Shown: positions 1 through 34,580 of the stretch, piece by piece | Position numbering within the stretch: the stretch's first letter is position 1 | Layout: each line of letters starts with the position of its first letter | Assembly (NCBI GenBank): GCA_944390265.1 | Contig: CALXPK010000026.1 | Location: forward strand, 1 to 34,580 | Reading direction: 5' to 3' | From: an uncultured Alphaproteobacteria bacterium | Lineage (GTDB): Bacteria; Pseudomonadota; Alphaproteobacteria; RF32; CAG-239 | Length of the DNA: 34,580 nt | Translations under genes and position numbers: made by a program | The notes under the pieces: generated by a model | Seen by the model: only the letters and a program-made list of their open reading frames with translations | The model's database searches: none | What the model was told of the DNA's origin: nothing

Positions 1-256
1 TTTGCGTGGTGTAGAGGCTATCGACATTATCGCAATCGCTGGTTTGGTTATAGTCCTTATCAAGTTCATAGCCGGCAAAAAGCGGTTCTTTATAATCGGG
101 CAGAAAAACGGAGCGAGCAATTTGATAGGAGCCCTGAGGCAGAGGTGTGAATTCTTGAGTGAAGGAAGACGTGTTTGAAGCTGATGCAAAATTAAATACT
201 CCGCCAAGAATCATGAGACTCATAGCAGACACGATAAATAATATCTTCTTTTTCAT
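1..256 (-). CDS. Secreted protein of unknown function, N-terminal part
   Basis: The reading frame runs off the left edge of the window, so only about 85 N-terminal residues are visible. The start ATG (254-256) follows a strong ribosome site, GGAGG, seven bases upstream. The first ~26 residues form a signal peptide: basic MKKK, a hydrophobic stretch, then an ASA-type cleavage region. The mature part is polar and rich in Tyr, Asp and Ser (for example YELDKDYNQTSDCDNVD) with one visible Cys. I recognise no family. Export to the periplasm or beyond is inferred from the signal peptide alone. Confidence 0.75.
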   Translation of the reverse strand, partial: MKKKILFIVSAMSLMILGGVFNFASASNTSSFTQEFTPLPQGSYQIARSVFLPDYKEPLFAGYELDKDYNQTSDCDNVDSLYTTQ

Positions 257-384
257 AACACGCCTCCAAAAATAATAAGTACCTATACTATCTATAATAT
301 AATATTTTTAAATTTTAGCAAATGAATTTAATGTTACAAAAGCAAAAAATTGAATAATATATTGTTTCTGCGTGAAATATTTTT

Positions 385-726
385 CTAATCCCATTTTTTG
401 AAAACGAAAAATACGGCCAATAATATTAAAGCAAAGCCAACCAGATAGTTCCATTTCAAATCTTCTTTCAGATACAAGACCGAAAAAAAGCAAAAAATGA
501 TGATGGTGATGGCTTCTTGCATGATTTTGAGTTGGGCGGCGCTGTAAAACTCGTGACCGATGCGGTTGGCCGGCACTTGAAAACAATATTCAAAAAAAGC
601 AATGCCCCAGCTGGCCAAGATAACCACCCATAAAGCCGTGGATTTGAACTTTAGGTGTCCGTACCAAGCAAAGGTCATGAAAATGTTGGAGATGGTTAAT
701 AAAATGAGGGGATAAAATTGTCGCAT
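385..726 (-). CDS. DUF486 / DMT-superfamily small membrane protein
   Basis: A 113-residue protein with four hydrophobic segments (about residues 4-22, 30-50, 68-86 and 92-110). The pattern, including NIFMTFAWYGHLKF near the N-terminus and the central FEYCFQVPANRIGHE segment, matches the DUF486 family of drug/metabolite-transporter-like proteins, which has no established function. It is the last gene of the run that begins at rsmB and starts 10 bases after the ogt stop, so it is probably cotranscribed. Family assignment is from memory of the motif and length; the substrate is unknown. Confidence 0.8.
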   Translation of the reverse strand: MRQFYPLILLTISNIFMTFAWYGHLKFKSTALWVVILASWGIAFFEYCFQVPANRIGHEFYSAAQLKIMQEAITIIIFCFFSVLYLKEDLKWNYLVGFALILLAVFFVFKKWD

Positions 727-736
727 TTTCTTTCTC

Positions 737-1201
737 TTATAAGTTATTTTGTTCCAAATCTAAAAGTTTTTGTTTTAAGCCCAACCCACCGGCAAAACCA
801 ACCAATTTTCCGTTGCAACCGATGACCCGATGGCAGGGAATGAGGATGACAAGGGGGTTCTTGTTGTTGGCCATGCCGACGGCACGATAGGCTTTGGCAT
901 TGTTAATTTTTTTTGCAATGTCTTTGTAGCTTTGGGTTTGGCCGTAGGGAATTTGTTGCAATGCCTGCCAGACTTTTTGCTGAAACGGCGTGCCGATTGG
1001 GGCCAAGGGAAGGTCAAAATTTTTTCTTTTTCCGGCAAAATATTCTTCCAGTTCTTTTTGGGCTCGGCGCAAGAGCGGATTATCGGAATCGGATAAAGAT
1101 ATGTTTGGCGAAAAGAGAAAACGACAACCCGTCAGGCGGTTGTTTTGCGCCTCTAACAATATTTTTCCAAGCGGTGAATCCATAAGCAAACGCGAAACCA
1201 T
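737..1201 (-). CDS. ogt: Methylated-DNA--protein-cysteine S-methyltransferase
   Basis: This is a suicide DNA-repair protein that moves the alkyl group from O6-methylguanine to its own cysteine. The active-site motif PCHRVIG is at residues 122-128, with Cys123 the acceptor. The winged-helix DNA-binding part before it carries the typical GTPFQQKVWQAL and IPYGQTQSYKDIA segments. At 154 residues it is the short Ogt form without an AdaA domain. It starts nine bases after the upstream TPR gene and sits between two membrane or scaffold genes in the rsmB run, which suggests constitutive co-expression rather than an adaptive response operon. Confidence 0.95.
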   Translation of the reverse strand: MVSRLLMDSPLGKILLEAQNNRLTGCRFLFSPNISLSDSDNPLLRRAQKELEEYFAGKRKNFDLPLAPIGTPFQQKVWQALQQIPYGQTQSYKDIAKKINNAKAYRAVGMANNKNPLVILIPCHRVIGCNGKLVGFAGGLGLKQKLLDLEQNNL

Positions 1202-1210
1202 TTCTTTTCT

Positions 1211-2578
1211 TCATAAAAAATTGAGGCTGTGGCTGGCTTTGGCTATTTCGGTGGAAACTTTTTTGGCTTCTTCGGCAAGCTGCATATCTTCATAAACATA
1301 CAAAGCATCGTGAAAATATTCCAGAGCTTCTTCCAACAAGGCTTTGTCTCCGCCGTTTTTGCCGATGCGATAATAAATTTCGCCGATGTGGTTTTGAATG
1401 TGCGCCCATTCCAGCGGGTCTCTTCTTTCGGTGATGACCTTTTGACGATTTTTGTAGGCGGCTATGGCCAGCTCCGAGATGTCTTCACTATTGCTGAAAC
1501 TGCCTAACAGCGACAGCATATGTGCCAATTCTCCCTGAATGTTGGCCCAAAACTCCGGAAACAGGGCGTAGGTATATATTTTTTCGGCTTCGCGAAGCTG
1601 AAATACGGCGTCGCGCAGAGCCTGAATGTCATCTTTTTGCAGCCAGTAGGTGTAAAATAGTTGTGCCAAACGATAAGATATGTAGCCGTAGTCATAAGGA
1701 TAGTTGTATTTGCTCAGATATTTTTGAGCCATGCGGAAATAGCTGATGGCGTTTTTGAGGTGGTTGAGCGGCCGCTTGGGTGAATATTGGTTGGAAGAAT
1801 CGTATAGCTGGCCTAAATGATTGTAGATACAGCCCAAATGAATCGGGTCTTTGATTAAATCTTGGTGGCTTAGAGCCGTGTCAAACAGGTTTTTGACAAT
1901 TTTGTAATCTTTGCCGTCGCCTCTGTCATAAGCATAGCTTAAATAGATGATGCCTAAAAGATTCATCACATAGGGCATATATTCAATGGACAGGGTTTTG
2001 GCCGAGTTGTCTTTGGACAGGCTGTTGATGATTTTTTTCAGAAGAAACTTCTTTTGAATCAGGGTTTCTTTGGTGTGCGGGTTGATGGCGCTGATGACCC
2101 CGCCGTAGATTAAATTGGTTAAAGCCGTGGGAAAATTTGCTTCCGAATTGCTTAAGTCGGCCGGAATGTAGAAACTGTCCATTAGCGAAATGAAGGCATT
2201 GTCTTCTTTTTCATATTGTCTGGCATTTTGAAAATTGATGCGGATTTTGTCCCCTTCGCGATATCCCCAAATCAAAACATCGGCATGGGTGCGGTCGATG
2301 ATGCTTAAGCCCCGGTCTATCAGGTCAAACAACGTGCGGCTGTCTAAATTGAGAAAGTTTTTGTTGAACGGTTCGTCAAAGTAGCTGACTTGCAAACCTT
2401 CTTTATTTTCCAGTTTTTTGGCGATAACTTCGCCGCTCCGACTTTCTACATTGTCGGCAAATTCTATCACGACAACTTTGAATTTGATTAAATTTTCGGC
2501 ATCAAAAACAAATTCCGCTTCTTCTCGGTGCGGCCGTGATGCAAAAAACAGTTGTTTGATTTTGTTTATCAGTTGCAT
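1211..2578 (-). CDS. TPR-repeat protein with N-terminal TolB-like domain
   Basis: A 455-residue soluble protein. Residues ~30-130 have alternating beta/alpha segments with VVVIEFADN and ADVLIWGYREG, resembling the TolB-N-like modules found in front of TPR arrays in alphaproteobacteria. Residues ~190-445 are helical repeats with TPR-like spacing (YNHLGQLYDSS, ISYRLAQLFYTYW, IQNHIGEIYYRIG, LEEALEYFHDALYVYED). There is no signal peptide or membrane segment. The start ATG lies one base after the stop of the upstream membrane-protein gene, so the two are translationally close and may work together. A scaffold role is inferred; the partner is unknown. Confidence 0.75.
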   Translation of the reverse strand: MQLINKIKQLFFASRPHREEAEFVFDAENLIKFKVVVIEFADNVESRSGEVIAKKLENKEGLQVSYFDEPFNKNFLNLDSRTLFDLIDRGLSIIDRTHADVLIWGYREGDKIRINFQNARQYEKEDNAFISLMDSFYIPADLSNSEANFPTALTNLIYGGVISAINPHTKETLIQKKFLLKKIINSLSKDNSAKTLSIEYMPYVMNLLGIIYLSYAYDRGDGKDYKIVKNLFDTALSHQDLIKDPIHLGCIYNHLGQLYDSSNQYSPKRPLNHLKNAISYFRMAQKYLSKYNYPYDYGYISYRLAQLFYTYWLQKDDIQALRDAVFQLREAEKIYTYALFPEFWANIQGELAHMLSLLGSFSNSEDISELAIAAYKNRQKVITERRDPLEWAHIQNHIGEIYYRIGKNGGDKALLEEALEYFHDALYVYEDMQLAEEAKKVSTEIAKASHSLNFL

Positions 2579-2579
2579 G

Positions 2580-3671
2580 CTAATCTCGGTTGATGGTGTT
2601 TTTGATGTTTTTAATGTTTTGACGCAGGTCGCTCATGAATTCTTGGTTGATTTCTTTTAAGCTGAGCTCGGGGTCGTCCCAATGTTTGAGCTTGTTTAAA
2701 AACCATGCGGCCAAGAATAGCGAGGCTATCGGCAAAGAATAGTTGTTGGGAAGATAGGCTTGGAAACAGCCCAACATGATGAACAATATTTCTATTTTGA
2801 AAAAAGACAGGCAAACTTGCTCCGGATTGAGGCCTTTGATGTGAGCTTGGTAGCATATGGTGTTGGTGTTGAGTTTTTTATATCTTTCGCGGCCGGAGAG
2901 TTTTTTGCACAGAGATTGCACAAGTTCAAGCGCAAAAATCGTCAGCACAATGGCAAAGCAAGGTGCCAGATTTTCCGAACAACCCAAAACCATCAGGCTT
3001 CCCAACAAATAGCCGAAGATTTTGCAAGAATTGTCGCTTAAGTTTATTTTGGAAGGAAACCAGTTGTAGCTCAAAAAACTGCAAGTGGCGGTTAGCAAAC
3101 TTAAGGCCGCCAGCCCCAAAAAAAGCGGTGCCGCGCCTAAAACTGCCAAAATCATCAGGGTGAGCAGATAGGAGAGACTTTGTATCGGCAAAATGCCGTC
3201 GATGCCGTTGAAAATGCCGTAAAAACAAGAAAATATTGACCACAACACAATCAGGGCCAAGCGGTCGGCCCAGAAAGGCAGATGACCCTTAAAAAGCAAA
3301 AAATCCGTCGGAAGCAAGAAAACAGCTCCGGAAACGGAAAGAATGATTGCCAAATTTAAAAATTTTGCCGAAGACGGAAACAGACTGATAAGGTAACAAA
3401 TGCCGGTCAAAAGTAGCGGCACAAAAAGCTCTCCGGCGCCAAAATCATGAATGAAGTCATCTGACAAGGGGGTGATGAAGTAGAGCAATGTCAGCATGAT
3501 TGCCGCGCTTATGTAAATCGGGGCGAAGGCCAGCTCTTTTTTTAGCACGGAAGACAAAACGGTTTTGGCTTTTTCTTTGTAGATATAAAAGCCGGCAAAG
3601 CTCAAACAAAAACCCAACAACAATGTTGTTATTGTCAATATCAAAGTATAAGTCATGGTCTTAAGTTCCAT
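2580..3671 (-). CDS. Polytopic membrane protein of unknown function
   Basis: About 363 residues with roughly ten hydrophobic segments spread evenly from residue ~6 to ~330, then a soluble, charged 40-residue C-terminal tail (KHWDDPELSLKEINQEF...). I recognise no transporter signature. I chose the ATG at 3671; another ATG lies at 3656 and an in-frame TTG at 3719, and none has a strong ribosome site, so the start is uncertain. The gene lies between the Rossmann-like gene upstream and the TPR gene downstream (one-base gap), which suggests a membrane protein plus cytosolic TPR partner, but this is inference. Confidence 0.7.
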   Translation of the reverse strand: MELKTMTYTLILTITTLLLGFCLSFAGFYIYKEKAKTVLSSVLKKELAFAPIYISAAIMLTLLYFITPLSDDFIHDFGAGELFVPLLLTGICYLISLFPSSAKFLNLAIILSVSGAVFLLPTDFLLFKGHLPFWADRLALIVLWSIFSCFYGIFNGIDGILPIQSLSYLLTLMILAVLGAAPLFLGLAALSLLTATCSFLSYNWFPSKINLSDNSCKIFGYLLGSLMVLGCSENLAPCFAIVLTIFALELVQSLCKKLSGRERYKKLNTNTICYQAHIKGLNPEQVCLSFFKIEILFIMLGCFQAYLPNNYSLPIASLFLAAWFLNKLKHWDDPELSLKEINQEFMSDLRQNIKNIKNTINRD

Positions 3672-3737
3672 CTTTTTTGATGTTTTATAGCCTAGTTTTG
3701 CATTTTCTTCAAGCCTCAATCCACAATTATACGGTGT

Positions 3738-4700
3738 CTATTTTTTCAGCAGATTATCATAATTTTGTTTAATCATGCGGTTGAGTTCGGGAATTTTGCA
3801 TTTATAGGTGCGGGCTTTTTCACTCAGCATATTGTAGAGCTTTTCCAGTTGCGAGGCATTTTCTATTTTGGAAAGATTGCCGCTTTTGTAGTAAAAATTG
3901 CGCGGCGTGTCAAAAAGCTCGCGGATGATGTCTTCGCTTGAAAGTTTGACTTTTTCAAACTTGGCCAGTTGGCAGATTTCTTTGGCGGCTTGTGTCAAAA
4001 TGTTTTTTTGTTCTTTGTTGTTCAAAAGCTCTTGCACCGATTGTTTGGGTGCGGTGGCCAGATAGCCGAGAATGCGCGAGGCCTGCGTCTTCCAAAAGTT
4101 TTCTTTGTCTTTGTTCTGCAGGCTTAATTTCAGACCGCAAAGTGCCAAAATGGCTTCGGCCGGATGGGGGGCGGGGTCTTCTTTTTTGGTATCTCTGGCG
4201 GCAGAAAGAATGAGCTCCGGCATCAGGCCGCAAGAGGTGATGGTTGATGCGTTTGTGCTTAAATAGCCGTTGAAATAGGCTTTGTAAAAACAGGTGCCCA
4301 AGAGCGGCCGAATGGTTTCGGTGTCGGCCATGGGGTTGAAACATATTATCGGGGTTTCTTGATAGCGACTGCTGGGCAAAAGAGTCAGATGGGCTCGGAA
4401 AGAGTTGTTTTTGCAAGCAATTAAAATGGCGTCAGGAGTTTGCGATGCATAGGAGGTGCTGTGCAATACAAGGTCTTTTTTTTGCAGGTTATATTCTTCT
4501 TTCAGCGTGAGGTTCAAATTGCGATATCCGATGGCCGGTGCCGAGGTGGTCAGAAGAACAATTTTTTGCCCGTTTTCTTGGAGTTTGGCGGCCAAAAATA
4601 AGGCCAAATCATCATCTCCGAGAACATATATCAAATGTTGTTCGGCTGAAGATTGCGTCGTTTCCGGTGCGGGTTGGGTATGAATTTTTTTGAAAAACAC
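3738..4700 (-). CDS. Degenerate ketopantoate-reductase-like (ApbA/PanE) protein
   Basis: A 320-residue protein with the two-domain layout of ApbA/PanE reductases: an N-terminal Rossmann-like unit (LIYVLGDDDLALFLAAKL, residues ~24-41) and a helical C-terminal domain ending in a segment like the family's gv-P-N-x-li helix (KCKIPELNRMIKQ). The usual GxGxxG dinucleotide loop reads GDDDLA here and the conserved active-site Asn after the catalytic Lys region (FWKTQASRIL) is not evident, so NADPH binding and catalysis are doubtful. The start is GTG 4698-4700, immediately after the rsmB stop (TAAGTG), with a consensus AGGAGG. True PanE activity seems unlikely; a sensor or structural role is possible. 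Confidence 0.65.
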   Translation of the reverse strand: MFFKKIHTQPAPETTQSSAEQHLIYVLGDDDLALFLAAKLQENGQKIVLLTTSAPAIGYRNLNLTLKEEYNLQKKDLVLHSTSYASQTPDAILIACKNNSFRAHLTLLPSSRYQETPIICFNPMADTETIRPLLGTCFYKAYFNGYLSTNASTITSCGLMPELILSAARDTKKEDPAPHPAEAILALCGLKLSLQNKDKENFWKTQASRILGYLATAPKQSVQELLNNKEQKNILTQAAKEICQLAKFEKVKLSSEDIIRELFDTPRNFYYKSGNLSKIENASQLEKLYNMLSEKARTYKCKIPELNRMIKQNYDNLLKK

Positions 4701-5987
4701 TTAAGCCTCCTTCTTTAGGCGTGCCACAAAAAACGAATCGGTTCCGCCAAAATCAGCCAGATGTTGCGGCAGAGTGCGGATGAAACCTTGTTCGGTGATA
4801 ATCTCGGCCAGATAATTGTCTCCGCAAAGCTCCTCCGAGGTTATCGGCACAATCTTAAAATCGGGGTTTGCTTCCAAAAAGGCGGCAATTTGTTTTTCCC
4901 CTTCCAATTTGGAAATGGAGCAGGTGCAATAAATGAGCGTGCCGCCGGTTTTCAAAATTTTGGGCGTTTCATGCAGAATTTCTTTTTGCAGTTCAGCTTG
5001 TTTTTCAACATCTTTTAAGCGTTTGATATGAACCAGCTCAGGGTGACGGCGAATCGTGCCGGTGGCCGAGCAGGGGGCATCTAACAAAACGGCATCATAA
5101 GGCGTGCCTTTGTAGGTTTTGATATATTCAAGCGCATCGGCGCAAACCACATCGGCTTCAAAATGCAATCTTTGCAAATTTTCTTGCAGCTTTTGTAAGC
5201 GCGGGGCTGAGATATCCAAGGCCGTGACTTTAGCCCCTTTATTAATCAGTTGGGCGGTTTTGCCTCCGGGGGCGGCGCACATATCCAAAACATTTTTGTT
5301 TTTGATATCGGGCAGGGCTTTAACGGCTAAGGCAGCGGCAAAATCTTGCACCCACCAAGCGCCGTCGGCATAGCCCGAAAGTTCGGTGATTTTGCCGTTA
5401 TTTTCCAAGCGAATCGTATCTGAGGGCAAAAGTTTTCCGCCCAAAACTTCGGCCCAATGCGCGGCATCGCTTTTAACCGTGATATCGAGCTTGGGTTCCA
5501 ACATGGCGGCAGATTGAATTTTTTGAATGGTTTTTTTGCCGTAATCTTGATTCAAAATATGGAAAAATTCGGGTGGAAAAAACTCATTGGTTTCTTCTTT
5601 TTTCAACTCCTCTTTTTGTTTGCAAATGTTACGCAGAACGGCATTGACAAAGCCGGCCACATATTTGTCGGCCAAGTGTTTGGTAATCTCGACATAAGAG
5701 TTGATGACGGCATAGTCGGGGGTGTTTAAGTATAAAATTTCAGCCGTACCCAAAAATAGCGCATATTGTCCGCTAACGGCCGTTGCGGGGAGCTTTTTCT
5801 TTACAAATTTTTTCAAAACTTTTTTGATGAAAACCAGATGACGAAAAGTTGTCAATATCAGCATATTGGCAAAAGCCGAATCCTGTGAAGAAATTTGGCT
5901 TTGTTTGGTTTTGACTTCGCTGAAAAAGTTTTTGTTTTCCAGCACGTCTTTCAACATTTCTACCGCCGCTTGGCGAATGGTGCTCAT
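4701..5987 (-). CDS. rsmB: 16S rRNA m5C967 methyltransferase RsmB
   Basis: A 428-residue cytosolic enzyme that methylates C967 of 16S rRNA using S-adenosylmethionine. Residues ~1-130 are the NusB-like RNA-binding domain (ends near YVAGFVNAVLRNI). The Rossmann methyltransferase follows: SAM motif I LDMCAAPGGKT (residues 234-244), motif IV DAPCSATG with Cys306, and motif VI YCTCSI with Cys356, the expected nucleophile. Both conserved cysteines are present. It is the first gene of the minus-strand run 5987 to 385 and abuts its downstream neighbour with no gap. Confidence 0.95.
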   Translation of the reverse strand: MSTIRQAAVEMLKDVLENKNFFSEVKTKQSQISSQDSAFANMLILTTFRHLVFIKKVLKKFVKKKLPATAVSGQYALFLGTAEILYLNTPDYAVINSYVEITKHLADKYVAGFVNAVLRNICKQKEELKKEETNEFFPPEFFHILNQDYGKKTIQKIQSAAMLEPKLDITVKSDAAHWAEVLGGKLLPSDTIRLENNGKITELSGYADGAWWVQDFAAALAVKALPDIKNKNVLDMCAAPGGKTAQLINKGAKVTALDISAPRLQKLQENLQRLHFEADVVCADALEYIKTYKGTPYDAVLLDAPCSATGTIRRHPELVHIKRLKDVEKQAELQKEILHETPKILKTGGTLIYCTCSISKLEGEKQIAAFLEANPDFKIVPITSEELCGDNYLAEIITEQGFIRTLPQHLADFGGTDSFFVARLKKEA

Positions 5988-6119
5988 TTTTTTCCCCGAT
6001 TTAAAACAAATCTATCTTTTTATCGCATTCTAGTGAAAGTTTTGCATTAAGTCTATTGTGTTTTCAACAAAATTATTATAGGTTTAATTAATTTTGAAAA
6101 AAAGTGAAGGAAATTGACG

Positions 6120-6554
6120 ATGAAAAAGTTTGTCCCTTTGGTGATAATCGGTGCATTGTGGCTCAGCGGTTGCTCCTATGTCCAACAATGGAATCCGTGG
6201 GCCGATGAGAAGCCGCAAGAAGATGTTAAAGAATCGAAAGTTAATCCGTTTTTGTGGCAAGCCTCACTTGACAAATTGGGCTTTATGCCCATACAAAGCA
6301 AAAATCAAGAAACTGGGGTGATTGAAACCGATTGGTATAAAGAATCCCCAAAAGCCAAAGAGCAGTTCAAACTCACGGTGCATGTTGTTTGCAAAGAGCT
6401 TCGTTCCGACGGGGTGAAGGTCAACGGACAGACCCGCAAACTTGTGAACGGAAAATGGCAAATTGAAGATATGTCTTTGCAAATGACGCAGGTGATTGAA
6501 CTCTCTATCTTAAAAAAAGCCAGAATTTTATATCAAAATAGTTTTAATAAATAA
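6120..6554 (+). CDS. DUF3576-family lipoprotein upstream of leuS
   Basis: A ~144-residue exported protein with an N-terminal lipoprotein signal (MKKF..., lipobox LWLSGC, so Cys ~18 would be lipidated). The rest is a small alpha/beta domain including NPFLWQASLDKLGFMP and a basic C-terminus. Content and position directly in front of leuS match the DUF3576 lipoproteins of alphaproteobacteria, whose role is unknown. I chose ATG 6120 because AAGGA lies about seven bases upstream; a TTG six bases earlier is less likely. Only 17 bases separate it from leuS, so the two are probably cotranscribed. Confidence 0.85.
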   Translation: MKKFVPLVIIGALWLSGCSYVQQWNPWADEKPQEDVKESKVNPFLWQASLDKLGFMPIQSKNQETGVIETDWYKESPKAKEQFKLTVHVVCKELRSDGVKVNGQTRKLVNGKWQIEDMSLQMTQVIELSILKKARILYQNSFNK

Positions 6555-6571
6555 GACAAGGTAAGATAAAT

Positions 6572-9049
6572 ATGTGTGAAAATTGTGACAGATATAACGG
6601 CAAAAGTTTTGAAGACTGGTCCAAAGAATGGAAACTGGAAGACCGTTATAATTTCAAAGCCATTGAAAAAAAATGGCAATCTATTTGGAACAAAGAAAAA
6701 GCCTATAAAGTGGAAATTGATAAAAATAAGGAAAAATATTATGTTTTGGTCGAGTTTCCTTATCCGTCCGGTGCCGGCTTGCACGTAGGACACCCGCGCT
6801 CTTATACCGCTCTTGATGTGGTGGCGAGAAAAAAACGTATGCAGGGTTTTAATGTTTTGTATCCGATGGGCTTTGATGCTTTCGGTCTGCCGGCTGAAAA
6901 CTATGCCATCAAAACCGGTGTGCATCCGGCCATTTCAACCAAAGCCAATATTGAAAACTTTACCCGTCAGCTGAAATCTTTGGGCTTTAGCTTTGACTGG
7001 GACAGATGTATTTGCACTTGCGATCCGGAATATTATAAATGGACGCAATGGATGTTCATCAAATTCTTTGAAAAAGGTTTGGCTTACAAAGACAAAATTG
7101 CCATCAACTGGTGCCCGAGCTGCAAAGTCGGTCTGGCTAACGAAGAAGTGGTCAACGGTTGTTGCGAGCGTTGCGGTGCGCAAGTGGTGCGCAAAAACAA
7201 AGAGCAATGGATGATTGCCATTACCAAATATGCCGACAGATTGATTAATGATTTGAAAGATGTTGATTTTATTGACCGTGTGAAATCGCAACAAATCAAC
7301 TGGATCGGGCGCTCCGAAGGTGCTGAGCTTGACTTTGCTTTGACCGATAATAACGGCAATTCTTTGGACCGCAAATTGACCGTGTTTACCACACGTCCGG
7401 ATACGGCTTTCGGTGTGACCTATATGGTTTTGGCACCGGAGCACAAATTTGTGGCCGAACTGATGGATAAGTTTGAAAATGCGGCCGAAGTCAAAGCCTA
7501 TGTTGATGAAACCGCCAAAAAGTCTGACCTGCAACGCACGATGACTGACAGCAAAACCGGCGTGGAACTCAAAGGAATCAAGGCCAAAAACCCCTATACC
7601 GGCGATTTGATTCCGGTATTTATCTCTGATTATGTTTTAACCGGCTATGGTACCGGCGCCATTATGGCGGTGCCGGCGCATGACCAACGCGACTATGATT
7701 TTGCCAAAGCCTTTAACTTGCCGATTGTGCAAGTTTTGGACGGTGGCGATATTTCCGAAAAGGCTTTTGAAGAAGACGGTCCGCACATCAACTCCGGTTT
7801 CTTAAACGGCATGAACAAAACCGATGCGATGAAAGCTGCGACCGACTATGCGGTTAAAAACGGTTTCGGACAGGCTAAAGTGAACTTCAAACTACGTGAC
7901 TGGGTCTTCTCGCGTCAACGCTACTGGGGTGAGCCTATTCCGATGGTTTATTGTGAAAAATGCGGCTGGCAACCCATTCCGGAATCCGAACTGCCGTTAA
8001 CCTTGCCGGAAGTGCCTGATTTTCACCCCAATGATGAAGGCGAATCGCCGCTTTCCAAAGCTGGTGACTGGCTCAAAGCAAAATGCCCGAAATGCGGTGG
8101 TCCGGCTCGTAGAGAAACCGATACCATGCCGAACTGGGCCGGCTCTTCTTGGTATTTCTTGCGTTATTGCGATCCGCACAACTCTAAAGAGTTTGCCTCT
8201 AAAGAAGCGCTGGAATATTGGATGCCGGTGGACTGGTATAACGGTGGTATGGAACACACCACGCTGCACTTGCTCTACTCTCGTTTTTGGCACAAATTCC
8301 TCTATGATTGCGGTTTGGTGCCAACCAGCGAGCCTTACAAAAAACGTACTTCTCACGGTATGATTTTGGCGGCTAACGGCGAGAAAATGTCAAAGTCTCG
8401 CGGCAATGTTATTAATCCGGATGAAATTGTGGATGCTTACGGTGCTGATACCTTCCGCCTTTATGAAATGTTCATCGGACCCTTTGATCAGGTGGCCATG
8501 TGGTCGGAAGAAAGCCTGATGGGTGTTTATCGCTTTGTGAACAAAGTTTATGGTTTGTTTGCAAAAGTTGCTAAAGTTGAACCAAACGAAAAAGATTTGC
8601 GTGCCATGCACAAGTGCATTTTGGAAGTGACCGAACGTATTGACCAAATGAAGTTCAACACGGCCGTTTCTTCCTTGATGGAATATGTTAACTACATGAG
8701 CTCAATGGAAAAAATCCCTGAGGAAATGTATTTGACCTTGCTCAAACTGCTTTCGCCGTTCACCCCACACCTATCTGAAGAAATGTGGGCACGTATGGGC
8801 AAAACCACATTGATTGTTGCCGAATCTTGGCCGAAAGGTGATGCCAAATTGGCGCAAGAAAATGAAGTGACCATGGCCGTGCAAATTTGCGGCAAGGTTC
8901 GCGGTACCATCACTTTGCCAAAAGATGCGCCGCGTACCGAGGTTGAGGCCGCGGCTTTGTCGGTTGAAAATGTGAAACGCCAGCTTGAAGGCAAAGAGAT
9001 TAAGAAGATTATTGTGGTTCCAAACAAAATCTGCAATATCGTTGCCTAA
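6572..9049 (+). CDS. leuS: Leucyl-tRNA synthetase
   Basis: An 825-residue class I aminoacyl-tRNA synthetase that charges tRNA-Leu. The HIGH-type signature is HVGH at residues 71-74 in the context FPYPSGAGLHVGH, and the KMSKS loop is at about residues 605-609. The insertion with paired cysteines (NWCPSC ... CCERCG, ~residues 180-205) and the CP1 editing domain (TTRPDTAFGVTYMVLAPEH, GTGAIMAVPAHDQRD) are intact, so proofreading is expected. About 25 residues precede the usual N-terminus and carry a CxxC (MCENC). AAGGT lies 9 to 13 bases before the ATG. A bidirectional terminator follows the stop. Confidence 0.98.
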   Translation: MCENCDRYNGKSFEDWSKEWKLEDRYNFKAIEKKWQSIWNKEKAYKVEIDKNKEKYYVLVEFPYPSGAGLHVGHPRSYTALDVVARKKRMQGFNVLYPMGFDAFGLPAENYAIKTGVHPAISTKANIENFTRQLKSLGFSFDWDRCICTCDPEYYKWTQWMFIKFFEKGLAYKDKIAINWCPSCKVGLANEEVVNGCCERCGAQVVRKNKEQWMIAITKYADRLINDLKDVDFIDRVKSQQINWIGRSEGAELDFALTDNNGNSLDRKLTVFTTRPDTAFGVTYMVLAPEHKFVAELMDKFENAAEVKAYVDETAKKSDLQRTMTDSKTGVELKGIKAKNPYTGDLIPVFISDYVLTGYGTGAIMAVPAHDQRDYDFAKAFNLPIVQVLDGGDISEKAFEEDGPHINSGFLNGMNKTDAMKAATDYAVKNGFGQAKVNFKLRDWVFSRQRYWGEPIPMVYCEKCGWQPIPESELPLTLPEVPDFHPNDEGESPLSKAGDWLKAKCPKCGGPARRETDTMPNWAGSSWYFLRYCDPHNSKEFASKEALEYWMPVDWYNGGMEHTTLHLLYSRFWHKFLYDCGLVPTSEPYKKRTSHGMILAANGEKMSKSRGNVINPDEIVDAYGADTFRLYEMFIGPFDQVAMWSEESLMGVYRFVNKVYGLFAKVAKVEPNEKDLRAMHKCILEVTERIDQMKFNTAVSSLMEYVNYMSSMEKIPEEMYLTLLKLLSPFTPHLSEEMWARMGKTTLIVAESWPKGDAKLAQENEVTMAVQICGKVRGTITLPKDAPRTEVEAAALSVENVKRQLEGKEIKKIIVVPNKICNIVA

Positions 9050-9064
9050 AGCATTAGAAAACAA

Positions 9065-9103
9065 AAAAAACACGCGGAACTTTGCGTTCGGCGTGTTTTT
9101 TTT
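9065..9103. terminator. Bidirectional terminator between leuS and the convergent gene
   Basis: Stem CACGC (9071-9075) pairs with GCGTG (9091-9095). After a G-G mismatch, GAAC pairs with GTTC around a TTTGC loop. An A-run lies on the left and a T-run of nine on the right, so it can serve both convergent transcripts. Confidence 0.85.
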
Positions 9104-9107
9104 GTGG

Positions 9108-9914
9108 TCATTTGAAAGCCTCAAGCAACATGGAAAAATCAAGCCGCATAACATCGGCATCTCCGATTTCAATACCCAGACTTTTAACGGCTTTTTCTTT
9201 GTTTTCTTTATCTCCTTTGAAAAGCTGAAAATAAAGAAGTTTTTTTTCAATTTTGTCTTGAGCGGCAATCAAACCGGCGGCACGTTCCAGCGTGAGCTGA
9301 TGTTTTTCCAACAAATCTTCATCCGTGCCGATGGCCAGAACATTGATAAACGGCAGATTTAATGCTCGGGCAAGTCGGCCGCATTCGTCAGCATAGCGCT
9401 TTTTTTGTTTTTCTTCTCTGAAAAAAGCAATGATTGCGCCTTTGTCAACCGGTGCCTGACAATCAATCAAAATTTCGTTGCCTTCGACCAACTCGCAATA
9501 AATGCCGGTTTCCAGCTGAAAAGCCCAGCAGATTTTGTTGAATGTTTTTCGCTTTTGCGGTTGTCGAAAAGCAATTTTTATTAAAAATTGCTGGGCAGAC
9601 AGGCCTTCTTGCTCATGGATAAACGGCGGCCTTTTATAGGCTATTCCCTTGTTGTTGCAGATTTTATCCAAAATCATTTGAAATTGGCTAAAAACGTTGC
9701 TTCCGATTTCCGGATAAAGCGTTAGCCAATTTTTGTCCCAACTATAAATACATCCGCATTCTTCATCTATAATTGCGGCAATATCATATTTTTGCTCTTT
9801 GGTCGGGATGCTTTCTGCTTTGAAGGTGAAAGTTCCCTCCTGAAGTGGATTGCTGATGCAAAAACTCAAGCCTGAATCTTGCAGTTTTGCCAAAATTTCT
9901 TCTTGCTTTTTCAT
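9108..9914 (-). CDS. Hypothetical cytosolic protein, 268 aa
   Basis: I do not recognise this protein. It has no signal peptide or clear membrane segment and is mixed alpha/beta with many aromatic and acidic residues (for example IIDEECGCIYSWDKNWLTLYPEIG at about residues 47-70). The C-terminal third is helical and charged. Codon use resembles the neighbours. The start ATG (9912-9914) has no clear ribosome site. It is a single-gene unit, convergent with leuS and divergent from lptE, so context gives no functional clue. Its full length and lack of internal stops support a real gene. Confidence 0.75.
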   Translation of the reverse strand: MKKQEEILAKLQDSGLSFCISNPLQEGTFTFKAESIPTKEQKYDIAAIIDEECGCIYSWDKNWLTLYPEIGSNVFSQFQMILDKICNNKGIAYKRPPFIHEQEGLSAQQFLIKIAFRQPQKRKTFNKICWAFQLETGIYCELVEGNEILIDCQAPVDKGAIIAFFREEKQKKRYADECGRLARALNLPFINVLAIGTDEDLLEKHQLTLERAAGLIAAQDKIEKKLLYFQLFKGDKENKEKAVKSLGIEIGDADVMRLDFSMLLEAFK

Positions 9915-10003
9915 AATGATAATATTTTATGTTAATATATTCATGATAATTATTTGCTTTTTACAATGTAGACAAAAAATTGTGTTTTGGCAAGAAAAAA
10001 TCG

Positions 10004-10031
10004 TTGCCTTGCGCCGGATTTATGCTAAAGT
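10004..10031 (+). promoter_or_regulatory. Candidate promoter for lptE-holA
   Basis: TTGCCT (10004-10009) and TAAAGT (10026-10031) are separated by 16 bases, and lie about 30 bases before the lptE start. A weak match chosen by eye. Confidence 0.4.
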
Positions 10032-10062
10032 TGGCTAAAGTTTGGTTGATGAGGATTTTTTT

Positions 10063-10611
10063 ATGATGAAAAAATTTTGGTTGTTTTTTTTGGTGCTTTT
10101 TATTTCCGCTTGCGGTTTTGAGCCGCTTTATGTGCAAAAAAAACAAGAAAGTTTGTGGTATTTCGGCGGTGAGTTTGATACTTCCATCTCTTCAGAAATG
10201 GCCAAAATCAAGGTTCAGACCATTGCCGACCGTTTCGGTCAAGAGCTTAGAAACGATTTGTTGGATATGTTGACCCCGCTTGGCGCCCCAAAAAGACCGA
10301 CATATCGTTTGTTTGTGGATGCAGAACCGGTGGAAATTACCCAGCAGGCCATGCGTGATGATATCACCGCAACGCGTGAACGCGCGCGCTATAAGGTTAA
10401 ATATCGTTTGGTGGATGCCAAGACAAATGAAGTTTTGGTCACCGGCGACAGCATTGCTTATGTCAGCTATGATATTTTGGCCAACCCTTATTCAACCACT
10501 TTTGCCAAGAAAAAAACACAAACCGACGCCGCCAAAATCATTGCCAATGATATCACTTTGCGTCTGGGTGCTTATTTCCATGCTCGCTTCAAGAAAGGAA
10601 ATCAGCTGTGA
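10063..10611 (+). CDS. lptE: LPS-assembly lipoprotein LptE
   Basis: LptE is the outer-membrane lipoprotein that plugs the LptD barrel and helps insert lipopolysaccharide in the outer leaflet. The protein (~182 residues from ATG 10063) has a lipoprotein signal with lipobox FISAC followed by GFEPLY, a hallmark of the LptE N-terminus. The remainder is the compact alpha/beta LptE fold with the typical middle section (ITQQAMRDDITATRERARYKV) and a C-terminal helix. I chose ATG 10063 for its GAGG eight bases upstream; an in-frame TTG at 10042 is less likely. The stop overlaps the holA start, the usual alphaproteobacterial order. Confidence 0.92.
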   Translation: MMKKFWLFFLVLFISACGFEPLYVQKKQESLWYFGGEFDTSISSEMAKIKVQTIADRFGQELRNDLLDMLTPLGAPKRPTYRLFVDAEPVEITQQAMRDDITATRERARYKVKYRLVDAKTNEVLVTGDSIAYVSYDILANPYSTTFAKKKTQTDAAKIIANDITLRLGAYFHARFKKGNQL

Positions 10612-11642
10612 TTTATAAGCAGGCGCAGATTGAAAAATATTTAAAAAAGCCGGATTTGGCCGTGAAAGCCTTTGTTGTCTATGGCTCTAACGATGGTTTG
10701 GTCAGTGAATATGTCAAAAAACTCATTCAAACCGTTTCCAAAGATTTGTATGACCCTTTTGCCGTGGTTTATTTTAATTGTGCCGATGTTTTGGCCGATA
10801 TCGGCTCAATGTTTGCCGAATATACCAGCCAGTCTTTGATGGGCGGCAGACGTGTGATTGTGGTGAAAGATGCCGATAACAACCTAACCAAGCATCTCAA
10901 AACCATGCTGGACGGCACGCCTTCCGACACTTTGGTGGTTATCTCTTCTTCAGCTTTGAACAAAAAGTCTTCTCTGGTAACTTTAGCCGAAGAGCGCGAT
11001 GATATGGGCTTGATTGCTTGCTATGAAGACCGAGATGAAGATATTTTTGCAACGGCGCGTTCCATGTTTGCCGAAAACGGGCTAAGCATTAATAACGAGG
11101 CTTTGCAACTCTTATGCTCTCGCCTTTCCAATGACAGAAAAACCAATCTCGGCGAGATTGAAAAACTCATCACCTATATGGGAGACAAGAAAAACGTTTC
11201 CACCGATGACGTGCAGGTTTGCATCAGTGATCAATCGGCGGCGAGCGGCGATGATGTTTGCTATTTTGCCGCCAACGGGCAAACCGATAAAGCGCTTAAA
11301 GCATTTAAAAAACTTGTGAATGAGGGCAATGAGCCCATATCCATCATTCGTTCTCTTTCTTATCATTTTAACAAAATTTTGACCGTGAAAGCTCATATGG
11401 AAAAAGGCGATAGTTTGGATAAGGCGGTTTTTAAGCTGGTGCCGAAAATTATATTTTTTAGAGAATCCAGCTTCAAACGTCAGGTTTCCATTTGGTCGAG
11501 GGAGCGGGTTTTGGCGGTTTTGGAGCTGTTGTTTAAGGCCGAAAAAGAGTGCAAAACCACCAATATGCCGGTGGAAGAGATTGTTTCTTACACAATTATG
11601 CAGATTGGTTCGGCAGCCGCCAAACTGGCCAGAGTTGCATAA
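10608..11642 (+). CDS. holA: DNA polymerase III delta subunit
   Basis: The delta subunit is the wrench of the clamp loader that opens the beta clamp. The 344-residue protein fits HolA length and layout: an N-terminal AAA-like domain without a functional Walker A (FVVYGSNDGLVSEYVKKL), the central region with SQSLMGGRRVIVVKDAD, and a helical collar domain at the C-terminus (FKKLVNEGNEPISIIRSLSYHF). The GTG start overlaps the lptE stop by three bases, with AAGGAAA upstream, so translation is coupled. It is followed by a clear terminator. Confidence 0.93.
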   Translation: MIYKQAQIEKYLKKPDLAVKAFVVYGSNDGLVSEYVKKLIQTVSKDLYDPFAVVYFNCADVLADIGSMFAEYTSQSLMGGRRVIVVKDADNNLTKHLKTMLDGTPSDTLVVISSSALNKKSSLVTLAEERDDMGLIACYEDRDEDIFATARSMFAENGLSINNEALQLLCSRLSNDRKTNLGEIEKLITYMGDKKNVSTDDVQVCISDQSAASGDDVCYFAANGQTDKALKAFKKLVNEGNEPISIIRSLSYHFNKILTVKAHMEKGDSLDKAVFKLVPKIIFFRESSFKRQVSIWSRERVLAVLELLFKAEKECKTTNMPVEEIVSYTIMQIGSAAAKLARVA

Positions 11643-11643
11643 A

Positions 11644-11680
11644 AATAAAAGAGGCGCAAAGCCCCTTTTATTTTTTTTTA
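11644..11680 (+). terminator. Terminator after holA
   Basis: AATAAAAG/GGC (11644-11655) pairs with GCC/CTTTTATT (11661-11672) around GCAAA, with one internal A-C mismatch, followed by a run of T. It begins two bases after the holA stop. Confidence 0.85.
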
Positions 11681-11701
11681 GAGAGTCTGGAAAAAATAAG
11701 T

Positions 11702-11887
11702 TTATTCGCCTTTGGGGGCAAAAATGAGCCACAAGGCCGAGATGCCGACCAGAGTGTAGATGATGTTGGCGATTAAGCCGATGCCGAAAATGGCAGCAAC
11801 CAAATCAAACTGAGCCACACCGACCAAACCCCAGTTTAGGGCGCCGATAAGAGTTAATACATAGGCTATGGTTCTGATTGTTTTCAT
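11702..11887 (-). CDS. DUF378 small membrane protein
   Basis: A 61-residue protein with two transmembrane helices. The signature LIGALNWGLVGVAQFDLVAA followed by IIYTLVGISALWLI is diagnostic of DUF378 inner-membrane proteins, which have no known function. I chose ATG 11887 because AAGGACA lies about nine bases upstream; an upstream in-frame start would add 14 non-conserved residues. It is monocistronic and divergent from the methyltransferase gene. Confidence 0.9.
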   Translation of the reverse strand: MKTIRTIAYVLTLIGALNWGLVGVAQFDLVAAIFGIGLIANIIYTLVGISALWLIFAPKGE

Positions 11888-11973
11888 TTTATTTGTCCTT
11901 ATCAAAAAAAGGTTTGTTGTTTGTAACATCTTTGATATATGTATGAATATGATATTTTCAATAGGGCGATAAT

Positions 11974-12672
11974 ATGTATAGTGAAAAATTTCAAAAATTT
12001 ATTGATATATGGGCGCATGAATATGCTTTGGAAAAAAGCATAGATGAAAAAATTTGTGCCGATAAAGACGGAAACCCTTTGCCGTGGTATACTTATCCGG
12101 CGATTGAATATTTGGTGCAGTTTGATTATGGCAACAAAAAAATTTTTGAATATGGCTGCGGTTATTCTTCCGCTTTTTGGGCCGGTCGTGCGCAAAAAGT
12201 GGTTTCCATTGAAGATAATCAGGACTATTTTGCCCGTTGGAAAAAAGAGTTTCAGATGCAAAATTTGGATATTCGCTACCGTGATGAAGGCGAAATTTAT
12301 GAAAAAGCCATTTTTGAAGATGCTGAAAAATATGATGTGATTGTGATTGACGGTAAGCGCCGCGAAAAATGTGCCGAGGCCGCGGTGCAAAAATTGGCCG
12401 ACGGCGGTATGATTATTTTGGATGACAGCGACCGTATTAACACCAGCTTGGAATATGTGCAGACGGTTGAGATTTTGAGGCAAGCGGGACTTTTGCAGGT
12501 GGATTTTTACGGCTTTTGTCCGATGAATAATTATACCAAAACCACTTCTGTTTTCTTTTCTCGCAGTTTTGATTTTAAGTCGCTTTATAAGGTTCAGCCG
12601 ATTAACGGAATCGGTAATCTTTGGAGCATGGGGCGACGGGCGCGAAAAGATTTTTTCAAAAAATGGGCATAA
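11974..12672 (+). CDS. SAM-dependent methyltransferase-like protein
   Basis: A 232-residue cytosolic protein with a class I methyltransferase core: motif I IFEYGCGYSSAFWAGRA (~residues 57-73), an acidic end to the second strand in VVSIEDN (~77-83), and YDVIVIDGKRR (~118-128) followed by GGMIILDDSDR. The YGCGYSS and IDGKRR forms resemble small-molecule or sugar methyltransferases of the FkbM/class I type, but the substrate cannot be read from sequence. The start ATG follows AGGG. It is convergent with a small membrane-protein gene and shares a terminator hairpin with it. Confidence 0.8.
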   Translation: MYSEKFQKFIDIWAHEYALEKSIDEKICADKDGNPLPWYTYPAIEYLVQFDYGNKKIFEYGCGYSSAFWAGRAQKVVSIEDNQDYFARWKKEFQMQNLDIRYRDEGEIYEKAIFEDAEKYDVIVIDGKRREKCAEAAVQKLADGGMIILDDSDRINTSLEYVQTVEILRQAGLLQVDFYGFCPMNNYTKTTSVFFSRSFDFKSLYKVQPINGIGNLWSMGRRARKDFFKKWA

Positions 12673-12697
12673 AAAAAGAAGCCTTATGAGGCTTCTT
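12670..12697 (-). terminator. Terminator overlapping the stop codon of the 72-aa gene
   Basis: A perfect 8-bp stem AAGAAGCC (12676-12683) / GGCTTCTT (12690-12697) with a six-base loop that contains the TAA stop of the minus-strand gene. Seven T follow on the minus strand, so termination there should be efficient. On the plus strand the T-run is displaced, so it is weaker for the methyltransferase transcript. Confidence 0.8.
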
Positions 12698-12902
12698 GAT
12701 TGGGTTTTTTGACGCTTTTGGGCGTGTGATTAATCTCCCATATGGCGTACATCCAGACTAGGATTATAAAGCCCAGCATGTAGTGTCTGGTGGTGGGATA
12801 ATAGAGCAAATATGCAATTCCGACCATGAGGGCAATACCACACAAAAGCACAATTAAGGCTAAAAGCCCGGCAGCTTCTTTTTTTAATGTTCTTTTTTTC
12901 AT
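12684..12902 (-). CDS. Small two-helix membrane protein, 72 aa
   Basis: The protein has two hydrophobic helices (about residues 11-33 and 41-58), a basic N-terminus (MKKRTLKKE) and a polar tail. I recognise no family. There is no ribosome site before the ATG; a promoter at 12920-12948 would start transcription only about ten bases before it, so translation may be nearly leaderless. It resembles the next small gene downstream in the reverse direction (13037-13204) in layout and in the second helix plus tail. Confidence 0.7.
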   Translation of the reverse strand: MKKRTLKKEAAGLLALIVLLCGIALMVGIAYLLYYPTTRHYMLGFIILVWMYAIWEINHTPKSVKKPNQEAS

Positions 12903-12919
12903 AAGTTTATTTTTTTAGA

Positions 12920-12948
12920 TTAATAATTTCTAATTAATATTTATTCAA
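12920..12948 (-). promoter_or_regulatory. Promoter of the 72-aa membrane-protein gene
   Basis: On the minus strand, TTGAAT (12943-12948) and TATTAA (12920-12925) have a 17-base spacer. The predicted transcript start near 12913 leaves a 5' leader of about ten bases. Confidence 0.5.
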
Positions 12949-12982
12949 CCAATAAATAGGTCTTTTTGGAAAAAAAAGCAAT

Positions 12983-13032
12983 AAAAAACCGTGCGGAAAA
13001 GTTTTGTTTTTTTCTTTTCGGTACGGTTTTTT
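12983..13032. terminator. Long terminator hairpin, probably for the 55-aa gene
   Basis: A 19-base arm (12983-13001) pairs with 13014-13032, with one mismatch and one G-U pair. A-rich and T-rich ends make it usable in both directions. It lies four bases past the stop of the 55-residue ORF. Confidence 0.8.
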
Positions 13033-13036
13033 ATAA

Positions 13037-13204
13037 TTAGTCTTCAATTTTTTTTAGTGGAGCGTTCTTCATCTCTTTGAGAATGAGAACCCAAGTAACC
13101 AAAATGAAGGCAATGACAAAAGGTCTTGATACTTCATTTATCAAGCCATAACACATACCCCCGGCGCAAAGCAGCATGCCAAGGTAAACTAAAAGTGTTT
13201 TCAT
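13037..13204 (-). CDS. Small two-helix membrane protein, 55 aa
   Basis: A short ORF with two hydrophobic helices (about residues 3-21 and 28-44) and a basic tail (KEMKNAPLKKIED). It sits between its own terminator and the engB gene, downstream of engB on the same strand. No ribosome site is visible; instead the start codon lies at the edge of an inverted repeat (13204-13259). The LLC-x-G motif in helix 1, a FILV segment in helix 2 and the K/N-P-lysine tail resemble the 72-residue protein at 12684-12902. No family is recognised. Confidence 0.65.
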   Translation of the reverse strand: MKTLLVYLGMLLCAGGMCYGLINEVSRPFVIAFILVTWVLILKEMKNAPLKKIED

Positions 13205-13259
13205 AAGGCATATATTTAAGGGTTAATAATATTTTTTCTATAGAAAATATTATGCCTTA
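13204..13259 (-). repeat. Nested inverted repeat at the start of the 55-aa ORF
   Basis: The outer 9-bp arms TAAGGCATA (13204-13212) and TATGCCTTA (13251-13259) are perfect. An inner 7-bp pair (13229-13235 with 13244-13250) forms a second stem. On the minus strand the 3' arm ends on the first base of the start codon. It could be the engB-operon terminator, a translation-control hairpin, or a dyad operator. Confidence 0.65.
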
Positions 13260-13294
13260 AATTTTTATCTGACAAGTTTTTTTATGTAAATTTT

Positions 13295-13942
13295 TTATGA
13301 CAGAGCCAAAGACTGAATCTCACGGCGCAATTCATTTAGGCCGGTTTTCTTTTCCGAGCTGGTGGCCAGCACCGTGACATAAGCGGCAGCATGGTCTTTG
13401 ATTATTTTTTGCGTGTCTGCCAAAACCTTCTCTAAGGCTTTGGCGCTGATTTTATCGGTTTTGGTGAGGACAATTTGGTAGGTGACGGCGGCTTTGTCCA
13501 GCATTTCCATAATTTCTAAATCAACTTTCTTAATACCATGGCGCGAATCGATTAAAACAAAAACGCGTTTCAAGTTCACACGGCCTTGGAGATAAGCAAA
13601 AATGAGCTTTTGCCACTGTTTGACCATGCTTTCCGGTGCTTGGGCAAAGCCATAGCCGGGGAGGTCGACAATATGAATTTTGTCGCCCAAGTTAAAGTAG
13701 TTCAGTTGTTGGGTGCGTCCGGGGGTGTTGGAGGTTTTGGCCAGCCCTTTTTGGCCGGTCAGCGCATTGATGATGCTCGACTTTCCGACATTGGAACGGC
13801 CGGCAAAAGCCACCTCCGGCATTTCGGTTAACGGCAGTTGCTCTAACTTAGCCACCCCGAGTACAAAAGTGCAGGGTTGCTTGAAAAAAGTTTCGGCTTT
13901 TTTTAAGGACTCTTGATTATACTCAGGGGTGGCAAATTCCAT
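13295..13942 (-). CDS. engB: Ribosome-biogenesis GTPase EngB (YihA/YsxC)
   Basis: EngB is a TRAFAC GTPase needed for maturation of the 50S subunit. The 215-residue protein shows all G motifs: G1 GRSNVGKSS (residues 48-56), G2 TPGRTQQ, G3 DLPGYG, G4 TKTDK and G5 ATSS. Length and motif spacing match the family. Its ATG overlaps the yidC stop by one base (TAATG), so it is translationally coupled as the last gene of the rpmH-rnpA-yidD-yidC-engB cluster. Confidence 0.97.
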
Positions 13943-15618
13943 TATTTTACTCCGTTTTTGCGCATGATGGCTTTTTGTTGGATGATGGAGAGGATGTTGC
14001 TAAAGCTCCAGTAAATGACCAAGCCGGCGGCAAAATGGCCGAGCATGAACATGAAAATCAGCGGCAACAACATAAACATGCGGGCTTGATCTTTGTTCAT
14101 CGGGGCCGGATTGAGTTTTTGCTGGATATACATCGTGATACCCATGATAATCGGCCAAACACCAATATCCAAAAATCCGGGGACAGGGAAGTGGATGATG
14201 CGTGAAATGGTCAGCGGGTCAGGAGCGGACAAGTCTTTAATCCAGCCGATGAAGGGGGCATGGCGAATCTCGATGGAGATATTCAACACTTTGTACAAAG
14301 AGAAAAATACCGGAATTTGAATCAGCATCGGCAAGCAGCCGGCGGCCGGATTGATTTTTTCTTTGCGATAGAGCAACATGGTTTCTTGTTGCAATTTCAT
14401 TTTGTCATTGCCGTAACGTTCTTGCAATTCTTTGATTTTTGGTTGCAGCTTTTTCATTTTGGACATGCTGTCAAAAGATTTGCCGGCAATGGGATACATG
14501 ACCAAACGCAGCAGAGCGGCAAAGAGCAAAATCGCCCAGCCCATGTTGCCGATGATATGGTAGAAAAAGTCCAAAATGTAGAAGAACGGTTTGGTCAAGA
14601 AATAGTACCAGCCAAAATCAACCGCCAAATCAAATTTTTCAATGTCAAACTGTTTGGTGTATTGGTCCAAGAGTTTGATTTCTTTGGCGCCGGCAAACAT
14701 TTTCAAATCAACAATGCCGACTGAACCGTTATCAATTTTTTGTTCGGCACCGACATAGTCCACCTGATAGCTGTTTTTGCCAATGTTGCTGAACTTGACT
14801 TTGCTCTCGCTGTTCTTATCCAAGATGAAAGCAGAGAACCAGTAGTGGTCAGAAAAGCCGGCCCAGCCGCCGTTGGTTTTATATTCTTCTTTTTCGCCGT
14901 CTTCCAAATCTTTATATTTGATTTCTTCCAAAGAAGAATCGACGACGCCAATCATACCTTCATGAATGATGGCGCGATTGGCATTTTTGGGGTCATAGGC
15001 ACGTTTTATCAACCCAAACGGATATAAGCTGATTTGTTTGCCGGAGTTGTTTTCTACGGCTTGCTCCAACGTGAACATATAGTTCTCGTCAACGGAAATT
15101 TTGCGAATGAAGCGGATGCCTTGGCCATTGTTCCATTCCAAAACAATCGGGGTTTCGGGTGTCAAGTCTTTGCCTTTAACGTTCCAGATGGTGTTGCTGC
15201 CCGGCAGGCGAATGCTTTTATCCATCGAAATCCAGCCAAAGTCGGCATAATAAGCATTGGCGGTTTTGGCCGGAGCAAAAAGCTCAACATCTTCACTGTC
15301 AGAAGCCAAAGTCTGTTTATATTTATCGAGATAAAGCTCATCAAAACGGCCGCCTTTGACGCGGATACTGCCGAGCAAAGCCGGTGTTTTAATTTGGATG
15401 CGTTTGTCCTGATTCAAGGCTTCGGCCTTTTCCATCGGGGCTTCATCAAAAACAACCGTATCGGCTTTTTCATTTATGCTTGTGTCAACGGTTTCTTCAA
15501 TTTGCGGCAGAGGTTTAGTTGGTTTAACCTGCTCTTTGGGAAACAGCAAATTGGTTACAAAAATCACGATAATGGACGCGATAACAGCAAGGTATAGGCC
15601 TTTTACATCATCTTTCAT
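13942..15618 (-). CDS. yidC: Membrane protein insertase YidC
   Basis: YidC inserts inner-membrane proteins alone or with SecYEG. The 558-residue protein has the Gram-negative layout: an N-terminal anchor (~6-24), a large periplasmic beta-sandwich P1 domain (~60-340), then the five-helix insertase core. The core begins with [17 protein letters not shown], whose Arg matches the conserved hydrophilic-groove Arg, followed by the cytosolic hairpin [19 protein letters not shown] and [19 protein letters not shown]. The last helices end near [13 protein letters not shown]. The ribosome site (AAAGGAAG, 15628-15635) lies inside a 20-bp stem in the leader, described separately. Confidence 0.98.
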
Positions 15619-15647
15619 CTTTTTAAACTTCCTTTAATTAACGTCAT
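15615..15647 (-). CDS. Possible 10-codon leader ORF upstream of yidC
   Basis: ATG at 15645-15647 opens [10 protein letters not shown] and stops at TGA 15615-15617, which overlaps the yidC ATG (15616-15618) as ATGA. A purine-rich GAGGAG lies 13 bases before this ATG, longer than ideal spacing. The ORF lies within the 3' arm of the stem that covers the yidC ribosome site, so a ribosome translating it would melt that stem. Expression is unproven; a chance ORF of this size is common. Confidence 0.35.
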   Translation of the reverse strand: MTLIKGSLKR

Positions 15648-15729
15648 GCTTGGATGTTTTCTCCTCGTGTACCTCAAATGTACACGTCGTCAAAAACTTC
15701 CGGCGCAGCACGTCAATTAAAGAAAGTTT
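15619..15729 (-). promoter_or_regulatory. Structured leader RNA of yidC
   Basis: A 20-base 5' arm (15710-15729) pairs over its whole length with a 3' arm (15625-15644): 18 Watson-Crick and two G-U pairs. The 3' arm contains the yidC ribosome site. The ~65-base loop holds a second perfect 7-bp hairpin, CGTGTAC/GTACACG (15666-15686), next to a purine-rich GAGGAG. Occlusion of the ribosome site is a direct reading of the pairing; a regulatory role is inferred. It could instead be a genomic palindromic repeat. Confidence 0.6.
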
Positions 15730-15760
15730 AACCGGCGCGCGGCAAGCAATTTTGTATGTA

Positions 15761-15788
15761 AATCTATTTTCTTACATATATCTAACAA
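15761..15788 (-). promoter_or_regulatory. Candidate internal promoter for yidC-engB with dyad
   Basis: On the minus strand, TTGTTA (15783-15788) and TAGATT (15761-15766) have a 16-base spacer, which would start transcription shortly before the structured yidC leader. A 7-bp dyad, TATGTAA (15755-15761) / TTACATA (15772-15778), spans the -10 element and could be an operator. Confidence 0.4.
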
Positions 15789-15830
15789 ATTGTTCTTAAT
15801 TTAGTGGATTTCTTTTCTCAAAGCAAGGTT

Positions 15831-16088
15831 TTATAGCGGGTTATGCTTGCTTTTCTTTTCATCTGCCGGCGGAACGGGGTCATAACCGCTGCCGCCCCAA
15901 GGATGACAACGCAACAAACGTTTGGTTCCAAGCCACAAACCTTTGAAAATGCCATGTTTTTCGATGGCTTCAATCATATATTGCGAGCAGGTGGGTTGAT
16001 AACGGCAGACGCCGGGGCATAAGGGAGAGAGAAATTTTTGATAAAACCTGACCAGCAAAATCAAAATTTTTTTGATGATTTTGCTCAT
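15831..16088 (-). CDS. yidD: Membrane-insertion efficiency factor YidD
   Basis: YidD is a small membrane-associated protein thought to assist YidC-dependent insertion. The 85-residue protein has an amphipathic N-terminus ([22 protein letters not shown]), the three conserved cysteines in [15 protein letters not shown], and the C-terminal [14 protein letters not shown] motif. I chose ATG 16086-16088, which overlaps the rnpA stop as ATGA; the frame remains open further upstream but only inside rnpA. It lies about 210 bases upstream of yidC, the usual order. Confidence 0.96.
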
Positions 16089-16453
16089 TTGGCGGCCTTT
16101 TTCTCGTTTATCAAAGCATTGATTTGTTCCAAGGCTTTTTGCATGTTGTCTTTGAGCTTTTGAAAATCGCAAGTGGCGGTGTTGTAGCGGCCGATTAAAA
16201 CATAATCCACATTGCTTAAAGCCGTTTGCGGAAAAACTTCTCTGACGGCGGCGCGCAACCTTCTTTTGGTGCGGTTCCTGATATGGGCTTTGCCCAGCTT
16301 TTTGGTGGCAGTGTAGCCGATGTGGCAGATGTTTTCTTGCATAGATAAACTAAGAGCCGCCTGCAGGATTAAGCCGGAGGTGACCACTTTTAATCCCTTA
16401 GAGGCGACTCTAACGAAATCTTTTCTCTTTTTTAAGATAAAAACTTCTACCAT
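16085..16453 (-). CDS. rnpA: Ribonuclease P protein component
   Basis: RnpA is the protein cofactor that helps the RNase P RNA bind precursor tRNAs. The 122-residue basic protein has the family RNR signature in [21 protein letters not shown] (about residues 52-72) and the N-terminal [14 protein letters not shown] substrate-binding strand. It follows rpmH with a 12-base gap and overlaps yidD by four bases (ATGA). The start ATG 16451-16453 has no strong ribosome site, so translation may depend on rpmH coupling. Confidence 0.95.
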
Positions 16454-16465
16454 AATGGTTCCAGA

Positions 16466-16600
16466 CTAGGCTGAAAGTCTTTTACGACCTCTTGCACGAC
16501 GTGCTGCCAAGACTTTGCGTCCACCTTTGGTTTCCATGCGAGTACGGAAGCCGTGACGGCGAGCTCTAACCAATTTGCTCGGTTGATAAGTACGTTTCAT
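16466..16600 (-). CDS. rpmH: 50S ribosomal protein L34
   Basis: A 44-residue very basic protein whose start, [19 protein letters not shown], and end, [18 protein letters not shown], match L34 almost completely. GGAG lies eight bases before the ATG. It is the first gene of the rpmH-rnpA-yidD-yidC-engB cluster and has a strong promoter upstream at 16714-16742. Confidence 0.98.
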
Positions 16601-16713
16601 TTTTTTTCTCCGGTTGAGGCGGATTGTTCCGCCGATTGTTATTTGTTATTTAAAGACTCTTTTTATTTTGCAGAGCCTCTCGGAATTTGTGTCCTAATCT
16701 ATAGAACACTCGT

Positions 16714-16742
16714 TTTATAAATTTAAATCCTTGCAAAGTCAA
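16714..16742 (-). promoter_or_regulatory. Promoter of the rpmH operon
   Basis: On the minus strand, TTGACT (16737-16742) and TATAAA (16714-16719) have an exact 17-base spacer. The leader to rpmH would be about 107 bases and includes a GGCGGA/TCCGCC hairpin. Confidence 0.7.
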
Positions 16743-16743
16743 C

Positions 16744-16774
16744 AAAAAAAGGACTTAAATTTTTGATTTAAGCC
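16744..16774 (-). terminator. Terminator after the BI-1/YccA gene
   Basis: On the minus strand a 10-bp stem (one G-U) GGGCTTAAAT/ATTTAAGTCC with a five-base loop is followed by seven T. It sits back-to-back with the rpmH promoter and insulates it. Confidence 0.85.
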
Positions 16775-16798
16775 CTTCTTTTAACTTTAGTTGCCTTA

Positions 16799-17515
16799 TT
16801 AACGGCGGTCACCCATCAAACGCAACAGATAGATGAACATGTTAATGAAGTCCAAATACAGGTTCAATGCGCCGACAATGGCTTTGCGGCCGATTGTGTC
16901 TTCATTGTCTGAGCCATAATAAATTTGGCGAACGGCTTGGGTGTCATAGGCGGCCAAACCGGTGAAAATCAAAACACCGATGACAGATACGGCATAGCTC
17001 AAACCGGGGCTTTGGAAGAAAAGGTTGACCAATGAGGCAATAATCAAACCCCAAACACCCATAATCAGAAAAGAACCCATACCGCTCAAATCTTTTTTGG
17101 TGGTGTAACCATAAAGGCTCATACCACCGAACATGGCGGCCGTAATCAAAAAGACTCTGGCTACGCTGGCGCCGGTGTAGGCCAACAGAATCGGGGTTAA
17201 TGATACACCCATAACGGCGGAAAAGCCCCAAAACATGGCTTTAACTTGTTGTAAAGTGCCTCTTTGCACAACCCAGCCGAAAGCAAAGGTCATAATCAGC
17301 GGGGCAAACAAAAACAACCAACCCAATCCGCTCATTGAAGCACCTTGCGGGGTGACGGTAAAGAACAAGCGAATCAGTGATGTATTGGCCACCAGATAAG
17401 CCGCCAGTGCGGTCAAGCACAGGCCGCCGGCCATGTAGTTATAAACTTTGAGCATATATTGGCGCAAGCCTTCGTCAACATAGGTTTTGGCTTGTGCATT
17501 TACTTTGGTTTCCAT
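16799..17515 (-). CDS. Bax inhibitor-1 / YccA family membrane protein
   Basis: A 238-residue inner-membrane protein with seven hydrophobic segments, in the TMBIM/BI-1 superfamily. Supporting motifs are LTALAAYLVA in helix 1, GWVVQRGTLQQVKAMFWGFSA, and the C-terminal signature TGLAAYDTQAVRQIY followed by GALNLYLDFINMFIYLLRL. The two Asp residues of the last part (AYDTQ and YLDF) fit the pH-sensing pair of BsYetJ-type calcium leak channels. The ATG at 17515 follows AGGAG. Promoter and terminator flank it, so it is monocistronic. Confidence 0.93.
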   Translation of the reverse strand: METKVNAQAKTYVDEGLRQYMLKVYNYMAGGLCLTALAAYLVANTSLIRLFFTVTPQGASMSGLGWLFLFAPLIMTFAFGWVVQRGTLQQVKAMFWGFSAVMGVSLTPILLAYTGASVARVFLITAAMFGGMSLYGYTTKKDLSGMGSFLIMGVWGLIIASLVNLFFQSPGLSYAVSVIGVLIFTGLAAYDTQAVRQIYYGSDNEDTIGRKAIVGALNLYLDFINMFIYLLRLMGDRR

Positions 17516-17550
17516 GTATATTTTTCTCCTGTTTAATTGTTCTAAAAGAT

Positions 17551-17579
17551 AATATAGGGAAAGTTTTGGCAAAAATCAA
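17551..17579 (-). promoter_or_regulatory. Promoter of the BI-1/YccA gene
   Basis: On the minus strand, TTGATT (17574-17579) and TATATT (17551-17556) have a 17-base spacer. The leader to the ATG is about 30 bases and carries AGGAG. Confidence 0.65.
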
Positions 17580-17585
17580 CCGCGC

Positions 17586-18296
17586 TTATTCATACATGTA
17601 TAATTCTTTGCCGTGGTTTTTGAGCCACAAACGGCCTTTGGCGGCATTAGGGCAAAGTTTTTTGACGCATTGCCAAAATTCTCTGGAATGGTCTTGGTGC
17701 AAAAGGTGCGAGACTTCGTGCGCGACCAGATAATCAATCACATATTTGGGTGCCAAGCAAATGCGCCAATTGTAATTGATGTTATCCAAGCTCGAGCAAC
17801 TGCCCCAACGCGATTTGGTGTCTTTGATGCTGACCGAATTGACGTGACAGCCGATTTTGGCGGCTAAATTTTGGGATTTTTTATAAAGCTCGTCTTTGGC
17901 ATTTTTTTTGATGAAATCACATATCCGGCGATGCATAAATTCTTTTGAACCCGATACAACCATATTGTTTTCTTCCAGCAACACGCCGCAACGTTTTTGC
18001 GGACAATGGTTGATGGTATATTCTTTGCCCATGACGGAAATGACTTCGCCATTTTCAAAACGTTTGGCAACCGGAATTTTTTCTAAATTTTCTTCGAGCC
18101 AGGCGCGGTGCATTTCGACAAATTCAATCGCTCTTTTGGCGCTGCAACGGCTGGGAATGGTTAAAATCGGCAGACGCTCTTTGGTATCAATCCGCAAGGT
18201 CAAGCGTTTGGCCTTGGGCGATTTGATAATTTTGATATCCATATCCAGAGCGGCTTGAATATCAAAGGTCTTGCCAGTTAATAACGTAATTTTCAT
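17586..18296 (-). CDS. YgjP-like zinc metallopeptidase (DUF45)
   Basis: Up to 236 residues with the YgjP/WLM-type metallopeptidase core: SRWGSCSS (~163-170), NWRICLAPKYVIDYLVAHE, zinc site HEVSH at 193-197 and a third His in QDHSREFW (~203). The substrate is unknown; SprT-related enzymes cut DNA-protein crosslinks, but this family is not proven to do so. Starting at 18296 it overlaps the preceding YcgN-like gene by 35 bases; an in-frame ATG at 18242 would remove the overlap and still keep the conserved region, and neither has a good ribosome site. It is last in the dnaB run. Confidence 0.88.
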   Translation of the reverse strand: MKITLLTGKTFDIQAALDMDIKIIKSPKAKRLTLRIDTKERLPILTIPSRCSAKRAIEFVEMHRAWLEENLEKIPVAKRFENGEVISVMGKEYTINHCPQKRCGVLLEENNMVVSGSKEFMHRRICDFIKKNAKDELYKKSQNLAAKIGCHVNSVSIKDTKSRWGSCSSLDNINYNWRICLAPKYVIDYLVAHEVSHLLHQDHSREFWQCVKKLCPNAAKGRLWLKNHGKELYMYE

Positions 18297-18771
18297 AGTC
18301 TTCTATTCCGGTTTCCGATACGGTTTCGCGCCCACGTAATGACATTTTGGCCTCATGCACGCTGCTTGCCCTGCCGGTGATTAAGGGGTGCCAGTCCGGC
18401 AAATCATAACCGTTGTCTAAGAGCCAATAAGCACAGGTTTTGGGCAACCAACGCGGTTTTTCTCGGATGGCGGCCAAATCAATATCGCGGCAATCGGGGA
18501 CTTTTTCAAAGCGATGTTCATAAATGCGGCACAGACAGGTTTGGCAATCTAAGAATCGGCAACGCGTGTTGGTAAATTTGATTTTGCCTTTAATTTCAAT
18601 TTTATTCAAGCAACATTTGCCGCAACCGTCGCAAAGCAGCTCCCATTCTTCTTTGCTCATTTCTTCCAGCTTTTTCTTTTTCCAAAACTCGGGTTCGAAT
18701 CGGTCAAGGTGGTCAAAACGGCTTTGCGGGTCATATTCTTCCGCGGCAAAATTTTTGTTGTCCGAACTCAT
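18262..18771 (-). CDS. YcgN/UPF0260-family cysteine-cluster protein (copy 2)
   Basis: A 169-residue cytosolic protein with the Fe-S/zinc-like cysteine cluster typical of YcgN proteins: CDGCGKCCLNK (~48-58), CRFLDCQTCLCRIYEH (~74-89), CRDI, CAYW, and the WHPLITG signature near residue 128. The cluster matches the CxxCxxCC pattern of putative iron-sulfur or zinc binders; function is not established. It begins at an ATGA overlap with the first copy (18768-19202), a divergent paralogue in tandem, and belongs to the run led by dnaB. Confidence 0.9.
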   Translation of the reverse strand: MSSDNKNFAAEEYDPQSRFDHLDRFEPEFWKKKKLEEMSKEEWELLCDGCGKCCLNKIEIKGKIKFTNTRCRFLDCQTCLCRIYEHRFEKVPDCRDIDLAAIREKPRWLPKTCAYWLLDNGYDLPDWHPLITGRASSVHEAKMSLRGRETVSETGIEDYENYVINWQDL

Positions 18772-19202
18772 GGCTCTTCATCCTCCAAAATGTGGTCTTC
18801 CCATTCTTCTTCGGGGACAAGAGTTTCCAAAATGCAGCGGTTTTTGATGCTATGCTGCTCTTCCAAGGGTTTCCCGGTTATCAGCGGATGCCATGGCGGC
18901 AATATGCCTTTTTCGACCAGCCAGCGATAAGAACAATTTTTCGGCATCCAGCTGATTTTATCAACATTATCTTTATCAAGCTTCAAGCATTCCGGCACCA
19001 GCTTACAGCGGTTTTGATATTCGGTGCAGGTGCAGTTTTCAGGATTAAAATAGCGGCAGACTAAGTCGGTGTAATAAACCTCGTCACTATCCTCATCTTG
19101 CAATTTTACCAAACAACAACGACCGCAACGGCAGCAAATGCTTTCCCATTCGGCTTCCGTAAACTCGGATAATTTTTTATGTTGCCAAAAATCTTTTTGC
19201 AT
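18768..19202 (-). CDS. YcgN/UPF0260-like cysteine-cluster protein (copy 1)
   Basis: A 144-residue protein with the same ordered motifs as the next gene: FWQHKKLSEFTEAEWE, CCRCGRCCLVK (~23-33), CRYFNPENCTCTEYQ, CSYRWL and PPWHPLITGKP (~102-112). All cluster cysteines are kept, so it is not a decayed copy, but the sequences differ widely and the C-terminal tails are unrelated and acidic here (EEEWEDHILEDEEP). Its ATG overlaps the dnaB stop by one base (TAATG), which ties its translation to the replicative helicase. Confidence 0.85.
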   Translation of the reverse strand: MQKDFWQHKKLSEFTEAEWESICCRCGRCCLVKLQDEDSDEVYYTDLVCRYFNPENCTCTEYQNRCKLVPECLKLDKDNVDKISWMPKNCSYRWLVEKGILPPWHPLITGKPLEEQHSIKNRCILETLVPEEEWEDHILEDEEP

Positions 19203-20683
19203 TATTCGGCACCGATTTGATCCGGCAAATATTCTTCTTTGGCGAGGTTGCCGAATTGGGTGTATTCGCCGTTCCAGAAAAGCTGGACGGTTCCGGTGGA
19301 GCCATGACGGTTTTTGCCGATAATGACTTCTGATAAGTTTTGGGTGGCTCTAACGCGAGCTTCCCATTCTTCATGGCGTTTTTGCAGGTGTTCCGGTGTT
19401 TCTGAGGCTTTTTGTTGCGGTTCTTCATTTTGCAGATAGTAGTTTTCACGATAAATGAACATCACGCTATCGGCATCTTGCTCAATAGAACCGGATTCAC
19501 GCAAGTCTGACATGAGCGGGCGTTTGTCATCTCTTTGTTCCACACCGCGGTTTAATTGGGAGAGGGCGATAACCGGCAGGTTGAGCTCTTTGGCCAAAAT
19601 CTTCAGACCGCGGGAGATTTCGGACAATTCTTGCACACGGTTGCCTTCGGTCTTTTTACTGCCGCTACCCATAATCAATTGAATGTAGTCAATGATAATC
19701 AGGCCCAAACCTTTGTTTCTTTTCAATCTGCGGGCGCGAGTGCGGATGGAATTGATGTTCAAACCTGGTGTGTCATCAATATAAAGCGGAATATTTTCCA
19801 ACTCGCGGACGGCGGCGGCAATGCGGGTGAATTCGGCATTATCAAGCTCACCGTTGCGCATTTTTTGCGAGTTGGTTTGGGTAACGGTGGAAAGAACACG
19901 GCTGGCCAGCTGGTCAGCAGACATTTCCAAAGAAAAGAAAGCCACGCCTTTTTTGCTGGGGTCCATGTTTTTGTTGTGATACATATAGTCCGCCACATTA
20001 TAAGCAATGTTGGTGGCAAGAGCGGTTTTTCCCATGGCCGGACGAGCGGCGATGATTATCAGGTCTGAATTGTTCAGACCGCCGGTTTTGTTGTCCAAAG
20101 CATCGAGCGCCGTGGGCAGGCCGGAGATTTTACCTTCTTTTTGGTAGGCTTCTTCAATGTTGCTCAAAGAAATGTTCAAAGCCTCGCCAAAGTCGATAAA
20201 ACCGCCTTGATGTTCGCCCTGATTGGCCAGCTCAAACAATTTTTTTTCGGCCGACTCGATTTGCTCGGTGGCATCCGAATCGATATCTTCTTTGCTGGCC
20301 TCGTTAACAATATCAAACCCGGTGGCTATCAGCTCGCGGCGCAGATATTTGTCATAAATGAACTGGGCATAGTATTCGGCATTGGTCAAAGGGGTGGCAC
20401 TGTCGGCCAATTTGACCAGATATTGGTGTCCGCCAACCTCGTTTAAGGTGCCTTCCTGCTCAAAATAGTTTTTGAGGGTGATGACATCTGCCACATGGCC
20501 GCGAGTGATGAGCTTGGAGATGACCTCAAAAATTTTGGCATGAGTCGAATCGGCAAAATGTTGCGGTTTTAAAAATTCCGATACTTTTTCATAAGCCTTA
20601 TTGTTGGCCAAAATGGCGCCCAACAGAGCTTGTTCGGCTTCTATGCTTTGCGGAAGTTTGCTGACATCAATCGTGGTATCCAT
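19202..20683 (-). CDS. dnaB: Replicative DNA helicase DnaB
   Basis: The hexameric 5'-3' helicase of the replication fork. The 493-residue protein has the DnaB N-terminal helical domain (PQSIEAEQALLGAIL, residues 11-25) and a RecA-like ATPase domain with Walker A ARPAMGKT (213-220), the LSQLNRGVEQRDDKRP strand and SDLRESGSIEQDAD. No intein is present. It leads a run with two cysteine-cluster proteins and a peptidase, and has its own promoter at 20717-20745. Confidence 0.98.
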   Translation of the reverse strand: MDTTIDVSKLPQSIEAEQALLGAILANNKAYEKVSEFLKPQHFADSTHAKIFEVISKLITRGHVADVITLKNYFEQEGTLNEVGGHQYLVKLADSATPLTNAEYYAQFIYDKYLRRELIATGFDIVNEASKEDIDSDATEQIESAEKKLFELANQGEHQGGFIDFGEALNISLSNIEEAYQKEGKISGLPTALDALDNKTGGLNNSDLIIIAARPAMGKTALATNIAYNVADYMYHNKNMDPSKKGVAFFSLEMSADQLASRVLSTVTQTNSQKMRNGELDNAEFTRIAAAVRELENIPLYIDDTPGLNINSIRTRARRLKRNKGLGLIIIDYIQLIMGSGSKKTEGNRVQELSEISRGLKILAKELNLPVIALSQLNRGVEQRDDKRPLMSDLRESGSIEQDADSVMFIYRENYYLQNEEPQQKASETPEHLQKRHEEWEARVRATQNLSEVIIGKNRHGSTGTVQLFWNGEYTQFGNLAKEEYLPDQIGAE

Positions 20684-20716
20684 GGTTTTCTTTCGGTTAA
20701 ATTATTGTTGCTGATT

Positions 20717-20745
20717 TTTATACTCAAAAAAAACTTGATTGACAA
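20717..20745 (-). promoter_or_regulatory. Promoter of the dnaB operon
   Basis: On the minus strand, TTGTCA (20740-20745) and TATAAA (20717-20722) have a 17-base spacer, about 30 bases before the dnaB ATG. Confidence 0.65.
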
Positions 20746-20782
20746 TCGAAATTCTATATACCCCCTTGTGGATATCGGGGAT

Positions 20783-20814
20783 AAAAAAATACCTTCTCAA
20801 ATGAGAAGGTATTT
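20783..20814 (-). terminator. Terminator after rpmB
   Basis: A perfect 12-bp stem AAATACCTTCTC/GAGAAGGTATTT with an AAAT loop (20788-20814), followed on the minus strand by a T-run. It separates rpmB from the dnaB promoter. Confidence 0.9.
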
Positions 20815-20840
20815 GAAACTTTTTTCTGAAGCCTTAATTA

Positions 20841-21119
20841 TTATTTTGCTTTAGCAATTGTTTTTTTGATTTTGATAGCTTCATCGCTCAATTTGTTGTT
20901 GGAAGTGGATTCCAAATAAGCATCCAAACCGCCGTTGTGTTCAATGGAACGCAAGGTTTTGGAGCAAACTTTGAGTTTGAAAATACGACCAAGTTTTTCA
21001 CTCAGCAATGAAACAACTTGCAAGTTAGGCAAGAAACGACGACGGTTTCTGTTGTTGGCGTGGCTGACATTGTTGCCGCTCATAACGCCGGTGCCCGTAA
21101 TATCACACTTTTTAGCCAT
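20841..21119 (-). CDS. rpmB: 50S ribosomal protein L28
   Basis: A 92-residue basic protein starting MAKKCDITGTGVMSGNNVSH, with NRNRRRFLPNLQ and a C-terminal lysine-rich tail, all typical of alphaproteobacterial L28. TAAGGAAAA lies seven bases before the ATG. It is a single-gene unit with its own promoter and terminator. Confidence 0.97.
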   Translation of the reverse strand: MAKKCDITGTGVMSGNNVSHANNRNRRRFLPNLQVVSLLSEKLGRIFKLKVCSKTLRSIEHNGGLDAYLESTSNNKLSDEAIKIKKTIAKAK

Positions 21120-21165
21120 TGTTATTTTCCTTAAAATTTATCTTATAAACAGAACTTGTTGCTTG

Positions 21166-21194
21166 TTAATACATAGAATTGGACAAATAGTCAA
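21166..21194 (-). promoter_or_regulatory. Promoter of rpmB
   Basis: On the minus strand, TTGACT (21189-21194) and TATTAA (21166-21171) have a 17-base spacer. The leader to rpmB would be about 40 bases. Confidence 0.65.
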
Positions 21195-21292
21195 GAGAAA
21201 TTTTGTAAAATGAGGGGCAAAGGTGCGAAAAAATGCAAAATTTTGCTGGAAATATCCAACAAAGCGGTGTATGACTAGGATGTTTGTTTGAT

Positions 21293-21369
21293 GTACCCGT
21301 AGCTCAGTTGGATAGAGTATCGGCCTCCGACGCCGAGGGTCGTGGGTTCGAATCCCCCCGGGTACGCCA
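21293..21369 (+). tRNA. tRNA-Arg (anticodon CCG)
   Basis: A 77-base cloverleaf. Acceptor GTACCCG/CGGGTAC is perfect and the CCA end is encoded (21367-21369). The anticodon stem TCGGC/GCCGA is perfect around loop CTCCGAC, giving anticodon CCG (reads CGG). The D stem has a G10-U25 wobble. In the T stem GTGGG/CCCCC, position 50-64 is a U-C mismatch, which is unusual. A 21-bp terminator hairpin follows immediately, and copies of the 3' end recur downstream. Confidence 0.95.
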
Positions 21370-21414
21370 TAAAAGAAAAAAAGGGCTGTTTATCAGCCCT
21401 TTTTTTCTTTTATG
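21368..21414 (+). terminator. 21-bp terminator hairpin fused to the tRNA-Arg CCA end
   Basis: A perfect 21-bp inverted repeat (21368-21388 with 21394-21414), loop TTTAT, core GGGCTG/CAGCCC and a seven-T run. Its left arm begins inside the encoded CCA. Confidence 0.9.
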
Positions 21415-21477
21415 TTGAGTAGCTGCGGGTTTCGAACCCACGAGGAAGTGGTTCGACTAGGAGGAGAGCTGGAGAAA

Positions 21478-21507
21478 ATCAAATAACCGATGCTCCGGTT
21501 ATTTGAT
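21478..21507. repeat. 12-bp perfect hairpin in the tRNA-Arg repeat region
   Basis: ATCAAATAACCG (21478-21489) and CGGTTATTTGAT (21496-21507) with a six-base loop. No T-run follows, so it is not a typical terminator. Confidence 0.8.
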
Positions 21508-21532
21508 GACGACAGGTGAAGTTTTGTTATTG

Positions 21533-21560
21533 AGCAAGCAAAGTGTGAGGTTTGCTTGCT
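21533..21560. repeat. 10-bp perfect hairpin in the tRNA-Arg repeat region
   Basis: AGCAAGCAAA (21533-21542) and TTTGCTTGCT (21551-21560) with an eight-base loop. Confidence 0.75.
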
Positions 21561-21691
21561 TAATTTAAAAAACGAATGACCGCAGCGCCTTAATTTTTGT
21601 GCTACAAAAATTTAGAAGCCAGAAGACGGGAGTATGCCGGTGAGGGCAAAGCCCGAGCGACGACGAAGCGGCGACGAAGGAGCCCATCTTT

Positions 21692-21763
21692 CCGGGTACG
21701 CCATAAAAAAGCCGTCTGTGAAGGACGGCTTTTTTATTATGGCTATCCGGGTGGAAAGAACCC
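21692..21763. repeat. tRNA-Arg 3'-end module, copy 2
   Basis: Begins with CCGGGTACGCCATAAAA, identical to the tRNA-Arg acceptor end plus flank (21358-21374), continues into the terminator-like hairpin GCCGTC/GACGGC (21705-21735), and ends in TATGGC...CCGGG, an imperfect mirror of the left side. It matches copy 3 over its full length except one A in the A-run. Confidence 0.9.
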
Positions 21764-21883
21764 GGGTTCGTTCTTGCTTGTAAGTTCGCAAGCTCACTAA
21801 CTGCGCTGCGGTCACTTGATTTGTAACGCTTTATCGGCGGCGTTATCATTGGCCTTAAAGCTAACAAATCTGCGCCTTTCGTT

Positions 21884-21910
21884 GAAATAATCTCCACCGG
21901 AGATTATTTC
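21884..21910. repeat. 12-bp perfect hairpin in the tRNA-Arg repeat region
   Basis: GAAATAATCTCC (21884-21895) and GGAGATTATTTC (21899-21910) with a three-base loop. Confidence 0.75.
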
Positions 21911-21923
21911 TTCCTTAAGCCCC

Positions 21924-21994
21924 CCGGGTACGCCATAAAAAGCCGTCTGTGAAGGACGGCTTTTTTATTATGGCTATCCGGGTGGAAAGAACCC
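21924..21994. repeat. tRNA-Arg 3'-end module, copy 3
   Basis: The same module as copy 2: acceptor end CCGGGTACGCCA, A-run, GCCGTC/GACGGC hairpin with T-run, and mirrored TATGGC...CCGGG. Here the acceptor end is preceded by CCCC as in the true tRNA, so the match to tRNA-Arg is slightly longer than in copy 2. Confidence 0.9.
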
Positions 21995-22024
21995 ACTCGT
22001 GGGCTCGCTCTTGCTTGTAAGTTT

Positions 22025-22375
22025 TTATTCTTTGATAAAAGGTTTTACGAAGCGGTCAAATTTGTGCTCGTTGTTTTTAGACCAACCCATGACGTATTTG
22101 TCTCCCATGCAAAATAGCGGGGTGCCTAACTTTTGACCCAGATTGAATTTTTGACCGCAGGCCTCAAAAAGTTTGTAACCTTCCGCCTGATAAATATCGA
22201 CCTTGGTCATGTCTAAATCGGGATATTTTCGGTTGATATATTCCATGGCATAGTGACAATAAGGACAGCCGTCATAAAAGAAAAAATAAATTTTGTTGTT
22301 GTCAATTTGAGGTTGGTTATTGCAACCGCAGATAAAACTGACAAGCACTAAAAAAGCTAAAATATGTTTTTTCAT
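22025..22375 (-). CDS. Glutaredoxin-like lipoprotein with CPYC motif
   Basis: A 116-residue exported protein. The N-terminus is a lipoprotein signal with a lipobox near FICGC, so Cys ~18 should be lipidated. The rest is a thioredoxin-fold unit: IYFFFYDGCPYCHYAMEYI with the glutaredoxin-type CPYC, then LGTPLF containing the conserved cis-Pro, and a C-terminal helix. A periplasmic, membrane-anchored thiol-disulfide role is inferred. Two extra cysteines (EACGQK, LFCMGD) may also matter. The gene ends beside the tRNA-Arg repeat region. Confidence 0.8.
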   Translation of the reverse strand: MKKHILAFLVLVSFICGCNNQPQIDNNKIYFFFYDGCPYCHYAMEYINRKYPDLDMTKVDIYQAEGYKLFEACGQKFNLGQKLGTPLFCMGDKYVMGWSKNNEHKFDRFVKPFIKE

Positions 22376-22414
22376 CTTTTTTCCTTAAGTTGTCTTTTAG
22401 ATGTTTCAATCATA

Positions 22415-22446
22415 AAAAAGGCTTTGATTTTCGTCAAAGCCTTTTT
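22415..22446 (-). terminator. Terminator after the 90-aa lipoprotein gene
   Basis: AAAAAGGCTTTGA (22415-22427) pairs perfectly with TCAAAGCCTTTTT (22434-22446) around TTTTCG. It ends 18 bases beyond the stop of the gene at 22465-22737. Confidence 0.85.
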
Positions 22447-22464
22447 GAAAAAACTTGATTTTTT

Positions 22465-22737
22465 TTATTCACCGATTAAGGGTTCCGGTGTTTTGCGAGA
22501 GGCTTTTTCTTTGATAAAAACGTTGTTGCTCTCTTTTTTGCCTTCAACTTCCAACTGCGGATTGACAAAGTTCATGTTGCCGCGCTCGTAAAAATAGAAG
22601 TCACGACGAATGGCCGCTTTGTCTTTGATGGAAAGCTCGTTCCACTCTTTTTCGTTCATGCCGTAAGGATAGGTTTCCTTTGTGCTACTGCAAGCGGAAA
22701 TTAGCGCAATCAACCCCAAAATTAATAATTTTCTCAT
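22465..22737 (-). CDS. Small lipoprotein of unknown function, 90 aa
   Basis: A short exported protein beginning MRKLLILGLIALISAC, a clear lipoprotein signal with Cys ~16. The mature part is polar and charged (MNEKEWNELSIKDKAAIRRDFYFYERGN) with no recognised domain. I chose ATG 22737 because AGGAG lies seven bases upstream; an earlier in-frame start would add nine residues before the signal. The terminator downstream makes it monocistronic. Confidence 0.75.
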   Translation of the reverse strand: MRKLLILGLIALISACSSTKETYPYGMNEKEWNELSIKDKAAIRRDFYFYERGNMNFVNPQLEVEGKKESNNVFIKEKASRKTPEPLIGE

Positions 22738-22813
22738 TTCTTTTCTCCTCAAAATCAAATTCAATTATAACGCAAGTTTACAACTTTGAACAGATTTTTT
22801 TTTGTAAATGTGA

Positions 22814-22894
22814 AATCTGAGCATAAAATAATAATTAATTGAATCTTTAGAATCTTGAGCGTAACATCTCAGCATAACGAAAACGAATCTGAGC
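22814..22894. repeat. Four short direct repeats upstream of hppA
   Basis: The word AATCT(N)AGC, often followed by ATAA, recurs at 22814-22826, 22851-22864, 22866-22878 and 22886-22894. The block ends six bases before the predicted hppA -35 element, where an activator or repressor could bind. Spacing is irregular. Confidence 0.45.
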
Positions 22895-22900
22895 CAGCTT

Positions 22901-22929
22901 TTGACCCATATTCCGTTATATTTTAAATT
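22901..22929 (+). promoter_or_regulatory. Candidate promoter of hppA
   Basis: TTGACC (22901-22906) and TAAATT (22924-22929) with a 17-base spacer, giving a leader of about 20 bases that carries AAGGAAA. Confidence 0.5.
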
Positions 22930-22956
22930 AGTGTCAATTATATAAGGAAATTTTAT

Positions 22957-25383
22957 ATGTTGAGTTTGAAAAAAATTGGTGCTTTTGCTGCCAGCCTCTC
23001 TTTGATGCTGACATCATTTGCCGGTTCGGCTCTGGCTTCGGAAATTGACTTGAACATTCCGATGCTCGATGTTGAATATGATATTTTTGGTTATGCTCTG
23101 ACTGGTTCCCAAATCTTGCTCTATGGTTTGGGAATTTGTTTATTGGGCTTTTTGTTTGGTTTTTATGAATTTGTCAAAATTAAAAAACTTCCGGCACACA
23201 AATCTATGCTCGATGTTTCTAATTTGATTTATTCTACCTGCAAAACCTATATGAAGCAACAAGCCAAACTCTTGGTGGTTTTGGAAATTTTCATTGCGGC
23301 TTGCATTTTCTATTATTTCTACGGCTTGCAAGAAACGCCGCTTACCAAAGTTTTCACCATTTTGGGTTGGTCCATCTTGGGTATTTTGGGTTCTTTCTGC
23401 GTGGCTTGGTTCGGTATGCGAATCAATACTTATGCCAACTCTCGCACCGCCTTTGACTCCCTCAAAGGTCAGGCCTATTCCGTGATGAGCTTGCCGCTGC
23501 GCTCCGGTATGTCTATCGGCGTGATGCTGATTTGCGTGGAACTGGTGATGATGATTTCTATCTTGCTCTTTGTTTCTCGCGAGAGTGCCGGTGCTTGCTT
23601 TATCGGTTTTGCCATTGGTGAATCTTTGGGTGCTTCCGCTTTGCGTATTTGCGGCGGTATCTTTACCAAAATTGCCGATATCGGTGCCGATTTGATGAAA
23701 ATTATTTTCAAAATCGATGAAGATGATGCCCGCAACCCCGGTGTGATTGCCGATTGTACCGGTGATAATGCCGGCGACTCGGTCGGCCCGACTGCCGATG
23801 GTTTTGAAACTTACGGCGTGACCGGTGTGGCTTTGATTAGCTTTATCGTGCTTGGTGCCGGTATGATGTATCTGCCGAACGGCGAACTGGCCATGATGCA
23901 AAACGGCATTGATATTCAAGCTCGTTTGATTGTGTGGATTTTTGCCATGCGCTTGCTGATGATTTTGACCTCTATGGTTTCTTATTGGTTGAACTCTAAG
24001 GTCAGCAAAGCCATTTTCGGTGACAAAAAATCTTTCAACTTTGAAACTCCGCTCACCTCTTTGGTTTGGTTTACTTCCATTATCTCTATTTTGGTGACCT
24101 TCGGTGTTTCTTATGTGATGATTGGTAACATGGGTGAAGATTTGTGGTGGAAACTTTCCGTTATCATCTCTTGCGGTACTTTGGCTGCCGCTTTGATTCC
24201 GGAATTTACCAAAGCCTTCACTTCTTCCAAATCTAAACATGTGCAAGAGATTGTTAACGCCAGCCGCGAAGCCGGTGCTTCTTTGAACATTATCTCCGGT
24301 ATTGTGGCCGGTAACTTCTCTGCCTTCTGGAACGGTTTGGTGATTGTCGGTTTGATGGTCGTTGCTTACTTTACCTCAATTGAAGGTTTGGATGCTTATA
24401 TGGTTTATCCGACAGTGTTTGCCTTTGGTTTGGTGGCCTTTGGTATGCTCGGCATGGGTCCTGTGACCATTGCCGTTGACAGCTATGGCCCGGTGACCGA
24501 TAATGCGCAATCGGTATTTGAACTTTCGCAAATTGAAGAGATTAAAGGTATCAGCAAAGAAATTGAAAAAGATTATGGTTTCAAACCTGACTTTGAACAT
24601 GGTAAACAACTCTTGGAAGAAAATGATTCTGCCGGAAATACCTTCAAAGCCACAGCTAAACCGGTGCTCATCGGTACAGCTGTCATCGGTGCTACAACCA
24701 TGATTTTCTCAATCATCTTGCTCTTGAACCTCAAATTGATGCTGCTTGACCCGAATGTGCTGTTTGGTATGATTTTGGGCGGTGCCGTCATTTACTGGTT
24801 CTCGGGTGCTTCCATGCAAGCCGTTTCGACCGGTGCTTATCGTGCCGTGAACTTTATTAAAAAGCACATTAAGCTCGACGGTAAAACAGCCGCTTCCGAA
24901 GAAGACACCAAAAAAGTGGTTAAAATCTGCACGCAATATGCTCAAAGAGGAATGCTCAATATCTTTATTGTGATTTTCTCTTTCACCATTGCTTTTGCTT
25001 GCTTTGATGCCAACCTCTTTGCCAGCTATTTGATTTCAATTGCCATCTTTGGTTTGTTCCAAGCCTTGTATATGGCTAATGCCGGCGGTGCTTGGGATAA
25101 TGCCAAGAAGGTGGTTGAGGTTGACTTGCATGAAAAAGGTACCGATTTGCATGCCGCAACCGTGGTCGGTGATACGGTCGGTGACCCATACAAAGATACA
25201 TCATCCGTGGCTTTGAACCCGATTATCAAGTTCACCACCTTGTTTGGTTTGCTTGCGGTTGAAATGGCCGTGGCCGCACCAAGATGTGTTTCTTTGAGTT
25301 TGGGTATCGTCTTCTTTATCATCGGATTGATTTTTGTTTTGAAATCTTTCTATGGTATGAGAATCGAATCTACCAAAGACTAA
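22957..25383 (+). CDS. hppA: Divergent membrane-bound proton-pumping pyrophosphatase
   Basis: An 808-residue polytopic protein that should couple PPi hydrolysis to cation export. Substrate motifs are present: ADIGADL, DDARNPGVIADCTGDNAGDS (~257-276), GPTADGFETYG and, near the C-terminus, GDTVGDPYKDTS. The GNTFKA motif has Lys564, where Lys indicates independence from K+. Motif forms differ from canonical H+-PPases (the GKVE block after ADL is replaced), like the divergent Na+-regulated H+-PPase group known from Chlorobium and Cellulomonas. The N-terminus (residues 1-28, ending SALASE) looks like a cleavable signal peptide. AAGGAAA precedes the ATG. Ion specificity is inferred. Confidence 0.92.
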   Translation: MLSLKKIGAFAASLSLMLTSFAGSALASEIDLNIPMLDVEYDIFGYALTGSQILLYGLGICLLGFLFGFYEFVKIKKLPAHKSMLDVSNLIYSTCKTYMKQQAKLLVVLEIFIAACIFYYFYGLQETPLTKVFTILGWSILGILGSFCVAWFGMRINTYANSRTAFDSLKGQAYSVMSLPLRSGMSIGVMLICVELVMMISILLFVSRESAGACFIGFAIGESLGASALRICGGIFTKIADIGADLMKIIFKIDEDDARNPGVIADCTGDNAGDSVGPTADGFETYGVTGVALISFIVLGAGMMYLPNGELAMMQNGIDIQARLIVWIFAMRLLMILTSMVSYWLNSKVSKAIFGDKKSFNFETPLTSLVWFTSIISILVTFGVSYVMIGNMGEDLWWKLSVIISCGTLAAALIPEFTKAFTSSKSKHVQEIVNASREAGASLNIISGIVAGNFSAFWNGLVIVGLMVVAYFTSIEGLDAYMVYPTVFAFGLVAFGMLGMGPVTIAVDSYGPVTDNAQSVFELSQIEEIKGISKEIEKDYGFKPDFEHGKQLLEENDSAGNTFKATAKPVLIGTAVIGATTMIFSIILLLNLKLMLLDPNVLFGMILGGAVIYWFSGASMQAVSTGAYRAVNFIKKHIKLDGKTAASEEDTKKVVKICTQYAQRGMLNIFIVIFSFTIAFACFDANLFASYLISIAIFGLFQALYMANAGGAWDNAKKVVEVDLHEKGTDLHAATVVGDTVGDPYKDTSSVALNPIIKFTTLFGLLAVEMAVAAPRCVSLSLGIVFFIIGLIFVLKSFYGMRIESTKD

Positions 25384-25405
25384 TTAGATTTACGTCTTGA
25401 AAAAG

Positions 25406-25440
25406 AAAGGTCTTGCAGCTTGGCGTTGCAAGACCTTTTT
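25406..25440 (+). terminator. Terminator after hppA
   Basis: AAAGGTCTTGCA (25406-25417) pairs with TGCAAGACCTTT around a nine-base loop and ends in five T, 22 bases past the hppA stop. Confidence 0.9.
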
Positions 25441-25523
25441 GCTTGACAAAATCAGCGTTTCATGGCTATTTAGAGTCCGATTAAAAATTATGATGTTTTA
25501 CTTAAAAAATTTATTATTAAGCT

Positions 25524-26144
25524 ATGGTAACAAGAAATCAATTACGTTTGACGTTGTTTAATGCTTTGCACGGCAGTTTGCTGAGCCAAAATTTGATGGA
25601 TGAATTGTGCAAAAAACTTTCCGAAGAAGAGCTGGGTGCTTTGGTGGCCATGTTTATTGATAATGCCGCCGTGTCTTTTCCGGATTTGAAATTGCAAGAA
25701 AAACTTGGCGATTGTCAATGGCTTGTCAATATTGCTCAAAAATATAATCAGGTTTTGAAATCTTTGCGGGTGAACTTCATCACACAAGGGTTGTATGTAT
25801 CTTTTTTGGATAAGATTTTGGCTTATTTGGCTTTTCGTCGCCAAATCAGCGATACCGGATGTTTGGAGATTTTTGAGGCCGTGCACGAATATGTGCGTAT
25901 GCTCAGATGCAAATGTGATATGTCAGATATTTCCGTTTTGCCGCGAGAGCATAAAATGTTGGAAGCCATTATCAAAAGCACGGAGCCGGAACTCAATGCC
26001 AGAGTGGCCTCGTTGTTGTGTTATTTTTCTTTTGATGAAAACCATACCGTGTTGGTTAATGACTTTTGGTGCAAAAAGCATAAACTGATTAGCAGTTATT
26101 TGGAAATTGCCAATATTGAACGCAAACATAATTTCATTCTTTGA
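25524..26144 (+). CDS. Hypothetical helical protein, 206 aa
   Basis: I do not recognise this protein. It is predicted soluble and largely helical, with several Cys (ELCKKL, GDCQWL, TGCLEI, LRCKCDM, LLCYFS, FWCKKH) that do not form a standard metal motif. No signal peptide is present and no clear ribosome site precedes the ATG. It stands alone after the hppA terminator and is convergent with the CDF exporter gene, sharing a hairpin terminator. Confidence 0.7.
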   Translation: MVTRNQLRLTLFNALHGSLLSQNLMDELCKKLSEEELGALVAMFIDNAAVSFPDLKLQEKLGDCQWLVNIAQKYNQVLKSLRVNFITQGLYVSFLDKILAYLAFRRQISDTGCLEIFEAVHEYVRMLRCKCDMSDISVLPREHKMLEAIIKSTEPELNARVASLLCYFSFDENHTVLVNDFWCKKHKLISSYLEIANIERKHNFIL

Positions 26145-26152
26145 AGCTCAAA

Positions 26153-26184
26153 AAAAAGTCTTAGACCAAGGTCTAAGACTTTTT
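26153..26184. terminator. Bidirectional terminator with 15-bp stem
   Basis: AAAAAGTCTTAGACC (26153-26167) pairs perfectly with GGTCTAAGACTTTTT (26170-26184). It ends both convergent transcripts and contains the TAG stop of the CDF gene (26173-26175) in its right arm. Confidence 0.9.
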
Positions 26185-27126
26185 CTTTTTGTTGGCAGAT
26201 TTGTGCAATTTGATGTCCAGACGGTCTTCTTTGAGGCCGACCGGATCTTGGTGAATGATAATCACGGCACTGGGATAAACTTCCCAGATGTTGTCTTCCA
26301 CCATTTCCGTCATCTCGTGAGCGGCAGAAAGCGGTAAGTCGCCGTCTAATTCCAAGTGAAATTCAAACATATATTTGCCGCCCAAATCATGGGTTCTTAA
26401 ATCGTGAATGCCTTTGGCAAAAGGAGAGCTCATGACAATGTCTTTGATTTGTTTTCTAATCTCGGGCGAGAGCTCGGCATCCATCAAAGTTTTGACGGAA
26501 CCGGCGGCAATTTTATAGGCATTGTACAATAAATATGCCGAAATACCGATGGCGGTGAGGCTATCAAACCAAGAAATGCCAAACCATGAAACCACACACA
26601 AAGAAATGACAATCGAAAGATTGGTCATCACATCAACCATATAATGCGCACTATCGGCCTCAATGGCTTTGGAATCGGTCAGTTTGGTCACATAGCGCTG
26701 GAAGGCAATGAGCCCCAAGGTCGAGATGAGGGCAATGACCATGATTAAAATACCGACGGTGGTTTGTTCAATCGGCCGTGGGTAGATTAAGCGGTTGATA
26801 CCATCATACATGACAAAAATGCCCGAGCCGGCAATGAAAGCGGCTTGCACCAAGGCTGAGATAGATTCTGCTTTGCCGTAACCATAGCGGAAAGCATAAC
26901 TTTCTTCTTGAGAAGAAAAGCGCACGGCAATGACCGTGATTAAGGAGGCGCCGATATCGGTCAAACTGTCTATCATGGAAGATAAAACAGCCAATGAACC
27001 GGTGTATAAGGCACCAAAGGTTTTGAGCAGACACAAACTGACAGCTAAAGTCAAACTGGCGGTGGTGGCGGTTTTTTTCAAGCGGTTAATTTGCTCTGTC
27101 GTCAGATATTTTTTCTTCGTAGACAT
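26173..27126 (-). CDS. Cation diffusion facilitator (FieF/YiiP-like metal exporter)
   Basis: A 317-residue inner-membrane metal/proton antiporter with six helices and a cytosolic C-terminal domain. Transport site A is complete: Asp53 and Asp57 in IDSLTDIGAS and His161 and Asp165 in HYMVDV, the DD-HD set typical of Zn/Cd/Fe exporters. The site-B loop after helix 2 has Tyr in place of the usual His (YAFRYGYGKAES). The C-terminal domain ends in a basic tail (KLHKSANKKKKS). Its start lies 41 bases inside the 3' end of the preceding permease fusion, so it is the last gene of the ABC operon. Confidence 0.93.
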   Translation of the reverse strand: MSTKKKYLTTEQINRLKKTATTASLTLAVSLCLLKTFGALYTGSLAVLSSMIDSLTDIGASLITVIAVRFSSQEESYAFRYGYGKAESISALVQAAFIAGSGIFVMYDGINRLIYPRPIEQTTVGILIMVIALISTLGLIAFQRYVTKLTDSKAIEADSAHYMVDVMTNLSIVISLCVVSWFGISWFDSLTAIGISAYLLYNAYKIAAGSVKTLMDAELSPEIRKQIKDIVMSSPFAKGIHDLRTHDLGGKYMFEFHLELDGDLPLSAAHEMTEMVEDNIWEVYPSAVIIIHQDPVGLKEDRLDIKLHKSANKKKKS

Positions 27127-30100
27127 ATTTTATTTGTTCCATATTCTCTTGTTTTATCTCATAGAAGTTTCCTTGCATATAGCTTGCAAAGAGGTTTAAA
27201 TTTGCTTCTTTGGGAAAAGTGATAAATTTATACGACACATAGTATTTATTCTCTTTTTGCCAGAAAGACAAATCAATTTTTTCATTACCTTCAATCTGCA
27301 ACTTCAAAGTGAACAGCAGTTCAGGTTTTTCCAAGTTTTCGGTGCTGTTTATAATTTGGGTATTGAGCAGATATTTGGCTAAAATTGCCAAAGTATTTAT
27401 GTCGGTGTTTTCGTTGCAACTCAGCAGGCGGCCAAAGCGCAAATCCCAAAGGCGGCTTAAGGTCCATTCTTCTTTTTTGGTGGACAAATCTATTAGCTCT
27501 ATGGCAGCGAGCCAAACCTGAAATTTGTTGTCAAATTTGATATAAGCCGCACGAGTGCCGCGGCCGATTTGAATGTCATATTTGCCGACCTCAAAGGAGA
27601 GAATGTTTTGTCCTTGTTTCCCTTTGAGCTCAACCCGAATGTTGGGCGAGCCTTTGAGGCTGATTGGTTGAAGACCAAAGCGGGATAAGTTTTCGGCTCT
27701 GTCCGATTTCTTTTCATAATAGCGGGCTTCTATCAGCGCACTTAAAAAGCTGCGCATTCTGTCTTGCATCACCATTAAATGCGGTTCGCCTTCCAGCTTC
27801 CATTCGTTGTCTTGTTTGTAGAAGGTGAGGCTTTTGCCATAGCTTTGCAAGATTACTTTTTCCACCTCATTAATTTGATTGGCCAGATTGGGGAACAAAG
27901 GTTTATTTTCATAAGTTTCAATCTCACCACGGTCGGTTTGATAAACCGAATAGATGCCGCCCAAGAGCAAAATGGCACAAACGGCCAACAGCCACTTTAA
28001 TTGTTTGTTGATTTTGAAGGCAGATTGACCGGATATATGCTTCTTGTATCTTTGTTTGAGGCGGATTAAACCCCAAGCGAGCAAGATGAGTAACGGCACG
28101 GCATAAATATCGGCAAATTTGATATAGCTGTCGATGCGGTCAATTTCCGAATTTAAGTTGAGGCGAATGTTGCGCAAATCCAAACGCAGCGAATCCAGCT
28201 CTTGGCGAATGTTGGCGATGATGGAAAGTTCGTCGGGGGTGAAAGTTTCTCTTCCCTCAAACTCTTTCTTGTTCCAAATTTCGCTCAAGCCGGCTTTGGT
28301 CTTGTCCATCTTTGCCAAAATTTCTTGTTCTTTGAGGGTGAAATCTTGGCGGGCTTGTTTTCTGATTTTTTCTATGGTGGCAAATTTGCGGGTTTGCGCC
28401 GATTTACCGCGCAAGCCAATCAGGTTTTCTTGACCGATGAGGACTTCCAAAGCATTGAGCACAAAATTGACATTGTCAAATATCGGGACAATGATGTTAC
28501 CGTCATTGGTGTTGATAGTTTTGGACCAGAAAGTATCATACAACAAGTCGGTATCGGCCACGGCAATCACCTGGAACGGGTGCTCCGGCATTTTGCTGAT
28601 GAGATGAGCGGCAATGACCTTGGCATAATTGTCTTTCTTAAAGTTGCGGAGCAAAACATTGGGGTCATGCGCTTCTTGCGCCCAATCTGCCGCCACGGCG
28701 GCTGAGTTTTCACCCGATTTGAGCAGAGGAATGAAGATGATGTTGTCATTTTGCAACGGGCTGACGGTAGCGACCGAGCTGACTAATAATTTTTTCAAAT
28801 TATAGGTTTCGGGGACTTCGTGGTTGATGCCGTCTTCGGGAATGTAAAATTGCAAAATATCTTGCGTATAATTGGGAATGTTATCGTTACTATTGACCTC
28901 TACGGTGAGTGAGTTATCCAAATCGGCCACGGCCATGTCGCCGTTGAAGCGGAAACCCCAGCTGACATCCAAGCCGCCCAAATCTGAAGAGGAGAATTTT
29001 TCCATGGTGGGGGCAAAAATGCGTTCCGAATCGGTGGCCACATCCAAAAAGGCCAAAATCTTACCGCCGTTGTCGGTATATTTGCGAATGGCGGCAACCA
29101 TTTCCGAAGACAAGTCCCGCGGATGAATGAGAATTAAAGCAGATAAATTATTATCGATATCTTCCGGTTTGGCGATGGATTTTACATTATAAAACTTCTC
29201 AATTTGGTTGATGATTTCCCATCTTTGTGAGGCGACATTGGCAATGACGGTATCAAAAACCGGCAAGGTGCTCAAAATGCCGATGGTCTTTTTCTTCAAG
29301 CCCAAACGATATATGGCTTCGGTCAAATCTTGTTCCAAGAAGTTTTGGCGCTCAAGGGCAAAGAACGGGATATCGGCATTTTCATCTACACTGTTGCTTA
29401 ACGTCAGGCCAAAATAGGCGGCTTCATTGGCGTCTATCAGCGGAATGGCTTTCAAGCCGCGAGTGATGGCAAAATCTTCGGCATTGCTGAAAGGTTGCGG
29501 ATTGTAAATTTTGTAATTAAACTTGCCTTTGGCAATGTCGGCATATTGTTTCAAAAGCAGGCGCACTTTGTCAAACATAAGCCGATATTCGGGATTGCGG
29601 CGGCCGAGTTCCGGTGTGTAATAGAGCTTGGCGGTGACCGGCTCAGGCAGGTTTTGCAAAATTTGTTTGGTGGTATCGGTCAGAGAAAAAATTTTATCTT
29701 GCGTGAAGTCATATTGCAGGGTGCGGGTATAATTGTTAGCCAACAGGTTGATGCCGACAAAACCGAGCAACATGATGAAAAAGCACAATATATAATAGCC
29801 GCGGCTGGTGGAGGCAAAAATGCCGGCCGAGCCCGAGGTGCGGAAGTTGATGACGATAATGGTGGTGAAGTTGAACAAAAACATGATTGAGCAAAAGAAG
29901 ATGATGTCTCTTAACTCAAACAAGCCTTGGCTGATGCTGTAAAAATGGGTTTCAAAGCTGAATGAAGCAATCATATCGATGATGGACACCGGCGCAAATA
30001 AGCGGAAGAAAGACAAGATATATTCCAAACCGCAGAGCAAGAAAACCAAGTTGGCAATGACCGCCAAAACCAAAGCCGTGACTTGGTTTTTGGTTAAGGC

Positions 30101-30568
30101 CGACATGGTTTGCGAAACTGAGAGCATGCAGCCGGCAATGAGAAAACTGCCGATGTAGCTGATGAATATGACCGGATTGTCCGGGTTGCCCAAAATGTTG
30201 ACGGTTATCCAGAACGGAAAGGTGAGAGCCAAGGCCACACCGCAAAAGACCCATGAAGCCAAAAACTTGCCCAAGACCAGAGCTGTGGTTGAAACCGGCA
30301 TGGTCATGATTTGGACAATGGTTTTGGTGCGGAACTCTTCGGCCCAAAGGCGCATGGATATGCCGGGGATGAAAAGCAAATAGAGCCAGGGTTGGTAAGA
30401 AAACATGGCAGCCAAATCGGCCACACCGCGGTCAAAAAAATGGCCGAAATAAATGGCAAAAGAGCCGTTTAATATCAAAAAAGAAATGAGATAAACATAA
30501 GCCAAAGGAGAGGTGAAGTAGCGTATGAGTTCATTTTTGCAAACAATCAAAGTATTTTTCATTCGCAT
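27086..30568 (-). CDS. ABC-2 permease / GldG / DUF4340 fusion protein
   Basis: An unusually long 1160-residue protein that joins parts often encoded separately. Residues 1-250 form an ABC-2 permease like GldF (EFRTKTIVQIMTMPVSTTALVLGKFLASW). A helix at ~255-277 opens a GldG-type periplasmic domain (FSLTDTTKQILQNLPEPVTAKLYY, ~290-700). A coiled coil (~720-815) leads to a membrane helix (~817-835). After another helix (~850) comes a DUF4340-like domain (PLFPNLANQINEVEKVIL ... LSRFGL). The start overlaps the ATPase gene by ten bases. In Bacteroidetes GldAFG supports gliding; here the role and substrate are unknown. Confidence 0.88.
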   Translation of the reverse strand: MRMKNTLIVCKNELIRYFTSPLAYVYLISFLILNGSFAIYFGHFFDRGVADLAAMFSYQPWLYLLFIPGISMRLWAEEFRTKTIVQIMTMPVSTTALVLGKFLASWVFCGVALALTFPFWITVNILGNPDNPVIFISYIGSFLIAGCMLSVSQTMSALTKNQVTALVLAVIANLVFLLCGLEYILSFFRLFAPVSIIDMIASFSFETHFYSISQGLFELRDIIFFCSIMFLFNFTTIIVINFRTSGSAGIFASTSRGYYILCFFIMLLGFVGINLLANNYTRTLQYDFTQDKIFSLTDTTKQILQNLPEPVTAKLYYTPELGRRNPEYRLMFDKVRLLLKQYADIAKGKFNYKIYNPQPFSNAEDFAITRGLKAIPLIDANEAAYFGLTLSNSVDENADIPFFALERQNFLEQDLTEAIYRLGLKKKTIGILSTLPVFDTVIANVASQRWEIINQIEKFYNVKSIAKPEDIDNNLSALILIHPRDLSSEMVAAIRKYTDNGGKILAFLDVATDSERIFAPTMEKFSSSDLGGLDVSWGFRFNGDMAVADLDNSLTVEVNSNDNIPNYTQDILQFYIPEDGINHEVPETYNLKKLLVSSVATVSPLQNDNIIFIPLLKSGENSAAVAADWAQEAHDPNVLLRNFKKDNYAKVIAAHLISKMPEHPFQVIAVADTDLLYDTFWSKTINTNDGNIIVPIFDNVNFVLNALEVLIGQENLIGLRGKSAQTRKFATIEKIRKQARQDFTLKEQEILAKMDKTKAGLSEIWNKKEFEGRETFTPDELSIIANIRQELDSLRLDLRNIRLNLNSEIDRIDSYIKFADIYAVPLLILLAWGLIRLKQRYKKHISGQSAFKINKQLKWLLAVCAILLLGGIYSVYQTDRGEIETYENKPLFPNLANQINEVEKVILQSYGKSLTFYKQDNEWKLEGEPHLMVMQDRMRSFLSALIEARYYEKKSDRAENLSRFGLQPISLKGSPNIRVELKGKQGQNILSFEVGKYDIQIGRGTRAAYIKFDNKFQVWLAAIELIDLSTKKEEWTLSRLWDLRFGRLLSCNENTDINTLAILAKYLLNTQIINSTENLEKPELLFTLKLQIEGNEKIDLSFWQKENKYYVSYKFITFPKEANLNLFASYMQGNFYEIKQENMEQIKYVYEEKISDDRAN

Positions 30569-31290
30569 ACTCCTTGGGTGAGTTTTTTAAAGGCGGTTTC
30601 CAAATCTTGACAATCAGCTTTGAACAAAATGTCTTTTAAGGTGCCGTCGGCAATGATTTGGCCTTTGTTTATCAAAATGATGCGGGTGGCCACGGTTTCA
30701 GCCTCTTCCAACAAATGGGTGGAAATGAGAATGGTTTTGTTTTGACCCAAAGTTTTGATGAGGCGGCGCATATGCTCTTTTTGGTTGGGGTCCAAGCCAT
30801 CGGTCGGTTCATCAAGCAGCAAAATTTCAGGATCGGAGATGATGCTTTGCGCGAAGCCCACGCGTCTTAAATAGCCTTTGGAAAGGTTTTCAATCTTTTG
30901 GGTAAGAATCTCTTCAATTTTGGCGATTTGTGCTACTTCGGCCAAGCGTTTTTGTTTTTCTTTGCCCAAAAAACCGCGCAACTCAGCCATGTAACTCAAA
31001 AACTCTTTCACGCTCAAATCCGGATAAAGCGGGGAGCCTTCCGACAAAAAGCCAATGTGCTTTTTGGCTTCAATCGGGGCTTGGGCAATGTCTTGCTCCA
31101 AAACAAAAATTTGACCGGAAGAGGGGGCGATGAAGCCGGAAATCATGTTCATCAGGGTCGATTTTCCGGCACCGTTCGGACCCAAAACAGCAATAATCTC
31201 GCCGATTTTTGCTTTGAAAGAAAGGTTTTTGACCGCCTCAATGCGGCCAAAGTTTTTGCTCACATTTTGCAGTTGCAACGTGAAGGTCAT
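30559..31290 (-). CDS. ABC transporter ATPase (GldA-like)
   Basis: A 243-residue ATPase with Walker A GPNGAGKST (37-45), Q-loop region, signature LSKGYLRRVGFAQ, Walker B LLLDEPTDGLDPNQ and switch His in ISTHLLEE. The sequence type (multidrug/GldA/NatA-like, with LPS-independent short C-terminus) fits an ABC-2 exporter. It starts three bases after the stop of the binding-protein gene and overlaps the permease fusion by ten bases, so the three proteins probably form one complex at the inner membrane. Confidence 0.93.
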   Translation of the reverse strand: MTFTLQLQNVSKNFGRIEAVKNLSFKAKIGEIIAVLGPNGAGKSTLMNMISGFIAPSSGQIFVLEQDIAQAPIEAKKHIGFLSEGSPLYPDLSVKEFLSYMAELRGFLGKEKQKRLAEVAQIAKIEEILTQKIENLSKGYLRRVGFAQSIISDPEILLLDEPTDGLDPNQKEHMRRLIKTLGQNKTILISTHLLEEAETVATRIILINKGQIIADGTLKDILFKADCQDLETAFKKLTQGVCE

Positions 31291-31293
31291 GTT

Positions 31294-32259
31294 TTACTCC
31301 TTCAGATTGGAAATTTTTCCTTCGGAAACTTGTTTGAGCTCGGATTTGATGTTTATGGTCTTTTCCGGAGCTCCGCTTTCTTGAATGGTTTGTGCCACCA
31401 GATTAAGGTTGGGTAACAAATCTTTTTTGAAGTTTTTCTCATAGCCGTTTATCAAAGCCAAAACGGCCGCTGCCGAAAAACCGCCGTCATAAGTTCCGGC
31501 TTCGGAACCGACATAAACCATGTCATTGTAAAGCTCGGGTTGCGCGCTTAAATCCGGTGTATATAGCGCGGTGATGCGATAGTTGCTGATGCCTTTGTCG
31601 TGCATGGCGGTTATGAGCTTGTCGCCTTCTGCCGGAGAGGCAATGACAACATAATAGTCGGTGTCATTATTGATGAGCATATTCAAAATGATGTTGAAAT
31701 TGTCTTGTCCTCTTTGGAAAACAGCCCCGCGAACCATATATTTATCAGTCACACTTTGATTGATTTTTTGTGCCAACTCGCGATAATCTCCTTCGGCCAA
31801 AATCAGCAGACCAAGATTTTTGATGTTTTTGCCTTCCAAAATTTGGGTCAGTTGAGCTATGGCTTCTTCGTTCGGCGTGTGAATTGTGAAGGTGGTTTTT
31901 TCCTCATTATTCAACACCAAAGAAACTTTGGGCGCGGGGGTCATATCAAAACTCAACACGGCTTTGGTCTCTGCCGGCAGAGCGGCGGGGGCGAGCTTGT
32001 CTTGATAAGTTATTTCATATTTGTAGCCGGATTTTGCATCCATTTGACGCAAAGAGTTTTGAATGGCTTGTTGTGCCGCCAAACCCAAATGGCTCTCTTC
32101 TCCGGAGAGGGGTAAGACCGCCGCAATCTTGATGACCGGACGAACAATGGTGTTGCTTCTTTTGGGCTTGTATAAGGCGGCAAAAAAAGTGGCAATCGCC
32201 GTGATGACAACAATGGCAAGAAGAATGATTTTGGTTTTTGTGGTCATGATAGACATCAT
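31294..32259 (-). CDS. Membrane-tethered type I periplasmic binding protein-like
   Basis: A 321-residue protein with an uncleaved-looking N-terminal helix (residues ~10-30, no lipobox) followed by the first strand of a branched-chain-amino-acid-binding (Peripla_BP_6/LivK-like) fold, IKIAAVLPLSGEESHLGLAAQQAIQN. Further family features are a central strand/helix pair (NLGLLILAEGDYRELAQKI) and YNDMVYVGSE. The ligand cannot be read. Binding proteins of this fold usually feed importers, yet this one is packed with a GldA/GldF-type exporter, so a sensory or accessory role is possible. AGGA lies eight bases before the ATG. Confidence 0.8.
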   Translation of the reverse strand: MMSIMTTKTKIILLAIVVITAIATFFAALYKPKRSNTIVRPVIKIAAVLPLSGEESHLGLAAQQAIQNSLRQMDAKSGYKYEITYQDKLAPAALPAETKAVLSFDMTPAPKVSLVLNNEEKTTFTIHTPNEEAIAQLTQILEGKNIKNLGLLILAEGDYRELAQKINQSVTDKYMVRGAVFQRGQDNFNIILNMLINNDTDYYVVIASPAEGDKLITAMHDKGISNYRITALYTPDLSAQPELYNDMVYVGSEAGTYDGGFSAAAVLALINGYEKNFKKDLLPNLNLVAQTIQESGAPEKTINIKSELKQVSEGKISNLKE

Positions 32260-32268
32260 TATGCAATC

Positions 32269-33030
32269 CTATTTTTTATTGATTTCATACAAAGCAATGG
32301 CGGCAGCGGTGGAAACATTGAGGCTTTCTACACTCGGGGCAATCGGCAATTTGACGGTAGCGTCGCAATTTTCTTCAACCAGACGGCGCATGCCTTTGCC
32401 TTCCGAGCCCATGACAATGGCAATTTTGCCTTTTTTGTTGATGCTGTCAATATAGGTGTCGGCATAGCCGTCCATGCCGATAATCCAAAAGCCGGAATCT
32501 TTGAGTTGAGCCATGGCGCGCGAAAGGTTGGTGACGCGGCAGACGGGCAGTTGCTCTATCATGCCGGCAGAGGCTTTGGCCATGGTGCCGGTTTCGGCGG
32601 GAGAGTTTTTGTCTTGCAAAATGAGCGCCAAGGTATCAAAAGCCACGCAAGAGCGAATGATGGCGCCGATGTTTTGCGGGTCGGTCACTTGGTCCAAAAT
32701 CAGGATATGGCAATTTGGTTTGTTCTCGGCCAGACGGCAAATTTCATCCAAAGTATAGTCTTCCAGCTCTTGGCACTGCAGGGCAAATCCTTGGTGCACG
32801 GCATCTTTCGGAAGCAGTTTATCAAGCTCCTTGCGGTCGATGATGCTCACGGAGAGATTGCGCTTATTTTGGCTCAAGGCTTTTTTGACTTCATCGGCAT
32901 TTTCTTTGGTGCAAAAAACTTTGCCGATTTTGCGTTTGGGGTTGTTGATGGCGGCCAAAACCGGATGTCTGCCATAGAGCAACACCTGTCCGCCGAAATT
33001 TTTATTTTCCGCTATGTTTTTTTGACTCAT
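32269..33030 (-). CDS. rlmB: 23S rRNA 2'-O-methyltransferase RlmB (TrmH/SpoU family)
   Basis: A 253-residue SPOUT methyltransferase that 2'-O-methylates G2251 in the peptidyl-transferase P-loop of 23S rRNA. The N-terminal L30e-like substrate-binding domain (VLYGRHPVLAAI) precedes SPOUT motif 1 LDQVTDPQNIGAIIRS, motif 2 IVMGSEGKGM and motif 3 LNVSTAAAIALYE, all intact. I chose ATG 33030; an in-frame TTG at 33048 is possible, and neither has a strong ribosome site. It heads the operon with the ABC genes, nine bases before the binding-protein start. Confidence 0.94.
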   Translation of the reverse strand: MSQKNIAENKNFGGQVLLYGRHPVLAAINNPKRKIGKVFCTKENADEVKKALSQNKRNLSVSIIDRKELDKLLPKDAVHQGFALQCQELEDYTLDEICRLAENKPNCHILILDQVTDPQNIGAIIRSCVAFDTLALILQDKNSPAETGTMAKASAGMIEQLPVCRVTNLSRAMAQLKDSGFWIIGMDGYADTYIDSINKKGKIAIVMGSEGKGMRRLVEENCDATVKLPIAPSVESLNVSTAAAIALYEINKK

Positions 33031-33087
33031 TTTCAAATATCTTTGCAACTGAATTTTTCTTAAAGTTCAGACTACTCGGATTGATGG

Positions 33088-33117
33088 AAAAAAGCAACCA
33101 TTTTAATTGGTTTTTGC
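33088..33117 (-). terminator. Weak candidate terminator after murQ
   Basis: On the minus strand, AACCA (33108-33112) pairs with TGGTT (33096-33100) across seven bases, extended by a GC pair, and is followed by six T. The stem is short and bulged. Confidence 0.4.
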
Positions 33118-34005
33118 CTATTTGAGAATCTTGCGCAGAATGCCGTTATTTTGCTCCAAAAGCCGGTGTGCTTCCGGATAAGAAACTTTTTTGGCGGCCA
33201 TGATGCAAGCGGTTTTCACCTCATGGTTGCTTTGCTCAATATATTTTTGGGCTTCAGCTTCGGAAATATGCGCAATTTCCGAAACAAAACGACAGCCGCG
33301 CTGGTAAAGTTTTTGGTTGAGCAATTGCACATCTATCATGTAGTTATGATAGGTTTTGCCAATGCGAATCATGGCGCCGGTTGTGAGCATGTTCAAAATC
33401 ATCTTCTGTGCAGTGCCGGATTTTAGGCGCGAGGAGCCGGTGATGGCTTCTTGTCCGACAATCGGGTTGATAAAAATGTCTGCCGCTTCTTTGATTTTGG
33501 CTTCAGGGTTGGACGAGATGCCGATGGTTTTGCAACCTTGGGCTTGGGCTTGCCGCATTGCCGCCAAAATATAGGCAGCGTTGCCGCTGGCAGAAATGCC
33601 GACGATAATATCATGCTTGGTGGGGGCAAATTTTTGCAAATCGGCAAGTGCCAAATCTGCCCTGTCTTCGGCATTTTCAACCGAATGGCGAATGGCTTCC
33701 TCGCCGCCGGCAATAAAGCCTTGAACCATTTGCGGCGAAACTCCGAAAGTCGGCGGACATTCCGAGGCATCCAAAATGCCTAAACGGCCGCTGGTGCCGG
33801 CACCGAAATAGGCCAGCCTGCCGCCTTTTTGAAAAGCAGAGGCAATCAATTCTATCGCCTGACCAATTTCAGGCAAGGTCTTTTCTACCGCCAGAGCCAC
33901 TTTTTGGTCTTCCTTATTGAGGGCTTGCGCAATCTCATAGCCGTCCATCAGGTCAATGTTTTGGGTATCGGGGTTGCTTTTTTCGGTCAAAGGGGTTTGG
34001 GTCAT
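33118..34005 (-). CDS. murQ: N-acetylmuramic acid 6-phosphate etherase
   Basis: MurQ cleaves the lactyl ether of MurNAc-6-phosphate to give GlcNAc-6-phosphate in cell-wall recycling. The 295-residue SIS-domain protein has GRLAYFGAGTSGRLGILDASECPPTF, with the conserved Glu of SECPPTFG, and GISASGNAAYILAAM, GAMIRIGKTYHNYMIDVQ and the C-terminal UBA-like helices. Length matches the family. No anmK or murP-type gene is adjacent in the window. It is monocistronic, upstream of and separate from the rlmB operon. Confidence 0.96.
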   Translation of the reverse strand: MTQTPLTEKSNPDTQNIDLMDGYEIAQALNKEDQKVALAVEKTLPEIGQAIELIASAFQKGGRLAYFGAGTSGRLGILDASECPPTFGVSPQMVQGFIAGGEEAIRHSVENAEDRADLALADLQKFAPTKHDIIVGISASGNAAYILAAMRQAQAQGCKTIGISSNPEAKIKEAADIFINPIVGQEAITGSSRLKSGTAQKMILNMLTTGAMIRIGKTYHNYMIDVQLLNQKLYQRGCRFVSEIAHISEAEAQKYIEQSNHEVKTACIMAAKKVSYPEAHRLLEQNNGILRKILK

Positions 34006-34119
34006 GCTTTTTTTTCCATCTGTTTGTTTTAGGGGTATATTAGCCCGAAGAAGTTAACAGAAAGTAATGATGTTTATTCACAGAATAAAATTATTTTTGC
34101 CGGTTTGTGAAAAAATGTG

Positions 34120-34148
34120 TTGACAAACGGCGCAAAATAAGGTTAGTT
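34120..34148 (+). promoter_or_regulatory. Candidate promoter of the tRNA-Tyr/tRNA-Gly/tuf unit
   Basis: TTGACA (34120-34125) is a perfect -35 element. A weak -10, TTAGTT (34143-34148), follows after 17 bases, about 58 bases before tRNA-Tyr. Confidence 0.5.
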
Positions 34149-34206
34149 GCGTATCAGTGATTATCGCGGAGGATGTTTCCTCCCAAACCTCATGGTATAA
34201 TCCGAT

Positions 34207-34292
34207 GGAGGGGTGGCAGAGCGGTCAAATGCAACGGACTGTAAATCCGTCGACTTTCGTCTACGATGGTTCGAATCCATCCCCCTCCACCA
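34207..34292 (+). tRNA. tRNA-Tyr (anticodon GTA)
   Basis: An 86-base class II tRNA with a long variable arm. Acceptor GGAGGGG/CCCCTCC is perfect, discriminator A and CCA are encoded (34290-34292). The anticodon stem ACGGA/TCCGT surrounds CTGTAAA, giving anticodon GTA. It is the first gene of the tRNA-tuf unit. Confidence 0.97.
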
Positions 34293-34325
34293 TTTAAGGT
34301 TAACTCTCGAAAAGAGGCGGATAAA

Positions 34326-34399
34326 GCGGGTGTAGCTCAATGGTAGAGCAGAAGCCTTCCAAGCTTATGACGGGGGTTCGATTCCCCTCACCCGCTCCA
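34326..34399 (+). tRNA. tRNA-Gly (anticodon TCC)
   Basis: A 74-base tRNA. Acceptor GCGGGTG/CACCCGC is perfect, discriminator T, CCA encoded (34397-34399). The anticodon loop CTTCCAA gives anticodon TCC; the anticodon stem has an A at position 43 opposite G27. It lies 33 bases after tRNA-Tyr and 56 bases before tuf. Confidence 0.97.
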
Positions 34400-34455
34400 A
34401 ATTTTCTCCCTCTTATCGAATCGTACTAACAACAAAAACAATTAGGATTTTTAAA

Positions 34456-34580
34456 ATGGCAAAAGAAAAGTTTGAGCGCACAAAGCCTCACTGCAACATT
34501 GGTACCATTGGCCACGTTGACCACGGTAAAACCACATTGACCGCTGCAATCACCAAAGTTTTGGCTGAACAAGGCGGCGC
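34456..34580 (+). CDS. tuf: Elongation factor Tu, N-terminal part
   Basis: Only 41 codons are in the window; the gene runs off the right edge. They read [20 protein letters not shown] then [18 protein letters not shown], the EF-Tu N-terminus with P-loop [10 protein letters not shown]-Tu delivers aminoacyl-tRNA to the ribosome. AGGA lies eight bases before the ATG. Position after tRNA-Tyr and tRNA-Gly resembles the E. coli tufB tRNA operon. Confidence 0.98.

Follow-up and report, generated by a model that had tools for sequence, protein, structure and literature searches.

In Bacillus subtilis, yidC2 is preceded by the mifM ORF and by a stem that covers the Shine-Dalgarno (SD) sequence, and in Clostridia the CliM ORF likewise lies before yidC. 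Burial of an SD in a long helix is also known from the lambda N leader, where it is relieved by RNase III. The RPE of Rickettsia are palindromes of 105-146 bp found in intergenic regions, in-frame in protein genes and in tmRNA (Delihas review, PMC2229807, citing Ogata 2000, 2002). The ERIC, Correia and RUP MITEs are imperfect palindromes of 100-200 bp, which are intergenic and co-transcribed and can alter the fate of the mRNA (PMC2229807).

The yidC leader studied here lies in a stretch of 34,580 nucleotides (the window) from an uncultured Alphaproteobacteria bacterium. It shares with MifM-yidC2 the position of an ORF before yidC and the stem covering the SD, and with CliM the ORF, but it has no sensor peptide, and its stem is a dispersed repeat. 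Like the lambda N leader it has a long helix burying the SD, which may be open to relief by RNase III. The repeat resembles the RPE in being a long stem-loop palindrome of an alphaproteobacterial lineage, with in-frame insertions and copies in tmRNA. However, the lineage is a different one, and the RPE have a 12-bp terminal inverted repeat, whereas the copies here share only the inner core and have outer arms that change from locus to locus. Because of these differing arms, and because the likeness is one of description and not of sequence comparison to the RPE consensus, membership in the RPE is not claimed; the habits of the repeat appear to match the RPE descriptions. With ERIC, Correia and RUP it has in common an imperfect palindrome of about 107 bp, but conserved terminal repeats or a target duplication were not demonstrated here, and the core matches no Rfam family. 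No named repeat was found in the literature for this alphaproteobacterial group. The repeat is apparently an undescribed, RPE-like family of small-genome alphaproteobacteria, the relatives being uncultured MAGs.

The hairpin in front of yidC

The gene order around the leader is rpmH-rnpA-yidD-yidC-engB. Pfam supported rnpA, yidD, yidC and the GTPase; rpmH was identified by sequence reading, and the GTPase following yidC is of the engB type. The features in window coordinates are listed below, with other genomes given by number (G).

13942-15618, minus strand: yidC, 558 aa (PF14849 and PF02096)
15831-16085, minus strand: yidD (PF01809)
16085-16453, minus strand: rnpA (PF00825)
15623-15731, minus strand: yidC-leader copy of the dispersed palindromic element, about 107 bp, matched by covariance model R1, with homologous copies in the yidC leaders of G001, G002, G004 and G053 and elsewhere
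15710-15731, minus strand: 5' outer arm, 22 positions paired with 15623-15644
15623-15644, minus strand: 3' outer arm with the yidC SD AAAGGA, placed by pairing and by three double-sided compensatory changes against G053
15651-15701, minus strand: inner stem and apical hairpin CGTGTAC-loop-GTACACG, the conserved repeat core, with invariant core columns in a nine-copy alignment
15615-15647, minus strand: 10-codon ORF with stop, overlapping the yidC ATG, from sequence reading; the ORF ATG is a repeat core motif

On the minus strand, 15729-15710 (AAACTTTCTTTAATTGACGT) and 15644-15625 (ACGTTAATTAAAGGAAGTTT) were paired at every one of the 20 positions, including two G-U pairs, exactly as the original prediction had it, and two further T-A pairs extend the outer stem to 22 bp. 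The yidC SD, AAAGGA, was read inside the 3' outer arm, where the ribosome site had been predicted to lie. A 7-bp hairpin, CGTGTAC/GTACACG, was present in the loop, adjoining a GAGGAG motif. Folding of the leader RNA, proposed as a check of the stem, gave a minimum free energy of -54.9 kcal/mol compared to -30.8 +/- 3.4 kcal/mol for shuffled sequences. With a z of -7.1 and none of 200 shuffles as good, the fold is far beyond chance. Covariance model R1 matched 15623-15729 with 111 bits (E 5e-23). No Rfam family, cis-regulatory RNAs and thermosensors included, matched the leader at gathering score.

A fully paired SD would suit an RNA thermosensor at yidC. However, typical bacterial thermometers are far less stable than a perfect 22-bp helix in a hairpin of -55 kcal/mol, and there was no Rfam thermosensor match; a thermosensor is very improbable.

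A possible promoter had also been predicted just upstream of the leader. The promoter scanner found none on the minus strand before yidC, but a CTTGCTT-N17-TAAATT-like motif was seen by eye 3' of yidD (window 15770-15810, minus strand) and recurs across the family. This recurring motif suggests that yidC may have its own promoter.

A dispersed repeat family

A covariance model was built from nine aligned copies and used to search near relatives, the family and other alphaproteobacteria. Matches were found in 18 of the 20 near relatives. Within the family, 120 of the 152 genomes, representing 16 of 16 genera, had matches; outside it, no more than 3 of about 140 alphaproteobacterial genomes did. 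Weak copies were seen in three distant alphaproteobacterial families, in G245 (locus L257, 11 copies in the genome), G240 (L258) and G201 (L259).

The copy-rich genomes G010, G008 and G007 had about 20-31 matches each, a few of these being one palindrome matched on both strands. Genomes of genus g1, to which the window belongs, had 1-14 matches (12-14 in G003), and the window's own assembly, which is 86% complete, had only three distinct copies, including a tandem pair on contig 71. Tandem arrays were also seen among the dispersed copies; the tandem unit is about 110 bp and is present three times upstream of yidC in G004. Multiple copies at unrelated loci within one genome are what is expected of a dispersed palindromic repeat. 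Many copies of the same palindrome elsewhere had been named in the original prediction as the finding that would speak against a dedicated leader, and this is largely what was observed.

The repeat is a nested hairpin of about 107 bp, and thus an imperfect palindrome within the 100-200 bp range. Inside a locus-variable outer stem come an internal loop (GCTGCGCCG / CAAGCATGA), then the inner stem, and at the tip a conserved hairpin (CGACGTGTACA..GTACACGAGG). The sequence of the outer arms changed with the locus, the inner core being the only part common to the copies. Double-sided changes were observed in 21 of the 38 consensus pairs of the nine copies, a number reached by none of 500 shuffles and by no slid register. 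Template-switch correction of quasipalindromes could keep arms matched without selection, and covariation alone therefore does not prove function.

Presence of the repeat was polymorphic. Within g1 and g2, the element at yidC was seen in full, in tandem, as a remnant or not at all, and the rpmD-rplO spacer and typA were likewise polymorphic. Inspection of the flanks by eye revealed no constant target duplication. No mobilising enzyme was identified for the repeat, and Y1 transposases do not track copy number. IS200/REP (Y1) mobilisation was rejected, as PF01797 is absent from the copy-rich G003, G009 and G010. An integron attC site was rejected as well: GTTAAAC fits GTTRRRY, but the dispersed copies do not have the boxes.

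The yidC copy and the 10-codon ORF

The full element was found at yidC in the window genome (G000), G001, G002 and G004 of genus g1 and in G053 of genus g2, with one to three copies per leader; there were three in G004, two together with a fragment in G001, and two or more in G053. In the leaders of G005 and G006 no more than the 3' arm and its ORF remained, and the stem was missing; the leader of G003 had a remnant at most, also without stem. The element was absent from yidC in the other genera examined, beyond g1 and g2. Since three of the eight g1/g2 genomes lost it, the stem at yidC is dispensable.

Compared to G053, the outer stem had three pairs with both bases altered, and two such pairs were found in the inner stem over the five sequences. 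The covariation looked for in the rnpA/yidD-yidC gap was thus present, with 5 covarying pairs in total between two genera whose YidC proteins are about 70% identical. The SD AAAGGA was found as a weaker AGAGAG in G053. Pairing at yidC was consequently kept better than the ribosome site, as the stem covaries while the SD weakens.

A repeat inserted at the start region of yidC explains the hairpin better than a switch dedicated to this gene. Most probably, 15623-15731 is a copy of an RPE/MITE-like dispersed palindromic repeat, in place in the yidC 5' leader before g1 and g2 split, and burying the SD. The proposed course of events is that the repeat arrived in the leader before this split and that its outer 3' arm coincided with the yidC ribosome site, by which the SD would be buried in a 22-bp helix of the transcript. 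The stem would then lower or condition yidC initiation, and a lowering through burial of the ribosome site is probable. yidC is normally essential, and the buried site must therefore be opened or bypassed. Opening of the stem could be due to passing or re-initiating ribosomes (possibly via the 10-codon ORF), to a helicase or to RNase III cleavage. Several findings speak against this reading. Between the two genera, the stem at yidC was retained, and the arm carrying the ribosome site changed in a compensatory manner; a plain selfish insertion would have been expected to decay, although template-switch correction of quasipalindromes is another way in which the arms could stay matched. The similar arrangement at typA, the lack of an identified mobilising enzyme and the small copy number of the window's own genome also count against it.

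The predicted 10-codon ORF ending in an ATGA overlap with yidC was confirmed in the sequence, with its ATG at 15647 and its TGA overlapping the yidC ATG (15618). The GAGGAG described as preceding it was found beside the 7-bp hairpin at about 15666-15661, but it lies 13 nt from the ORF ATG, which is an unfavourable spacing, and part of it is base-paired in the predicted structure. The frame was open in seven of the eight g1/g2 genomes (the window genome, G001, G002, G004, G005, G006 and G053) and broken at the homologous ATG in G003. The peptide substitutions among these genomes were all non-synonymous, and a conserved peptide was rejected on this ground. ATGA-overlap ORFs occur before yidC in three genomes of other genera as well, by chance. 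The GAGGA..ATGA motifs of the ORF belong to the repeat core and were present in 10 of 39 antisense copies, located at gene 3' ends, and in 9 of 35 others.

An exapted yidC leader could make use of this arrangement: ribosomes translating the 10-codon ORF would open the stem, and the ATGA would couple the ORF to yidC, as a constitutive or growth-responsive switch. The covarying stem, the buried SD and the overlapping frame open in 7/8 genomes fit such a leader. It is nevertheless quite unlikely, considering that both the ATG of the ORF and its SD-like motif belong to the repeat core, that the SD spacing is 13 nt, that every substitution is non-synonymous and the frame is broken in G003, that G003, G005 and G006 have no stem, and that similar ORFs arise by chance in three other-genus genomes. 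Conservation of the ORF in relatives had been suggested as a check, and neither the yidC SD nor the peptide was conserved. The original interpretation was supported in part: a stem does cover the ribosome site, and its pairing is retained at the yidC locus between two genera. A leader purpose-built for yidC and controlled through an ORF was not supported, the element being a dispersed repeat whose core motifs are equally common in antisense copies. As for the ORF, it most probably arose as a by-product of the conserved ATGA core motif and of a frame open to yidC by chance, and control of yidC by the short ORF is a possibility that found no support.

The location before yidC and the stem over the SD also resemble mifM-yidC2, where an arrest peptide acts as a sensor of membrane insertion. 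The peptide encoded here has ten residues, no membrane segment and no conserved C-terminal arrest motif, and it is not conserved. In MifM, the median distance from signal to arrest is 54 residues (PMC10987492), which supports the earlier judgement that the ORF is too short for a membrane-insertion sensor. A MifM-like sensor was rejected on length and lack of conservation, and its probability is negligible.

Placement and strand bias of the copies

The copies adjoin varied genes (lpxD, ADP-PFK, PEP-utilising enzyme, recR, mutL, infB and rplI) and are found at the stop codons of lpxD, recR, mutL, infB and rplI among others. In G003 and G006, for instance, related copies occupied the rpmD-rplO spacer and a site following rplA. 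Placement was polar. When opposite-strand frames of at least 100 codons were considered, 39 of 74 copies had their 3' end within 25 nt of the stop of such a frame, whereas the mirror case was seen in 9 copies and the random mean was 5. At yidC and typA, the 3' end of the copy abuts the start codon and the ribosome site is located in the arm.

Isolated stem mismatches outside the core were counted on the yidC-mRNA strand, in stems aligned with a wobble-blind pairing rule. G.U was found 74 times and A.C 19 times, in copies that were detected with a G.U-tolerant model, are not independent within a genome and include a ratio of 27:3 from G008 alone; per copy, 38 leaned towards G.U and 5 towards A.C. 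Constraint on double-stranded DNA predicts equal G.U and A.C, and the excess thus points to a single-strand constraint in which the folded strand would matter as RNA or ssDNA. No role in the mRNA of the stop-abutted gene is implied, because the G.U-rich strand is antisense to that gene.

A family-wide RNA function was considered, in which the repeat is a site for RNase III or other processing, or a protector of mRNA 3' ends, and cleavage of the stem frees the yidC ribosome site. The one-strand excess of G.U over A.C is in line with this, as are the element ends at opposite-strand stops (39/74 copies against a null mean of 5), the copies in the tmRNA gene, which is processed anyway, and the rpmD-rplO hairpin in most genomes. 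The antisense orientation of the G.U-rich strand in stop-abutting copies and the unrelated hairpin that often fills the same position argue against it, and a function of this kind is possible but doubtful.

In the typA leaders of about seven genomes from several genera (L288, L295, L302, L304, L305, L306 and L308), the 3' arm of the element lies on the ribosome site TTTAGGAAAGAAA. The same ribosome-site sequence was found in genomes without the element. The typA arrangement may hint at a selected role of the repeat. A tentative and rather unlikely extension would be a structured repeat of the whole family, kept on one strand as RNA or ssDNA, with outer arms matched to the local flank (to the ribosome sites of yidC and typA, and elsewhere to the surroundings of stop codons), which was exapted more than once to cover the ribosome sites of these two genes.

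The dispersed repeat at yidC illustrates that a striking 'riboswitch-like' leader can result when a repeat inserts at the start of a gene. The locus-matched outer arms and strand-specific G.U bias of the family are two unusual traits, and through them one can ask if such repeats exist as RNA or as single-stranded DNA.

In the rpmD-rplO spacer (L260-L285), most genomes had a hairpin starting from the rpmD stop codon, with either the element core or an unrelated loop. In G010 (L096-L115), the repeat was seen in-frame in about 15 paralogs directly before GRSMVEMLGVLAIIGV, with the repeated peptide DVYKNGTRAKRRQAD; these paralogs had no Pfam match and are called pilin-like from the GRSMVEMLGVLAIIGV motif. 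The repeat was also seen inside split alphaproteobacterial tmRNA genes (RF01849) of three genera, at L081 (G003), L098 (G010) and L136 (G009), which were missed by ARAGORN and detected by Rfam. The tmRNA gene of G010 contained about five tandem copies or fragments.

Follow-up and report, generated by a model that had tools for sequence, protein, structure and literature searches.

Tandem copies of tRNA 3′ ends in a family of gut Alphaproteobacteria look like a new sort of tRNA-anchored mobile DNA

Introduction

tRNA genes are classic landing sites of mobile DNA. Genomic islands integrated at these genes have been defined in Islander (PMC4383910), and island derivatives composed of attachment sites only are known as CIMEs, with composite accretion (terms used in PMC7563491 and PMC5704250). 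Among short palindromic repeats, the REP/RAYT (PMC3733652) and the enterobacterial RU/MITE (PMC2759123) families have been described.

The stacks of short cassettes reported here share several features with tRNA islands and CIMEs, namely an insert that regenerates the 3′ part of the tRNA, a displaced 3′ fragment at the far end, a breakpoint of the T-loop type and accretion in tandem. Unlike these, the cassettes measure about 180–270 bp, are almost always gene-less and always devoid of an integrase, and occur at about a third of the tRNAs; a mirrored T arm and a structured core also set them apart. Integron arrays likewise consist of tandem units joined at a hairpin-forming site, with an occasional single gene per unit and one anchored end; here, however, the anchor is a tRNA gene, the attC-type motif GTTRRRY was present at 1 of 33 junctions only, and no dedicated integron integrase was established. 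One family of cores, termed element E, is short, non-coding, hairpin-rich, dispersed and of an alphaproteobacterial lineage, as are Rickettsia palindromic elements, REP/RAYT and RU/MITE repeats, but it inserts at GGG, leaves no target duplication and is concentrated around tRNAs (its sequence was compared with described families through Rfam). By mechanism, the cassettes most closely resemble tRNA islands reduced to their attachment sites and, by form, a cassette array.

Searches of one open-access library, outside which most subscription journals lie, found no description of such tRNA arrays. We know of no smaller units with the capacity to regenerate a tRNA, and they appear to crowd the landing sites of an entire bacterial family, mostly empty and sometimes carrying one gene. 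If this is true, they would form a natural progression leading from islands down to bare attachment sites, might supply new gene cassettes and would cause assemblies to break at tRNAs.

Organization of the tRNA-Arg(CCG) locus

The window, that is, the whole 34,580-nt stretch of DNA that was analysed, is contig 26 of the host genome (G000), which comprises 1.47 Mb in 77 contigs and is 86% complete. ARAGORN locates an intact tRNA-Arg(CCG) gene at positions 21293–21369 of the plus strand, neighboured by rpmB (L28, identified with Pfam) and a small glutaredoxin-like ORF. This ORF (22025–22375, minus strand) encodes a small predicted lipoprotein with a CPYC motif, and its glutaredoxin-like match is weak (E 0.0036, below the Pfam cut-off).

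An earlier note on this DNA had described the 3′ end of the tRNA as occurring three times in direct order, each time followed by a terminator and a mirrored T arm, and both statements were borne out. The sequence CCGGGTACGCCATAAAA of the tRNA is repeated in direct order at 21692 and 21924, and 21706–21763 is identical to 21937–21994 over 58 nt. The mirrored T arm at 21427–21443 pairs with 21340–21356 (94% over 17 nt), and mirrors are also situated 3′ of copies 2 and 3.

Judging from the distribution of junctions, the downstream copies start from the T loop of the tRNA, at about position 58. Terminator hairpin 1 (21368–21414) is a perfect 21-bp inverted repeat that takes in the last bases of the tRNA. 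It is followed by mirror 1 (21415–21443, minus strand), a degenerate reverse complement of the tRNA 3′ part comprising T arm and acceptor strand, which was recognized by inverted-repeat matching and mirror statistics. The end of this mirror and a forward copy of the 5′ strand of the T stem (CGAACCCAC..GTGGTTCG) form a small hairpin at 21433–21455. Comparison with the ortholog in the congener G001 revealed a core of type 2 whose left part (21444–21468, plus strand) and right part (21624–21691, plus strand) are split by a nested copy of element E (copy 1, 21469–21623, plus strand; R1 match at 21514–21623, 56.7 bits). The G001 ortholog presents the empty site, as GGAGGAGAG-GC-AGACGGG reads uninterrupted there.

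tRNA 3′-end copy 2 (CCGGGTACGCCA; 21692–21703, plus strand), found as a direct-repeat match, runs into terminator hairpin 2 (21703–21737), an inverted repeat whose sequence is unlike that of hairpin 1, and then into mirror 2 with its small hairpin GAACCCGGGTTC (21740–21769, minus strand). E copy 2 lies beyond it in reverse orientation (21772–21919, minus strand; left flank GGGGGG; R1 match of 99.7 bits, E 2e-26). Copy 3 (CCCCCCGGGTACGCCA; 21920–21935, plus strand) precedes terminator hairpin 3 (21935–21968), identical to hairpin 2, and mirror 3 with its small hairpin GAACCCACTCGTGGGCTC (21971–22005, minus strand). A truncated remnant at 22009–22023 (minus strand), recognized by a direct-repeat match and by its sequence, represents the 3′ end of a third E.

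The insert restores tRNA-Arg(CCG) and leaves a displaced 3′ fragment, as in tRNA islands. Two ORFs of 110 and 67 aa span the array without a Pfam match; no domain-bearing ORF was found in it, and Pfam analysis of its ORFs revealed no integrase gene. The spacers, which had been described as gene-less and hairpin-rich, are not featureless, because the dispersed E elements sit in them.

Stacks are associated with about a third of the tRNA genes

BLAST searches of the host genome located paralogs of the spacers adjoining Arg(ACG), Ser(CGA), Val(TAC), His(GTG), Pro(GGG) and Pro(CGG), and further ones adjoining Asp(GTC), Val(GAC) and a Gly-like tRNA. All tRNAs of the host genome and of the congeners G001 and G004 were then surveyed for a second occurrence of their own 3′ end in the 700 nt that lie downstream. 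Such a copy followed 27 of 94 tRNAs (one of the 27, a tRNA-Ala of G000, being merely followed by an adjacent tRNA gene), as against 13 of 2712 mismatched pairs of tRNA and downstream region, which makes it about 60 times commoner than in the mismatched pairs. Seven of 33 tRNAs carried one in two other genera (G015 and G017), and none of 13 did in genomes of other families. In 37 of 39 downstream regions, the best match of the mirror was to its own tRNA. The observation is therefore confirmed to exceed chance, and about a third of the tRNA genes in these related gut bacteria carry such stacks.

The array is not confined to the Arg(CCG) locus. Its module lies beside many tRNA genes and matches the adjacent one, a point that the earlier note had proposed to check, and it is not conserved base by base among relatives: the number, type and orientation of the units vary at the same tRNA. 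At locus L070 of the host genome (contig C20, 4155–4229), ARAGORN reports Ala(GGC) on a glycine-type body whose tRNA score is lower than any other in that genome; this tRNA may be decaying or may have changed.

Each unit follows one order: tRNA positions ~58–76 with the CCA end, terminator hairpin, degenerate mirror of T arm and acceptor strand, forward half of the T stem, core and next tRNA copy. Among 33 measured units, again including the neighbouring tRNA gene at G000 Ala, identity with the tRNA has its left limit at precisely -19 relative to the CCA end, which is position 58, in 11 and between -25 and -15 in 29. Unit length is mostly 176–272 nt. Terminator and mirror together form one long hairpin, which is perfect in some genomes. 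The tRNA-derived parts are specific to their locus; the cores are common to many loci, dispersed and found in both orientations, and they fall into several types with no mutual relation. Cores of types 2 to 5, which bear no relation to E, agree with it in T-loop junction, mirror and duplication, and orthologs of the Arg(CCG) array in other genera of the host family display the same architecture with different sequences. Rfam covariance models gave no match to the core up to E 1 in five loci and none at the gathering score in eight others.

Three readings had been offered for the Arg(CCG) array. Repeated duplication and loss of whole tRNA genes finds no support, as only positions ~58–76 recur. 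A tRNA-derived repetitive element describes part of what was found, the spacers belonging to a dispersed family beside many tRNAs and each unit matching its own tRNA. Nested attachment sites is likewise apt in part, since the T loop is the starting point of the copies, just as it is of displaced 3′ fragments in tRNA-integrated islands, and genes lie between the copies in some sister arrays.

Cassette integration versus local amplification

We propose that the cassettes are short integrative elements, each with an attachment segment that would copy the tRNA from about position 58 to the CCA end, together with the terminator. On joining the tRNA at the T loop, a cassette would regenerate tRNA and terminator and push the prior 3′ end to its own far side, and repeated joining, along with recombination between direct repeats, would produce the tandem array. 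In most cassettes, no more would be left than attachment segment, mirrored T arm and structured core, and a few would retain a gene. Element E, a hairpin-rich mobile repeat of ~150 nt that inserts after GGG and replaces 2–3 bases, forms a second layer, with one copy nested in a cassette of the window. We give this reading, in which att-only mini-elements restore the tRNA 3′ end, accrete in tandem, are probably moved in trans and carry E as a passenger, about even odds.

Congeners differ at the same tRNA in the presence or absence of cassettes or in core type. At Glu(TTC) and Thr(GGT), a foreign terminator stands beside the tRNA and the native terminator at the far end, and the Glu(TTC) array of G001 contains a terminator of the Glu(CTC) type. 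Genes were found in units at two loci, all other units being gene-less; as for the empty sites, the comparison covers a small number of loci, and the genomes are metagenome-assembled, with many contigs that break off in these repeats. At tRNA-Thr(TGT) of G005 (locus L340, contig C9, 1289–3650), predicted ORFs of 222 and 196 aa lie between copies of the tRNA 3′ end at 1529, 2753 and 3630, with no family match in Pfam, NCBIfam or PADLOC, and a unit at tRNA-Trp of G001 contains a predicted ORF of 118 aa; none of these ORFs has a convincing family match. The lack of genes, which had been held to argue against islands, loses weight in view of these units. A general polarity, with accretion always taking place beside the tRNA and bringing a foreign terminator, was also considered and set aside, the systematic comparison supporting it at some loci only.

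At the Asp, Phe, Ser-GGA and His loci, proximal, distal and cassette-free terminators are equally similar. Terminators that equal the native one on both sides, seen at many loci, count against mini-elements, as local tandem or target duplication explains them just as well. Fold-back or template switching at the terminator hairpin could copy the tRNA 3′ part in both directions, creating the mirror, and unequal recombination could multiply the units, with E and other mobile repeats landing later in the non-essential tRNA fragments. This local amplification, which we consider possible at clearly less than even odds, would accord with the specificity of mirror and terminator for the host tRNA and with the long hairpin that the two form. 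An exact 53-bp duplication at Ser(GGA) of G004, noted by inspection, also fits it, but the mirror at that locus has clearly diverged from its tRNA, between flanking duplicates that do not differ at all, and hence cannot stem from that duplication. This divergence despite identical flanking repeats suggests that the mirror came with the insert. Local amplification is further opposed by the single T-loop junction shared by unrelated core types, and by gene-bearing units and foreign terminators, which require import. The mirror as such is explained by neither the mini-element nor the local-duplication model.

Integrase islands and candidate enzymes

Ordinary islands with PF00589 genes inside, which provide controls, were identified at tRNA-Met of G001 (copy at +8280) and at Thr(GGT) (+7217) and Thr(CGT) (+6393) of G004. 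The islands at tRNA-Met and at Thr(GGT) break at the T loop, and the limit |TTCTTGCCAGCGGCACCA of the G004 Thr(GGT) island is identical to that of the G001 Thr(GGT) cassette. This breakpoint, common to islands and cassettes, is what favours mini-elements moved in trans, and the movers would likely be tyrosine integrases, because resident islands of the same genomes use it. We infer site-specific recombination and mobilization in trans. Unusually large PF00589 proteins (about 490–635 aa) are encoded in G000:C2, G001:C5 and C15, G002, G004:C12 and C17, and G017:C3, two of them within islands of the T-loop type. At loci L341 and L342 (G002:C51, G004:C14), the 3′ half of tRNA-Thr(TGT) is followed by a cassette but not preceded by the 5′ half, and would seem to mark where an anticodon-type island bearing cassettes has its far end.

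Further observations count against mini-elements moved in this way. No mirror was seen in the integrase islands, and G013 and G015, well assembled, rated 100% complete and both carriers of cassettes, encode no PF00589 proteins beyond two each, which are presumably XerC and XerD. G005 (81% complete) likewise encodes only two. Other families of enzymes were also sought. PF01797 (Y1 transposase; IS200/IS605, REP/RAYT, PATE) is absent from G003, G013, G015, G016, G017 and G010, among which G013, G015 and G016 carry E; the reverse transcriptase family PF00078 is absent from G000, G001, G004, G015, G016, G284 and G039; and the IS110/IS1111 transposase family PF02371 is absent from 9 of 9 genomes. 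No family-wide candidate emerged from PF00589, PF01797, PF00078 and PF02371.

More tentatively, the stacks might constitute a cassette system of a new class. Insertion would take place on the platform of tRNA T arms, mirror and core hairpins would be the cassette ends, a recombinase not recognized so far would be the enzyme, and cassettes with and without genes would compete for almost all tRNAs of the genome. Which enzyme moves the cassettes is a testable question that these stacks raise.

Element E, a dispersed repeat that inserts after GGG

Element E is about 150 nt long, is non-coding and contains three hairpins. The consensus of 33 aligned copies reads CTNGAGGA, hairpin H1, GACGACAGGCGAAG, stem H2, GTGACCGAAGCG, hairpin H3 and CTTACG..GCAAGA. 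A pattern scan of 84,980 species genomes yielded 79 stretches, mostly from uncultured alphaproteobacterial or proteobacterial MAGs, many of them from rumen or gut; scattered matches in unrelated taxa were taken as chance. About half of the matches lie near a tRNA on the same stretch, and others in other repeats and terminators. Carriage by phages was also considered, but an exact pattern scan of 2.9 million viral contigs found no match. With a covariance model, 19 copies were detected in the host genome, most of which adjoin tRNAs or lie at the edge of a contig together with a tRNA 3′ end. The class was surveyed in 289 genomes, with stricter filters that may miss weak relatives, and E was found only in the host family and in a single genome of another family (G039), where the same architecture adjoins a tRNA 3′ end.

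E follows a G, usually GGG: G occupies position -1 in 31 of 33 inspected copies, the remaining two having a called start that is displaced by one base to the late side. The target sites include D-loop, anticodon-loop and T-arm positions as well as hairpins outside tRNAs, and an initial hairpin-only target rule was superseded by the GGG rule. Two comparisons with empty sites (the nested window copy against G001, and a G001 copy against a related sequence in G002) revealed that E replaces 2–3 target bases, with no target-site duplication, the criterion for MITEs. E also inserts outside tRNAs with no duplication at all and may therefore be distinct from the tRNA arrays, a point against the mini-element reading. 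Copies at different tRNAs can be nearly identical, the G000 Val(TAC) copy sharing 0.96 identity with G000 Pro(CGG) and 0.94 with G001 Pro(CGG).

The GGG preference, the clean insertions and these near-identical copies would suit a scenario in which E and the other cores are themselves the movers, as small non-autonomous transposons that prefer G-rich tRNA hairpins and survive only where a partial tRNA duplication spares a functional copy, arrays being a by-product of selection. We regard it as improbable, since the T-loop junction, mirror and duplication are common to cores of types 2 to 5, unrelated to E, and the tested transposase families PF01797 and PF02371 are missing in several carriers.

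Stem H2 showed 39 cells changed on both sides, compared with 10.2 in shuffles, and paired in 92% of cells, compared with 27–58% when slid. These values support a covarying stem, short of proving one, because the sequences are related. H1 is nearly pure Watson-Crick (458 pairs versus 3 G-T and 3 A-C), as counted with a stem finder that favours such pairs, a composition that fits inverted repeats in DNA, as local amplification would have it, rather than a drifting RNA. RNAalifold recovered one helix only from the full alignment, because H1 occupies two registers. The covarying stem and the terminator hairpin immediately 3′ of the tRNA might together point to a selected function, with trailer, mirror and core forming RNA structures through which the transcription, 3′ processing or termination of tRNAs would be controlled. 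Such a role is very unlikely given that units are present or absent among congeners, cores occur in both orientations, H1 stems contain almost no G-U pairs and E is also sited away from tRNAs.

E also occurs 5′ of tRNAs (Pro, Ala, Arg) at loci L225, L211, L218, L230, L250, L261 and L262 and at L073 (7911–8023). It lies there at D-loop or anticodon-loop positions of an incomplete tRNA copy, and the intact tRNA follows. Finally, loci L203 and L266 (RUG10838) contain many repeats of a separate short-palindrome family (CTCGTGTAC..GTACACGTCG), and E is inserted after some of them.
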